This document shows positions 1 through 64,000 of a DNA stretch of 64,000 nucleotides, piece after piece. Position 1 is the first letter of the stretch; the number at the start of each line of letters is the position of its first letter. The DNA comes from Acidobacteriota bacterium (GTDB lineage: Bacteria > Acidobacteriota > Terriglobia > Terriglobales > Acidobacteriaceae): NCBI GenBank assembly GCA_021781495.1, contig JAJXWS010000005.1, positions 1 to 64,000 of the forward strand, in the 5' to 3' direction. A program made the translations under genes and the position numbers. The notes beneath the pieces were generated by a model, which did not search any database, was not told where the DNA came from, and saw nothing but the letters and a program-made list of their open reading frames with translations.

Positions 1-396
1 CGATCTGTGATTCCGATTGGGCAGCTGAAGAGCGGCAATCATCATGCCGTACAGCATGCGATCCACACGGTGGCGAACGTGGCGCACCACCAGGGCGCGA
101 TTCTGAAGGTGATTCTGGAGACGGCTCTGCTGACCGTGGAGGAGAAACTGCGCGGCGCCGAGATTGCGATTCAGGCAGGGGCGAATTTTCTGAAGACCTC
201 CACCGGCTTTGCCAAGGGCGGAGCGACGGCGGCGGACGTGGCGCTGCTGCGCGGGGTGGCCGGCGGACGCTGCGGCGTGAAGGCGTCGGGCGGCATTCGC
301 TCGCTGACCGATGTGCGCGCGATGCTGGAGGCCGGAGCGAATCGCATTGGGGCGTCGGCCTCGATTGCGATTGTGCGCGAGATGGGCGCGGAGTAG
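1..396 (+). CDS. deoC: deoxyribose-phosphate aldolase, C-terminal part (truncated by window start)
   Basis: ORF 7..396 (frame open to base 1); KVILETALLT...GANFLKTSTGFAKGGAT...GVKASGGIRS motifs typical of DeoC. Confidence 0.93.
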   Translation, partial: RSVIPIGQLKSGNHHAVQHAIHTVANVAHHQGAILKVILETALLTVEEKLRGAEIAIQAGANFLKTSTGFAKGGATAADVALLRGVAGGRCGVKASGGIRSLTDVRAMLEAGANRIGASASIAIVREMGAE

Positions 397-532
397 CCCG
401 AAGCAGGGCTGCGCGGCGTTTCTCCCGATTGCCAGCCCGGCCGCTCATGCCATTCCGGGATATGTGTCTCTTTCACCGGTAAAATCAACGCCGGACGCGA
501 GTCCGCTTACGCTATGATTCCTTTCGAGCGCT

Positions 533-2356
533 ATGTCCTCTATTTCCCCAGAGCGGCTGAACGAGTCCCCTATTGAGGGTGACTATCGCCCGTCTTCCTC
601 GAACAATCCACATGCCCGCATTGATGCGCAGAATGTACGCGTGGAGCCGGCTGACCTGACGTACCTGGTGCAACTGGCCGACGCACTGAATACAACCCTG
701 GACCTGCAGACGCTGCTGGAACGGACCTCAGAGCTGGTGCGGGCGATCATTCCCTATCGCATCTTTGCCATTTTTCTGCTGAACGACCGCACGCACGAGC
801 TGCGCATGCGCTTCCAGATTGGGCACACGGCGGAGACGCAGCGGATGCGCTTCCCGCTGGGCAAAGGCGTTGTGGGGCAGGTGGCGCTGACGCGGCAGCC
901 GATGCTGCTGAACGACGTGCGCACCTCGGAGTATTACATTGACGCGAACCCGGGCGTGCGCTCGGAGCTTGCGGTGCCGCTGATTGCGAAGAACAGGCTG
1001 ATTGGCGTGCTGGACATCGAGAGCGAGCAGGAAGGGTACTTCCGCGAGGAGCACCTGCACCTGCTGGTGTTGACGGCGTCGCGCATTGCGCAGGCGATTG
1101 AGAATGCTCGGCTGTACACGCGCGTGTCGCGGCAGGCGCAGACGCTGACGGTGCTGAACGAGATTTCTGCCGAGTTGACGTCGATCCTGGAGCTGGACCC
1201 GCTGCTGGCGCGGATCGGGCAACTGCTGCGGCGGCTGATTGACTACCAGATGTTCAGCATCATGCTGCTGGACGACAAGGGCGAGACGCTGATTACGCGG
1301 TACGCGTGGCGCTTTGGATACGCGCATGCCCCGCTGCGGCGGATTCCGATTACGAGCGGGCTGGTGGGCGCGGCGGTGCGCGAATGGCGGCCGATCAACG
1401 TGCCCGATGTGCACAAGGATCCGCGCTATCTGCCGATGAATCCGGAGACGCGGTCGGAGCTGATTGTGCCGCTGTTTCACAAGGGGCGCATTATCGGCGT
1501 GCTGGACCTGGAGCATACGCGCACCGCCTTCTTCAACGAAGAACACGGGAAGCTGCTGACGACCATGGCGGCGCAGGTGGCGATTGCGATTGAGAACGCA
1601 CGGCTATACCAGGCGGTGAAACGGCAGGAACAGCAACTGGAGCGCGACATCGCGATGGCGCGCGAGGTGCAACTGCGGCTGCTGCCGACGGCTCCGCCGG
1701 AGCACCCGAATATGGAAATGGCGGTGCGGTTTTTGCCGGCGCGCACGATTGGCGGCGACCTGTACGACTTTATCGACTACGGCGCGAACGAGACGGCGAT
1801 TGTGCTGGGCGACGTGAGCGGCAAGGCTGCTCCGGCGGCGTTGTTTGCGGCGCTGGTGAGCGGCATTATGCGCTCTGCCGCGGCACAGCGGCCGGAGCCG
1901 GCGGCGATGCTGGTGACGCTGAACGATGCGCTGCAGGAGCGACGGCTGGAGTCGCAGTATGTAGCACTGCTGTTTGCGCTGTGGAACGACGAGAACCGGA
2001 CGCTGAAGGTGGCAAACTCCGGCGCGGTGCAGCCGATCTTTTGCCGGGGCGGCGAGTCGATTACGGTGAAGGCGGAGGGCTTTCCGCTGGGGCTGTTTCC
2101 GGGCGCGACGTATGAGGAGTTCAGCGTGTCCACGCAGCCGGGCGACGCGATCATCTTCATGTCCGACGGGATATTGGACGCGGAGAATGCCAAGGGCGAG
2201 ATGTACGGGCAGGAGCGGCTGGCCGAGATGCTGTGCAGCCTGCGCGAGCAGCCCGCCGCGCGCATTGCAGATGCGATCCTGGCGGATGTGACCCGCTTCC
2301 AGGGCGGACAGGACCGCTTTGATGACGAGACCATCATCGTGCTGCGCGTGCGCTAG
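533..2356 (+). CDS. GAF-GAF-PP2C (SpoIIE/RsbU-type) serine phosphatase
   Basis: 607 aa; two GAF-like repeats (LLERTSELVRAIIPYRIFAIFLL; LLARIGQLLRRLIDYQMFSIMLL) then AREVQLRLLPTAPP...GGDLYDFI...LGDVSGKAAPAAL...SDGILDAEN. Confidence 0.92.
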   Translation: MSSISPERLNESPIEGDYRPSSSNNPHARIDAQNVRVEPADLTYLVQLADALNTTLDLQTLLERTSELVRAIIPYRIFAIFLLNDRTHELRMRFQIGHTAETQRMRFPLGKGVVGQVALTRQPMLLNDVRTSEYYIDANPGVRSELAVPLIAKNRLIGVLDIESEQEGYFREEHLHLLVLTASRIAQAIENARLYTRVSRQAQTLTVLNEISAELTSILELDPLLARIGQLLRRLIDYQMFSIMLLDDKGETLITRYAWRFGYAHAPLRRIPITSGLVGAAVREWRPINVPDVHKDPRYLPMNPETRSELIVPLFHKGRIIGVLDLEHTRTAFFNEEHGKLLTTMAAQVAIAIENARLYQAVKRQEQQLERDIAMAREVQLRLLPTAPPEHPNMEMAVRFLPARTIGGDLYDFIDYGANETAIVLGDVSGKAAPAALFAALVSGIMRSAAAQRPEPAAMLVTLNDALQERRLESQYVALLFALWNDENRTLKVANSGAVQPIFCRGGESITVKAEGFPLGLFPGATYEEFSVSTQPGDAIIFMSDGILDAENAKGEMYGQERLAEMLCSLREQPAARIADAILADVTRFQGGQDRFDDETIIVLRVR

Positions 2357-2423
2357 TTGCGGCGTTGGCTTGCTGGCCCGCCGGATGTCTGCCGGCTTCC
2401 GGTAAACTGAAGAGGACCCCAAC

Positions 2424-3740
2424 TTGACTGGAGCAGCTTTGCATACGGCAACTCAAGAGCGTGTTATCCGTCCTGCCCGCAATATTCTGGGCAGCCTGCG
2501 CCTTCCGGGCGACAAATCGATCAGCCACCGCTACGGCATGCTTGCGGCGTTTGCCGAGGGCACGTCACGCTTCAGCAATTTTTCGACGGGCGCGGACTGC
2601 GCGTCCACGCTGGCCTGCATGCAGGCGCTGGGCGCCACGGTGCGCAAGCTGGACGACGGCGTGATTGAAGTGACGGGCGTGGGCGGACACGTGACGCCGT
2701 CGAGCGAGCCGCTGGACTGCGGCAACTCCGGCTCGACGATGCGCATGATTTCGGGCCTGCTGGCTCCGCAGGAGGGCAGCTTTACGCTGATTGGCGACGC
2801 CTCGCTTTCGCGGCGGCCGATGGAGCGGATTCGCAAGCCGCTGGAGGCGATGGGCGCACGGCTGACGCTGACGGAGGGACATGCGCCGATCCACATTGAA
2901 GGCACGCCGCTGCATGCGATGGAGTACACGACACCGGTGCCGAGCGCACAGGTGAAGACCTGCGTGCTGCTGGCCGGCCTGCAGACGGAAGGAACCACGA
3001 CGGTGCACGAGGCGGTGCGCACACGCGACCACAGCGAACTGGCGCTGCGCGCGTTTGGTGCGGAGCTGACGCGCACGGCAGATTCGGTTTCGATCAGGGG
3101 ACCGCAGACGCTGCATGCTCTGGAAGCGGCTGTGCCGGGCGACATCTCGTCGGCGGCGTTCTTTTTGAGCGCGGCGACGATCTTTCCGGGGTCGTCGCTG
3201 GTGCTGGACGCGCTGGGGCTGAACCCGACGCGCGCGGCGCTGCTGGATGTGCTGACGGCGCTGGGCGCGCGCATTGCCGTGCTGAACCTGGAAGAGCGCA
3301 ATGCCGAGCTGGTGGGGACGGTACAGATCTCCGGGCCCGAGGAAGGCATGGGATCGACCGAGGTACGAGGCGCGCTGGCGGCGCAGCTGATTGACGAACT
3401 GCCCGTGCTGGCCGCGATTGCTCCGTACACGAGCGGCGGCATCCGGATTCGCGATGCGAAGGAGCTGCGCGTGAAGGAATCTGACCGCATTGCCCTAGTG
3501 GCGGAGAACCTGCGCGCGATGGGCGCGGAGGTGGAGGAGTTTGAGGACGGGCTGGATGTTCCGGGCGGGCAAACGCTGCACGGCGCCACGATCAACTCCG
3601 GCGGAGACCACCGGATTGCCATGGCTTTCAGCGTGGCGGCCTTGCGTGCGGAGGGCGACACGCTGATTCAGGGAGCGGAGTCGGCGGCTATCAGCTTTCC
3701 GGAGTTCTTTGACCTGCTGGACAAGGTTGCGGACCGCTGA
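2424..3740 (+). CDS. aroA: 3-phosphoshikimate 1-carboxyvinyltransferase (EPSP synthase)
   Basis: 438 aa; LPGDKSISHR, LDCGNSGSTMR, RDHSE, KESDRIA motifs; TTG start. Confidence 0.97.
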   Translation: MTGAALHTATQERVIRPARNILGSLRLPGDKSISHRYGMLAAFAEGTSRFSNFSTGADCASTLACMQALGATVRKLDDGVIEVTGVGGHVTPSSEPLDCGNSGSTMRMISGLLAPQEGSFTLIGDASLSRRPMERIRKPLEAMGARLTLTEGHAPIHIEGTPLHAMEYTTPVPSAQVKTCVLLAGLQTEGTTTVHEAVRTRDHSELALRAFGAELTRTADSVSIRGPQTLHALEAAVPGDISSAAFFLSAATIFPGSSLVLDALGLNPTRAALLDVLTALGARIAVLNLEERNAELVGTVQISGPEEGMGSTEVRGALAAQLIDELPVLAAIAPYTSGGIRIRDAKELRVKESDRIALVAENLRAMGAEVEEFEDGLDVPGGQTLHGATINSGGDHRIAMAFSVAALRAEGDTLIQGAESAAISFPEFFDLLDKVADR

Positions 3741-3769
3741 GGAAGCGGATCGCGCAGCAGAAGGAAATG

Positions 3770-3798
3770 CAAAAGCCCGGCAATGTGCCGGGCTTTTG
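3770..3798. terminator. rho-independent (bidirectional) terminator between convergent aroA and TolC-like gene
   Basis: AAAAGCCCGGC-aatgt-GCCGGGCTTTT perfect stem. Confidence 0.9.
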
Positions 3799-3818
3799 CT
3801 GTATGCGCGCGGGGCGGA

Positions 3819-5945
3819 TCAGTTGCCTGCCGGCGGCTTGGTGGAAGGCTCGTTGCCCTTGGCCGCGGGTTGCAGGCCGGGAACGACGGGAGCGGTGGTC
3901 ACGTTGCCGGTTGCGGCATCCTGCAGGTTGATGCCGTAGTGCTGCAGGGTGGTGGCGAGGGTCTGGTAGAGACCGGCGCGATCCCTGGCGTAAGCGGCAT
4001 TGGCAGCGATGAGGTTGTTGTCGGCGGTGGCCAGGTTGCGCTCCTGCAGGAGCACGTTGGCCGTGGTGGAGGCGCCGAGGTGGAGCTTCTTGGCCTCTGC
4101 ATCGAGGCTCTGCTGCGCGAAGTCACGAGCGGCGACGGCTGCCTTAACCTGGGCGCGGTCATTGGCGAGCGCGAACTGCGCGTTGACGACCTGCATGCGT
4201 ATCTGGGTGTAAAGCTGCTCCAGCCGCAGCTCGGCCTGACGGTACTCGATGAGGGAGCGGGCCTGCTCAGCCTGTGCGGTGCGATTGCGCAGCGGAATGT
4301 TGAGGGAGAAGCCCACGCCCTTGTCGGGGGCCGTGCTGTTGAACAGGTTCTGCAGGACGGTGCCGTAACCGACGGTCGGGAAGGTCCCGGGCGGATAGGT
4401 CTTCTGGGTGCTGAAGTTGAGAGCGTTGGGGCTCTGCGAGCCGCCCAGGGCGCTGGAGCCGTAGAAGCCGTATACGTCGAGCGAGGGCAGGAGGCCGTTG
4501 CGCGCGCCACGCAGCGTAATCTCGTCGTTCTTGAGCGTGAGCATGGCCATCTCCAGCTCGGGACGCTGCTTGAAGGCTGTCCGCACGAGCTCGTCTACGG
4601 GCTGCTTCTCCTCCGGCAGCTCTTCCAGGCTGACGCGATCGGTGGGGATGACGGCGGCAGCTTCAAGCGTGGGATCGTTGAGGTTGCGTGCGATGGCCTG
4701 CTTGATGATCTGCTGCTGATAGTTCAGGTTGCTCTGCGAGTTGATGAGCGCCTGCCGGTCCGTGGCCACGGTGGAGTCGGCGTTGACGACATCGAGCGGA
4801 GCCATGGTACCGATCTGGAGCTGCTTGCGCGTATCGTCATCGAGCTTGGTGCTCTGCTGGAGAGCGCGCTCCTTGGCCTGCACATCCTCATAGGCGCTGA
4901 CGAGGCCCCAGTAGATGTTCTCCACCTGATTGACGGTGTAGAGAATCTGCTGGCGGAAGGAGGAGTCCGTGATCCGGCGATCGTTGATGGCCTGGTACAT
5001 GAAGCGCTTGTTGACCCAGATGCCGGCGCCCTGCAGCAGATGCTGCGTGACGGTGGCCTTGAAGCTGGAGTTCAACAAAGGACTGTAGTTCTGGAAGGGG
5101 TTGTCTGTGGTGATGCGGCTGTTGACGATCGACGCGGTAAGCTGCGAGCCGGTGACGAATCCCTGGTTGTAGGTGAAGTTGTATTGGTTGGTGTTAGTGG
5201 TCAGTGACGTCTTGCCACCAGAGAAGAAGGTGTTGGCCTGCGGCACGCGGGAACGCTCAAACTGAACGGTGCCGGTGACGGAGGGGTCAAGCACGGCGGG
5301 AAGCGGTCCTGCGCCGTTGGTGGAAAGTGACAGGCCGGACGTGCCGGAGGCCGCGCCGCCGGAGCCGCCGGTGGTGCCGCCGGGGCCGCCGCCCGTGGCA
5401 AGCGTGGACGTGGTGCCGCCGAGCGTGCCGGCAACTACACCAGTTGGAACGCCGAGCAGGGCCGAGCCTGCACGCGTGCGCAGGATGTCGGTATCCGCAA
5501 TGTCGAGGTTGTAGCGGGCAATGGCAATGTCGTAGTTGTTCTCAAGAGCGAGGGCGATGGCATCGGACAGGCTGAGATAGATTTTGCCGTCCTTGAGCAG
5601 GTCGCCGAGGCGCACGGAATTGACGAAGCTCGCCTTTTCAATGTTGGTGGCGGTGTACCAGCTGATGGGATTACCCCAGGCACGTCCCGAAGGCAGGGAG
5701 AAGTCACGCTGGGCCTGGCGCAGGTTCATGGGCTGCGTAAGCACCGGGGCGGGCGCAGCGGGCAAATCGGACCTGGCCTTGTCTGTCGCCGGGGGCGCGG
5801 TCTGCTGGGCGAATCCCGATGGCACTCCTGCTGCCAATGTGAGCATGGCTGCGGCGATGGCACGAAGCTGCCTGCCTGTGTTCCCTCTTCTCTCGCCCGT
5901 GCTCAACTTCTGCTGCTTAAACACACGTATACCGAACCGATGCAT
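3819..5945 (-). CDS. TolC-family outer membrane efflux protein
   Basis: ORF 3819..6179; likely start ATG at 5945 (MHRFGIRVFKQQK... signal peptide); OEP repeats (LSLSDAIALALENNYDIAIARYNLDIADTDILRTRAG; LEQLYTQIRMQVVNAQFAL). Confidence 0.85.
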   Translation of the reverse strand: MHRFGIRVFKQQKLSTGERRGNTGRQLRAIAAAMLTLAAGVPSGFAQQTAPPATDKARSDLPAAPAPVLTQPMNLRQAQRDFSLPSGRAWGNPISWYTATNIEKASFVNSVRLGDLLKDGKIYLSLSDAIALALENNYDIAIARYNLDIADTDILRTRAGSALLGVPTGVVAGTLGGTTSTLATGGGPGGTTGGSGGAASGTSGLSLSTNGAGPLPAVLDPSVTGTVQFERSRVPQANTFFSGGKTSLTTNTNQYNFTYNQGFVTGSQLTASIVNSRITTDNPFQNYSPLLNSSFKATVTQHLLQGAGIWVNKRFMYQAINDRRITDSSFRQQILYTVNQVENIYWGLVSAYEDVQAKERALQQSTKLDDDTRKQLQIGTMAPLDVVNADSTVATDRQALINSQSNLNYQQQIIKQAIARNLNDPTLEAAAVIPTDRVSLEELPEEKQPVDELVRTAFKQRPELEMAMLTLKNDEITLRGARNGLLPSLDVYGFYGSSALGGSQSPNALNFSTQKTYPPGTFPTVGYGTVLQNLFNSTAPDKGVGFSLNIPLRNRTAQAEQARSLIEYRQAELRLEQLYTQIRMQVVNAQFALANDRAQVKAAVAARDFAQQSLDAEAKKLHLGASTTANVLLQERNLATADNNLIAANAAYARDRAGLYQTLATTLQHYGINLQDAATGNVTTAPVVPGLQPAAKGNEPSTKPPAGN

Positions 5946-6239
5946 GTTTCCTCTCCACGAGTTGCTGAGGCATGTGGGGTGCCATAGTGAAAGACGCCCG
6001 AAGAGCCCCTCCGGACGCAGAAATCTAACACTTGCAGGCGATTTTCGCTGCCAAACCTGGCCGCGGCGTCCATTCCTGAGAGCAATACGACAGAGATTCG
6101 CGCTTCGTTCCCTTGAGGCGGGATGTTTCTGAAAGCGGCATGCCTGCGGAGCGCGGAGGCGAAAACCGGATGTGTCCACACCATTCTCTCCCCTTCAGGA
6201 GCCGGGGACTCGGTTAACCTGTTATCAAGAAAGGCACCT

Positions 6240-7067
6240 GTGACGGAAACTACCCAGCAAGCTCGCGCACCGCAGACGTGGCGGCTGACGCTGGCCTATG
6301 ACGGCACGGACTTCCACGGCTGGCAGGTGCAGCCGGATAAGCCGACCGTTCAGGGCGAACTGCAGGCGGCACTGGGACGCATTGCGGGAGAGACGCCGCT
6401 GCCGCAGGGGTCAGGACGGACAGATGCCGGCGTGCATGCGCTTGCGCAGGTAGCAAGCTTCCCCTTGATGGCACCGATTCCAGCGGAGAATCTGCAGCGG
6501 GCTCTGAACCGGACACTGCCGGCGGCGATTCGGATTCTGGAGGCGCGGGTGGAGCCGGATGGGTTCCATGCGCGGCACTCGGCGCGGGCAAAGACATATG
6601 AGTACCGCATCTTTCGCGGGGAGATATGTCCGCCGTTTCTGGCGCGCTATGTGTATGCATGTCCGTGGCCGCTGAGCGTGCTGGCCCTGCACGAGGCGGC
6701 GTCGGGATTTGTGGGCGAGCATGATTTTCTGAGCTTTGCGGCGACCGATCCGGATGTGACCGCGCGGACGAACGTGAGTGAAGACCGCGATGACCCGGAC
6801 GATCGCAGAGGCACGGTGCGCACGGTGTTTTCTTCGGCGTGGGAGGAGCAGGCGACTGCGGCGGGGCGGGTGCTGGTGTATCGCGTACGGGGGAACGGAT
6901 TCCTGCACCACATGGTTCGCAACCTGGTGGGCACGATGCTGGATGCAGGGCGCGGGCACATTGACCCGAAGAGCATCGCGGAGATTCTGGAGGCGCGGTC
7001 GCGATCGGCGGCAGGGCCGACGGCTCCGGCGCGGGGGCTGTTTCTGCACTCGGTGGAGTACGACTAA
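6240..7067 (+). CDS. truA: tRNA pseudouridine(38-40) synthase
   Basis: LTLAYDGTDFHGWQVQP, GSGRTDAGVHALAQVA, NGFLHHMVRNLVGTML; ORF opens at 6123 but GTG at 6240 fits the TruA N-terminus. Confidence 0.95.
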   Translation: MTETTQQARAPQTWRLTLAYDGTDFHGWQVQPDKPTVQGELQAALGRIAGETPLPQGSGRTDAGVHALAQVASFPLMAPIPAENLQRALNRTLPAAIRILEARVEPDGFHARHSARAKTYEYRIFRGEICPPFLARYVYACPWPLSVLALHEAASGFVGEHDFLSFAATDPDVTARTNVSEDRDDPDDRRGTVRTVFSSAWEEQATAAGRVLVYRVRGNGFLHHMVRNLVGTMLDAGRGHIDPKSIAEILEARSRSAAGPTAPARGLFLHSVEYD

Positions 7068-7102
7068 AGAGGCGGCTCGCCTGCTACCCTGAAACCATCG
7101 CT

Positions 7103-8374
7103 ATGACGCTCTTTTCTCGTACTACGGCATTTTCGCGCGTTGTTGCGCTTGCGGAGCGGCGGCAGGTGCATGCCGCGTTTGCCTGGCTGCACAACAATCC
7201 CAAGACGATCCTGGACTGGCAGCGGGATGTGAGTGTGATTCCCGCGCCGCCGTTTGGCGAAGAGGCACGATCCCGGTGGATGCAGGACCGCTTTATGGAG
7301 GCGGGTCTGGCGAATGTGCAGACGGACAGCGTTGGCAATGTGACGGGATGGCTGCGGGCGGCCAAGCTGCCACCGGAGAGCAGCGGCCCGGTGGTGGTGC
7401 TGTCGGCGCATCTGGACACGGTGTTTCCGGCAGAGACGCCGCTGCAACCCACGCTGACGCAGGTGGACGGCGGCACGCGGCTGAACGTACCGGGAGCGTG
7501 CGACAACGGTGCGGGGATTGCCGGACTGCTGGCCCTGGTGCATGCGCTGGCAGAGGCGCAGGTAGAACTGGCCGCGCCGGTGCTGGTGCTGGGCAATGTG
7601 GGCGAGGAGGGCGAGGGGGATCTGCGCGGGGTGCGGCACTTCTATAACCAATCGGCACTGGCGGGGCGCATTGCCGCGCACGTGGTGCTGGATGGAGCGG
7701 GAGCGGACTCGGCGGTGTCGCAGGCGCTGGGGAGCAGACGCTACGCGGTGACGATCTCCGGGCCGGGCGGACACAGCTTTACGGATGCGGGGACGCCGAA
7801 TCCGATTGTGGCGCTGGCGACGGCGCTAGCGCGGCTGGCGCAGACGCATCTGCCCTCGGAGCCGCGCACGACGATGAATCCGGGGACGATTCACGGCGGG
7901 ACGAGCGTCAATACGATTCCGGAGAGCGCGACGGCGTCAGTGGATTTCCGCTCGACGAGCCCCGCGGAGCTGCTGCGGCTGGAGGTGGCGCTGCATCGCG
8001 CGGTGGAAGATGCGGTGGAGCAGTGGAACTCGCTTGCGGTGGCAGCGGGAACGCATGGCCGGGGACTGCTGAAGTTTCAGATCCACAAGATTGGCGACCG
8101 GCCCGCCGCACAACTGCCGGAGGACTCACCGGTGCTGGAGGCGCTGCGCGCGGTGGACCGGCATCTGGGCCAGCGGACGGATCTGCGGCTGGGCTCGACG
8201 GATGCGAATATTCCGATCTCGCTGGGCGTGCCGGCGCTGTCTTTAGGCGCGGGCGGCGATGGCGGCGGGGCACATACGCTGGCCGAATGGTATAGCGACC
8301 GGGATCGCGAGACGGGATTGCGGCGCGTTCTGCTGCTGCTGCTGGCCATGACAGAGTGGGCCGCGGAGCAGTAG
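7103..8374 (+). CDS. M20-family metallopeptidase (peptidase T/ArgE/DapE-like)
   Basis: VVLSAHLDTVFP, GACDNGAGIAGLLAL, GNVGEEGEGDLRG, GPGGHSFTDAGTPNPI. Confidence 0.92.
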   Translation: MTLFSRTTAFSRVVALAERRQVHAAFAWLHNNPKTILDWQRDVSVIPAPPFGEEARSRWMQDRFMEAGLANVQTDSVGNVTGWLRAAKLPPESSGPVVVLSAHLDTVFPAETPLQPTLTQVDGGTRLNVPGACDNGAGIAGLLALVHALAEAQVELAAPVLVLGNVGEEGEGDLRGVRHFYNQSALAGRIAAHVVLDGAGADSAVSQALGSRRYAVTISGPGGHSFTDAGTPNPIVALATALARLAQTHLPSEPRTTMNPGTIHGGTSVNTIPESATASVDFRSTSPAELLRLEVALHRAVEDAVEQWNSLAVAAGTHGRGLLKFQIHKIGDRPAAQLPEDSPVLEALRAVDRHLGQRTDLRLGSTDANIPISLGVPALSLGAGGDGGGAHTLAEWYSDRDRETGLRRVLLLLLAMTEWAAEQ

Positions 8375-8385
8375 CGACGGCACTG

Positions 8386-9489
8386 TTACGAAGGCAGCTG
8401 GTTTCCGGCCTCGGATGATGCGCCAGCATTGCGCGCCATCTCAATGCGCATTGTGGGCAGCGACTGAGGATAATGCTGCCGCAGATACTCGATCATTTTT
8501 TCGCGCACGAGGCAGCGAAGGTCGAAGTTCTCAGAGGATCCACGCGAGCTCATGAGGCAGCGCAGCTCCATGGTGTGCTCACTGAGGTTGGTGACCTGCA
8601 AGCCGCAGACGCGGCCATCCCACAAAGGCGAACCGCGCACGACGCGCTCCAGTTCCGCACGGAGCGGCTCGACGGGCACCTGGTAGTCAACATAGAGGAA
8701 TGCCGTGCCGAGGATGTCTGCGCTGGTGCGGGTCCAGTTCTGGAATGGCTGCTCGATGAAGTAGCTGAGCGGGACGACGAGGCGGCGCTCATCCCAGATT
8801 TTGATGACCACGTAGGTGCTGCGAACCTCCTCAATGCGACCCCATTCGCCCTGTACGATTACGACATCATCGATGCGGATGGGCTCGGTCATGGCAATCT
8901 GCAGGCCGGCGATGAGGTTGGAGGCGGTGGATTTGGCCGCGACAGCCAGGATGAGCGAGGCGAGTCCCGCAGAGGCCATGAGACCCGTTCCGTAGTTCCA
9001 GAGGCGCTCGTCGTGCAGGCTCCAGAGCAGCGCGCCGGCATCCAGAACGAGGACAAGACCGATGAGAACGCGGCGGACAAACTGCATCTGAGTGTGCACG
9101 CGACGGGCACGCAGGTTGTTGGGCACGTTAGTGTCGAAGCGGCTGAGCAGGGCGGCTTCAAATACGTAGACCCCACCGATGGCAAGCCAGCCGAGCGCCA
9201 GAATGAATAGAATTTCTGTAATCTGCTGCAGTCTTTCCCGAATCTGCATGGGGATATCCGGCAGCAACGGGAGGACGAACAGCGCGCCAATGATGAGCAG
9301 GGAGGCACGCGCCGGCCTGGCCAGATGTCGACGAATGCCTATGCTGCGACGGTTTGTACTGACCTGCGTTTTGCCGGCAATGCGGAAGACGACGTAATGA
9401 ATGCCATTGCTGAAGACCACGGCCAGGCAGATGAGAAGGACCCAGTACAACCAGTCTTTCTGCGTGAACACCATGAGAATTTCGTTCAC
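8386..9489 (-). CDS. mechanosensitive ion channel (MscS) family protein
   Basis: TM helices, then ASAGLASLILAVAAKSTASNLIAGLQIAMTEPIRIDDVVIVQGEWGRIEEVRSTYVVIKIWDERRLVVPLSYF. Confidence 0.93.
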   Translation of the reverse strand: MNEILMVFTQKDWLYWVLLICLAVVFSNGIHYVVFRIAGKTQVSTNRRSIGIRRHLARPARASLLIIGALFVLPLLPDIPMQIRERLQQITEILFILALGWLAIGGVYVFEAALLSRFDTNVPNNLRARRVHTQMQFVRRVLIGLVLVLDAGALLWSLHDERLWNYGTGLMASAGLASLILAVAAKSTASNLIAGLQIAMTEPIRIDDVVIVQGEWGRIEEVRSTYVVIKIWDERRLVVPLSYFIEQPFQNWTRTSADILGTAFLYVDYQVPVEPLRAELERVVRGSPLWDGRVCGLQVTNLSEHTMELRCLMSSRGSSENFDLRCLVREKMIEYLRQHYPQSLPTMRIEMARNAGASSEAGNQLPS

Positions 9490-9595
9490 TCCTTTCGTTT
9501 ACCTCCTGCTTGTTTCGGATGCGGATGGGGGGATTCCTGTTTTCCGCGACATGGTGACACAGTTGCGGCTTGGCGGGCTGTCATAATTTTTGGAG

Positions 9596-10528
9596 ATGAA
9601 ACTGCGTGCGTATCTGCTGATGGTTTTTGTGGTAGCGGTGTGGGGAACGACCTTTGTGCTGGTGAAGGGCGCACTGGCCAGCGCTACGCCGGGAGCCTTC
9701 AACCTGGTTCGCATGACACTGGCGTTTGCGCTGCTGGCCGTTCTCTACAAGCCTTACTGGCGAACCATACGGCGGCGCGATGTGGGCGCGGGCGCGGTGG
9801 TGGGATTCTTTCTGGCGGCGGGCTATCAGTTTCAGACAACGGGACTGGTGCGGACGACGCCTTCGAAGTCGGCGTTTATAACGGGCCTGCTGGTGGTGCT
9901 GGTTCCGCTGTTCTCGTCGATTCGCTGGCTGCGGCCGCCGGGGGCGCGAGCTCCGCGATGGAATGCGTACACGGGTGCGGCTCTGGGGTTTGCGGGGATT
10001 CTGCTGCTGACGGTGCCGGCGCAGGCGGCGGACAGCCGGATGGCCATGGCCAGCCTGCTGCCGGACTTTACTTCCATCAACTTTGGCGATGTGCTGACGT
10101 TGGGCTGCGCAATTGCGTTTGCCTTTCATTGCCTGGCGCTGAGCCATGTTTCGCCGCGGATTCCCTTTCAGCCGCTGGCGCTGCTGCAGGTGGGGTTTTG
10201 CGCGGTGTTCATGGCGCTGAGCCTGCCGCTTATCGAGCGGCCGCAGATCCACTGGAACTGGCAACTGGCAGCAGCGCTGGCGATTGCAGCGGCACTGGCG
10301 ACGGCGGCTGCTTTCTCCATCCAGAGCTGGGCGCAGTCGATTTTGCCCTCGACGCACATTGCCCTGCTGCTGACGCTGGAACCGGTGTTTGCGTGGCTTA
10401 CCTCCTTTGTTTTCATGGGGGAACGGCTGGGGTTGCGACCGGCGATGGGGGCGATGCTGATTCTGTGCGGGATTGCGCTGACGGAACTGGCGCCGCAGCC
10501 GCATGTGCCGACGGCCCACGAGGCGTGA
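9596..10528 (+). CDS. DMT-superfamily (EamA) transporter
   Basis: MKLRAYLLMVFVVAVWGTTFVLVKGAL...; ten predicted TM segments; ...LEPVFAWLTSFVFMGERLG. Confidence 0.92.
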   Translation: MKLRAYLLMVFVVAVWGTTFVLVKGALASATPGAFNLVRMTLAFALLAVLYKPYWRTIRRRDVGAGAVVGFFLAAGYQFQTTGLVRTTPSKSAFITGLLVVLVPLFSSIRWLRPPGARAPRWNAYTGAALGFAGILLLTVPAQAADSRMAMASLLPDFTSINFGDVLTLGCAIAFAFHCLALSHVSPRIPFQPLALLQVGFCAVFMALSLPLIERPQIHWNWQLAAALAIAAALATAAAFSIQSWAQSILPSTHIALLLTLEPVFAWLTSFVFMGERLGLRPAMGAMLILCGIALTELAPQPHVPTAHEA

Positions 10529-10856
10529 CGGCGGGAGTTGCAGCAGCCCGCCATCCTATTCGAGAGATTGAACATCGAAGCTAAGGAGAAACGGTGGGGC
10601 GGTGCTTTGCGACACTTTCACCGAACCAACGTCTAAGTTGTTTGAATCGCCTTGAGATTCTGCTTCCACGGAACCGGCTCTCCGGGATCGTATCTCGGGT
10701 GGGGCTGGGGCTGGCACTCTGCAACGCTGGAAGGCTTGCCGGGTAGCCGGAGTGAAAGGCAGCCGGACGGGTGTGTTCCCCGCTGGCTATACTCTATTGG
10801 AGCATTGAACAAACCGGCCGTGAGGCTGGTTACCAGAGGATGAGGTCATAGAACCC

Positions 10857-12494
10857 ATGAAATCGCTCGTTGCACGGCTGCGTTCGCGCCGTCTCACTTC
10901 CATGTACGTCCTGCTTGCCACCCTCTCGGTCGCGATTGTGGCCGGATCGTTTGCAGCCCACGGGGTCCGCGGACAGGAGGAAAAGAACAGCAGCGCCGAC
11001 GCGACGCCGCTGAAGGTTTCCAACTCCACCGTGCCGCCGAACGCGTTTGTGAAGATTGCGAAGGAGGTGGGTCCGGCGGTGGTCAACATCAACACGGAGA
11101 CCCTGCCGAAGCAGACCACGAACCGGCGACGCAATCCGCATGCCGGCCAGCCGTTTGTGCAGGGGCCGGACAACGGCGACGACCAGAACGGGGACCAGGG
11201 CGGTGACCAGCAAGGGCCGGACAACTTCCAGGACTTCTTTAACCGCTTCTTTGGCGGGCAGGCCCCGGACCAGGAGGGCGGCGATGACGGCACGGTGCGC
11301 GAGTCGCTGGGCTCGGGCTTTATCGTCGATCCCAAGGGCTACATCATCACCAACAACCACGTAATCGAGAAGGCCGACAAGATTTATGTGAAGCTGTCGA
11401 CCGACCCGGACACGCAGGACCTGGGACGGCCGGCGCGGGTGATTGGCACGGACAAGGCGACTGATCTGGCGGTGATCAAGATTGACACGAACACTCCGCT
11501 GCCGACGGTGAAGATGGGCAACTCCGACACGGCACAGGTGGGCGACTGGGTGGAGGCTATCGGCAGCCCGTTTGCACTGGCGCAGACGGTGACGGCGGGC
11601 ATCATCTCCGCCAAGAACCGGACGATTCAGCCGGGCGTGAGCGGGCAGTTCCAGCACTTTATCCAGACGGATGCGGCGATCAACCCCGGCAACTCCGGCG
11701 GGCCGTTGCTGAACATGAACGGCGAAGTAATCGGCGTGAACACGGCCATCTACACGCAGACGGCCGGTTACCAGGGCATTGGATTTGCAATGCCTTCGAA
11801 CACCGTGGTTTCGGTGTACAACGACCTGATCAGCCCCAGCCACAAGGTGACGCGCGGCTCGATCGGCATCCAGTTCCGGCAGGGCCTGTCGTCGGCGGTG
11901 AACCGCGTATACGGCTTTAAGAACGGCGTGCTGGTGCAGCTGGTGCAGCCGGGCGGACCGGCAGACAAGGCGGGCATCAAGCCGGGCGACATTATCACGA
12001 CGATTGACGGCCGGGCGATCAAGGACGGCGACGACCTGGTGAACGAGATTGCCAGCCGCAGGCCGGGCTCGACGATTCGCCTGGGCTACCTGCGCGACGG
12101 GAAGCAGCAGGATACGACGGTGACGATTGGCGACCGGGACAAGGTGTTTGCCGACCTGGGCGGCCAGCAGCCGACCGAGGCCCCGAGCGCGGGAGAGGAT
12201 GCGGGCGAGACGAAGCTTGGCATCGTGGTGCGGGAGATTTCGCCGGCCACGGCAGCCAAGATTCACAACCCCGGCATGGTTATCCAGTCTGTGCGGACGG
12301 GATCGTTTGCCGACCTGCAGGGACTGGCGCCGGGGCTGGTGATTGTGCGCATCAACAAGCAACCGACGGCAAACAAGGACCAGTACAACGCCGTTGTGAG
12401 CAAGCTGAAGTCGGGCGATGACGTGGTGTTTGAGGTTCTGGACCCGCGGCGACCGAATGACGGCATCAACTACATTGGCGGGACGCTGCAATAG
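10857..12494 (+). CDS. degP: Do/DegP-type periplasmic serine protease with PDZ domains
   Basis: Catalytic motifs TNNHVI, TDLAVIKID, NPGNSGGPLL; C-terminal PDZ repeats. Confidence 0.95.
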   Translation: MKSLVARLRSRRLTSMYVLLATLSVAIVAGSFAAHGVRGQEEKNSSADATPLKVSNSTVPPNAFVKIAKEVGPAVVNINTETLPKQTTNRRRNPHAGQPFVQGPDNGDDQNGDQGGDQQGPDNFQDFFNRFFGGQAPDQEGGDDGTVRESLGSGFIVDPKGYIITNNHVIEKADKIYVKLSTDPDTQDLGRPARVIGTDKATDLAVIKIDTNTPLPTVKMGNSDTAQVGDWVEAIGSPFALAQTVTAGIISAKNRTIQPGVSGQFQHFIQTDAAINPGNSGGPLLNMNGEVIGVNTAIYTQTAGYQGIGFAMPSNTVVSVYNDLISPSHKVTRGSIGIQFRQGLSSAVNRVYGFKNGVLVQLVQPGGPADKAGIKPGDIITTIDGRAIKDGDDLVNEIASRRPGSTIRLGYLRDGKQQDTTVTIGDRDKVFADLGGQQPTEAPSAGEDAGETKLGIVVREISPATAAKIHNPGMVIQSVRTGSFADLQGLAPGLVIVRINKQPTANKDQYNAVVSKLKSGDDVVFEVLDPRRPNDGINYIGGTLQ

Positions 12495-12550
12495 CGCTGA
12501 CCGCGATCAACCCCGGGGCGGTCGCACGGCCGCCCGGATGAGCACAACGC

Positions 12551-12585
12551 CGCAGACGGCTCCCGCTGAGATGGAGCCGTCTGCG
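12551..12585 (+). terminator. rho-independent-like hairpin downstream of degP
   Basis: CGCAGACGGCTCC-N9-GGAGCCGTCTGCG 13-bp perfect inverted repeat. Confidence 0.7.
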
Positions 12586-12760
12586 GTCGTTTCACAGACA
12601 GCCCGGGAAGCCACCGGCCGGGAAAGTTTTCCGGCTGAATCTGCTTGAGTTACCCGGTATTTTCTCGATTCCTGCGGGCCTTTTTGTTGGCGCATAGCGG
12701 TACGCTTGGTTACAATCCAACAAGAACGTCCGGAAAACTTTTCTTCTGAGGTACTCCAGC

Positions 12761-13234
12761 GTGCTTTCATTCCGAGCAAGCCTGGCTTTCGTATTATCCG
12801 CAGCACTTCTGGCATCACCGGCATTCGCCACCCATTCTCACCGGGCGCCTTCCAGCGGTCATAAACAAACACACTCGCGGCGCGGCCACAAGACCAGCAA
12901 GAAGACGAAGCGCGTGCGCGGACAGCAGGCAATTGAGCCATCCCGCGTGACGCAGATTCAGCAGGCGCTGATTCGCGAGCACTATTTGAACAAGGATGCG
13001 GACGGCGTGTGGGACACGCAGACGCAGGCGGCGATGCAGAAGTATCAGGCCGATCAGGGCTGGCAGACAAAGCTGATGCCGGACTCACGGGCACTGAAGA
13101 AGCTGGGTTTGGGCCCCGACTATTCGGACGCGATCAATGCAAAGACAGCAGCCTTCAGCGATCCGCCGCCGATCAGCACAATTCCAGCGACACAATCGCA
13201 GGGATTTTCGGCAGCCTCCGGAATCAACCAATAA
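12761..13234 (+). CDS. secreted peptidoglycan-binding-domain-1 protein
   Basis: Signal peptide; VTQIQQALIREHYLNKDADGVWDTQTQAAMQKYQADQGW = PG_binding_1 signature; GTG start. Confidence 0.8.
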   Translation: MLSFRASLAFVLSAALLASPAFATHSHRAPSSGHKQTHSRRGHKTSKKTKRVRGQQAIEPSRVTQIQQALIREHYLNKDADGVWDTQTQAAMQKYQADQGWQTKLMPDSRALKKLGLGPDYSDAINAKTAAFSDPPPISTIPATQSQGFSAASGINQ

Positions 13235-13289
13235 CGACGACGGGAATCACGAGGGGCGAACACCCCGGCAAGCAAGATGGAATCCAAGC

Positions 13290-13323
13290 AGAAGGGCCGC
13301 CCGCGAGCGGCCCTTCTGTTTTT
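13290..13323. terminator. rho-independent terminator between convergent genes
   Basis: AGAAGGGCCGC-ccgcga-GCGGCCCTTCT followed by GTTTTT. Confidence 0.9.
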
Positions 13324-13337
13324 ACGGTGCAAACCGC

Positions 13338-14906
13338 CTAGAAATGCATGGGCGGAATGCCCTGCAGGAGGAACTCGTAGCGGGGACGCAGGGCATCCGG
13401 GCCGGAGGTGATGGGATTGTTGAGGTGGATGAGCTCGTCGTGCTGGCCGTAGCGGGGCCACTCCGGCAGGCCGGGGCCGTTGGGATTGCCGGTCTTGGCG
13501 AAGTTGGTCCAGTAACCCATGATCTCTTCACTCAGCTTGCGGTCTTCGGGACGGATGGTCCATTCGGGCCGGGTGTCGAGCGTGCCGAAGACATACTCGA
13601 TGTCGTCGGAGTGGAAGGCGAAGGTGCCGGGGTGGTATTTGCTGGGCAGGGCCGCCAGCTCAAAGTGATAGCGGTAGACGGGAGCATCGCCGGTCTTGCG
13701 CTGCGCTTCAATCCACTTCCAGGTGCCGAAGGCGATGAAGGCGTCGCCGCCATAGTCGATGGCGGAGCGCTGGGCCTGGGCGTCTGTGTCGCCGGGATAG
13801 AGCTTGAGGAACTCAGCGGCACGATCTTTGAAGACTGTATCCGCGGTGGTTTTCCACTTATCGACGGTCATGGGCTGCATGGCGAAGAAGCTGCCTTCAT
13901 CCGCGTTCCAGCCAGCGAGGAGCGGGACGTGGGCCTGCTTGCCGGCGGCGTAGGTATCCGGCACGGGTTCGGTGAGGAAGGTGCCGTCGATGTCGGGCGA
14001 GAAGCCGATGCTTCCCTTCTTCATGGTGGCTTCGAGGATTCGCTCCGCGGGCAGGGCGCGCAGCTCGGCCAGTGACTTGACGCCGAGAGAGGCGACCCAT
14101 GCGCCGTCTGTTTTTGCGCGCTCGGCAACGGTTTGGCCGCCGAGGTTCAAGCCGCTGGGGAAGGCTGCGCCGCTTTCGCCGATGACTTTGTGGAATAGTC
14201 CCTGGGCCATGGGCGCGGCCATGAGGGTGCTGACGGCGAATGAGCCTGCGCTTTCTCCGAAGATGGTGACGTTGCCGGGGTCGCCGCCGAAGGCCGCGAT
14301 GTTGTTGCGCACCCAGCGCAGCGCAGCGACCATGTCCATGAGGCCGTAGTTTCCTGCCGAGCCGTTGGCCTCTTTGGCCAGTTCATCGGTGACAAGAAAG
14401 CCGAAGACGCCGAGACGGTAATTGATGGTGACGAGAACGACGCCCTTGAGCGGAAGAAAGTCGCCGTTGTGGCGAGGCTCAGAGCTGGCGCCGCCGGAGT
14501 AACCACCGCCGTGAATCCAGAACATGACGGGGAGCTTGCTCTTGGCCCTGGCGCCGGCAGGCGCGTAGACGTTGAGATAGAGGCAGTCCTCGCTGGGACC
14601 GCTGTCCTGGAAGACCATGTCGTCGAAGACATGTCCCTGCATGCAATGCGCGCCGTAGTGGGTGGCGTCGCGGATACCCTTCCACTTTGTAGTGGGTTGC
14701 GGGGCCTTCCAGCGCAGTTCGCCGACGGGCGGAGCGGCGTAGGGCAAGCCGAGATAGGCGCGAACCTTGCCTTCATTGATGGTTTTGCCGCGCACCTTGC
14801 CCAGCGTGGTCTTTACCGTGAGAGGGTCAGCCGATGCCGCATGAGGCAGGGCAAGCAATAGCGCAGCCGCAACCGCGGCACACGCCAACTGCAGATGAAT
14901 TCGCAT
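13338..14906 (-). CDS. type-B carboxylesterase (alpha/beta hydrolase, carboxylesterase family)
   Basis: FGESAGSFAVS nucleophile elbow, EDCLYLNVYAP, WIHGGGY; signal peptide from M at 14906. Confidence 0.94.
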   Translation of the reverse strand: MRIHLQLACAAVAAALLLALPHAASADPLTVKTTLGKVRGKTINEGKVRAYLGLPYAAPPVGELRWKAPQPTTKWKGIRDATHYGAHCMQGHVFDDMVFQDSGPSEDCLYLNVYAPAGARAKSKLPVMFWIHGGGYSGGASSEPRHNGDFLPLKGVVLVTINYRLGVFGFLVTDELAKEANGSAGNYGLMDMVAALRWVRNNIAAFGGDPGNVTIFGESAGSFAVSTLMAAPMAQGLFHKVIGESGAAFPSGLNLGGQTVAERAKTDGAWVASLGVKSLAELRALPAERILEATMKKGSIGFSPDIDGTFLTEPVPDTYAAGKQAHVPLLAGWNADEGSFFAMQPMTVDKWKTTADTVFKDRAAEFLKLYPGDTDAQAQRSAIDYGGDAFIAFGTWKWIEAQRKTGDAPVYRYHFELAALPSKYHPGTFAFHSDDIEYVFGTLDTRPEWTIRPEDRKLSEEIMGYWTNFAKTGNPNGPGLPEWPRYGQHDELIHLNNPITSGPDALRPRYEFLLQGIPPMHF

Positions 14907-14999
14907 GAAAACTCCTCCGCGCAACACCTTATCAGGACGAGGGTGTGTTCAGCAGAGTTTCATGATTCAAACGCGACACGATGCGCGAGCAACGCACTG

Positions 15000-16292
15000 C
15001 TATTGCGCGGTGATCTGCTCGGGAGCGAGCAGGTCGGCGATAGTTTCGCGGCGGCGAATGAGCCGGGCCTTGCCGCCCTGCACCAGCACCTCAGCCGGAC
15101 GCAGGCGCGTGTTGTAGTTGGAGCTTTGCGCCATGCCGTAGGCTCCGGCATCCAGCAGGGCAATGAGGTCTCCGGCGCGCAGCGGCGGCAGTTCACGGTC
15201 GCGTGCGAAGAAGTCCCCGGACTCGCAGACGGGACCGACGACGTCAACGACATGTTTTTTGCCCGGACGCGGCGAGACGGGCACGATCTCATGGTGCGCC
15301 TGGTAGAGCGCGGGGCGGATGAGGTCATTCATGGCTGCATCCGCAATGACGAAGGTTTTGCTGCCGTTGCGCTTGGTGTGGAGCACGCGGCCGACGAGCG
15401 CACCAGCCTGCGCGACGAGAAAGCGGCCTGGCTCAAGCAGGAGGCGGCCGTTGTAGCCCTGGAGCGCCGCGCTGATGGCCTCAGCGTACTCGGCGACCTT
15501 GGCTGCGGCGTCGAAGTGACCGGCGTGATAGTCGATGCCCAGACCACCACCTGCATCGACGACCTTGAGCGGGATGCCTTCACGCTCAAGCTGGCGGACG
15601 AGCTTGTGGACGCGGGCCACGGCGGATCCGAAGGGCTCAGAGGAGCGGATCTGCGAGCCGATGTGGACGCTGATGCCATGCGGCTGCAGCCAGCGATTGC
15701 CGGCAACGCTGCGGTAGATTCCGAGGGCCTTGCGAATGTCGATGCCGAACTTGTGCTCGCGCAGGCCGGTGGAGATGTAGGGGTGCGTCTCCGCGAAGAC
15801 ATCAGGGTTGACGCGAAGCGCGAAGCGGGCCTTGCGCTTGAGCTTGCGGGCGCGCTCAGCGAGCAGTTCGAGTTCGCCTTCACTCTCCACGTTGAACTGG
15901 AGGATACCGGCGTTGAGGGCGAGATCGATCTCCGGAATGGTTTTGCCCACGCCGGAAAAGACGACGCGCTCGGCGGCCTGTGGCGCCACTGCAAGGACGC
16001 GCTGGAGTTCGCCGCCGGAGACGATGTCGAACCCGGCGCCGTGGTCGGCGAGCAGCTTGAGGATGGCGAGAGCCGAGTTGGCTTTGACGGCGTAGCAGAC
16101 GAGGTGCTCGCGGCCCGCGAAGGCCTGCTGGAACAACTGTAGCCGCTCCAGAATCTGGTCGGCAGAGTAGACGTACAGCGGAGTGCCATACCGGCGCGCC
16201 AGCGCCTGAAGCGAGACTTTACCGCAGTGCAGCGGAGCCTTGGGCCGGGGGTAATGAAAGGGACGCGCGGGCGGGATGGACGATGTTGTCAA
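15000..16292 (-). CDS. lysA: diaminopimelate decarboxylase
   Basis: YGTPLYVYSADQI, CYAVKANSALAIL, GGELQRVL, HIGSQI, EPGRFLVAQAG, CESGDFFARDRELPP; ORF opens at 16484, likely TTG start near 16292. Confidence 0.95.
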   Translation of the reverse strand: MTTSSIPPARPFHYPRPKAPLHCGKVSLQALARRYGTPLYVYSADQILERLQLFQQAFAGREHLVCYAVKANSALAILKLLADHGAGFDIVSGGELQRVLAVAPQAAERVVFSGVGKTIPEIDLALNAGILQFNVESEGELELLAERARKLKRKARFALRVNPDVFAETHPYISTGLREHKFGIDIRKALGIYRSVAGNRWLQPHGISVHIGSQIRSSEPFGSAVARVHKLVRQLEREGIPLKVVDAGGGLGIDYHAGHFDAAAKVAEYAEAISAALQGYNGRLLLEPGRFLVAQAGALVGRVLHTKRNGSKTFVIADAAMNDLIRPALYQAHHEIVPVSPRPGKKHVVDVVGPVCESGDFFARDRELPPLRAGDLIALLDAGAYGMAQSSNYNTRLRPAEVLVQGGKARLIRRRETIADLLAPEQITAQ

Positions 16293-16378
16293 GATGAGCT
16301 TCCAAAATGGGGAAATTAGCGCTGTTTTGAGCCTATCGCATTTGAGGCGGTTCTGTTGGCGGGCCGGTTGGTGCGTGC

Positions 16379-17212
16379 CTAGTCCGCGAACTGGCGCAAC
16401 CACGCGGAAAAGAGCGCGGCCACGGCCTGCGGCTGCTCGTATGCGGCGAAGTGTCCGGCATCGGGCAGCAGGTGGAAGCGGCACCCGCCGGGCGCGGCAC
16501 GGTAGGCCTCCATCTCAGCGGGCGTAACGCCGGGGTCTTCTCCGCCGGCGATGGCCAGGACGGGGGCGGTAATGGTAGCCACGGTAGGCACGGAGTCCGG
16601 CCGTGCTGCGAGGCCGGCCTGGACGGCCAGGAGCGCCTCTGGGGTAAGCGTCATGCGGGAGCGCAGTTCGGAGACGATCTCTGGGCGGCGGGCACGGGCA
16701 GTGGGACCGATGAGCACCTGGGTCATGCTGTCAAACACAGCCGGGGCGGCGCCGGAGCGCGCCTGCGCGATGGTGGCGACGCGGCGGTCGTGGTTCAGCT
16801 CCGTATCCGGCTGAGGCTTGGAGCAGACGATGGCGAGGCCGCGCATGCGCTCGGGGGCCGTCCGCCAGAGCTCCATGAGAACGTAGCCGCCGATGGAGCA
16901 GCCGGCGAAGACGGCTCCGGGGAGGACGAGATGATCGAGAAGGGCGAGAATGTCGCGGGCAAGCTGCGCCATGGTGAGCACGGGCGCATCCGGCACGCGA
17001 GCGAAGCCACCGGTGGGCAGGCTGGACCCGAGATCCGAGGAACCGTGGCCGCGCAGGTCAGGAGCAATGGCGCGGATGCCCGGAAGGTGGCCTATCATCG
17101 GCAACCAGTAGGCGTGATCGAGGGGGGTGGGGTGAAGAAAAATGACGGGAATGCCCGTTCCGCTGTCGTGATAGCCAAGCCGTGCGCCGTCTGACTCGTA
17201 AGTTCCCTTCAT
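16379..17212 (-). CDS. alpha/beta-fold hydrolase
   Basis: MKGTYESDGARLGYHDSGTGIPVIFLHPTPLDHAYW; FAGCSIGGYVLMEL elbow. Confidence 0.9.
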   Translation of the reverse strand: MKGTYESDGARLGYHDSGTGIPVIFLHPTPLDHAYWLPMIGHLPGIRAIAPDLRGHGSSDLGSSLPTGGFARVPDAPVLTMAQLARDILALLDHLVLPGAVFAGCSIGGYVLMELWRTAPERMRGLAIVCSKPQPDTELNHDRRVATIAQARSGAAPAVFDSMTQVLIGPTARARRPEIVSELRSRMTLTPEALLAVQAGLAARPDSVPTVATITAPVLAIAGGEDPGVTPAEMEAYRAAPGGCRFHLLPDAGHFAAYEQPQAVAALFSAWLRQFAD

Positions 17213-17213
17213 G

Positions 17214-17525
17214 TTACGAGGATACGCCCCCGGGAGTACCCAGCGGCTCCTCGGGAATGCCGATCCAGCCGGCGACGTAGGCGATGCCGATAAGGCCGCC
17301 CGAGAAGAAGAATCCGAGCACGGTGAGGACACGCACCAGCGAGACATCCCAGCCGTTGGCCTGCGCAAGGGCAAGGCAGACGCCGGCAATCTGGCGGCCA
17401 ACCCGCGGACGCACCAGCGGCCGGCCCGGCATGGGGGCGGCCCCGGCTACCACCGTTCCGCAGTTTGAGCAGAAACGCGCTCCAGCCGGTAAAGATGTTC
17501 CGCAACGATGACAATAGAAGGCCAT
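17214..17525 (-). CDS. zinc-ribbon plus PspC-domain membrane protein
   Basis: MAFYCHRCGTSLPAGARFCSNCGT double CxxC; RPRVGRQIAGVCLALAQANGWDVSLVRVLTVLGFFFSGGLIGIAYVAGWIGIPEEP PspC-type. Confidence 0.85.
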   Translation of the reverse strand: MAFYCHRCGTSLPAGARFCSNCGTVVAGAAPMPGRPLVRPRVGRQIAGVCLALAQANGWDVSLVRVLTVLGFFFSGGLIGIAYVAGWIGIPEEPLGTPGGVSS

Positions 17526-17618
17526 TTGGCATCTCCCTTCCACAACTTCTGAACTCAACATTACCTTACGGGAAAGAGGGCGAGGCGGTTCCCTGCCGCT
17601 TGGCGGGGACGGCTGGCT

Positions 17619-18866
17619 CTAATTGCCGCGATAGGGGCTGCGGAGATATTTTCTGGCGGCATCGGCCCGTGAGGTTTTTGGCCCGGTGGCGATGACGGCC
17701 TGGTAGTCGCGGACCGCAAGCGAGCGCTCGCCGTCAAGGTCGCGGCATTGCCCGCCGGCGAGCAAGGAGCGCAGCTTCAACTCCGCGCCGACGTTCCGGG
17801 TCCAGGCTGCATCTTCATAGGCCTTTGCGGCCTCCCGGTAATGACGCTGACCGCGCAGGGCGTCGCCGAGGCCGAAGTATGCCAGTTCAAGCCGGGCTTC
17901 GGCGAAGTAGCCGGGCTTTGCGTTGGCGGCGAGGATCTCCTGGTATGCCTGGACTGCGCGCATGCCCTCGCCCGCATCCTTGCGCAGATTGGCTTCTTCC
18001 AGGCAGAAGAGGAAGTTGTGCGGATACTGGCTCTTGAGGCCGCGGACGACCTGGATCGCCTCCTGATATTTGGCTTCGCGGCGGAGAAAGAGCGCAATGA
18101 CAGTGCGGGCCTCAAGGCTGGTGATGGCACCACGATTGCCGCAGTCCTGGAGCAGCTCCATGCCGCGGGACTTGGAGCCGGTGACTCCGGCGAATCCAAT
18201 GAGGAGCTTGAAGGGCCAGGGCAAAGCTCCCACGACATACTCGTAGACACCGACGATGAGCTTGGCGTCCACGTAGTTGGGGTCGAGTTCGAGCACATGG
18301 GCCGCGTCGTCGCGGGCCTTCATGGCAAGGCGGAAACCGACGCTAAAGCTGCGCTCAACCATGGCCAGATAGGTGCACTTGAGGCTGCGGACCCAGCCGC
18401 GCGCGAAGAGTGCATCGATGTCGCGGGGGTTCCTGCTGAGACGCCAGTCGGCCTCGTGGATGGCTTCGTCGGTGAGCTGGAAGATGCGGTCTCGGGCTTT
18501 GGGGTCCTCCTCAGTGGCGTGGCGGCCGGTGAGGAAGCCATCGTTGGCGTAGAAGGTGGTATCGAGAAGATCAAGCCGGTAGAGCTCCTGGAAGATGACG
18601 GCATCGAGCAGCAGGGCCGTGCCCTGGGGGTCGCCGGGATGGTGGGCATGGAAGCGCTCGAAGCGCTCGACGGCACCGGGGTAGTCGAGATTGTAGAAGT
18701 GCTGGAAGGCCTCGCGGACGAGGGGGTCGTTGTTGAGGGGGTTGGTATGAACCTCAGACGACCAGGCCGGGACGACCATGCTCAGCAGGAGGATGATCCA
18801 GAAAGCCGTTCGTGCGCGAGAACTTTCTGCCTGCAAAAGAGGTTTCTCCTTCCTACCGTTCTGCAT
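17619..18866 (-). CDS. secreted TPR-repeat protein of unknown function
   Basis: Helical repeat-like sequence (FQHFYNLDYPGAVERFERFHAHHPGDPQ...); signal peptide; ORF opens at 18956. Confidence 0.7.
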   Translation of the reverse strand: MQNGRKEKPLLQAESSRARTAFWIILLLSMVVPAWSSEVHTNPLNNDPLVREAFQHFYNLDYPGAVERFERFHAHHPGDPQGTALLLDAVIFQELYRLDLLDTTFYANDGFLTGRHATEEDPKARDRIFQLTDEAIHEADWRLSRNPRDIDALFARGWVRSLKCTYLAMVERSFSVGFRLAMKARDDAAHVLELDPNYVDAKLIVGVYEYVVGALPWPFKLLIGFAGVTGSKSRGMELLQDCGNRGAITSLEARTVIALFLRREAKYQEAIQVVRGLKSQYPHNFLFCLEEANLRKDAGEGMRAVQAYQEILAANAKPGYFAEARLELAYFGLGDALRGQRHYREAAKAYEDAAWTRNVGAELKLRSLLAGGQCRDLDGERSLAVRDYQAVIATGPKTSRADAARKYLRSPYRGN

Positions 18867-19113
18867 GCCTGCCCACGGCCAGGTTTTCCGGAGCGATACG
18901 CTTACAAAGCTCTTGATTAAACAACACTTGGATGTTTGGCGCAAGCTGGGCTCCACTTCCCTTGCAGTTTGCCGCGCGACGCAGAAGGAAAATCTGCGTG
19001 TTTGACGTTCAGTAAATACAGAAGGCGTACATCCCGGGTCGGGTTCCTCCTGCTAGACCGAACCGATTCGCCGCAACTCACCCATAACCGCTTAACAAGG
19101 AACGAAAGAGATT

Positions 19114-19563
19114 ATGAAACGGCAAGAATGTCTGCGGCTCCTGCTCAATCAGGCTCAGTTTAACGGATTCGAGTTCCGCCCCTGGTACCAGGCTCACATC
19201 CAGCCCATGTGGCCGGGGACGGAGCAGGCATTGGCGGTACTAGCCTCAGAGGGGCGCTACTTCGCGATGCTCTTTTCCCAGGACTTTGCGCGGTGTTTCT
19301 GGCGCACGGGGGCAAACATCAGCTTCCGCGTGCCGTCGATTACCTATCCCCGCGTGAACAGCAGGGGCGAAGTCATCCAGGTGACGCGCAAGCCGTTTAC
19401 GCGGCGCACGGTGAAGCCGGATGTGTGGAAGTACCATCTGCGCGAGATGGCCGCATCAGAAGATCCAATCGATTACCTCTGCCGCTTTCTGCCGGCGCAG
19501 GACCAGGAGCGCGTGCTGGGGGCTGAGGAAGCGCCAGCCGTAGCACAGCAGATCTACTCCTAA
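19114..19563 (+). CDS. conserved hypothetical protein (149 aa)
   Basis: Open frame with upstream purine-rich RBS (aaggaacgaaagag), followed by a terminator hairpin; no recognised domain. Confidence 0.6.
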   Translation: MKRQECLRLLLNQAQFNGFEFRPWYQAHIQPMWPGTEQALAVLASEGRYFAMLFSQDFARCFWRTGANISFRVPSITYPRVNSRGEVIQVTRKPFTRRTVKPDVWKYHLREMAASEDPIDYLCRFLPAQDQERVLGAEEAPAVAQQIYS

Positions 19564-19650
19564 GCAGCGCAGGTTCCGGCACCGGCACGGAGGCTTCCTC
19601 CGGCCTTGCTCGTTCACACTCATCTGTCCCTGCAATCCATGAATGACAAG

Positions 19651-19680
19651 GAGCCTGCAACTTGGGTTGCAGGCTCTCTT
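19651..19680 (+). terminator. rho-independent-like hairpin after hypothetical CDS
   Basis: GAGCCTGCAA-N5-TTGCAGGCTC then TCTTT. Confidence 0.75.
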
Positions 19681-19716
19681 TATGCACTCCGAAGGAAAAA
19701 CCGATAGGATTCTGAT

Positions 19717-20490
19717 ATGCCCATTCCTGAGCGGATGAACCCCAGCTTTGCCTTTGCGCCGCCTGCTCCGGACTCGCTGGAAGAGGCCCGGAAACGCCTG
19801 ATTGTTGCGCTGGACGTGCCCAACGCAGCGGCCGCCATGCAACTGGTGAACGAATTAGAAAACACCTGCCAGTGGTTCAAAGTGGGACTGGAACTGTTTG
19901 TGGCCGGGGGGCCAGCGGTGCTGGAGCCGCTGGTGAAGCGCGGACACTCCGTGTTTCTGGATTTGAAGTTTCACGATATTCCCAACACTGTGGCGGGAGC
20001 AGTGCGCTCTGCCGCGGCGCTGGGTGTGCGGATGATGACGCTGCATGCGGCGGGCGGTCCGGCGATGCTGGCGGCTGCGCGCGAGGCTCTGAACGGCGTG
20101 GAGAACCCACCGGAACTGCTGGCGGTAACCGTGCTGACCAGCATGGACGCGGCGCAGGTGAGCGCTGTTGGGGTAAACCGTGCGCCTGCCGGGCAGGTTG
20201 AGTTGCTGGCCCGGATGGGCCGGGATGCAGGGATGCGCGGCTTTGTGTGCTCTCCGCAGGAGGTGGCGAAGCTGCGCGAGCTTACGGGGCCGGAGGGCGT
20301 GCTGGTGATCCCCGGCATTCGCCCGGCGGGTGCCGGAGTGGGCGACCAGAAGCGCGTTGCGACACCCGGAGACGCGCTCCGAAAGGGCGCCAGCTACCTG
20401 GTGGTCGGCCGGCCGATTACGCAGGCTCCCAACCCGGCCGAGGCGGCCGAGGCGATTCTGCGGGAGATGGCTGAAGCGCTGAACGGCTGA
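19717..20490 (+). CDS. pyrF: orotidine 5'-phosphate decarboxylase
   Basis: LIVALDVPNAAAAMQLV, FLDLKFHDIPNTV, VIPGIRPAGAGVGDQKRVATPGDAL, YLVVGRPIT. Confidence 0.97.
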   Translation: MPIPERMNPSFAFAPPAPDSLEEARKRLIVALDVPNAAAAMQLVNELENTCQWFKVGLELFVAGGPAVLEPLVKRGHSVFLDLKFHDIPNTVAGAVRSAAALGVRMMTLHAAGGPAMLAAAREALNGVENPPELLAVTVLTSMDAAQVSAVGVNRAPAGQVELLARMGRDAGMRGFVCSPQEVAKLRELTGPEGVLVIPGIRPAGAGVGDQKRVATPGDALRKGASYLVVGRPITQAPNPAEAAEAILREMAEALNG

Positions 20491-20503
20491 TACAAAAGAC
20501 AGC

Positions 20504-20530
20504 AAAGCCCGGCGAGATGCCGGGCTTTCT
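20504..20530. terminator. terminator between convergent pyrF and zinc-ribbon small ORF
   Basis: AAAGCCCGGC-gagat-GCCGGGCTTTCTT. Confidence 0.88.
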
Positions 20531-20555
20531 TGTGTGCCCAAACTGCAGGCAGAAC

Positions 20556-20735
20556 TTAAAGTTTCTCGTAGAAGTCGCAGGCAGAGCAGGAGATGTAAAC
20601 GCCGCCGGGCACTCCGCGCTCACGGTCTTTGACGCGCTTGACGATGCGCGTGGGCTTGCTGCACTTGGGACAGTCGGTCGACTTCGTCGTGTCCATTACC
20701 TTCTTACGATCTGCGGTCTTGGCAATTTTGGCCAT
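20556..20735 (-). CDS. small zinc-ribbon-like protein (about 59 aa)
   Basis: MAKIAKTADRKKVMDTTKSTDCPKCSKPTRIVKRVKDRERGVPGGVYISCSACDFYEKL; two CxxC knuckles. Confidence 0.65.
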   Translation of the reverse strand: MAKIAKTADRKKVMDTTKSTDCPKCSKPTRIVKRVKDRERGVPGGVYISCSACDFYEKL

Positions 20736-20900
20736 GGTTCGGGTGTTTCTCCTTATTGGGGTGTCTCTGCTCACGCGCGCAAGGCTGGCTTGCAGGCGGC
20801 TTCAACGGCGCGGTCGTACCAAGGCCTCTGATCGCAATGGGATTGCACCGAGGCAGGCGCAACTCGCTCCAACAAGTTTACATGAAGTGCGCAAACTGCC

Positions 20901-22271
20901 CTACTGCGGCTGACTGGCGGCAGCGGACGGCGTGTCTGAAGGAGCTGCGGGGGCGGGAACGGGGGCCGTGGCAGGCGCGGTTGCAGGCTGCGTTGCCGGT
21001 TGCTGCGTGGCGGGCGCGGTGGTGCCGGACTGTCCCTTTGACGCGTCCTTTGACTGGTCCTTTGGTTGGTCTGCGGGCTTTTCTTTCGGGAACTGCACGG
21101 GCTTCATGACTCCAACACGCTGATTGTCCGTGGGCAGCTTTTCCCCAGGGTTACGCAGGCTGGGCGGGGCGGCTGCCGATTGCGTGTTGGGGTCGCGCTG
21201 GACGTCGCCGAGCTGGATGGTGCGCGGCGCGGCGGTGGCTTCCAACGGGGTTCCATCGGTACGCATCAGGCCTTCGACTTCGTCGTTGGTGAAGACCTCA
21301 ACCGGCTTGCCGACCTTGGCAATTTCAAGCCCGATGACGCGGTTGCCGTTGATTTTGACGAAGTCGACATCCTCGGGCGGCTTGCCGTAGATCCAGACTT
21401 CGATGGGCATCTGCCCGACCATCTCGCGGACCTTGCGCTCGGGGCGGCCTTTGGCGAAGAGCACCATGTCTGTGCTCATGCCGACTAGGACGTTGTGCTC
21501 GAGTATGGCGGCCTTGAGCCGGGGAGGAAGCGTGTCTGTGTATGCCTGCAGTGGCGTCTTGACGCCGAAGGAGATGAGAGGTGCGAGAAGCGCCTGCACG
21601 TCTTTGCCGGTGAGGTCGGGAATGTAGTTGGGAAAGACGAGCGTCAGGCGGGCGCCGGTGGGATCGGGATCGTCAGTCTGCACGACGGGGTTGAGCATGG
21701 GGCCGGCTCCGATCTCAACGTGACGCAGAAAGCGATGCTTGCGGTCTGGGCCGCCATTGAGCTGGAAGATGATGCGGGAGCCATCGACCTTAACGTCGGT
21801 AATCACGACACGATCGCCGGGCTGGGCGCAGATGCCTTTGGCGGTAACCATGGAGAGGTAGCCCTCACCGGCGGGGTCGAGCTTGCCATTGGCGACGAGC
21901 GTGAGCCCCTTGCGTCCGCGCGGCATGGGACGCATGGCAAAGCCCTGCTCCGACTGCAAGGCGCGGATGAGCGCCTGGCGGCCGCGGGCGTCGAGGCGCG
22001 TTTTGCTGAGGGTTACGCTGGTGGGCTGGATCTGCGCGAAACGCCGGTCGACGTAGGCCGGAGAGGGCTTATTGTCTGCGGTTGCGTTGCCGTTACGGTC
22101 AATCGTGATGACCTGGGAGAAGCCGCCAGCCGCGCAGGAGAGCAGGATCAGTGCAAGCACGGCCCGCACACCGTTCCCGAGAGAACGCTGAACCGGTGCC
22201 GTGGAAACTCGACGTTGCTCCTGGTGCGCACAGACAATGCTTTTCATGGGACCCTCCCATGGTTGTCTCAA
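20901..22271 (-). CDS. secreted protein of unknown function with Pro/Ala/Thr-rich C-terminal tail
   Basis: 456-aa ORF, signal-like segment VRAVLALILLSCAAGGFSQ; tail ATQQPATQPATAPATAPVPAPAAP; start may be M at residue 9. Confidence 0.65.
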   Translation of the reverse strand: MRQPWEGPMKSIVCAHQEQRRVSTAPVQRSLGNGVRAVLALILLSCAAGGFSQVITIDRNGNATADNKPSPAYVDRRFAQIQPTSVTLSKTRLDARGRQALIRALQSEQGFAMRPMPRGRKGLTLVANGKLDPAGEGYLSMVTAKGICAQPGDRVVITDVKVDGSRIIFQLNGGPDRKHRFLRHVEIGAGPMLNPVVQTDDPDPTGARLTLVFPNYIPDLTGKDVQALLAPLISFGVKTPLQAYTDTLPPRLKAAILEHNVLVGMSTDMVLFAKGRPERKVREMVGQMPIEVWIYGKPPEDVDFVKINGNRVIGLEIAKVGKPVEVFTNDEVEGLMRTDGTPLEATAAPRTIQLGDVQRDPNTQSAAAPPSLRNPGEKLPTDNQRVGVMKPVQFPKEKPADQPKDQSKDASKGQSGTTAPATQQPATQPATAPATAPVPAPAAPSDTPSAAASQPQ

Positions 22272-22377
22272 GCATCTCGCAAAAGGAAGTTCGCATCAAG
22301 GGGTGGGGTCACTTCCCTTTTGAGCGGGCGGAAAAGGACGAGGGCAGAACGGACGATATCAACGCGATCAACGCTGG

Positions 22378-23403
22378 CTAGGACGCGGGTGGTTCGTCGG
22401 CCGGCTTTTCAGGGGCGGGCACTGGAGTTGCCGCGGGAATGATCTGCACAAGAGATGGTGCCGCCGGCTCGGCGCTGCCCATGGCGGCCTGATGCTGGCG
22501 CTGCGCTGCGGGCTCCAGATCGACGGCGATTCCGCCGGGGACGATCACCGGGGCGTTGTAGCGGAAATCGAGGTCGCGCGTGAGCCGGTAGACGAGGGGC
22601 AATGCTGCGAGGAAAACAAGAAAGGATATCCAGGTACCGTCGAGCCCGAAGCCGCCGCCAGTCAGCCAGAAAGGCCCCATGGGGTCGCCTTCCACGACGG
22701 AGGAGTGGCTGTTGACTCCGCTGACCGCGAGGCCAAAGAGGAGGGCACGACTGGCCTTCCAGCCAAAGTTGAGCCCCCAACTGAGCCAGAGCGCGCGGGT
22801 ACGCAGGTAGGCCAGCGAGAGCACCAGGCTGAACACGATGGACACGGCGAGGCTGGCGTGGCTGGCGCCGGGCAGCATGGCCTGCACGATGGCATACAAA
22901 AGGGCAAAACCAAGCGAGCCACCGATGGGGCCCATGGCCTTTACGAACCGCTGAAATGCATAGCCGCGAAAGGCGACCTCTTCGGCCATCACGGCGAGCG
23001 CGAAAAAGACGGTGTCCGCGAGGAGCCAGCCCCACGATGTGAGCTGAAGCGAAAGCACGGTGGCGATTCCGCCGACGAAGGTCATGGGCAGGACGCAGAC
23101 CACGGCGATTGCCCAACCGAGGGCGAGCCCGAGACCGGCCTCGCGCAGGAAACCGGGACGCAGCGGAAGTCCCTGCTCGCGAATGGCGTGCTGCTGGCCA
23201 TCAAAGAACGAACCGAAGACAGCGTAGCCAACCACAAGCAGAAAGAGCAGCATGGCCTGCTCCAGCAGCGGCGACCATGCATCGCTGGCCAGACCGGTGG
23301 CGCTGTGGTGCGCTACGGACCGCGCTACGAAGTAAAAGAGAACGGCGACAAGGAACTCAAGGTAGGCACGAAACCTGCCGCCCGAGCTCTGCGGTTCACT
23401 CAT
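22378..23403 (-). CDS. CPBP-family intramembrane glutamic endopeptidase (CAAX/Abi)
   Basis: Multi-TM; EEVAFRGYAFQRF motif. Confidence 0.85.
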   Translation of the reverse strand: MSEPQSSGGRFRAYLEFLVAVLFYFVARSVAHHSATGLASDAWSPLLEQAMLLFLLVVGYAVFGSFFDGQQHAIREQGLPLRPGFLREAGLGLALGWAIAVVCVLPMTFVGGIATVLSLQLTSWGWLLADTVFFALAVMAEEVAFRGYAFQRFVKAMGPIGGSLGFALLYAIVQAMLPGASHASLAVSIVFSLVLSLAYLRTRALWLSWGLNFGWKASRALLFGLAVSGVNSHSSVVEGDPMGPFWLTGGGFGLDGTWISFLVFLAALPLVYRLTRDLDFRYNAPVIVPGGIAVDLEPAAQRQHQAAMGSAEPAAPSLVQIIPAATPVPAPEKPADEPPAS

Positions 23404-23479
23404 CGGCTACTCCTGACTGCAGGCTCCTGTTGCGAATCGTTTTGGCATCGCTATGCCGCGCGTCGTCCTGGTGGACCTT

Positions 23480-23521
23480 TGGATAAGCCACCAGAGCTAA
23501 TGGATAAGCCACCAGAGCTAA
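23480..23521. repeat. perfect 21-bp tandem duplication at accA 3' end
   Basis: TGGATAAGCCACCAGAGCTAA x2. Confidence 0.95.
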
Positions 23522-24363
23522 CCTTCTGTATAAAACTGCGCGATCTTGCGGAATTTTTCCTGACGGGTGGCAACGAGCGTATCAACGGGCAGTGCGCTCA
23601 AGTCTGCGAGATGCCTGGAGAGCACGGCGCTGAGGGTTTCCGCGGTTGCGACGGGATCCGAATGCGCTCCGCCGGGCGGCTCGGGGACGATCTCATCCAC
23701 GCAGCCGAGCGCGGCCACCTCAGGCGCGGCGATGCGCATGGCCTCCGCTGCCTGCTGCTTGAATGCGGCATCGCGCCACATGATGGCAGCGCAGGACTCC
23801 GGCGTAATGACGAAGTAGAGCGCGTTCTCCAGAATGAGCACGCGGTCACTGACGGCGAGCGCGAGAGCTCCGCCTGAACCACCCTCGCCGCTGATGACGG
23901 AGATGGTGGGAACGCGCAGGCGCGACATCTCCAGGATGTTGCGGGCGATGGCCTCGGCCTGACCGCGCTCTTCTGCTCCCAGACCGGGGAAGGCGCCGGG
24001 GAGATCAATAAAGCTGATGATGGGACGGCCGAACTTTTCGGCAATCTTCATGCAGCGAAGGGCCTTGCGATAGCCCTCGGGGTTGGGCATGCCGAAGTTG
24101 CGGCGGACACGCTCTTTGGTGGTGCCGCCCTTGCGGTTCCCGACGACCATGACCTCAGTGGCGCCGAGACGCGCCATACCGCAGGCCACGGCCTCGTCGT
24201 CAGCATAGGCGCGGTCGCCGTGAATCTCGCTGAAGTCCGTGAAGATTCGCCCGATCAAGTCCATAGGGTACGGCCGCTGGGGATGACGCGCCCTCTCGAT
24301 TCTGCTCCACGCAGGCGAAACGGCCTGCACCTCCGGGGAACTTGCTGTCAGCTGTTCGCTCAT
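23518..24363 (-). CDS. accA: acetyl-CoA carboxylase carboxyltransferase subunit alpha
   Basis: HPQRPYPMDLIGRIFTDFSEIHGDRAYADDEAVACGMARL, GRPIISFIDLPGAFPGLGAEERGQAEAIA; M at 24363. Confidence 0.96.
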   Translation of the reverse strand: MSEQLTASSPEVQAVSPAWSRIERARHPQRPYPMDLIGRIFTDFSEIHGDRAYADDEAVACGMARLGATEVMVVGNRKGGTTKERVRRNFGMPNPEGYRKALRCMKIAEKFGRPIISFIDLPGAFPGLGAEERGQAEAIARNILEMSRLRVPTISVISGEGGSGGALALAVSDRVLILENALYFVITPESCAAIMWRDAAFKQQAAEAMRIAAPEVAALGCVDEIVPEPPGGAHSDPVATAETLSAVLSRHLADLSALPVDTLVATRQEKFRKIAQFYTEG

Positions 24364-24606
24364 CGCTACCTGGCTTGGCACCGGATGGGTTCCAAGACAG
24401 AGGGAACCGGCCGGTGGCACAACAGTGATTCTACGGTTCCCGGGCGCTTGCGACAAATCGGAATCAGGAGAGGTACCGATTTGGACAGGGACTCGGACCG
24501 GGAGAGACGCAATGGCAGACGGCAACGGTCAGCTAACTGAGGGATAGTATAGTTTTCCTAAATCGCCGCATGCGCGATTCAAAACCCATCTGAACAAAGA
24601 GGGAAC

Positions 24607-26409
24607 ATGTCCACAAATCGCAGAGAGTTTGTTGCTCTTGGCTCCCTGGGCCTGATGGGGGCGGCGATGCCCGCGCAGGCCGCGCAGACACCGGAAGCTC
24701 CGAAGCAGACGCCGCCGGGCGCGCCGCCTGTATTGGAAACACAGCCCGGCGCTGGGCCGGAGGTGCAGGCAGCGACGTTTCAGGATGCAGAGAAGCTGGT
24801 TCAGGTGGAGATGACCGAGGCTTACCGGAAGCAGGCCGCGGGCAACTGGCGGATGCAGATGGCGCCGCTGTATGAGCGCCGCGTGGGACCGCGCAAGGTG
24901 GAGCTGGAAGACACGCTGGCACCGGCCACGCAATGGAATCCTTCCCTGCCCGGCATAACGGCGGGATCGGCGAAGAACGAGTTTATTCGCAGTGCGGATC
25001 CGCATGCTCCGCTGCCGGCCAATGAGGAGGACATTGCCTTTGCCACGGTGGCGCAGCTTTCGCGCTGGATTGAGAGCCGGCAACTGACGTCAGAGCGGCT
25101 GACGGAGATCTACTTGCGGCGGATTGAGCGCTTTGACGACAAGCTGCACAGCGTGATCACGCTGACGCGCGACCACGCGCTGGCACAGGCTCGCGCAGCC
25201 GACAGGGAGATTGCCGCAGGACACTATCGCGGGCCGCTGCACGGCATTCCGTGGGGAGCCAAAGACCTGCTGGATACGGCGGGGATTCCAACGACGTACG
25301 GCGCGGAGCCGTATCGCAATCGCGTACCGGCAGCGGACAGCGTGGTGGTGGAACGGCTGAATGCGGCGGGAGCCGTGCTGCTGGCCAAGCTGAGCATGGG
25401 CGCGCTGGCGCTGAACGACGTGTGGTTCGGCGGGCAGACGCGTAACCCGTGGCTGACGGAGGAGGGATCGTCAGGATCGAGCGCGGGACCGGGAGCGGCG
25501 ACTGCGGCAGGGCTGGTGGCCTTTTCCATTGGCAGCGAAACAGAGGGCAGCATTACAAGCCCGTCTGTGCGGTGCGGGTTGACGGGACTGCGGCCCACGT
25601 TTGGACGCGTGCCGCGCAGCGGAGCCATGACGCTCTGCTGGTCCCTGGACAAGCTGGGACCGATGACGCGCGGCGTGGAAGACACGATGCTGGTGTTGCA
25701 GGCGATTACTGGGCCGGATGCAGGAGACCTGGCAAGCGTGCCGTGCTCGCTTGACTTCCGCGCTACGACGGGTGTGGCAGGGTTGCGCGTGGGGTATTTT
25801 CCGGCGTGGATGAAGGAAAGTCCGGCGACCGAGGTGGATCGTGCCGCGCTGGAGACCGTAAAGCGGCTGGGGATGACTCCGGTGGAGGTTGCCCTGCCGG
25901 ACTGGCCGTATGACTCGCTGAACCTGATCCTGTTTGCCGAGTCGGCGGCGGCGTTTGAGGAGCTGACGCTAAGCCGCAAGGTGGACGAGCTGAAGATGCA
26001 GACCCCGGATGCCTGGCCCAACACGTTCCGGCAGTCGCGTTTTCTTTCGGCGGTGGACTTTGTGCAGGCTGACCGCTTCCGGCGCAAGGTGGCCGAGCAG
26101 ATGGCAAAGCTGATGGCCAGCGTGGATCTGCTGCTGGTTCCCTCTTTACGCGATGAGATGCTGGTGATCACGAACTACACGGGGCACCCTTCCCTTACAT
26201 TGCGCGCCGGGTTTGTGGAGGTGACGGAGATTCGCAGCGACTGGGCGCCGGACGCGAATCCAGCATCCAAGAAGCTCCCCGCTCCGCGGCGGGTTCCGCA
26301 TGGCGTAACGCTGATTGGACGCCTGTTCGACGAGGGACGGCTTGCGGAGGTGGGCCTGGCGCTGGAGCGGGCGTTTGGCGTGGCCGCCGCACGGCCTTCT
26401 GGCTTTTAA
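24607..26409 (+). CDS. amidase-signature-family protein, possible Tat/signal sequence
   Basis: RREFVALGSLGLMGAAMPAQAA N-terminus; GAKDLLDTAG, EEGSSGSSAGPGAATAAG, GSETEGSITSPS amidase signature. Confidence 0.9.
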   Translation: MSTNRREFVALGSLGLMGAAMPAQAAQTPEAPKQTPPGAPPVLETQPGAGPEVQAATFQDAEKLVQVEMTEAYRKQAAGNWRMQMAPLYERRVGPRKVELEDTLAPATQWNPSLPGITAGSAKNEFIRSADPHAPLPANEEDIAFATVAQLSRWIESRQLTSERLTEIYLRRIERFDDKLHSVITLTRDHALAQARAADREIAAGHYRGPLHGIPWGAKDLLDTAGIPTTYGAEPYRNRVPAADSVVVERLNAAGAVLLAKLSMGALALNDVWFGGQTRNPWLTEEGSSGSSAGPGAATAAGLVAFSIGSETEGSITSPSVRCGLTGLRPTFGRVPRSGAMTLCWSLDKLGPMTRGVEDTMLVLQAITGPDAGDLASVPCSLDFRATTGVAGLRVGYFPAWMKESPATEVDRAALETVKRLGMTPVEVALPDWPYDSLNLILFAESAAAFEELTLSRKVDELKMQTPDAWPNTFRQSRFLSAVDFVQADRFRRKVAEQMAKLMASVDLLLVPSLRDEMLVITNYTGHPSLTLRAGFVEVTEIRSDWAPDANPASKKLPAPRRVPHGVTLIGRLFDEGRLAEVGLALERAFGVAAARPSGF

Positions 26410-26435
26410 AGCGGGTGAGATGCTGCGATGAAGAG

Positions 26436-26480
26436 AAAAAGTCAGGGCCGCTGCGCAATGCGTGGCGGCCCTGACTTTTT
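26436..26480. terminator. bidirectional terminator between convergent amidase and oxidoreductase genes
   Basis: AAAAAGTCAGGGCCGC-N13-GCGGCCCTGACTTTTT, 16-bp perfect stem. Confidence 0.93.
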
Positions 26481-26515
26481 GCTGACTGAAGCTGCGAAGT
26501 ACACGCGGTTAATGC

Positions 26516-27889
26516 TTAATCCGCGGGCGAGAGCTGGACCTCCTCGGCCTCCTTCTTTTGTCCAGTGATGGCCGCGAACATGTCGGCATTGTCACTGAAC
26601 TTGAAGGAAGGAAGCTGGCGGGCCTGCGCTTCGCGCGCTTCGGCCTTGCCGAGCAGGGCCAGATCGGCCTTGGTGACGGGCGTGAGCCCTTTGGCCTGCA
26701 GGCGTTCAAGAACCTGCCGGCTGCTGATGGTTTGCGAATCGGGCTGATCCTTGACGAACTCCACTGCCTTGGCTGCGCCGGACTCGCCATCGTGCCGTGC
26801 GATTCCAGCCAGGCCGGTGCTGGCTTTGCGCGCCCAGCCGACAACATAACAGCCGGGAAGCGCGCTGGCGGTCTGCGCGTCCCAGACGGCGAAGTGGGGC
26901 TCTGCCGCGGAACCTGTGGCGGGCTCTGTAGCGTAGCCATCCGGACCCATGGGCAGGCCGATGTGCGCGTCGTGCTTGTCCCCGATGGCGAAGATGAGCG
27001 TGTCCACATCGAGGATGGACCGCGCAGACGTGGACACCGCAGACGTGCTGCCGTCTGCCTTGAGCACCAGGTCGTTCTCGGCCACCTCAAGGTGCGCGAT
27101 GCGACCGGAGGCATCCGGAAGAATGGCCGTGGGCGAGGACAGGAAGCGGAACGAGAGACGAGGAGCGATGGAGACAAAGTCGGGACTCTTCATGCGACGG
27201 AAGTGCTCTTCGAAGAGCTTTTCCGCGGAGACGTCCTGATTGCAGCGGGCACAACGCTCGCGCACGCGCTCCAACTCGGCAACGAGCTCCGGCTTGGAGA
27301 TGTGCTGCTCAACGTAGTCGATCTCCTTTTCGTCGAACTTGACCTCAACGGGACCACGGCGTGCAACGATGGTGACACTTTCGGCAGCGTGCGCGGGATC
27401 GTCGCGGAGGAGCCAGTGGGCGATGTCGATGGCGACGTTGCCGACGCCCACGATGGCGACATGCTTGCCAGTGGAGAAGTCCATGGTGGCAAAGGGAGGC
27501 AGCCGGTTGTAGTGGTAGACAAAGTCCTTGGCCGCGTAAACGCCCTTTGCGTCCTCGCCGGGCAGACCGAGCTTGCGCGTTCCCTGAGCGCCGCAGGCAA
27601 AGATGATGGCCGCGGGGCGCATGGCTCGCAGCTCATCGATGGTGATGTCGTAGTCCTCACCCACCTGCACGTGGCCGAAGTAGTGCACGTTGGGCATGTC
27701 GAGCACCTGGCCGAACTGCTTGCGCAGCCCCGCCTTCATCTTTTCCTTGGTGGGGTAGATTCCGTATTCCGCGAGTCCACCGGGCTTGATATCCCGATTG
27801 AAGATAAATGCATCGTATCCAGCCATTGCGGCCTGCCGCGCGGCAAACATTCCGGCAGGGCCGGCTCCAACAACAAAGATCCCCTTCAT
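26516..27889 (-). CDS. FAD/NAD(P)-dependent oxidoreductase, ferredoxin-NADP+/adrenodoxin-reductase-like
   Basis: MKGIFVVGAGPAGMFAARQAAMAGYDAFIF; VAIVGVGNVAIDIAHWLLR; GCYVVGWARKASTGLAG. Confidence 0.85.
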   Translation of the reverse strand: MKGIFVVGAGPAGMFAARQAAMAGYDAFIFNRDIKPGGLAEYGIYPTKEKMKAGLRKQFGQVLDMPNVHYFGHVQVGEDYDITIDELRAMRPAAIIFACGAQGTRKLGLPGEDAKGVYAAKDFVYHYNRLPPFATMDFSTGKHVAIVGVGNVAIDIAHWLLRDDPAHAAESVTIVARRGPVEVKFDEKEIDYVEQHISKPELVAELERVRERCARCNQDVSAEKLFEEHFRRMKSPDFVSIAPRLSFRFLSSPTAILPDASGRIAHLEVAENDLVLKADGSTSAVSTSARSILDVDTLIFAIGDKHDAHIGLPMGPDGYATEPATGSAAEPHFAVWDAQTASALPGCYVVGWARKASTGLAGIARHDGESGAAKAVEFVKDQPDSQTISSRQVLERLQAKGLTPVTKADLALLGKAEAREAQARQLPSFKFSDNADMFAAITGQKKEAEEVQLSPAD

Positions 27890-28300
27890 GCAACACCTCA
27901 GATTGCATTCAAAAACTTGGCGCCGGCACAGCAGCCGGCACATATGTGCTGATCGACAGGCCATGCCCACTGCGATTGGGGCATGACAGGCTTATGAGAT
28001 GGGAGACCGGGAACAACCATACATATACTTGGACGGCGTAACACGGAAGGCAGCATCAATCGATCCGTCCTCAATTCTGAACCGCCCTGCAACCGGTCGA
28101 GCTGATTCGAGAGCATCTGCGCCACGCGCTCTGCCAAACAAAAATGCAGGCTGAAACGCGGTGGCACAGACCTCCCGGGATGGACAACCACTTCCGGCAG
28201 AAGGGTCCGACGGGAACAATCCACCCTGGCCATAACGATTGGATGTGCTTTGGGTCACACGAGTTCGTGATGCCCGCTACCTCCTGGCATGCAACAGCGC

Positions 28301-31300
28301 TCATCCCTCCTCGATATCCGACTGGCCGGCCATGGACTCCACGGCGCTAACGGATTGAGCGGAAGCGACTTCCCCCTCCACTTCCTCCTTATCTGCGGGG
28401 ATGGCTTCGGCCTCAGGAGCCGCGGCCTCAGGCTGCGTGTCTTCCGCGCCCAGCAGCGCATCCACACGGTAGCTGGCGGCAACGGCGGTGGCGAGGGCCT
28501 CCTCGACCGTCTTCGCCATGCGATTGGCCTCGGCACGGCTGGGAGCGGCCTCGCCGGCGAGCCGCAGCAGAGACGGCATGAGCATCCACCAGAGCAGTTC
28601 CTCATAGGGCTCGCGCACCAGGTAGTTGTGCTCGCCCGCCTGATGTACTCCGGTGAGCCAGCGAACGTCCGGATCGAGCCAGAGAGCGGGTGAAAGCGTG
28701 ACGCGCTCCTCCTCCTCCTCCTCCTCCGGCGGTTGTGGCTCAGGCGTGGTGGGCTGACGGGCTGGTTCCGCAGCCTTGGCCGCAGTAGCCGGAACTTCTT
28801 CTTCCGGTTCGGGAGTGGCTGCTTGCTGCGGTTCGGCAAGGACTCCGGCGCCGGCGAGCAGCACGACCTTGATGCGCGCAGCGGCTCGCCAGCCTTCTTC
28901 TCCCTCATCGCCCAGGGCCTGGAAGGCCTGAGCAAAGGGCTCGCGCAGGCGGAGGCGGTCAAAGAGATCCAGTGCGGCGTGGGCGGGACGCTCGGCATCG
29001 ATGGACTCGGCGAGCAACTCCAGGGCGCACCAGCCAAGAACGGGCCCCCACATGGCGGTGGCAGTGTGTTGCGGGCTGGGGCTGGGCAGCACTCGGCGGG
29101 CCGCAGCAGTCCATGGCGTGGAGAAGAGCGCCTCGACGGTGGGGATGCGCATGGCGGCGCGGAGGCGCTCGCGGAATGCGGGACCGAGCAGGCCTGGGCT
29201 GGTGGGCGCAGCGGCGGGCCGCTTTTGTCCGGAGACGCGAGAGAGATAGGCCGACTGGGCCTCTTGCAGCAGCGTTTCGCAATGCTGCCAGGCACTCTCA
29301 AAGAACTCAACGCGCTCACGATTGTGGTGGCGCTCGACTGCGACCACCGTGGCAGGCTGCTCGGCAAGGTCGCCCATGTGGCGCACGAGGTCCGGATCGA
29401 GCAGCGCCAGCAGCGCACTGTGGACGGGCTGGAGTTCCAGCTGCTCCAGCGCTTCGTCAAGGCTGGGCACACCGCGGCCATTCAACTGGTCGCAGAGGCG
29501 ATCCCATGGCTTGTCGGCGGTGGCGCGCAGTTCGCGCCAGTCGAGGAACACGTGGGACTGGTAGGCGTGGAGATCGAGCGTGAGGCCGCGCTCGGCAAGG
29601 ACATTGGCGCGGCGCAGGTACTCGAGGCCGGTGAGCGAATCGCGCCAGGCGAGGATGACGCCGGGATCGCCGGTGACGCCGAGGCCTTCCTGAATGCGGC
29701 GCTGGCGGAACTGCGCGGTGGCCTTGTCCGCATAAGCCGCGGAGAAATCGAGGGTGCCGTGCGTGGAGCCGTAGCGATTGTTGTAGATCACGAGGGCGCT
29801 GGTATTGCCCGTCCGGTTGGAGTAGGCGAAGACGTTCTCGTCCACCGCGCCGGAGGGGGTGAAGAAGTCGTAGAGCAGGAAGTTGCTGCTTTCGGCAAAG
29901 AGCCAGCGAAGCTTGAGCAAGGGTGCGATTTCACGCTGATGGCGCTCGACGAGCCACGGGTCCGGCGATTCTTCGTAGCGCGGGCGCTGGTACTCCATGC
30001 CGTACTTTTCCGTGAAGCCCTCGATCTGTCCGTGGCCGAACATGGGCAGGCCGGGGAGCGTGGACATGAGGACTGCAACGCCGAAGCACTTGTCACCCTT
30101 GCCAAACTGGTCGATGGCCGTGCGCTCATCCGGATTGCTCATGAAATTGACGTAGCGCTTCATGATGTCCGGATCGAACTCGATGGTGTTCTTGATGACG
30201 GAGCGGTACTTGGCGTTTTCCTCGTCGCGCATCATGTTCATGAAGGCGCTGTTGTAGACGCGGTGCATGCCCAGAGTGCGGACGAAGTAGCCCTCCATGA
30301 GCCAGAAGGCCTCTGCCAACAGCAGCGTGCCGGGGACTTCAGCGGCAACGCGATCGACGACCTCGCGCCAGAACTCATGGGGCATGTGCTGGTTGAACTC
30401 CGCCTGGCTCATGCTGTACTCGGCGCGCGAGGGGATGGCTCCGCTGGAGCCGGGTCCGGGGAACCAGAGGCGATGATAGTGCCGCTTGGCCAGCGTCATG
30501 GCGGCATCAAAGCGGATGACCGGGAAGAGGCGCGCCACGTGAAGAATGGTCTGGATGACCTGCTCGCGCACGGCCGGGTTCAGATAATCGAGCTGCGCGG
30601 TGTCGTTCCACGGGAAGCTGGTGCCGTCATTGCCGTGGTAGATGAAGCGCGTTTCTCCGCTGGAGCGGTCGCGGCGGCGGAAGACCACGGCGGCATCGGC
30701 CTGATCGAAGTAGTGATCCTCAATCTTGATTTCGACGCGGCCATCGCTGGAGAGATCGGGTCCTTCAAACGAGTAGGACGGATAGGGCGGGTGCTCGCGG
30801 GCGATGAACCACTCTGGATGCTCGACGACCCAGGGCGAGTCAATGCCCATGTGGTTCGGCACCATGTCGCTGGCCAGCCGGATGCCATGGCGATAGGCAC
30901 GGTCGCGGAGGTTGATGTAGGCCGCTTCTCCGCCGAGGTCGTCGGCGATGCGGTAGTCGTAGAGCGAGTAGGCGGAGGCCACGGCATCCGTGTTGCCGCA
31001 GAGCTGCTTGATGGTCCTGGAGGCGCGGCTGCGCTCCCAGACGCCGATGAGCCAGAGCGAGTTGAGGCCGCGGTCCGCAAGGGTCGCCAGCTCCTGGTCG
31101 GGAATCTCATCGAGGCGCGTGATGCTGCGGCCGTACTGACGGCTGAGCTGCGCAAGCCACACATAGGTGCTCTTGGCAATGAGGACCGTGCTGGGCATCC
31201 AGGCCGTGTCCGGACTGAATTTTTCGTACTCATGGGCGGGGTCGCCGAAGACGGGCACATCGGAACGGCTGACGATGGAGGGCCACTGCTGCTCACCACG

Positions 31301-32140
31301 CTCGCGACGGCGACGGGCGGCCTCTTCCGCACGGGCGCGGGCCTGGGCGGCGGGAGGATTGAACTGCATCCAGATGGCGAGCTCCTCTTCGTGGAGGATC
31401 TCGGCGGCAATCATCAGGAAGCGGTCCATGCTCTGGCCGAGAAGAGGCTTCCACAGGCGGCGGATGAGGGCAAGCTGCTCGCTGAGGGAGCCGGGTGCGG
31501 AGGATGCGGGCGCACGGAGCAGATCAAGAAGGCTGACGGTTGTAGCGCCTTCGAGTGGCACCAGCGGCCGCGTGGCAAAGTATTCGGGAAGACCGCTGGT
31601 TACCTGCTGGTAGACGGTCTTTTCGACGAGGGGCTTGTCCTGGAACAGCTCTTCAAAAGGCTTGAAGGCCTGATTGCGATTGGCGGTCCACAGCATGACC
31701 AGCTCTTCCATGGCAGCGGCGCGATGGGGGACGCCCTCGGTGCTTCCGGACAGCCACTCGGCGGGGGTGAGTTCACCACGCATGACGCGGATGCCGGGGA
31801 AATGCTCCACGAAGGTGAGGAGAAGCTTATCGAGCTGATCCGCTCCGACGGTGGCGGAGAACCATCCGAGCGCGGCGGTGATGACCTCGGGATCGAATTG
31901 CTCACGGTAGCGGGCAAACAGGACATGGCTGGCCTCATCGATGAGCCCCATGGCAAAGAGTGCCCCGGCGTGGACGGCGCGGTCAGGATACTTGTCAGCC
32001 TGCCGGACAAGGTTCATCCGATGCGCAAAAGTGCGACAGGCTCCCAGGTCCGCAAAGACAACATTTCCCGTGTACGAAAACAGCGACTCCGCGAACTGAT
32101 AGCGTTCACGCGCCTCCCGCGAAATGTGAAATTCCATCAT
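28301..32140 (-). CDS. very large GH13-like alpha-amylase-family protein with extra N- and C-terminal domains
   Basis: 1279 aa; DMVPNHMG (region I), VIRFDAAMTL (II), LLLAEAFWLME (III), NFMSNPDE (IV, atypical). Confidence 0.85.
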   Translation of the reverse strand: MMEFHISREARERYQFAESLFSYTGNVVFADLGACRTFAHRMNLVRQADKYPDRAVHAGALFAMGLIDEASHVLFARYREQFDPEVITAALGWFSATVGADQLDKLLLTFVEHFPGIRVMRGELTPAEWLSGSTEGVPHRAAAMEELVMLWTANRNQAFKPFEELFQDKPLVEKTVYQQVTSGLPEYFATRPLVPLEGATTVSLLDLLRAPASSAPGSLSEQLALIRRLWKPLLGQSMDRFLMIAAEILHEEELAIWMQFNPPAAQARARAEEAARRRRERGEQQWPSIVSRSDVPVFGDPAHEYEKFSPDTAWMPSTVLIAKSTYVWLAQLSRQYGRSITRLDEIPDQELATLADRGLNSLWLIGVWERSRASRTIKQLCGNTDAVASAYSLYDYRIADDLGGEAAYINLRDRAYRHGIRLASDMVPNHMGIDSPWVVEHPEWFIAREHPPYPSYSFEGPDLSSDGRVEIKIEDHYFDQADAAVVFRRRDRSSGETRFIYHGNDGTSFPWNDTAQLDYLNPAVREQVIQTILHVARLFPVIRFDAAMTLAKRHYHRLWFPGPGSSGAIPSRAEYSMSQAEFNQHMPHEFWREVVDRVAAEVPGTLLLAEAFWLMEGYFVRTLGMHRVYNSAFMNMMRDEENAKYRSVIKNTIEFDPDIMKRYVNFMSNPDERTAIDQFGKGDKCFGVAVLMSTLPGLPMFGHGQIEGFTEKYGMEYQRPRYEESPDPWLVERHQREIAPLLKLRWLFAESSNFLLYDFFTPSGAVDENVFAYSNRTGNTSALVIYNNRYGSTHGTLDFSAAYADKATAQFRQRRIQEGLGVTGDPGVILAWRDSLTGLEYLRRANVLAERGLTLDLHAYQSHVFLDWRELRATADKPWDRLCDQLNGRGVPSLDEALEQLELQPVHSALLALLDPDLVRHMGDLAEQPATVVAVERHHNRERVEFFESAWQHCETLLQEAQSAYLSRVSGQKRPAAAPTSPGLLGPAFRERLRAAMRIPTVEALFSTPWTAAARRVLPSPSPQHTATAMWGPVLGWCALELLAESIDAERPAHAALDLFDRLRLREPFAQAFQALGDEGEEGWRAAARIKVVLLAGAGVLAEPQQAATPEPEEEVPATAAKAAEPARQPTTPEPQPPEEEEEEERVTLSPALWLDPDVRWLTGVHQAGEHNYLVREPYEELLWWMLMPSLLRLAGEAAPSRAEANRMAKTVEEALATAVAASYRVDALLGAEDTQPEAAAPEAEAIPADKEEVEGEVASAQSVSAVESMAGQSDIEEG

Positions 32141-32724
32141 CCGTGATGAGCTCCCCCGAGAATCGATACCGCTAAGTGGAAATCAATAATGTGGATGCCT
32201 ACGGCAAACTTCCGCGGGCTGACCCGGCTCGTTCGTCCGGCCGGTATGCAATCAAAGGGTAAAGTATCACCTCATAGCACTGCGGCGCTCTGAAGTTTTT
32301 TCCGGGTGCATTCTGCCGGGCACCCTCGCCCCCACTTCCCTTTTGCAGGCGGAGAAAGAACGCACGATTGTCTCATAGACCGCACTGCGATTCCGATAAC
32401 AGAATGGCGGGGATTTGTCCCGGTCAAACAGCTTCGCCCTGTTGCGCAAGATGGGACGGCCGAGCGCTGACTGAGACGGCGCGGCACCGTGTGCATGCCC
32501 CGGCACGTGCCAGCTGGACGGTGGTGTTGATGCGGGCTTTGGGGGCCGATTTAGCCGGATGGGGAGCCTTGCTGCCGGAGGAGGTACGGCGGACTCGACC
32601 ATTCCGGGCCGATACGATATCCTCACTATGTGCCCAAGTGGCATTCCACGTTGCAACAGCCATTTATGGCTGCCCGTATCGGGCGGGACCCTCTTGCAGC
32701 TTGTGGACGGTTGAGAAACCCTGC

Positions 32725-32816
32725 GGAGAGGTGGCAGAGCCCGGTTGAATGCACCTGACTCGAAATCAGGCATAGTCGTAAGGCTATCGGGGGTTCGAAT
32801 CCCTCCCTCTCCGCCA
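32725..32816 (+). tRNA. tRNA-Ser (anticodon CGA), CCA encoded
   Basis: Acceptor GGAGAGG/CCTCTCC, anticodon stem-loop CCTGA-CTCGAAA-TCAGG, long variable arm, GGTTCGAATCC T-loop, terminal CCA. Confidence 0.97.
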
Positions 32817-32954
32817 TCTTCCTGAAACCGCACTCTTCGAATACGACAATCCACACAATCCAAGCAACTTCGATCCGACCTGGCACGGCTGTGGATCGCC
32901 TGCGCGTGTCGCGGTCCGCGCAGGCTGCGCAAGAGGCCGGCAGAGCTGCTGGTT

Positions 32955-32990
32955 GTTTGAAAAATTGAACTTCTGTTCAAAGATTTGAAT
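32955..32990. promoter_or_regulatory. paired 16-bp palindromic operator/UAS upstream of histidine kinase
   Basis: GTTTGAAAAATTGAAC (32955-32970) and GTTCAAAGATTTGAAT (32975-32990). Confidence 0.7.
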
Positions 32991-33051
32991 AGCCGCCGCA
33001 AGTAACGATGCCCTGAATTCCGCAATCCTTTGCGTTTAGAGCCTTTGCGAT

Positions 33052-33068
33052 TTGGCAACAGACGTGCG
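33052..33068 (+). promoter_or_regulatory. candidate sigma-54 (-24/-12) promoter of histidine kinase gene
   Basis: TTGGCAACAGACGTGCG; GG and GC 12 bp apart. Confidence 0.65.
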
Positions 33069-33117
33069 AGTGTGTGGAAGAATGAACTCTGCCAGCCCAA
33101 AGCCCGGAGGTAATGCC

Positions 33118-34422
33118 TTGAAGGGACCGCCTGAAGGGGCCGTGGAAGGAATGAACCGTGCCGTTGTGGCGTCGGTCAACCTGGTGGTCCTGCTGGCTTT
33201 TTTCGTCACGCAACGCATCTTTGCCGGGATCGAGCAGGTGCCGTCCTGGGGCGTGCTGGGGCTGATGCTGGCCGCGGTGGCGGTGCGGGTGGCGGAGATT
33301 GTCTTTACGCAGCGCAGAGGCGGGGAGCTGCCGGTGGCGCTGGAGCGGCGCATGGCATTGCTCTCGGTTGGCTGGAACCTTGCGCTGGCGCTGCCGCTGG
33401 CTATTGTTTCGCGGGAGTCGGACACGCCGTACTTTGGCATGCTGCTGCTGCCGATTCTGGAGACGGCCATCTATTTTTCTCTGCCGGCGACGGTGGTGGT
33501 GGCGAGCACATCCTCGGCGATTTCGATCTTCTGGGTGGTGTTCGCGGGGCACTTTCACCCGCCGTTTGCTGTTGGGGAGATGCTGGAATCCGCCACGCTG
33601 GTGCTGATGTACTTTATTGTCGGCACGCTGGTGTGGCTGCTGATGGAGCGGATCCGGCGGCGGGGACGCATGTTGCGGCTGCATATGGCCGACCTGGAAC
33701 GCACCCGGAATCGGCTGATTGAGCAGGAGAAGCTGGCGGCAATTGGCAGGCTGGCCAGCTCGGTTGCGCACGAGATTCGGAACCCGGTGGCGATCATCTC
33801 CAGCGCGCTGGAGGCTTCAGGTTCGGAGGCGTTTCCGCCGAACGAGCGGGAAGAGATGAACCGGGTCGCCATGATGGAGTCCCGGCGGCTGGAAAAGCTG
33901 ACGACGGATTTTCTTTCCTACGCGAATCTTGGCCCGACGCGGTTTGAGCCGCTGGATCTTGGCACCCTGGCAGGGTATGTGGAAGGCATTGTGCGGGTGC
34001 AGGCGACGCAGAAGCAACTTCGGCTGGACATGGAAGCGGGCTGCGAGGATTCCTGCGTGGTGCATGGCAACGAAGGCCAACTGCAACAGGTGTTGCTGAA
34101 CCTGATGCGCAACGCGGTGGACGCGGCTCCGGAGGCCAGCACGATTCGCGTACGCGTGCAGCCGGAAGCCCCGGCAAGCGCGCGCATCACGATTGAGAAT
34201 GCGGGGCCGGCGATTCCCGAAGAGGCGGTTGGACGCATCTTTGAGCCATTCTTTACGCAGAAGGTGGGCGGAACGGGGCTGGGGCTGGCGATTGCAAAGC
34301 GCATTGTGGAACAACACGGCGGAACGCTTGAACTGGAGCGGAATGCAACCGACTGCGTGATGTTTGCCATCACGCTGCCGACGACGCCGCGGTGCGTGGA
34401 GGCGGCCGAAACAACGACATAG
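33118..34422 (+). CDS. membrane sensor histidine kinase (NtrB/ZraS-like catalytic core)
   Basis: About six hydrophobic segments; EQEKLAAIGRLASSVAHEIRNPVAIISSALE H-box; NLMRNAVDAAPE N-box; GGTGLGLAIAKRIVEQHGG. ORF opens at 33052; TTG 33118 has GGAGG upstream (33107-33110); ATG 33151 also possible. Confidence 0.9.
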   Translation: MKGPPEGAVEGMNRAVVASVNLVVLLAFFVTQRIFAGIEQVPSWGVLGLMLAAVAVRVAEIVFTQRRGGELPVALERRMALLSVGWNLALALPLAIVSRESDTPYFGMLLLPILETAIYFSLPATVVVASTSSAISIFWVVFAGHFHPPFAVGEMLESATLVLMYFIVGTLVWLLMERIRRRGRMLRLHMADLERTRNRLIEQEKLAAIGRLASSVAHEIRNPVAIISSALEASGSEAFPPNEREEMNRVAMMESRRLEKLTTDFLSYANLGPTRFEPLDLGTLAGYVEGIVRVQATQKQLRLDMEAGCEDSCVVHGNEGQLQQVLLNLMRNAVDAAPEASTIRVRVQPEAPASARITIENAGPAIPEEAVGRIFEPFFTQKVGGTGLGLAIAKRIVEQHGGTLELERNATDCVMFAITLPTTPRCVEAAETTT

Positions 34423-34431
34423 AAAAGGAGG

Positions 34432-35844
34432 ATGAGTGCAGGCATGGCGCGAGTCCTGATCGTGGAAGACGAACCGAATATGCGCAAGACCGTGGCGGCG
34501 CATCTGCGCCAGGATGGCCACTTGCTGGTAGAGGCTGCGACCATTCGCGAAGGACTGGCGGCGCTGGATGGGGACGACTTTGATGTGGTGCTGAGTGACC
34601 AGCGGCTGGGCGATGGCGAAGGCACGCAGATTCTGGAAGCGGCGCGGCAGCTGGATGCCTCGCTGGCCGTGGTGATGCTGACGGCGCACGGCAGCGTGGA
34701 GCTGGCGGTGGAGACGATGCGCAAGGGGGCCTTCGACTTCCTGACCAAGCCGTTTCTGGCTGCAAATCTGAAGGCTGTCATTCAGCGCGCAGCCCGGCAC
34801 ACCCAGTTGAATCGCGAGAACGACGTGTTGCGCACCACGGTGGGCAGGCTGGAGGGCGGCTCCGAGATTCGCGGGCACAGCCCGGCCATGCAGCGACTAC
34901 GGGAGATGATTGGGCGGGTTGGCGCTACGGACACCACGGTGCTGATTACCGGCGAGACCGGTACCGGCAAGGAGCTGGCGGCGCGCGCCATCCACCGCAT
35001 GAGCCGGCGCGCAGAGCGTCCGCTGATCAGCGTGAATTGCGCCGCGTTTACAGAGACGCTGCTGGAGAGCGAGCTGTTTGGCCACGAGCGCGGGGCATTT
35101 ACGGGCGCAGACCGCGTCCGGCAGGGGCTGTTTGAGGCAGCGCACGAGGGGACGCTCTTTCTGGATGAGGCAGGAGAACTTTCTGCCGCTGCGCAGGCCA
35201 AGCTGCTGCGCGTGCTGGCCGAGGGCCGGATTACGCGCGTGGGCTCAACCACGGCGCGCAAGGTGGACGTGCGCGTGATCGCGGCAACGCACAGGAACCT
35301 CCTGCGCGACGTGGAAGAGGGACGGTTTCGGCAGGACCTCTATTACCGGCTGGCGATTGTGCCCATCGCTGTTCCGCCGCTGCGCGAGCGCGCGGAGGAT
35401 ATTCCGGAGATTGCGGAGTTTCTGCTGCAGCAGATAGCGGGTGAGCTGAAGATTGCCCGGAAGCGACTGCACACAGACGCGCTGCAGCAATTGATGACGT
35501 ATGCCTTTCCGGGCAACGTGCGGGAGCTGCGCAACCTGCTGGAACGGGCATGCATTTTGACCAACGGGCCGGAGATCCTGTGGGTGGATCTTCCGGAGGC
35601 GGAGACGGGCGCGCCGATGGGTGAGATGAAGATGCCGCTGGCGGCGGGAGGCGCTCTGCCTGAGGAGCTGCCGCTGCGCGCCACGCTGGCGTCCTGGGAG
35701 CGCTCGATTCTGGAACAGATGCTGGCCCGGACGAACGGCTCGAAGGTGGAGGCGGCACGGCGGCTGAGCCTCTCCAAGAGCGACCTGAGCTACAAGCTGT
35801 CGAAGTATGGACTGATGAGCACGGCGGCGAGTTCAAAAATTTGA
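34432..35844 (+). CDS. sigma-54-dependent response regulator (NtrC family: REC-AAA+-Fis HTH)
   Basis: REC domain; GETGTGKELAARAIH Walker A; GAFTGA loop; C-terminal Fis-like HTH (KVEAARRLSLSKSDLSYKLSKYGL). Confidence 0.96.
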   Translation: MSAGMARVLIVEDEPNMRKTVAAHLRQDGHLLVEAATIREGLAALDGDDFDVVLSDQRLGDGEGTQILEAARQLDASLAVVMLTAHGSVELAVETMRKGAFDFLTKPFLAANLKAVIQRAARHTQLNRENDVLRTTVGRLEGGSEIRGHSPAMQRLREMIGRVGATDTTVLITGETGTGKELAARAIHRMSRRAERPLISVNCAAFTETLLESELFGHERGAFTGADRVRQGLFEAAHEGTLFLDEAGELSAAAQAKLLRVLAEGRITRVGSTTARKVDVRVIAATHRNLLRDVEEGRFRQDLYYRLAIVPIAVPPLRERAEDIPEIAEFLLQQIAGELKIARKRLHTDALQQLMTYAFPGNVRELRNLLERACILTNGPEILWVDLPEAETGAPMGEMKMPLAAGGALPEELPLRATLASWERSILEQMLARTNGSKVEAARRLSLSKSDLSYKLSKYGLMSTAASSKI

Positions 35845-35860
35845 ACGGCGTTCAAATTTC
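35831..35860. promoter_or_regulatory. palindromic operator/UAS upstream of czcCBA, overlapping regulator stop codon
   Basis: GTTCAAAAATTTGAAC (35831-35846) then half-site GTTCAAATTT (35850-). Confidence 0.7.
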
Positions 35861-35927
35861 TGTCCGCGCCGCACGTCCGCGCGACAGCGCAACCTATTGA
35901 TTTTCCTAATGCTTGGCGCCAGTTGGT

Positions 35928-35944
35928 TTGGTCATTCACGTGCA
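35928..35944 (+). promoter_or_regulatory. candidate sigma-54 promoter of efflux operon
   Basis: TTGGTCATTCACGTGCA; GG and GC 12 bp apart. Confidence 0.55.
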
Positions 35945-35958
35945 GTCATTGCTCGCGT

Positions 35959-37221
35959 ATGACGGGAACAACCTTTCAAACGGCGTTCCGGAGCAGAGTA
36001 CTGCGGACGCCCGTTCTTCTTCTATTTGTCGCGGCTGGGGCATTTTGTGCTCCGGCAGGTGCGGCGGAGGATCTGTCTCTCGACCAGGCTCTCAAGACGG
36101 CGCTGACGCATCGGTCGGAACTGCGAGCCGTGGATGAGCGGGAGCAGGCCGCGCAGGGACTTCGGCGGCAGGCCGGCGCCGTGCCCAATCCGAGATTCTT
36201 CTACCAGTCAGAAAACCTGCGGCCCGAGATGGACTTTGGGCAGAACGTGGATACGTATGTGTACGCTGTCCAGCCGATCGAGGTTTCAGGCCGTCGCGGC
36301 GCTCGCATCCAGGTGGCGCAAGGCGGCATAGGCCAGGCAGCGCTGAACCGCGACCTGCAGCGGCAGGAGATTGAGTACGCGGTGGCACAGTCGTTCTGGG
36401 ACGCGCTGCGGCTTGTGTATCTGCGCAAGCTTGCCGAGGAGACGCAGGGCTTCTATCGCGAGATGCTGGACTATCACCAGAAGCGCTTCAACGAGGGCAA
36501 ACTGGCGGCGGTGGATCTGATGCGCATTCAGCTGGAGTTTGCCCGCGCACAGACACGTGCCGAGTCAAGCCGGCTGGCCGAGGCACAGGCGATGCAGAAG
36601 CTGGCACAGGAGATGGGACTTGCGGTTCCGGGTGCGTGGGAACTGAAGGCAGAGTTTGAAGCCCTGAACGAGCCGCGACCGGAGGCCCTGACGGACAAGG
36701 CCTTTGAGCAGCGCATGGACGTAAAGCTGGCGGCGCAGAGGATCGAGGCCGCGCGCGCAAACCTGATGCTGCAGCAGGCACAGGGCAGGCCCGACCTGGA
36801 TATGGTGCTGGGCTACAAGCGCACGGCCGGCAACAACACCATGCTGGGCGGCATGCAGATGAATCTGCCGTTCTGGGACCGCAACCGGGGAGGCGTGCAG
36901 GCATCTCGATCCGATCTGGCCGCAGAACACTCTGCATTGACAGCAGCGGAGCTGAAGAGTGAGTCCGAGTGGAAGCTGGCGCACACGGCTTACCTGACGT
37001 GGCAGCGTGAGGTGAATGAGCTGTACGCGCCGATGCTGGCCCAGTCAAAGGAGATTGCGGGCATATCGCGGGCGGCTTATCGCGAAGGCGGACTGGACCT
37101 TCTGCGGCTGCTGGATGCCGAGCGGCTTCGCGTGGAGACGCAGACAGCCTGGGCAGAGGCGCTGGGCAACTATCACCAGAGCGTGCTGACGCTCCATTAC
37201 GCGGCAGGGCTTGAACCATGA
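35959..37221 (+). CDS. czcC: CzcC/TolC-like outer membrane factor
   Basis: Signal peptide VLLLFVAAGAFCAPAGA; OEP repeats; directly upstream of adaptor and RND pump. ORF opens at 35923; the true start may be further downstream. Confidence 0.85.
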   Translation: MTGTTFQTAFRSRVLRTPVLLLFVAAGAFCAPAGAAEDLSLDQALKTALTHRSELRAVDEREQAAQGLRRQAGAVPNPRFFYQSENLRPEMDFGQNVDTYVYAVQPIEVSGRRGARIQVAQGGIGQAALNRDLQRQEIEYAVAQSFWDALRLVYLRKLAEETQGFYREMLDYHQKRFNEGKLAAVDLMRIQLEFARAQTRAESSRLAEAQAMQKLAQEMGLAVPGAWELKAEFEALNEPRPEALTDKAFEQRMDVKLAAQRIEAARANLMLQQAQGRPDLDMVLGYKRTAGNNTMLGGMQMNLPFWDRNRGGVQASRSDLAAEHSALTAAELKSESEWKLAHTAYLTWQREVNELYAPMLAQSKEIAGISRAAYREGGLDLLRLLDAERLRVETQTAWAEALGNYHQSVLTLHYAAGLEP

Positions 37222-38474
37222 AAACGGCAACGGGGATTCGGGGAATGTACAAGATGAGCGGAACGAGACTGGCTGGCACGCTGCTGGCGGTGCTGGGGAT
37301 AGTGGCGGCGCTGAGCGGCTGCCGGGGAGCCAAGCAGACGACCCAGGCGACGCCGACCGAGGTAAAGGCAGCGGCTACGGATGCGACCGAAGTCGAGATG
37401 CCGCTGGCCGAGCAGAAGGATGTAATTGCCGTAGCCAAGGTGTTGCAGACGGACGAGCCTGAGCTGTTGCACTTTCCTGGCAAGATTGTGCTGCCGGACA
37501 ACGAGACGTGGCACGTGGGCGTGCTCTCCAACGGCCGCGTGGAGCGGGTGTATGCCAATCTTGGCGACTATGTGCAGAAGGGCACGGTGCTGGCCCGCAT
37601 GCACAGCCACGATGTGCACGAGGCGCGCGCCTCGTACGCGATGGCGCGGTCGGATGAGACTCGAATTGCAGCGGCCATGGCGCTGGCCCAGGTGAACTTT
37701 GACCGCGTTCAGAGGCTCTACGCACTGAAAGCGGCATCGGTTGAGCAAGTGGAGCAGGCGAGGCAGGAGCTGGTCAACGCCAAGGCCGAACTGAACAACG
37801 CCAAGACGGACGTAATGCGCAACAAGGTGCATCTGGAAGAGAACCTGGGCATTCCCGCAGACGCGCCTTTGGCGGGCGGCACGACGGAAAGCGAGCTCAT
37901 CCCGATTCTTGCGCCGGCCAGCGGATACATTCTGCAAAAGAATGCAACGCCAGGCACAACGGTGACACCGGGAACCGATGTCTTTGTGCTGGGCGATCTG
38001 AAGCACCTGTGGATGCTGGCATCGGTAGGACAGGAGTCTCTGGGCAAGCTCGTCGTTGGACAGCCCGCGGAAGTGAGCCTGCCGGGCATTCCGGGCAAGG
38101 CCTTTGCAGGAACGGTGAGCAACCTGGGACAGGCGTTCGACCCCACGACACGCCGATTGCAGATACGCATCCAGATTGAGGAGTCTTCTCCGCTGCTGCA
38201 TCCTGAGATGCTGGCGAATGTCGAGATCGAGGCCGGGTCGCGTCGACCGGTGATCCTGCTGGATCCGGGAGCCGTGCAACAGGTGAATGGGCAGGAAGCC
38301 GTGTTTGTGCGCGAGGCGCCGGACCGCTTTGCAGTGCGCGCCGTAAGAACCGGCGAGACGCTGCGCGGCAAACTGATCATCCTGGAAGGACTGCAACCCG
38401 GTGAGGAAGTGGTGACGCGCGGCGGCTTCCTGCTGAAATCGCAACTGATGAAATCCGCGATGCAGGGGGAGTAA
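37218..38474 (+). CDS. czcB: RND efflux periplasmic adaptor (CzcB-like)
   Basis: Lipoprotein-like ALSGCRG; HlyD-type barrel-sandwich; ATGA overlap with upstream gene. Confidence 0.9.
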   Translation: MKTATGIRGMYKMSGTRLAGTLLAVLGIVAALSGCRGAKQTTQATPTEVKAAATDATEVEMPLAEQKDVIAVAKVLQTDEPELLHFPGKIVLPDNETWHVGVLSNGRVERVYANLGDYVQKGTVLARMHSHDVHEARASYAMARSDETRIAAAMALAQVNFDRVQRLYALKAASVEQVEQARQELVNAKAELNNAKTDVMRNKVHLEENLGIPADAPLAGGTTESELIPILAPASGYILQKNATPGTTVTPGTDVFVLGDLKHLWMLASVGQESLGKLVVGQPAEVSLPGIPGKAFAGTVSNLGQAFDPTTRRLQIRIQIEESSPLLHPEMLANVEIEAGSRRPVILLDPGAVQQVNGQEAVFVREAPDRFAVRAVRTGETLRGKLIILEGLQPGEEVVTRGGFLLKSQLMKSAMQGE

Positions 38475-38480
38475 ACACAG

Positions 38481-41400
38481 ATGCTGACGCGGATCCTGAA
38501 CTTCTCGCTCGCGTACCGGTGGGTCATCCTGCTGGGTGTTGTGCTGCTGATCGCGGCTGGTGCCTGGGTGGTGTACACCATTCCGGTGGATGCCTTTCCG
38601 GACCTGACCAACAACCAGGTTGTCGTGGTCACGGAAGCGCCGTCCATGCCTCCAACCGAGGTGGAGCAACTGGTCACGTTCCCGATTGAGCGCTCCATGA
38701 TGGGCATGCCCAAACAGCAGCAGGTGCGCTCCATATCGAAGCTTGGGCTGTCGATGGTCACGGTGGTCTTCGATGACTCCGTAGCCTCGTACTTTGCTCG
38801 GCAGCTGGTCAACGAGCGGCTGCAGCAGGTTGCCGCCACGCTGCCGATGGGCATTCAGCCTGTGCTGAGCCCGCCCTCAACGGCATTTGGCGAACTGTAT
38901 CAGTACACGATCTCCGGCGGCGGGCTTTCTCCCATGGCGTTGAAGGACGTGCAGGAGTGGCTGATAAAGCCGCAGTTGCGCGCGGTTCCGGGCGTGAGCG
39001 ATGTGAACACCTGGGGCGGAGAAACGCGCCAGTATCAGATCAAGGTCGATCCCAGTCTGCTGCAGTCGTATGGCCTGACGCTGCACGATGTGGCGACTCG
39101 CATCGCCGAGAATAATCAGAACTTCGGCGGCGGCTACATTGAGCATGACGCGGAGCAGTATATTCTGCGCGGCACGGGACGCACGGCCTCAACCGACGAT
39201 CTTGGCCACATTGTGCTGATGTCGAACCAGGGCACGCCGGTACTGATTGAGGATGTTGCGCAGGTAGTGGTTGCGCCAGCGCCACGGCAGGGCGCGGTGC
39301 TGGACCAGGGCGAGACGATCTCCGGCATGGTGATCATGCTGAAGGGACAGAACGGAAAGAACGTGATTGAACAGGTGAAGAAGAAGATTGCCGGCCTTCA
39401 CCTGCCCGCGGGCGTACAGCTGAGAGCCTTTTACGACCAGTCCACGGTGATTGACGCGACCATTGAGACAGTGAAGCACAATCTGTTTGAGGGCTTCATT
39501 CTGGTAACGGTGGTTCTGCTGATCTTTCTGGGCAGCTTTCGCGCAGCGCTGGTCACGGCCTCCATCATCCCGCTGTCACTGCTGTTCAGCTTTCTGGGCA
39601 TGAAGCTGTTCGGCATCAGCGCAAACCTGATGAGCCTGGGCGCCATCGACTTCGGCATGATTGTGGATGGCGCGGTGGTGATGATGGAGAACTCCGTGCA
39701 CCGGCTGCAGGAGCACGGCCGCAATGAGACTCCGATGGAGTCCATTGCCCGCGCCGGAGGCGAGGTGGCGCGGCCGATGGCGTTCGGTGTGAGCATCATC
39801 GTTGCCGTGTATCTGCCGATTCTCTTTCTGGAGGGTCTGGAAGGGCGCATGTTCCGGCCCATGGCCATCACGGTCTGCGCGGCTCTGCTGGGTTCGCTGC
39901 TGCTGGCCTTGACGGTGATTCCTGTGCTGACGAGCTATGTCTTCCGCAAGGGGCTGCACGTAAAGGAGACAAAGAAAGATCGGCGCAGCTGGATGGATTT
40001 TCTGACGGCAAAGTATGTGTGGGGATTGGGGCTGGCCATGCGCTATCGCGTGATTGTGACGGCAACGGCCATCGTGGTTCTGCTGGTATCCCTGGTCTCA
40101 CTGAAGTGGATCGGCACGGAGTTTATGCCGAAGCTGGACGAGGGCTCGATTCTGCTGGAGACGCGGAAGCTGCCCGGCATTTCCCTGACTGAGTCCATCA
40201 CAATTTCCAAGCGGGTGGAGCAGACCCTTCGCACCTTTCCGGAGATACGCGATGTAACCACGAAGATCGGCCGGCCGGACTTTGCCACGGAGGCCATGGG
40301 AATCAACGAGGGCGATGTGTACATTGCTCTGAAGCCACAGAAGGACTGGGCACGCTTCCACAGCAAGGAAGAGCTAATCGATGCGATGGACAAATCCCTG
40401 TCCACGATTCCCGGCATTTCCTACGACTTTACGCAGCCGATGGCGATGCGGCTGGATGAGACGGTCTCGGGCGTAAAGGCGGATCTTGCCATCAAGATCT
40501 ATGGAGACGACTTTGCCCAGCTGAACCAGCTGGCGCAGAAGGCGCTGCGGCAGGTGCGTTCGATTCGTGGAGCCGCAGACGCACAGATGGAGATGAACTC
40601 CGGCGTGCCGGAACTCACGGTGCGGACGCGGAGAGATGCGCTGGCGCGCTACGGGCTCAACGTGACCGACGTGCAGGAGGCCATCCAGGCGGGTGCGTCG
40701 GGTCTGCCCGTGTCAGAGATGATCGATGGCCAGCGGCGCTACTCCATTGTGCTTCGCCTGCCGGACACGTACCGGACTGATCCTGCTGCCATTCGTGCCA
40801 TTTCGATTCGCGCACCGGGCGGCGAGGAGGTTGCACTGGGCCAGGTGGCGGACGTCGGCATCACCTTTGGTTCCGAGATCATCAACCGCGAAGAAGGACA
40901 GCGCCGGATGGTGGTGATGTCGAATGTGCGCGGCCGCGACCTGGGCAGCTTTGTGGCTGAGGTACAGCAGCGCATCAACGATCAGGTGCAGTTGCCGCCG
41001 GGCTACTCCATCTCTTATGGAGGCCAGTTTGAGAATCAGCAACGGGCCATGAAGCGCCTGTTCCTCCTGATTCCCCTGGCGCTGGCCATCATTATGGGGC
41101 TGCTCTACATGACATTCAACTCCATCAAGCATGCGGTATTGATTCTGGTAAACGTGCCCTTTGCGCTGGTGGGTGGAATTGCCGCATTGTGGATCACCCA
41201 CCTCAACCTGAACCTGTCCGCATCGGTTGGCTTTATTGCGCTGTTCGGCGTGGCTGTGCTGAACGGAGTTGTTCTGGTGAGCTCAATTAACCAGATGAAC
41301 AACAGCGGCATACCCCTGCATATCGCCATTGAACAGGGCGCGGCGAGGCGGCTGAGGCCGGTGCTGATGACGGCACTGGTCGCAAGCCTTGGTTTTATCC

Positions 41401-41582
41401 CTATGGCGATCTCCACATCCACGGGCGCTGAGGTCCAGAGGCCCCTGGCGACCGTGGTGATTGGCGGCCTTATCAGTTCCACGGGATTGACACTGTTCCT
41501 GTTGCCGACCTTCTATGAGTGGTTCACCCAGCTCTCTCTGCGCCGGCAAAAGGAGACCACGGAGACGCCCGCAGCCGTATAA
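38481..41582 (+). CDS. czcA: heavy-metal efflux RND pump (CzcA family)
   Basis: 1033 aa; DAFPDLTNNQVVVVTEAP; TM4 motif AIDFGMIVDGAVVMMEN of CzcA-type HME-RND. Confidence 0.95.
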   Translation: MLTRILNFSLAYRWVILLGVVLLIAAGAWVVYTIPVDAFPDLTNNQVVVVTEAPSMPPTEVEQLVTFPIERSMMGMPKQQQVRSISKLGLSMVTVVFDDSVASYFARQLVNERLQQVAATLPMGIQPVLSPPSTAFGELYQYTISGGGLSPMALKDVQEWLIKPQLRAVPGVSDVNTWGGETRQYQIKVDPSLLQSYGLTLHDVATRIAENNQNFGGGYIEHDAEQYILRGTGRTASTDDLGHIVLMSNQGTPVLIEDVAQVVVAPAPRQGAVLDQGETISGMVIMLKGQNGKNVIEQVKKKIAGLHLPAGVQLRAFYDQSTVIDATIETVKHNLFEGFILVTVVLLIFLGSFRAALVTASIIPLSLLFSFLGMKLFGISANLMSLGAIDFGMIVDGAVVMMENSVHRLQEHGRNETPMESIARAGGEVARPMAFGVSIIVAVYLPILFLEGLEGRMFRPMAITVCAALLGSLLLALTVIPVLTSYVFRKGLHVKETKKDRRSWMDFLTAKYVWGLGLAMRYRVIVTATAIVVLLVSLVSLKWIGTEFMPKLDEGSILLETRKLPGISLTESITISKRVEQTLRTFPEIRDVTTKIGRPDFATEAMGINEGDVYIALKPQKDWARFHSKEELIDAMDKSLSTIPGISYDFTQPMAMRLDETVSGVKADLAIKIYGDDFAQLNQLAQKALRQVRSIRGAADAQMEMNSGVPELTVRTRRDALARYGLNVTDVQEAIQAGASGLPVSEMIDGQRRYSIVLRLPDTYRTDPAAIRAISIRAPGGEEVALGQVADVGITFGSEIINREEGQRRMVVMSNVRGRDLGSFVAEVQQRINDQVQLPPGYSISYGGQFENQQRAMKRLFLLIPLALAIIMGLLYMTFNSIKHAVLILVNVPFALVGGIAALWITHLNLNLSASVGFIALFGVAVLNGVVLVSSINQMNNSGIPLHIAIEQGAARRLRPVLMTALVASLGFIPMAISTSTGAEVQRPLATVVIGGLISSTGLTLFLLPTFYEWFTQLSLRRQKETTETPAAV

Positions 41583-41872
41583 AGAAGCACGGAGACAGAG
41601 GAATACTCAGCCGGCGGAGGCCTGCGCTGATCGGTTGTTCGCCGGTTTGCGCAGCTCCGCTGTGGCGTTTGCTGCCGCCCTATGTTCCAAAGCGGTACAT
41701 GGAAAAACATGGGATGGACTGGCAAGATCTGCATTTGTTGCAGTCTGATAGACTGGCAGTGTTGCCGAGGACCGAACGCGCAGGGGGATGCCGGCTACAG
41801 TGCCGGTATCTAATTGGAAACTATTCACCACGGGCGTTTTGATTTGCAATAGATGCAACGGAGGTTTGCGCA

Positions 41873-42811
41873 TTGAGCGCCTCGGCGAGTGATCCTGCAG
41901 CATCTCATCTGAATATCTCAGGCAAGGACTCGCTCTTGGCGGCTTCTGTGGTGGTTTGTACCTGCGCCCGCGTGGAGCTGCTGCGGAATTGCCTGGCCAG
42001 CGTCAGCAGGCTTGACCCCGCGCCCGGGGAAATCCTTGTCATCGACAACACGCCGGGCGATGCGCATACCGAGGCTATCGCCAAAGAATTCAATGCACGC
42101 TATGCGGTGGAGATTCGACCCGGCCTGAGCCACGCCAGAAACCGGGCAGTTGAGCTGGCAAGCGGCGAGATCATCGCATTTCTTGACGATGATGCTCAGC
42201 CCCGGGAGAACTGGCTTGGCCTGATGCTGGAGCCGTTTGAAGACGCCAACGTGGCAGTGGTGACAGGCGATACTTTTCCGGCGGAGATGGCGGAGTCCGC
42301 GGTTAGCAACGCCCTTCCGCGCTACATCAGCAGCAAGGACCCGCAATGGTTTGAGATTGTGACGTACGGCGGGCTGGGCTACGGAACCAACATGGCCCTG
42401 CGCAAATCCGCGTGCTCAGGCTGGAAGGGATTCGATGTGCGACTGGGACGCGGAGCTCCGCTGTGGCTGGCCGAGGAGAGCCATGCCTTTGCCACCCTGC
42501 TGAGCAAGGGCTATACGGCAGTGCATGTGCCCGCAGCCATCGTCATACACCCGAACAAGCCGCTGGATCTGGAGAAGGAAGCTTCCAGTTCGATCGCCTA
42601 CTGGCTGCTGCTGTTTTTTGAGTTTCCGAGCCACCGGCTCGATCTGATCCGTTTTCTCAGTGGGCGGCTGCTCCGCAGAAGACTGGCCTGGTCGCGCAAT
42701 CCGCAGGAGCCCGGACGGATTATTCGCGGCGGATGGCGCCTGTACTTCAAGGCAGGCATTGCCGGAGTGCGCCTCTATTTCCGAAACAGAAGGAACTCGC
42801 AGCGCAGGTAA
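41873..42811 (+). CDS. family 2 glycosyltransferase
   Basis: ASVVVCTCARVELLRNCLASV...RPGLSHARNRAVELASGEIIAFLDDDAQP. Confidence 0.92.
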   Translation: MSASASDPAASHLNISGKDSLLAASVVVCTCARVELLRNCLASVSRLDPAPGEILVIDNTPGDAHTEAIAKEFNARYAVEIRPGLSHARNRAVELASGEIIAFLDDDAQPRENWLGLMLEPFEDANVAVVTGDTFPAEMAESAVSNALPRYISSKDPQWFEIVTYGGLGYGTNMALRKSACSGWKGFDVRLGRGAPLWLAEESHAFATLLSKGYTAVHVPAAIVIHPNKPLDLEKEASSSIAYWLLLFFEFPSHRLDLIRFLSGRLLRRRLAWSRNPQEPGRIIRGGWRLYFKAGIAGVRLYFRNRRNSQRR

Positions 42812-42853
42812 CTTTGCGCAGGAGGGCGGATGCAGCCATGCATCCAGGCTGCA

Positions 42854-43816
42854 TTACTGGCTGCCTGTTGCCTTGAGCGCGCCTAACGCTGTCACGGTGT
42901 GAAGCCAGTGTATTCTGCGCCGGATTTGTAACGCGCGTACGCCTGCATTGCGCACGGCGGGGATGTGGATTCCCTTCTCTGCCATGCCGCAGAACGGGGC
43001 AAGCAGGATATCCACGATGGCAGGATGACGGGCGATGCGGCGCTGAAGCCGGTGCTTCCACCCCGTCTGCCGGCGTAACCACACGACCTGCCCTTCCAGT
43101 TCAAGCTCCGGATGCTTGCGCGCAAATTCGGCATCTGCACGGGCAAAGGCATGCGCGTCGCGAATCAGATCCGAAGAGGTCTTGTCGTAGTACTGCCAGG
43201 CGACGGCGTCCGCAAGGAAGTGGAAGTCCACGCCGCACGAGGCAAGGCGGACGGCCAGTTCAAGGTCCTCGCGCATTCTGAAGTTCTCATCAAACCCGCC
43301 AGCCTCGGCCAGCAGATTGCAGGCGATGGAGGAGTTGCTGAAGACGCAGTCGGTCAGTTTCCACGCCAGTGCCGGTGTTTGCTTCTGCCGCAGGGAGAAG
43401 GCGCCGAGTTCGCGATGGAAGCACTCCGCAGCCAGGCTTGGAGGGCTGTCTTCACTGAGGAATATAGCTCCGAAGGCTACGAGGCCGTCGCGGTCCTTAT
43501 GCGCCTGAATGTGGCGGGCGACCAGATGCGGATCGCAGAGCATGTCATCGTCCAGAAAGAGCACGAGCCCGGAACGCGCTGCGCGGAAGCCGGTATTTCG
43601 AGCGCCGGCGAGTCCTCGGTTTTCCTGCTCAATGACGCGGAAGTCGCACCACGGCTCCAGCCGTCGTAGTTCGGCTGCCGTGCCATCAGTGGAGCCATCG
43701 ACGACGGCAATCACCTCAAGCTGCGACGCGGGTAGCCGTTGCGAAAACACCGTCGCGAGACAGCGCTTCACGGTTTCCTTCCGGTTGAACGTTGGAACGA
43801 CGACAGAGATCTCCAT
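42854..43816 (-). CDS. family 2 glycosyltransferase
   Basis: MEISVVVPTFNRKETVKRCLATVFSQ...NRGLAGARNTGFRAARSGLVLFLDDDMLCD; M at 43816. Confidence 0.93.
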   Translation of the reverse strand: MEISVVVPTFNRKETVKRCLATVFSQRLPASQLEVIAVVDGSTDGTAAELRRLEPWCDFRVIEQENRGLAGARNTGFRAARSGLVLFLDDDMLCDPHLVARHIQAHKDRDGLVAFGAIFLSEDSPPSLAAECFHRELGAFSLRQKQTPALAWKLTDCVFSNSSIACNLLAEAGGFDENFRMREDLELAVRLASCGVDFHFLADAVAWQYYDKTSSDLIRDAHAFARADAEFARKHPELELEGQVVWLRRQTGWKHRLQRRIARHPAIVDILLAPFCGMAEKGIHIPAVRNAGVRALQIRRRIHWLHTVTALGALKATGSQ

Positions 43817-43926
43817 TGCTTTTACCCGGAGCATTCGGCAGCGGCTGATCCTGCCCTGCGATGCCTTGTTGCCACATAGGGTTAGACCTATAATAGGCCC
43901 ACGCACCAGCTTTCTCTCAAGCTGGC

Positions 43927-44769
43927 ATGCCATGGCAAGCGATCGGTTCTGCGTGGCTTCCACGTGCCGGCTGCATGCGCAAACACTCGTGTACGAAGAC
44001 TGCGGGGAATCGCTTGAGCACGCTGAAACATCTGGTGCCTGTCCCGGTACGGCAGTGGCTGCGCAGCAGGCAAAAGGCGGCGCAAAAGAGCCTGATACAC
44101 CTGGATCGGGTTACGGACTGGTCCGTGCTGCGACGAGTTCAGCCCTATCGCCCGGAGTTTGGCGGCCGCCGCGGTCAATATATTGACCGGTTTTATATTG
44201 AGCAATTTCTTGCGGCGCACCAGGAATGTATTCGCGGGCGCGTGGCTGAGATGGAAAGCCCGCAGTACACGCAACGCTTTGGAGCAGGGCGGGTGCTCCA
44301 GTCGGATGTTCTGGACATCAACGAGAGCAATACTTTGCGCACGATGACGGTGGATTTGGCGCGGCCTGAAGAGGCGCCAGAGAATCTCTTAGATTGCTTT
44401 CTTTGCACGCAGACCATCTTTCTGATTCGCGACTACGCCGCAGCTATTCGTGCGGCCCACAAAATGCTTAAGCCCGGCGGCACGCTGCTGGCGACTGTGC
44501 CCGGCATTTCGCCCAGGGTTCCGCAAAGCCTGGTGGCGGGAGCGGGCGAGGATTGGTGGCGCTTCACGGCGCGTTCGGCGCGGCTTGCCTTTGGCGCCGT
44601 ATTCGGAGAAGACCGCGTTGACGTGCGCTCCTATGGCAATGTTCTGACGACGACAGCCTTTCTGCAGGGGCTGGTTCAGGAAGAACTGACGCAGGACGAG
44701 CTCGCATATAATGATCCCGACTTTGAATTGATTCTTGGGATCAAAGCCGTGAAATCCGCTTCTGCGTGA
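43927..44769 (+). CDS. SAM-dependent methyltransferase (class I-like)
   Basis: VTDWSVLRRVQPYRPEFGGRRGQYIDRFYIEQFL; AAHKMLKPGGTLLATVPGIS; within glycan cluster; start uncertain. Confidence 0.8.
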   Translation: MPWQAIGSAWLPRAGCMRKHSCTKTAGNRLSTLKHLVPVPVRQWLRSRQKAAQKSLIHLDRVTDWSVLRRVQPYRPEFGGRRGQYIDRFYIEQFLAAHQECIRGRVAEMESPQYTQRFGAGRVLQSDVLDINESNTLRTMTVDLARPEEAPENLLDCFLCTQTIFLIRDYAAAIRAAHKMLKPGGTLLATVPGISPRVPQSLVAGAGEDWWRFTARSARLAFGAVFGEDRVDVRSYGNVLTTTAFLQGLVQEELTQDELAYNDPDFELILGIKAVKSASA

Positions 44770-44775
44770 ATCCTC

Positions 44776-45678
44776 ATGCACACAACGCCCGGCCTTGTAT
44801 CGGTCATACTTCCATTTCATAACTGCGAGCGCTTTTTGCCGGAGACCCTTGAGAGCGTACTGGCGCAGACCTACTCGCATTGGGAATTGCTGCTGATCGA
44901 CGATGGAGCCACGGATGGCAGTACGCGGATAGCTGCAGATTACGCTGCACACTACCCCCAGAATATCCGCATCTTCGAGCACGCGGGACACGCCAACCTT
45001 GGTGTTACCCGTACGCGCAACTTTGGCGCGGAGCATGCCGGCGGCGAGTTTCTGGCCTTTCTGGATGCGGATGATGTCTGGCTACCCGGCAAGCTGGAGA
45101 TGCAGGTGGCGGCCATGCAGGCCAATCCGGATGCGGGACTCGTCTGCGGCCCGAGTGAGTACTGGCACGACTGGGACGCAAACGCGGAGGAAAGGAATCA
45201 TGTGCCCCCGGTTGCGCCGGGAGGCAGATTGTATTTCCCGCCGGAACTGCTGGCGGCGAGCTATCCGTTCGGGACCTTTGGAGCTCCGTGCCCATCCAGT
45301 TTTCTGCTGCGACGAACAGCCTTCGACCGGATCGGCGGATTTGTGGAGGACTTCCGTCCATCGACATACCAGCTCTATGAAGATGCGGCATTCCTGACGA
45401 AGGCCTACTTGAACGTGCCGGTCTATGTGACCGAGCAGCACACAGACCGCTACCGGTGCCATGCGACGTCTATTTGGCACCGGACCAAGCGAACAACCCG
45501 CGATGAAGCAGAGCGGCGATTCTACTTTCACTGGCTGCGCGGCTATCTGCATCAGCAGCGGATGACAAGCCCGGAGATTCTGCGTGCTGTACGCCGGGTG
45601 GCCTGGCCTTACTGGCTGCCGTTACCGTCGCGCGTCACACATCTGCTTCGACGCATCGGCAACCGACTTTCGCGTTAA
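44776..45678 (+). CDS. family 2 glycosyltransferase
   Basis: GLVSVILPFHNCERFLPETLESVLAQTYSHWELLLIDDGATDGS...FLAFLDADD. Confidence 0.94.
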   Translation: MHTTPGLVSVILPFHNCERFLPETLESVLAQTYSHWELLLIDDGATDGSTRIAADYAAHYPQNIRIFEHAGHANLGVTRTRNFGAEHAGGEFLAFLDADDVWLPGKLEMQVAAMQANPDAGLVCGPSEYWHDWDANAEERNHVPPVAPGGRLYFPPELLAASYPFGTFGAPCPSSFLLRRTAFDRIGGFVEDFRPSTYQLYEDAAFLTKAYLNVPVYVTEQHTDRYRCHATSIWHRTKRTTRDEAERRFYFHWLRGYLHQQRMTSPEILRAVRRVAWPYWLPLPSRVTHLLRRIGNRLSR

Positions 45679-45747
45679 GATTCTCTGCAGACAACCGTAT
45701 TCTGATTTCAGACGTTTGCCGACTCCAAACCACCTTGAGCCGACCGG

Positions 45748-47283
45748 ATGCTGACTTTTCTGAAGACCCTTATTGCCGGAAGATCCAGGCAGGCCAGCAC
45801 GGCGCAAAACATTGTCTGGAACTATATCGGGTATCTGTACCAGGTCGGCATCAGCTTTGGACTCACGGCCTACATCACGCGGCATCTTGCGGTTCCTGAA
45901 TACGGATTGTTTCTCTTTGTAATGTCGCTATCGAGCACACTGTACCTGCTGGACATGGGGATCTCCAGCGTGCTGGTGCAGGCGTATGTGGCTGAGGCTT
46001 CGCATCAGAATGCAGAGGGGCTGAATGCCCTGCTGAGCACGAGCTTTGTAGCACTTGGCGTGCTTGGCGCGGCGGGCGCTGCTATCTTCAGCGGGATTGC
46101 CGCGTTGCTTCCAGGGCCGTTCAAGATTCCTGGCGCATATCTTCACGAGGCCTCCATCGTCTTTCTCATCGCCGCATGCATCGTGCTGGTGAGCTTTCCC
46201 GGCATGGCGGTGGAACAGGCGTACCAGGCCTCGAACCGGTTTGACCGCATCAATCATGTGCAGCTGATCTCCACAACCGTTCAGGCTGTACTGTCCATCT
46301 ATGTGCTGGCTGCGGGCTTTCGCATTGTTGGCCTTGCACTGGCCGTGCTTGCTGCAACGGTGCTGCGACTTGCACTGCTGGGAGCGGCGTTGCCGGCCTG
46401 TGTGCCCGGAGCTCGGCTGACTCTGCATCGTTTTGAATGGGACAGGCTGAAGCCCCTGATTGCTGTGAGCAAATGGGCGTTTCTGCAAAACCTCTCCGCT
46501 TCCCTGTTTGATCTTCTGGTGTGGACCATGATCGGAGCTCTCGGCTCAATGCGAGACGCTGCGCTGTACGGGCTTGCCAGCAAGCTACCCGCGCAGTTCA
46601 AGAACCTGGTGGACAAGGGTGCGAACGTAGCGTTGCCGCTGCTTTCCAATGCGCATGCTCGCAACGATGCGGCAGCGCTGCAGCGGACGTATCTGAGCTT
46701 TCAGAAGCTCATCTTCGGTGCATCCATTCCCTTCCTTCTGCTGGGTTGCTATTTTGCCCGGCCACTGATCGAACTGTGGGCAGGAAGACCCTACGGAGAC
46801 GCGGCGCCGGTGATGCAGTGGCTGTTGCTGGCGGCGTTTGCCCATGCTGTTGCGTACTCATCTGACCTGCTGCTATATGCATGCTCAAAGATCAAAGAGG
46901 CTGCCTCGATCTCCATCTGGAGCGGAACCGTCAGCGTCGTCAGCGCGCTTCTGCTGGTCGGCAGGTTTGGAGCCGTCGGGCTGGCTGCGGGGCTTGCCAT
47001 TTCGCAGCTTGTCCTACACGCGGGCTGGTTTACGCTGGCGGCCAGCAGGCTTTCCGGCACACGGCTCCGGGCGATTACACGCGTCTGGATTGACGGCGTC
47101 GCAGTACCCTTCGCGCTGATGGCGGCGGAGGTCCTACTGATCGCGATGACCTCTGCGCGTTGGCCCGAGCTCTGGATACTGGCGGCAGCCGTTGTGAGCG
47201 GTGCCACTTACCTGGCCGTATGGTTCCCGCGCACAGCCATGCCTCTCTATCGGCAACAGATGGCGGGGGCGCTGCAACCATGA
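45748..47283 (+). CDS. Wzx-like polysaccharide flippase (MATE/MOP superfamily)
   Basis: QNIVWNYIGYLYQVGISFGLTAYITRHLAVPEYGLFLFVMSLSSTLYLLDMGI; many TM helices. Confidence 0.9.
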   Translation: MLTFLKTLIAGRSRQASTAQNIVWNYIGYLYQVGISFGLTAYITRHLAVPEYGLFLFVMSLSSTLYLLDMGISSVLVQAYVAEASHQNAEGLNALLSTSFVALGVLGAAGAAIFSGIAALLPGPFKIPGAYLHEASIVFLIAACIVLVSFPGMAVEQAYQASNRFDRINHVQLISTTVQAVLSIYVLAAGFRIVGLALAVLAATVLRLALLGAALPACVPGARLTLHRFEWDRLKPLIAVSKWAFLQNLSASLFDLLVWTMIGALGSMRDAALYGLASKLPAQFKNLVDKGANVALPLLSNAHARNDAAALQRTYLSFQKLIFGASIPFLLLGCYFARPLIELWAGRPYGDAAPVMQWLLLAAFAHAVAYSSDLLLYACSKIKEAASISIWSGTVSVVSALLLVGRFGAVGLAAGLAISQLVLHAGWFTLAASRLSGTRLRAITRVWIDGVAVPFALMAAEVLLIAMTSARWPELWILAAAVVSGATYLAVWFPRTAMPLYRQQMAGALQP

Positions 47284-49124
47284 GCACGACAGCACAGGTT
47301 GCCTGCACACTGCGATGCAGCATGGTGGTGACGACGTGGAAGCGGCCCGCGCTGCTGCGCGCAACGCTGAACTCCCTGCAGAATCAGACGTATCCATGCT
47401 GCGAAATCATCGTGGTTTGTGACGGCGAAGCGGAAGAGGTGCGCGCCATCGCGCAGGAGTTCGCCGGCGACGCCACGATTCGCTGGGTATTTCATCCGGA
47501 GAACCGGGGCCTTCCGGCAGCACGCAATACGGGAGCGCGCGAGGCCGGGGGTGACGTTGTTCTCTTTCTGGACGATGATGTGATTGCTCAGCCGGATCTG
47601 GTTGCCGTGCATATGCGGCATCATGCTGCGGTTCCCGGCTACCGGCAGATCGCCGTCTGCAGCCAGGTGGAAGAAGACCGCGCCACGCCGCTTGAATCCT
47701 ATGTGGATGAGTGCCTGCACGAGGCATGGAAGCAGACGCTCGACGGATTTCGCACAGCATTCTCCGCGCCGGAGTCAGAGTCCGTGGGAGAAGCCATTGA
47801 GCGGATGGTGTGGTTTGGGTTGAACTGCTCGATTCGGCGTGATGTGTTTCTGCAACACGGCGGCTTCCAGGAGAATCTGCGCGCCTCCGATGAAGAGATG
47901 GAGCTGGGACTGCGCCTGTATTTAGCGGGCGTTGAGATCGTCTTTGAGCCCAGCCGCCTGCTGACCCATAAGAACTCAAAGCAGTTAACGACCTACTTTA
48001 AGAATGCATGGCGCGCAAGCGGGGAGCTAGATCCGTACCGGCTCTTCCAGCTGGGACAAAGAAACGCACAGACCCAGCGGCTTACCGCCATGTACCACGG
48101 ATATTGGCTGGACCGGATGGGGGCGCGATGCGCCTGGACGCTGTCCGGTCCTCTGCAATCGCTCGCATCCAGGCTGGAGAGCGTCGCCAATCGTACGCGG
48201 CGACGCGCCTTGTTCGGTGCGTGGGCAAGAACGGCGCAGGCGGCGGAATACTGGGGCGCGGTGAAGGCGAGCGGCTGTACCCTCTCCCTGCTGCGCCAGG
48301 CTGCGCCGGAAGCCCGCTGTGCCCTGATGCTGCACAGCGTTTGCCGGCCCGAGACACGCGAAGAGGCCACGTACTATATTCGCCCCTCGCGGTTTCATCG
48401 CCTGATGGGCTGGATGCGGCTGACGGGCCGTCGCACGGCAAGCCTGGAAGAGTGGCTCAGCAGTTCCGGCGCGGAGGGCCGGGTTCTGCTCACCTTCGAC
48501 GATGCCTACGACGATCTTTACGAGGAGTTGCTGCCGCTGGTCATCGAGCATGGACTCCGAGCCGTCCTTTACCTGGTGGCCAACCATATCGGTGGCTCGA
48601 ATGTGTGGGACCAGCGATCCGGTCTGCGCGCCCGGAATCTGCTGACACTCAGCCAGATTCGCGAGATGCAGAAGTACGGTGTCGAGTTCGGCTCGCATAC
48701 GCTTACGCATCCTTTCCTGCCGGAAGTCACGGACTCCCAGCTGCGCAGTGAGGTGCGCGACTCAAAGGCCCGGCTCGAAGACCTGCTTGGTTGCGAGATA
48801 AGCTCGTTTGCCTATCCGCACGGCGGGGTGGATCGACGTGTGCGCTCCGCGGTCGCGGAGGCGGGCTATCGGGTAGCGTTCACCATCCTGCCGGGCCTGA
48901 ACCGGTGGAACGATCCCCTCTGTCAGCTTCGGGCGGATGTGAACGACTCGACTTCCCTGCTGGACTTCGCCTGCCAACTGCGTACCGGCTATGGCTTTGC
49001 ACAGGCGATTGGTGCTCGGCTTGGTGCACTGGAGGGGCAGCTGCCAACCCACGCTCTTCGCAGCCTGGTGCGGGGCATCCGCACGACGGGACATCGAATG
49101 CGTCATCCGCAGACTCCGGGCTAG
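47280..49124 (+). CDS. GT2 glycosyltransferase-polysaccharide deacetylase (NodB/CE4) fusion protein
   Basis: GT2: SMVVTTWKRPALLRATLNSLQNQTYP...VVLFLDDDV; CE4: VLLTFDDAYDDLYEELLPLV, FGSHTLTHPFL. ATG 47280 overlaps flippase stop. Confidence 0.9.
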   Translation: MSTTAQVACTLRCSMVVTTWKRPALLRATLNSLQNQTYPCCEIIVVCDGEAEEVRAIAQEFAGDATIRWVFHPENRGLPAARNTGAREAGGDVVLFLDDDVIAQPDLVAVHMRHHAAVPGYRQIAVCSQVEEDRATPLESYVDECLHEAWKQTLDGFRTAFSAPESESVGEAIERMVWFGLNCSIRRDVFLQHGGFQENLRASDEEMELGLRLYLAGVEIVFEPSRLLTHKNSKQLTTYFKNAWRASGELDPYRLFQLGQRNAQTQRLTAMYHGYWLDRMGARCAWTLSGPLQSLASRLESVANRTRRRALFGAWARTAQAAEYWGAVKASGCTLSLLRQAAPEARCALMLHSVCRPETREEATYYIRPSRFHRLMGWMRLTGRRTASLEEWLSSSGAEGRVLLTFDDAYDDLYEELLPLVIEHGLRAVLYLVANHIGGSNVWDQRSGLRARNLLTLSQIREMQKYGVEFGSHTLTHPFLPEVTDSQLRSEVRDSKARLEDLLGCEISSFAYPHGGVDRRVRSAVAEAGYRVAFTILPGLNRWNDPLCQLRADVNDSTSLLDFACQLRTGYGFAQAIGARLGALEGQLPTHALRSLVRGIRTTGHRMRHPQTPG

Positions 49125-49210
49125 CGCGGATTTATTGCTTCCGAGAAGATTGACAGTAAGTTTTCAGTAAATATTGAGTGAGTTTGACTAAGATTTTCAT
49201 CATAGTCCTC

Positions 49211-49240
49211 TTGACAACCCGGGGGAGTCTTCCCTATCGT
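49211..49240 (+). promoter_or_regulatory. sigma-70-type promoter of groESL
   Basis: TTGACA (49211-49216)-N18-TATCGT (49235-49240). Confidence 0.6.
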
Positions 49241-49266
49241 TAGCAATTGGAAGGTGAGAGTGCTAG
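49240..49266 (+). promoter_or_regulatory. CIRCE-like operator (HrcA site)
   Basis: TTAGCAATT-N9-GAGTGCTAG versus consensus TTAGCACTC-N9-GAGTGCTAA. Confidence 0.85.
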
Positions 49267-49414
49267 CACCTTGCTGGCAGAACTGCTTGAGCAGCTCTGT
49301 CGACTCTGAAATCAGGGGCAGCAATCCGCGATTTCCGAAGCTTTTTTCAGTACAACCACTTAAATCCCGCGGCTGGGGCTCGACCCTGTCCGCGCGTGAA
49401 GGAGAAGCGAAGCA

Positions 49415-49726
49415 ATGGCAGCAACATCCGTTACGACCACCTTCACCCCACTCCATGACCGGATTCTAGTTCGCCGTCTGGAAGAGACGGAGACGATCCG
49501 CGGGGGCATCATCATCCCCGACAGCGCCAAGGAGAAGCCGCAGGAAGGCGAAGTAATCGCCGTCGGCAAGGGCAAGTCCAACGACGAAGGCAAGGTCTTC
49601 CCCCTGGACGTTAAGGCAGGCGACCGTGTTCTGTTTGGCAAGTACTCCGGCACCGAGATCAAGATCGACGGTGAGGAATACCTGATCATGCGCGAGGAAG
49701 AAGTTCTGGGCATCATCAAGCGGTAG
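49415..49726 (+). CDS. groES: co-chaperonin GroES
   Basis: [44 protein letters not shown]. Confidence 0.98.
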
Positions 49727-49816
49727 CGGGATGCCGTGCGCCCTGCGCGCACAGCCGGTTCCCGGGGCCGAGACAATGGATATCCCGGGACGGCTTTGAC
49801 GACAGCTCATAACTGA

Positions 49817-51505
<1,689 letters not shown>

Positions 51506-51530
51506 GCCCCAGAGCAACTGCTCCAGGACA

Positions 51531-51565
51531 AAGGCCCTCAGCTTCGGCTGAGGGCCTTGTTTTTT
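51531..51565 (+). terminator. rho-independent terminator of groESL
   Basis: AAGGCCCTCAGC-ttcg-GCTGAGGGCCTT-GTTTTTT. Confidence 0.95.
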
Positions 51566-51591
51566 GCCTGCAGGGCGGCCGCGAGAACACG

Positions 51592-51619
51592 AAACGGGAG
51601 CCACGCGGGCTCCCGTTTT
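51592..51619. terminator. terminator for the convergent TonB-receptor gene
   Basis: AAACGGGAGCC-acgcg-GGCTCCCGTTT. Confidence 0.8.
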
Positions 51620-51638
51620 GTGCGGTTCAGCAACTGCG

Positions 51639-54600
51639 TTAGTAGGTGATGTGAATCCCCATGGTGAAGGCGCGGTTACCGCCGATGGTGCCGGTGGCCG
51701 AGCCAAAGTTGGCTGCATTGTTCGGGCAGCCCATTGTATTGCTGATGGCGTACGGCGCAGAGCATGTTGTGCCGGGTGTATTCAGCGGAATCGTGGTGGG
51801 CAGTCGAATGGACCTGCCCGAGCCAGTGGAGTAAGGCAGCTGATCCAGATTGGCGCGCGTGGTCGCCTGATCCGTTGGGTCAGGGCTCGACACAAGCTGC
51901 CCATAGTTGATGTAGATGGAGCCTGGAGTGCAGTTCAGATAGCCTTCAATCGACTGCTGGGTTGCCGAAGTAGAGCACGCGTACGGCTGGCGGATCTGCG
52001 CCTGGTCCTGCGGCACATCCAGGCTGGTGGTGTTGGTCACGTTGAATGCGTTGAGCTCATAGTCGACGCCAATCTTCTCTGTCACGCGGAAGTGCTTGCG
52101 GAGCGAGAGGTCAAGCCGCTTCTGCATGGCCTGGCGGAAGATGTTGCGCTGACCGGTGTTGAAGGCGGTCTCGTAGATATCCTGCGGATCGCTGCCCGTT
52201 GAGACAGGCACGCCGGAGTCGCCGGGGTTGACGTAGTGGATGGCAATCTGGTTCGGATCGATGGTGGGAATGTAGCTGCCGGCCGAGCCGCGGAACGAGC
52301 CAGTGTTGCCGGTCAAGGCCGTGTGTGGATGCTGCGGGTCCTTGATGCCCAGTACGGGATTCATCAGGTTTGGATAGTCGCCAAAGCGCAGGCTGCCGAC
52401 CGCACCATAGAACTCATAGAGCGAGTACGGCTCGCCACTCTGGAGAATGCCCTGGCCGGTCACATGCCAGTCGTTGGCGATGTAGGCTGCGAGGGAGTGC
52501 TCTCTGGCGCTATTCGGAACAGCTACCTGGAAGTTGGCGCTGAAGACGTGCGTGCGATCGAAGTCAGAAGAAGCCCAGGAATCACGCAGCCGGAGCGGAT
52601 CGTCGCCCGTGAAGAAGAGGCCGATATCGCTCTGTTCGTCGAGGGCATGGCTCCACGTATAGCTGGCGCCGGCCTGGAAGTGATGCGAGAGCCGCTTCTC
52701 GATGTGTGTCTCCAAAGCGTCATATGCGGAAACGCCGACCGCTTTGAAGTCTGCTGCATTGGGGTTGTACCCCACGTAAGGCGCACGGAAGTCCGTATTG
52801 CCGCCGTCGTAGGTGTTCCACGGCTCGCCGGCGATGGGCATGTAGTACTGGTAGCCGTACTGATCCGTGAAGAGGTTGTACTGATTGAGCAACTCAAATC
52901 CGTACGTTGCGGTTTCGCCCCAGATGGGATTCTGCGGGGTCGCAATCCCCGGCTCGTTCAGCGGCAGCGGAATCACAGAGTGACGACCGCGGTTGCCGGT
53001 GTAGCCGACAGTAATTGCGACGTCATTCGAGGGCTGCCATTCCACGTTCAGCGTGTAGTTGATGGTGTAGGGCAGCTTGTTGTTCTTGTCATACGCACCG
53101 AAGTTCAGCGTTGGCGTGCAATCCAGATAGCCGGGGTACGTCTGGCTGTCGACGCCGCCACAGGCATTGCCATACTCCGGGTCTGAGGCCGGACCGGTCA
53201 TGATGTTGAGCTGATTCTGCAGGGCCTGCTTGACGCTGGCCGGGTTGGAGTTGGGCGGAATGTAGGAGCCGGGCGGAGTGGATTTAGCAGTGTGCAGGCC
53301 TGTGCCGATGGGGTCGGCCAGCGTGCCGCCGTTGCCCACGCCATAACTGACGAGAGGCGCTGACTCCGTAACACCGAACGGGCCGCCGATATCGCCACCC
53401 GCGGGCTGCGAGAGATAGGTGAACAGTTCGCCGCGATCGAAGTAGATGCCGCCGCCACCGCGAATGACGAGGTTGCCATGCTGCGCCTTGGGCGACCATG
53501 CAAAGCCGACGCGCGGCGAAATGCCCCACTGCCGGCCCTTCAGCGTGGAGTTGCTGACGCCCGGCGTTGGGAAGTACTTGTTGTTGCCTGCCACTTCAAA
53601 TCCGGCGTTGTTGACCGTAAAGCCGTTCGTGGTGTCGCCGGTAACGCTGTAGAGGGACGGGTTGAAGTTGAACATGTTCCCGTACCGCTCGGTCAGGCCG
53701 CCGTGATAGTCATAGCGGACACCAGCCGTGATGCTCAGGTTGGTAAGCGCCTGCCACTTGTCCTGGAAGTATCCAGAAAGCTCATTGGAGCGGTAATACC
53801 GGTTGCCGTTATTCCGCTTGCTGCTCGGATCAATGCTCTCCACGACGCTGGCGCTGCGATCATAGCCCTGTAGAAAGTCATCAAACCCATTCACCGTCAT
53901 CTGGATGTTGCCATCGCGATTGTTGGTGATGTTGAGCTGCGTATAGCTGTAGCCGCCACCGGCAACAATCGTGTGCTTGCCTGCCGTGAAAATCACGTTG
54001 GTGGAAGGATTCAGGCGGTTCTGGTAGTAGCCCATGTTGGTGAATGAGCTGGCAGGACCGAGACCGAGGCTGGGGGAATACTGGGAACTGTCGGCGAAGT
54101 TCTTGATGGTGATGCCGGGCAACCCGGGCGCGAAGTAGGCCGGGCTGAGCGGATCCGGGACGTAGGCAGAGCCCACGCCGAAGTTGCCGCCTGCGATCGT
54201 CTGCTTGAACAGGCTGTACGAGCCCATGCGCACAAAGCCCAGGCGCTGCTCCCAGTCCAGCCGCGAGCCGATGGAGAGCGTGTTGTCAATGGCGGCAACC
54301 TGCGAACCATTCTCCTGCGTGACGGGAAAGCCGGCGGTCTGCGAGTAGCCGTAGGGCTTGGTTACGGGCGCATCCTGATAGAAGTATTTTGCGGAAAGGC
54401 GGTCACTCTTGTTCACGTCGTAGTCCACCGAGATGGTGGCCTGGTTGGACGTGAGAACAGATGTGCCGATGAGGTTCACGTTGGGCACGCCATACGCATA
54501 CGGGGCGGTGGTCTGCGCCGACGGAATCAGGTATTGCCCGTTGGGCAGCTTGGCCGTGAGCAGCGCCTGTGCAATGGGGCTGATGTCCGCGGCTGTAGCG

Positions 54601-55793
54601 TGACCGCCCCAGATAGCATCGGCCTGCAACAAGCCATTGACCGAGCGGTCATCCGTCAGTCCGGAGGGCACCGTCATCTGCGACAGGCCCGTCGCCTGGT
54701 CGGAGTCAGAACGGCGCTGATAGGCAACAAAGACAAACAGCTTGTCCTTCTTGATGGGCCCGCCTGCGGTAAAGCCCAGCGACCAGCGATTCAGGTAGGG
54801 ATTGATCATCGAAGAAGGAAATACACCCACGCCCTGCTGAGAAAGCTGATAGGCCTGGCCGAAGAAGAAGGGCGAGGCGTTGAGCGCGTTGTTGGCAAAC
54901 GAGCCGTAAACCTGACCGTGCCAGTTGTTGGTTCCGGTAGCGGTGTTTACGTCAATCTGCGCGCCGCTTGTGGCTCCCTGCTGCGCGTCATACATGGAAG
55001 CGTTCACGCGCAGTTCCTGCATGAACTCCGGCGGAGGCGAGGGCAGGCTGTTGCCGTTCGATCCGTAGACCGAGGTTCCCACGGAGAACGAGCCGCCCAC
55101 GGTGGCATAGCTGCCGATGTTGAAGTTGTAACGCTGCGAGGTTGATCCGCTGGAACTCTTACCGTTGAACAGGTTCGTCGAGTCCACGCCATTCACCTGG
55201 AACGTGTTCGACGTATCGCGCTGGCCGTTTGCCCAGATGGGCTGGTTGCCGAGTCCCGCGTTGGAGTCCAGATTGGAGAGCAGTTCGGCATTCACGCCGG
55301 GCGACAGCACGGCCAACTGCGTGAAGCTGCCGGTGGCCAGCGGCGTAATGTCAATCTGCGCGGTGTCGAGCGTGTAGCCGTTGGTGGTGTCGGTCGCGTT
55401 CAGCAGCGGGGTCGAGGTCACCTCAATCGACTGCGACACATGGCCAATCCTCAGAGTCGCATTCACCGTGGTTGCACGCGCTTCCTGTACCGGAATGCTG
55501 CGCAGCTGGGTCGTGTCGAATCCACCGTGGGTGACGGTCACCACGTAAGTACCGATGGGCAGATTGAATATCTGGAAGAAGCCCGTCTCCTGGGAAGTGG
55601 TGCTTCGCGTTACGTTGATTGCGGAATTGGTTACGGTAACCGTAGCCCCGGGAATCGCTGCTCCTGTTGTGTCCAGCACGGTGCCGTTGATGGAACCCAG
55701 GGTCTGTTGTGCGGAACTCGGAATACAACAAAAGAGCGCAGCCAGAAACATCAGGCCGCACCCAGTAAAGCGCCTCCATGAAACTCGATGCAT
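51639..55793 (-). CDS. Oar-like TonB-dependent outer membrane receptor with carboxypeptidase-regulatory-like N-terminal domain
   Basis: Signal peptide, then QQTLGSINGTVLDTTGAAIPGATVTVTNSAINVTRSTTSQETGFFQIFNLPIGTYVVTVTHGGF; C-terminal GIHITY; M at 55793. Confidence 0.93.
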   Translation of the reverse strand: MHRVSWRRFTGCGLMFLAALFCCIPSSAQQTLGSINGTVLDTTGAAIPGATVTVTNSAINVTRSTTSQETGFFQIFNLPIGTYVVTVTHGGFDTTQLRSIPVQEARATTVNATLRIGHVSQSIEVTSTPLLNATDTTNGYTLDTAQIDITPLATGSFTQLAVLSPGVNAELLSNLDSNAGLGNQPIWANGQRDTSNTFQVNGVDSTNLFNGKSSSGSTSQRYNFNIGSYATVGGSFSVGTSVYGSNGNSLPSPPPEFMQELRVNASMYDAQQGATSGAQIDVNTATGTNNWHGQVYGSFANNALNASPFFFGQAYQLSQQGVGVFPSSMINPYLNRWSLGFTAGGPIKKDKLFVFVAYQRRSDSDQATGLSQMTVPSGLTDDRSVNGLLQADAIWGGHATAADISPIAQALLTAKLPNGQYLIPSAQTTAPYAYGVPNVNLIGTSVLTSNQATISVDYDVNKSDRLSAKYFYQDAPVTKPYGYSQTAGFPVTQENGSQVAAIDNTLSIGSRLDWEQRLGFVRMGSYSLFKQTIAGGNFGVGSAYVPDPLSPAYFAPGLPGITIKNFADSSQYSPSLGLGPASSFTNMGYYQNRLNPSTNVIFTAGKHTIVAGGGYSYTQLNITNNRDGNIQMTVNGFDDFLQGYDRSASVVESIDPSSKRNNGNRYYRSNELSGYFQDKWQALTNLSITAGVRYDYHGGLTERYGNMFNFNPSLYSVTGDTTNGFTVNNAGFEVAGNNKYFPTPGVSNSTLKGRQWGISPRVGFAWSPKAQHGNLVIRGGGGIYFDRGELFTYLSQPAGGDIGGPFGVTESAPLVSYGVGNGGTLADPIGTGLHTAKSTPPGSYIPPNSNPASVKQALQNQLNIMTGPASDPEYGNACGGVDSQTYPGYLDCTPTLNFGAYDKNNKLPYTINYTLNVEWQPSNDVAITVGYTGNRGRHSVIPLPLNEPGIATPQNPIWGETATYGFELLNQYNLFTDQYGYQYYMPIAGEPWNTYDGGNTDFRAPYVGYNPNAADFKAVGVSAYDALETHIEKRLSHHFQAGASYTWSHALDEQSDIGLFFTGDDPLRLRDSWASSDFDRTHVFSANFQVAVPNSAREHSLAAYIANDWHVTGQGILQSGEPYSLYEFYGAVGSLRFGDYPNLMNPVLGIKDPQHPHTALTGNTGSFRGSAGSYIPTIDPNQIAIHYVNPGDSGVPVSTGSDPQDIYETAFNTGQRNIFRQAMQKRLDLSLRKHFRVTEKIGVDYELNAFNVTNTTSLDVPQDQAQIRQPYACSTSATQQSIEGYLNCTPGSIYINYGQLVSSPDPTDQATTRANLDQLPYSTGSGRSIRLPTTIPLNTPGTTCSAPYAISNTMGCPNNAANFGSATGTIGGNRAFTMGIHITY

Positions 55794-56109
55794 TGGTCTC
55801 CTCGCAGTTTCTTCGCTTTGAGTGCATTGTTTTTGAGTTGCAGAAAATGGAAATAGGCGGTCGTGCTGCCTCGGCTTCAGATACCTAGCTTGACCTGTAC
55901 TGCATGAGGACTGTCTAAAGGGGGATAACGTAAGACAAGAATAGTGTGTGACAGCGACGTCCCTCTTTCCAAGAGGGAAATTCAATTTCCGAATCGGTTT
56001 ACAAAAACTTAATTGTGGAAAAGGAGGGCGGAATTCCGACGCCGCGGTCGCAGCGGGAGGCGGGCCTCCGCGAATTGGCGCGGCATTTGGCCCTGAAATC
56101 AAAATATTC

Positions 56110-56150
56110 GCGCGACAGGCGGAATTCCGTCTGGATTCCGCCTGTCGCGC
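56110..56150 (-). terminator. hairpin terminator downstream of btuB-like gene
   Basis: GCGCGACAGGCGGAAT-N9-ATTCCGCCTGTCGCGC, 16-bp perfect stem; T-containing tract follows on minus strand. Confidence 0.75.
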
Positions 56151-56210
56151 AGCAATGCATCTCAAATAATGGAATTAGGATGGTGCCCGGAGCAGGAGAT
56201 GTGCCTCCAC

Positions 56211-58691
56211 TCAGCGCCCGCTTCCCTTGCCCCATTGCAAACGCAAACCGGTACGTACGCCCACGGGCAGGTTGACATAACCGATGGGCGCAATGTGCTG
56301 ATTATTGGTCAGGTTGTCCAACTGGCCGTAGACGCTTATCCACGAAAGTAGCTGGAAGTTGCCACCAGCATCCAGCTTGGCGTAGCCGTAGTCGAGATTG
56401 CGATTGGGCAGCAGCAGGCTGTTTCCGAAGTTGATATCCGAGCCACCGAGAAAGTCTGAGTCGTCTGACCGGCTGGCGAAGGCCGCCGTGAACAGGGCTG
56501 TCAGCCTGCTGTGCGAATAGCTGGCCGTAAAGAAGCCCGTATGCGGCGGGCGACGGAACGGGCGCGCGCCCTGGAGCGGCGAGTACACACCCACCGGGAT
56601 TCCGTTGGAGGTGGGCACCGGCCCCAGCAGAGCTACGTCGTCATTGGAGAAGGAGCGCTGCACGACAGCGTCGAGGTAGGTGTATCCGCCGCGCAGAAAG
56701 ATGCTGCTTCGGATGCCGCCCTCCACGGTCGTTTCCACGCCGAGGGCGCGATATGCCTCCGTGTTCAGGCTCTGCTCGTAAGCTCCGTTGGCCTGCAGGA
56801 ACTGCTCAAGTTGATTCTGCTGCTCCTGCGTCAGATTCGGCAGCAGTTGGGGGATGAGGTTCAAACCCACGTACTCGATCTGCCGCCCAAACTCGTTATG
56901 GAAAAAGCTGGTACGGAAAACGAGGCGCTTGCTGAAGAATGCCTGCTCCACGCCACCCTCATACGTGCGAGTGGTAGGGGCAGCCAGCGGCGTAATGTGC
57001 AGTTGCTGAATGGTGGATTGACCGCCGTTGCTCGCAAGAAAGTTGTAGAGCGAGTAGAACTGGTCGGTCAGTGAGGGCTCGCGCACTGCATCGCCAAAGT
57101 TGAACAGCAGGCGCGTACCGCTGAAGATGCCCTCGCGCGGCCGCAGCAGGTAAGCGGAGAAGCCGGCCCGCGGCGAGGTTTGCGTGCCAAACAAGGAATA
57201 GTGTTCCAGGTCGCCGCCCAGCGTATAGAAGAAGCGGTTCTTGAAGTCGCCATGCACGGACGCACGATAGTCGTAGTTGGTGCGCTCTACGGGTGTGTAG
57301 TACGAGCTGCCCGGCTCTGCGCCGCGTTCGTCCTCATACTGGAAGCCGATCATGCCCACCAGGTGCGGCGTAAAGTCGTAGTCGCCCTGATAGACCAGCT
57401 CATCCCGGTTTGAAACGAGCTGATGCCCCTGCGGGTAGGTCCCGGCGTAATCCAGCAGCGCCTGGCCGGTGACCGAGTAGCCGTTTGCGCCGGTAATCGT
57501 GACCACATTGCCATAGCTGTCGCCGTAGGCATCAAACGTGCCGGAGCCGCTCTGCGACCACAGATTGTACTGCTCGCGCTTGCGAGCCAGGCCGTAGCGC
57601 ACTGTGTTGTGGAAGTCCGCCGTGGTCTGGTTGTCAATGGATGAGCTGAGATACAGATCCTGATCCTTCTGCGTAGCGTTGTCGGCCACATGGTAGAACT
57701 GCCACGCGTTGGGAACGCCCGTTCCGGCTACGCCGTAGTGCACCGTACCCCGTACCTGCGTGCGTCCGCTGGGCTGCCAGCCAAAGTTGCCCGCGGCGGT
57801 GGCCACGTGAAACTCGTCGTTGGGCAAGTCGTTCGCCGTCTGGTACCAGCTGAAGGCGCCCAGGTAATCGAGCTTGCGGTGCGCTCCGGCAACTTCAAGA
57901 TCCTCTTGCGAAGAGGCAAAGCTGCCCGCATCTCCGTGGAACAGGAAGGACGGGAAACTGGTGGTGCCGTGTGGCGTGGTCAGGCTGACAACACCGCTGG
58001 CCGCGTCGGCTCCGTAGAGGCTGGAGTTGGGCCCGCGATAGACCTCCGCGCTCTCGACGGCGGTCGTTGAAAGCGGCCCGAAGTCGAATCTTCCGCCCAG
58101 GTCGCCCACGCTTATGCCGTCCATCAAAATCATGTTGGAGTCTGAGTCACCGCCGCGAATGAACAGAGAACTTTGTGCGCCGCGCTGGCCAGTCTGCGCT
58201 ACAAATGTTCCGGGCATCAGCCGCAAAGCACTCACCAGGTCATTGCGCTGCGCCAGATCCAGCGGCTGCAGCACACTGGTCGCCGCGCTCGTTTGCGACT
58301 GCGGCGTGGGGGTTCCGGTCGCGGTCACCACAATGGACTCGCGCGCCCATTCCGGCTCCAGAACCAGGTTGCGCTCTACGCTGTCAAAGCGGCCGGCGTA
58401 GAACCCCGGCGTTGCCATCTGGCGGAACGTCCTGGCGGATACGACAAGATAGAAGCGGCTTTCGACGCCGGTCGTAACCTGGTAGCTTCCGTCCGGCCCG
58501 GAGACGGCCGTTGCCACCACTCCGCTCTGATTCAGGAGGGAGATCGTGGCGCCTGTCACCTTCGCCCCGGAGGTGTCCGTCACGATGCCGCGAATAGACG
58601 CGGCGCGGCAGGCAATGGCGGCAAAAAAAGAAAGAAAAATGAGAAAGGAAACACGCGCGGCACGGGCGCGCAAGCGTGGCAAGTCTGTCAT
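56211..58691 (-). CDS. btuB: TonB-dependent receptor, BtuB-like (probable corrinoid uptake)
   Basis: RGIVTDTSGAKVTGATISLLNQSG; SALRLMPGTFVAQTGQRGAQSSLFIRGGDSDSNMILMDGISV plug; cobalamin riboswitch upstream; M at 58691. Confidence 0.85.
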   Translation of the reverse strand: MTDLPRLRARAARVSFLIFLSFFAAIACRAASIRGIVTDTSGAKVTGATISLLNQSGVVATAVSGPDGSYQVTTGVESRFYLVVSARTFRQMATPGFYAGRFDSVERNLVLEPEWARESIVVTATGTPTPQSQTSAATSVLQPLDLAQRNDLVSALRLMPGTFVAQTGQRGAQSSLFIRGGDSDSNMILMDGISVGDLGGRFDFGPLSTTAVESAEVYRGPNSSLYGADAASGVVSLTTPHGTTSFPSFLFHGDAGSFASSQEDLEVAGAHRKLDYLGAFSWYQTANDLPNDEFHVATAAGNFGWQPSGRTQVRGTVHYGVAGTGVPNAWQFYHVADNATQKDQDLYLSSSIDNQTTADFHNTVRYGLARKREQYNLWSQSGSGTFDAYGDSYGNVVTITGANGYSVTGQALLDYAGTYPQGHQLVSNRDELVYQGDYDFTPHLVGMIGFQYEDERGAEPGSSYYTPVERTNYDYRASVHGDFKNRFFYTLGGDLEHYSLFGTQTSPRAGFSAYLLRPREGIFSGTRLLFNFGDAVREPSLTDQFYSLYNFLASNGGQSTIQQLHITPLAAPTTRTYEGGVEQAFFSKRLVFRTSFFHNEFGRQIEYVGLNLIPQLLPNLTQEQQNQLEQFLQANGAYEQSLNTEAYRALGVETTVEGGIRSSIFLRGGYTYLDAVVQRSFSNDDVALLGPVPTSNGIPVGVYSPLQGARPFRRPPHTGFFTASYSHSRLTALFTAAFASRSDDSDFLGGSDINFGNSLLLPNRNLDYGYAKLDAGGNFQLLSWISVYGQLDNLTNNQHIAPIGYVNLPVGVRTGLRLQWGKGSGR

Positions 58692-58734
58692 GCTGGCTCC
58701 TTCGTTCCCCTCGGAACGCAAGCGGGTTTGGGTG

Positions 58735-58980
58735 CGACCGGGACCGGTCTCCTGACTTGCGCCATTCTCATCGGCCACCTTCCCAAAGGCAGACCCTGCG
58801 GGACTGTCTCCAGTGGTTCATTGGCTGCCTTGCCTTGGCAAAGCAGCGCTGGCCGATCTCCTGCTCTGAGCCATACGACGGCCCATGCGGCAGGGGCGCT
58901 CACAGTTGCGGGGCAGTGGCGGAGTTTCACCGCCTTCCCGAACATCCCGGCGATTGCCGTGGTTGAACATACCGTCTCGC
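58735..58980 (-). ncRNA. cobalamin (B12) riboswitch
   Basis: Minus strand: GGGAAGGCGGTGAAACTCCGCCACTGCCCCGCAACTGT (B12 box) ... AAGTCAGGAGACCGGTC. Confidence 0.92.
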
Positions 58981-59110
58981 GGAGAGGCGGCTCTGACGTC
59001 ATGAAATGAGTTTCAGTGACATCAATATTTATAAGCGCTATCCAGCATGGTGTCAAAAAGTAACGGTGCAAATCTCGGCTGGGAGGTCGGCGAAAAGGCT
59101 GGAAAAGCAC

Positions 59111-59187
59111 TGGTGACCCCGGGAAGATTCGAACTTCCGACACGCAGTTTAGGAAACTGCTGCTCTATCCACCTGAGCTACGGGGCC
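59111..59187 (-). tRNA. tRNA-Arg (anticodon CCT), CCA encoded
   Basis: Minus strand GGCCCCGTAGCTCAGGTGGATAGAGCAGCAGTTTCCTAAACTGCGTGTCGGAAGTTCGAATCTTCCCGGGGTCACCA. Confidence 0.97.
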
Positions 59188-59422
59188 ACTGTAATCACAG
59201 GGTACCACCGGTAGCGATTCATCAGCCAATACCAGCAAAGGGTGCAGTTTATGTGAGCCTCATCACAGACAGACGTCTTTTGATCTCGCTTCAATGAGGC
59301 AGAAAGAATTATTGAGCTTATTTACAACTTCGCTCCTTCGACGAACGGTCATGGAAGGAGTCTGGTCTCTGCCGTTCTTCCGTCTGCCTTGACTGGATCC
59401 CTCATCGAAGGAGGAAGCCCCC

Positions 59423-61078
59423 ATGAAGCAACCAGGGCCATTGCTGGTTCTTGGCAGTCTGATTGGATTGGCGTCATGCAGCATGGGCACCAATCCAGAC
59501 AGCAGTTCGTCCGACAAACCCACCTCCCCCCCTCCTCCAGCGCAGTCGGGAAACTACGTCGTCACGGCGTGGAGTGAACTTGGCATGCATTGCATGGATG
59601 GCAAGGACTACTCCATCTTTGCAGTGCTGCCGCCCTACAACACAGTGCGCGCTCAAGTGATTCAACGCGGCGATAATCCCACGCTCGTCACGGGAGTCAC
59701 CGTGACCTACGAGGCAATGACGGATACTTCCGGATCCATCAATACCACCAGCGTGAGCAAGACCAACTTCTGGAGCTACGTCAAAACCCTGTTTCACGTG
59801 AATGTCACAGGGGACATAGGGCTGACCGGGAATCCGGTGCAGAGCAAGAAGCCGCATCCCATGACCTACGACAGCACCTCGGGCACATGGGAAGCCACGG
59901 CAATTCCGACGGTACCGTACGACGACGCGGGCAACCGCAATCCGTATCCCATGGCGAAGATCGTGGCCCGGGATGCATCCGGCAAAGTGCTGGCCACCAC
60001 CACCGCGGTGCTTGCCGTGAGTGATGAGATGACCTGCTCCACCTGTCATGCCTCCGGCGGCAGCACGGCAGCACAACCGGCCTCAGGATGGGAGAACAAC
60101 CCTGATCCTGCCAAGGATGTGAAGCTCAACATCCTGAAGAAGCACGACGACCGCTGGAATGTCTCGTCTTACCTGCCTGCGCTGCAAGCCAATGGTTATA
60201 CCTACCAGGCAAGCCTGTATCAGACGGCCAAATCCGGTACTCCGATTCTGTGCGCGGCGTGCCATGGTACCAATGCGCTCTCTGCTCCCGGCATCTCCGG
60301 AATCCGTCCGCTGACCCAGGACATGCACGACCTGCACAGCTCTGTGATCAATCCCTCGACCGGTACGACGCTCGACAACGCCACCACGCCCTACAATTCG
60401 TGCTATCTGTGCCATCCCGGGCCGCAGACGAAGTGCCAGCGTGGAGCGATGAACAAGGTTGCGTGTTACGACTGCCACGGCAACCTGAGCGCGGTGGGAT
60501 TGGCGACACGACAGGGCTGGCTCGACCTGCCATCGTGCCAGATGTGCCATACAAACGGAACGCGCTACTCCACCACCTTTGACTCGACCGGAGCGTGGCG
60601 AATCGCAACCGATCTGACGTTTGCCACTAACCCGGACACACCTTCCGTGGGCAAGGATTTGTATCGCTTCAGCAAGGGGCATGGCGGAGTCTACTGCTCC
60701 GGCTGCCACGGATCGCAACACGCGGAGTATCCCAGCCTGCAGGCCAACGACAATGTGTACAGCACCAATCTGCAGGGCTACGCGGGAAAGATCGTGGAAT
60801 GCACCGTGTGCCACGTGACAGCCCCAACGACGCAAACGGGCGGGCCGCATGGCATACATACCATCGGCCAGACGTGGGTCAATCAACATTCCAGCTACGC
60901 CAGCAACGGGCGCTATACGCAATGCGCCTATTGCCATGGAGCAAATTACACAGGCTCACCGCTCTCCGCCACGTCAACGGCAAGAACGTTCTCTGTAGAC
61001 GACGGCGGCTCAAAGTCGTTTACCCAAGGGCACCAGGTGAGTTGCTATGACTGCCACAACGGCCCCAGCGGAGGTTAG
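59423..61078 (+). CDS. multiheme c-type cytochrome, putative lipoprotein (nine CXXCH)
   Basis: CSTCH, CAACH, CYLCH, CYDCH, CQMCH, CSGCH, CTVCH, CAYCH, CYDCH; lipobox-like LIGLASC. Confidence 0.92.
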   Translation: MKQPGPLLVLGSLIGLASCSMGTNPDSSSSDKPTSPPPPAQSGNYVVTAWSELGMHCMDGKDYSIFAVLPPYNTVRAQVIQRGDNPTLVTGVTVTYEAMTDTSGSINTTSVSKTNFWSYVKTLFHVNVTGDIGLTGNPVQSKKPHPMTYDSTSGTWEATAIPTVPYDDAGNRNPYPMAKIVARDASGKVLATTTAVLAVSDEMTCSTCHASGGSTAAQPASGWENNPDPAKDVKLNILKKHDDRWNVSSYLPALQANGYTYQASLYQTAKSGTPILCAACHGTNALSAPGISGIRPLTQDMHDLHSSVINPSTGTTLDNATTPYNSCYLCHPGPQTKCQRGAMNKVACYDCHGNLSAVGLATRQGWLDLPSCQMCHTNGTRYSTTFDSTGAWRIATDLTFATNPDTPSVGKDLYRFSKGHGGVYCSGCHGSQHAEYPSLQANDNVYSTNLQGYAGKIVECTVCHVTAPTTQTGGPHGIHTIGQTWVNQHSSYASNGRYTQCAYCHGANYTGSPLSATSTARTFSVDDGGSKSFTQGHQVSCYDCHNGPSGG

Positions 61079-61105
61079 CCACAAGCCAAATTGCTCGACC
61101 TGTGT

Positions 61106-61166
61106 GAGTAGAACAGTATCCGACAGATTTGCAGAGATTCCGGCGGAACTGTTCTACTCTATTTTT
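61106..61166 (+). terminator. long-loop terminator-like inverted repeat after cytochrome gene
   Basis: GAGTAGAACAGT-N30-ACTGTTCTACTC then TATTTTTCTT. Confidence 0.6.
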
Positions 61167-61289
61167 CTTGAGCCGTGCAGATGGCTGAAGGGTGAACCAA
61201 CCGTACCTGTGCTTTCGAGCCATCGGGTTGCCGGATCCTTCCCGCAGGCCGTTTAATGCTGAGATTGAGGCAGTAGGAGTCTGATTCGC

Positions 61290-63131
61290 ATGAATCCTTC
61301 CGTGACCGCAGTCGCCCCGCTCCGCAACGATATTCCGCTCACCACAAACCGGCATCTCATCCGCTGGGTTGAGAAGATGGCCGATCTCTGCCGGCCCGAT
61401 GCCATTCACTGGGTGGACGGCTCGCAGGCGGAGTACGATGCCCTTTGTGAGCGCCTTGTTGCTGCCGGCACGTATACACGGCTGGACCAGGAAAAGTGGC
61501 CCGGCTGCTACTATGCGCGCTCTGTACCCAGCGATGTGGCTCGCGTGGAGGACCGTACTTTCATCTGCTCCCTTTCGCGCGATGCGGCTGGCCCCACCAA
61601 CAACTGGGAAGATCCCTACGCGATGCGGCGCCGGCTGAAGCAACTGTTTCGCGGCTGCATGCAAGGCCGAACGATGTATGTGCTTCCGTTCAGCATGGGT
61701 CCGATCGGGTCAGTCATGTCGGGCATCGGCGTTCAACTCACGGACTCGCCTTACGTGGTGACGCAGATGCGCATCATGGCCCGCATTGGCGCGCCGGTCT
61801 TTGCGGAGATCGACAAGGATGAGAAGCGCGTGGTTCCCTGCATGCACTCCGTGGGCATGCCGCTCAAGCCCGGCCAGCCGGACGTTCCCTGGCCATGCAA
61901 CGAAACCAAGTACATCGTGCACTTTCCTGAGACGCGAGAGATCTGGTCGTATGGCTCCGGCTATGGCGGGAATGCGCTGCTGAGCAAGAAATGCTTTGCC
62001 CTGCGCATTGCCAGCAATATTGCCCGCGACGAGGGATGGATGGCCGAGCACATGCTCATCCTGGGCGTGGAGAGTCCGGAAGGCGAGAAGACCTACGTCG
62101 CCGCAGCCTTTCCTTCCGCCTGCGGAAAGACGAACTTTGCCATGCTCATTCCGCCCAAAGCGATGAAGGGCTGGAAGGTTTGGACTGTAGGCGACGACAT
62201 TGCCTGGATTCGGCCCGATGCCGCCGGACGCCTGCGCGCTATTAACCCGGAGGCTGGTTTCTTTGGTGTTGCTCCCGGAACCGGCGCCAAGACAAACCCC
62301 ATGGCCATGGAGACCCTGGCGCGCAATTCTATCTTTACCAATGTGGCGCTCACGCCGGATGGCGGCGTCTGGTGGGAGGGCATGACTGACAATCCTCCGG
62401 CAGAATGCCTGGATTGGCGCGGAGAGCGCTGGACACCGGCTATCGGCCGCGACAGCGGAAAGACGGCGGCACACCCCAACGGCCGCTTTACCGCTCCCGC
62501 CTCGCAATGCCCCACCATTGATCCGGCATGGGAGTCGCCGGAAGGCGTGCCGATCAGCGCCATCATCTTTGGCGGACGGCGCTCCAACACGATTCCGCTC
62601 GTCTACCAGGCCTTTAACTGGTCCAGCGGAGTGTACATGGGCGCCACCATGGGCTCAGAGACCACGGCCGCCGCCACCGGGGCAGTGGGCAAGGTGCGCC
62701 GCGACCCCATGGCCATGCTGCCCTTCTGCGGCTATCACATGGGCGACTACTTCCGGCACTGGATCAAGATGCAGCGCGAGTTGGACGTCACGCCGCGCAT
62801 CTTCCACGTCAACTGGTTCCGCAAAGACGCCGAGGGGCGATTCCTGTGGCCGGGCTTCAGCGAGAATATGCGCATCCTCCGCTGGATCGTCGAGCGCGTG
62901 CATGGCAGGGGGCACGGCAGCGAGACCCCCATCGGCTGGGTGCCGCGCTTTGAGGATATCGACTGGCGCGGGCTGGAGTTCTCCCGCCACGCCTTTGAGG
63001 AACTCCTCTCCGTGGATCGCGCCGCCTGGCGCAAAGAGGTGATCTCCCACGAGGAGCTGTTCATCGACCTGCACAACCACCTGCCGCCGGAGATGATCTA
63101 CGAGCGTGAATTGCTGATCTGCCGTCTCTGA
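61290..63131 (+). CDS. pckG: phosphoenolpyruvate carboxykinase (GTP)
   Basis: [58 protein letters not shown]. Confidence 0.98.
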
Positions 63132-63411
63132 GGCCTTCCGGAGCCAGTTTTCCACAGGAATGGGCCTGCCTGGCCGTTTCCAGGATACCGGCAAGTCCTT
63201 GCGCGACAGTGATTTGCGCAATGCGGAAGTTTTTATTCAATATTTCCGTTATATTAAAGAGTTCAGCATAGCCCTATTTGCGTCCGGGTCTGCTGTGCCA
63301 GACCTCAACAGAGGAACCAGGGGCAAACCCCATCGGGTTTGCATCCGTGGTTGTGTCTTTTGAGTTCGAAACCGCACCACGCACTGAACAACGTCATCCG
63401 AGAAGGTAGCC

Positions 63412-64000
63412 ATGCAAACTTTGGATTCTCGTCGTCCTATTCCGGAATCGCAGGGACTCTATCATCCGCAAAACGAGCACGATGCCTGCGGCATGGGGCT
63501 GGTGGCCAGCATTCGCGGCGAAAAAAGCCACGACATTATCCGCAAGGGCCTGGAGGTTCTGATCAACCTGACCCATCGCGGCGCAGCCGGATGTGACCCG
63601 GAGACGGGGGACGGTGCAGGTATCCTCATTCAGATTCCCCACGCCTTCTTTGCGCGCGAATGCGGCGAGCTCGGCATGCAGCTGCCGGATCCGGGCCGAT
63701 ATGGCGTAGCCATGGTTTTTCTGCCGGTGGACAAGCACAGCCGCCTGCAATGCGAGGGCGTATTCGAGCGCATTGCCCAGGAAGAGGGGCTGAAGGTTCT
63801 GGGCTGGCGCGACACGCCGGTCAACGGCGACGCCATTGGCCGTGAGGCGCGTGCCTCGCAGCCCTATATCGAGCAGTTCTTTGTGGCCTGCCCGGACGGC
63901 ATGAGCGAAGAGGTGTTTGAGCGCCTGCTGTATCGCGTTCGCCGCCGCACGGAAAATGAGGTTGAAGTCTCAGAGATTGAAGGGAAAGAAGACTTCTACA
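63412..64000 (+). CDS. gltB: glutamate synthase large subunit, N-terminal part (truncated by window end)
   Basis: NEHDACGMGLVASIRGEKSHDIIRKGLEVLINLTHRGAAGCDPETGDGAGILIQIPH; frame open to window end. Confidence 0.96.
   Translation, partial: MQTLDSRRPIPESQGLYHPQNEHDACGMGLVASIRGEKSHDIIRKGLEVLINLTHRGAAGCDPETGDGAGILIQIPHAFFARECGELGMQLPDPGRYGVAMVFLPVDKHSRLQCEGVFERIAQEEGLKVLGWRDTPVNGDAIGREARASQPYIEQFFVACPDGMSEEVFERLLYRVRRRTENEVEVSEIEGKEDFY

Follow-up and report, generated by a model that had tools for sequence, protein, structure and literature searches.

A constrained nine-heme putative lipoprotein cytochrome gene of an acidobacterium is a member of an unnamed, conserved family spanning at least four phyla

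A 551-residue c-type cytochrome encoded in an acidobacterial genome belongs to a conserved but unnamed nine-heme family that occurs in at least four phyla, and we read it, with a probability of roughly 0.55, as an exported, lipid-anchored wire that carries electrons at the outer membrane or on the cell surface. New here are the observations that nine histidines outside the CXXCH motifs are invariant in 53 of 53 nine-heme-type members, and that seven-heme relatives lose exactly hemes 8 and 9 together with His479 and His489. In bacteria that are abundant in soil and take part in the sulfur cycle, the family may account for cryptic electron transfer at the outer membrane or outside the cell, and it offers two directly testable features: the variation of hemes and histidines at the C-terminus, and an N-terminal domain without known relatives that appears to supply one heme with a ligand. 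Proteins with at least eight CXXCH motifs have been reported from all of a set of acidobacterial bins, with most substrates left unknown (PMC8100337), and Acidobacteria were proposed as iron reducers in a tundra-soil metagenome from their decaheme genes (PMC3669403).

The gene lies on the forward strand of the window, by which we mean the whole stretch of DNA analyzed (64,000 nt), and starts with an ATG eight bases downstream of a Shine-Dalgarno-like sequence (Table 1). The initial annotation had described a nine-heme protein with a lipobox-like LIGLASC in an acidobacterium, and all three points are borne out: nine CXXCH motifs were counted in the open reading frame (20,000 shuffles of its residues gave a mean of 0.03 and a maximum of 2), L-A-S-C occupies residues 16-19 with Cys19 as the putative lipidated cysteine, and the host is an acidobacterium. 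Approximately 200 residues precede the first heme motif, comprising a signal (1-19), a linker (~20-43) and a conserved domain (~41-203). This region, previously called heme-free, does lack CXXCH, although the term applies to covalent attachment only, since His56 within it is probably a heme ligand (see below). No second multiheme open reading frame was found within the window.

Table 1. Coordinates of the nine-heme cytochrome gene and its parts in the window
Feature	Position	Strand	Basis
Nine-heme putative lipoprotein cytochrome gene, 551 aa, stop included	59423..61078	+	ORF, motif count, alignment, shuffles
Shine-Dalgarno-like AAGGAGG	59408..59414	+	sequence
Predicted signal peptide and lipobox LASC, residues 1-19, putative lipidated Cys19	59423..59479	+	sequence
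Ser/Pro-rich low-complexity linker, residues 20-43	59480..59551	+	sequence; pLDDT <50 for residues 1-39
N-terminal beta-sandwich domain without CXXCH, residues 41-203, family-specific	59543..60031	+	profile and fold searches, model
GMHC motif, residues 54-57, His56 (proposed distal heme ligand) and Cys57	59582..59593	+	61/61 aligned members have both residues
Heme motif 1 CSTCH, residues 205-209	60035..60049	+	
Heme motif 2 CAACH, residues 277-281	60251..60265	+	
Heme motif 3 CYLCH, residues 327-331	60401..60415	+	
Cys338, invariant non-heme Cys after heme motif 3 (CHPGxxTxCxR)	60434..60436	+	alignment
Heme motif 4 CYDCH, residues 348-352	60464..60478	+	
Heme motif 5 CQMCH, residues 372-376	60536..60550	+	
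Heme motif 6 CSGCH, residues 425-429	60695..60709	+	
Heme motif 7 CTVCH, residues 460-464	60800..60814	+	
C-terminal add-on, residues 477-551: His479, His489, hemes 8-9; missing from seven-heme relatives	60851..61075	+	alignment
Heme motif 8 CAYCH, residues 501-505	60923..60937	+	
Heme motif 9 CYDCH, residues 541-545	61043..61057	+	

One genome scan returned 38 loci encoding relatives, nearly all of them full length, from Acidobacteriota, Campylobacterota (Sulfurimonas, Sulfuricurvum, Sulfurovum and Hydrogenimonas), Pseudomonadota of the Beta-/Hydrogenophilia (Rhodoferax, Tepidiphilus and Uliginosibacterium) and one bin labelled Nitrospirae (Nitrospirota). Full-length relatives are 47-79% identical to the window protein across its whole length, and every complete locus encodes nine CXXCH motifs, with a tenth in the long upstream frame extension of one of them. 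These loci rule out an orphan gene, and the stand-alone oddity that had been suggested from the window gives way to a multi-phylum family. Within a sample of Acidobacteriota, 37 of 297 genomes contain a match; the matches include a shorter branch, made up of seven- or eight-heme proteins and one nine-heme member, which the tree splits with strong support from the 53 nine-heme-type members. The window protein has the defining traits of the family, namely a GMHC domain (with invariant LGxHC and LPPxN), at least seven CXXCH motifs and the invariant distal histidines. In seven relatives, approximately 200 extra residues of low similarity, Ig-like or of low complexity, stand before the GMHC domain.

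Comparison of the gene with those of four close members of its genus gave a dN of 0.15-0.16 and a dS of ~1.4-2.1, hence a ratio of ~0.1 that is rough because dS is near saturation. The gene is under purifying selection, and because its protein is also conserved across phyla we conclude that it is a real, constrained gene. That the gene is a recent acquisition or is decaying, an accessory that does little in this strain, would fit its patchy occurrence in the genus (4 of 35 relatives plus its own genome), the different neighbors from genome to genome, and a copy from outside the genus but within the family (genome G081, contig C97, L092:4604-6173, minus strand) that is broken by stops or a frameshift and is either a pseudogene or an assembly fault. 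This reading is nevertheless highly improbable for the window gene, whose reading frame and ribosome-binding site are intact, whose dN/dS is low, whose 18 heme-related histidines and heme cysteines are all retained, and whose product clusters in the tree with members of its own genus.

The main argument on heme ligation comes from the histidines. All 53 nine-heme-type members share 18 histidines without exception: the nine in the CXXCH motifs and nine others (residues 56, 241, 302, 305, 420, 433, 476, 479 and 489), while the remaining three of the window protein (125, 145 and 537) vary across the family. Four relatives with seven hemes lack motifs 8 and 9 along with His479 and His489 and keep the other seven histidines; eight-heme members, read by eye from a less certain alignment, have two histidines in the matching stretch, giving eight for eight. 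Length variation at the C-terminus of the family consists of heme plus matching histidine. Because heme number and invariant histidines change one-to-one, the simplest reading is that every heme would be bis-histidine ligated, with none left as an open catalytic site. His56 is the sole invariant non-CXXCH histidine of the N-terminal domain and for this reason is probably a heme ligand donated by that domain. Cys57 and Cys338, both invariant in 61 of 61 aligned members, might form a disulfide.

Many multiheme cytochromes of similar size are enzymes, and the N-terminal domain could serve as a substrate pocket, so that a multiheme reductase of the NrfA, octaheme or OcwA type, reducing a small molecule at one or more open hemes, has to be weighed. 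In OcwA, the nonaheme terminal reductase of Thermincola potens, hemes 2 and 5 are open and one heme is ligated by His and Met (PMC6703420); the window protein is like OcwA in having nine hemes, and a surface electron-transfer role may be proposed for it by analogy, but it differs in offering a candidate invariant histidine partner for every heme. These nine candidate distal ligands argue against a penta-coordinate catalytic heme, as does the one-to-one change of histidines and hemes in relatives. By sequence, the protein could not be matched convincingly to NrfA, to octaheme reductases or to OcwA: OcwA was absent from the results of PDB sequence and profile searches, in which NrfB appeared only at E 3.7, and NCBIfam matches to relatives were weak and far below cut-off. 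An enzymatic role is accordingly unlikely.

Profile searches place the window protein in the general multiheme c-type cytochrome class, with its nine CXXCH motifs, its lipobox and the PF01578 genes of its genome, and give little beyond that. Pfam returned only generic c7/c3 heme profiles (PF14522 and PF14537) with whole-protein scores over cut-off. The PF14522 (Cytochrome_C7) match, 31.4 bits against a curated cut-off of 24.8, is confined to the C-terminal half and is uninformative as to function. The likeness to cytochromes c7/c3 lies in generic heme-motif spacing, whereas these profiles are short units that miss the N-terminal domain. No NCBIfam profile matched the window protein over its cut-off, and no description of the nine-heme family was found in the literature library that was searched.

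Closer to the proposed role are MtrC, MtrF and OmcA (PF22113, TIGR03507), which are likewise exported multiheme lipoproteins with beta domains; PF22113, the MtrC/MtrF heme domain, is matched by 33 of 37 relatives (best E 5e-17), a point in favor of the surface wire. Those proteins are decaheme, whereas the window protein has nine hemes and a single N-terminal beta domain of unmatched sequence. It also falls outside the MtrC/OmcA group in matching neither PF22113 nor TIGR03507, the former a point against a surface wire, and in coming from a genome where MtrB/PioB (PF11854) had no match at E 1. Sequence and profile searches of the whole protein against the PDB gave no match below E 0.002, and all matches rested on heme motifs. 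Recognized outer-membrane partners of the Shewanella type were thus not found.

AlphaFold2, run without heme, modeled the full-length protein with moderate confidence (pLDDT 71, pTM 0.74), which weighs somewhat against the surface wire, and the N-terminal domain confidently (pLDDT 92, pTM 0.88) as a beta-sandwich with one helix. Foldseek searches of the PDB with the whole protein and with this domain gave no match below E 0.001, the best matches of the domain being generic Ig/p53-like sandwiches (TM ~0.5 or lower). A profile of the domain matched nothing in the PDB up to E 10 and only stray, weak entries in Pfam, and it falls outside every entry of Pfam, NCBIfam and the PDB; we therefore regard this domain as lacking known relatives.

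Extracellular multiheme wires of Geobacter offer a further parallel. In OmcS and OmcE one heme ligand, a histidine, comes from the neighboring subunit, unlike in OmcZ, whose precursor combines a heme domain with Ig-like beta-sandwiches (PMC9473688). The window protein differs from all three in heme number and sequence and in its N-terminal beta domain and lipobox, and these solved filament cytochromes gave no match up to E 10 in PDB sequence and profile searches. By analogy with OmcS and OmcE, an inter-subunit role of His56 is thinkable, in which the histidine of the GMHC domain would ligate a heme of the next molecule and build a conductive filament or surface array in Acidobacteriota and Sulfurimonas-type Campylobacterota; we consider this very unlikely.

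Where the protein would face is suggested chiefly by its relatives. A lipobox alone tells nothing about the side of the membrane; a lipobox-like cysteine is present in many relatives, and a plain signal peptide only in some. Several other Acidobacteriota relatives have C-terminal tails with two SLH repeats (L056, genome G335), PKD repeats (L054, L060), Big_9/cadherin-like domains (L051, L097) or four Ig domains (L087). Such SLH, PKD and Ig domains are typical of secreted surface proteins, and their presence supports export to the surface. In two Campylobacterota loci that are near relatives of each other (L011, L013), a BBP2-type beta-barrel (porin) gene lies 80-83 bp downstream of the cytochrome gene, and it lies farther away in others. 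Surface or outer-membrane electron transfer by the window protein is thus plausible. The same wire could instead face the periplasm, as a lipoprotein in the outer membrane's inner leaflet or in the inner membrane that shuttles electrons between redox partners in the periplasm, or stores them, with no extracellular step. A lipobox that fits either side, relatives with a plain signal peptide only and the missing outer-membrane conduit would all suit this arrangement, while the surface-type tails and the porin-adjacent loci point outwards; we regard it as possible, though the less probable orientation. Evidence against the surface wire is that Acidobacteria loci have no porin or partner gene beside the nine-heme gene, and because MtrB/PioB is also missing from the genome, the outer-membrane route lacks a candidate.

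No conserved partner accompanies the gene in Acidobacteria. Downstream of it in the window are a PEP carboxykinase gene and the start of a gltB-like gene, but an operon with PEP carboxykinase was rejected, as the pair with gltB is kept in several relatives (G001, G008, G009, G012) with other genes upstream. Because its neighbors vary and the pair occurs without it, the nine-heme gene is a self-contained unit in Acidobacteria. Plasmid carriage was also considered, and no match was found. In Campylobacterota the setting is different: an OmpR-like response regulator gene lies 16-166 bp from the cytochrome gene in eight loci, as well as in one Hydrogenophilales contig, often with a histidine kinase gene (L008, L014, L015, L022, L024, L026, L029, L033, L038), which suggests two-component control of the cytochrome in Campylobacterota.

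The initial annotation had noted that electron-transfer partners and cytochrome-maturation genes were not adjacent, which holds locally, but the genome contains maturation genes and further multiheme genes elsewhere. Four PF01578 cytochrome-assembly genes score over cut-off. An 11-heme open reading frame with a C-terminal transmembrane stretch is followed by a cytochrome b561-like gene (contig C98, positions 4872-7161, L089), and this pair is a candidate quinol-to-periplasm electron module. Also present are an octaheme protein with PF13447 (E 9e-26; C100:2458-3696, minus strand, L091) and, on C43, a five-heme protein that is presumably the alternative complex III subunit ActA. The octaheme protein further resembles the hydrazine dehydrogenase/HAO type, far below cut-off.

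On the preferred reading of a surface wire, heme attachment would fall to the cytochrome c assembly machinery of the cell, and each of the nine irons would be held by the histidine of its CXXCH motif and one of the nine invariant histidines, with His56 tying the N-terminal beta-sandwich to the heme chain. Because no heme would be left open, the protein would act as an electron relay rather than a heme catalyst. Electrons might leave the quinone pool by way of a multiheme module in the periplasm or inner membrane, for example the cell's own 11-heme/cytochrome b pair, reach the nine-heme protein and go on to an extracellular or outer-membrane acceptor such as a mineral, a humic substance or a partner protein. 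A specific tie to the 11-heme module was rejected: orthologues of the 11-heme gene occur in 32 of 36 genomes of the genus, often with a second paralogue nearby, as compared to 5 of 36 for the nine-heme gene, a lack of co-inheritance that also counts against the surface wire. From these frequencies, the nine-heme gene is accessory to a common base. Directly upstream of it in the window, on the opposite strand (51639-58778), are two large open reading frames (frames of 1508 and 855 aa) whose products appear TonB-dependent-receptor-like.
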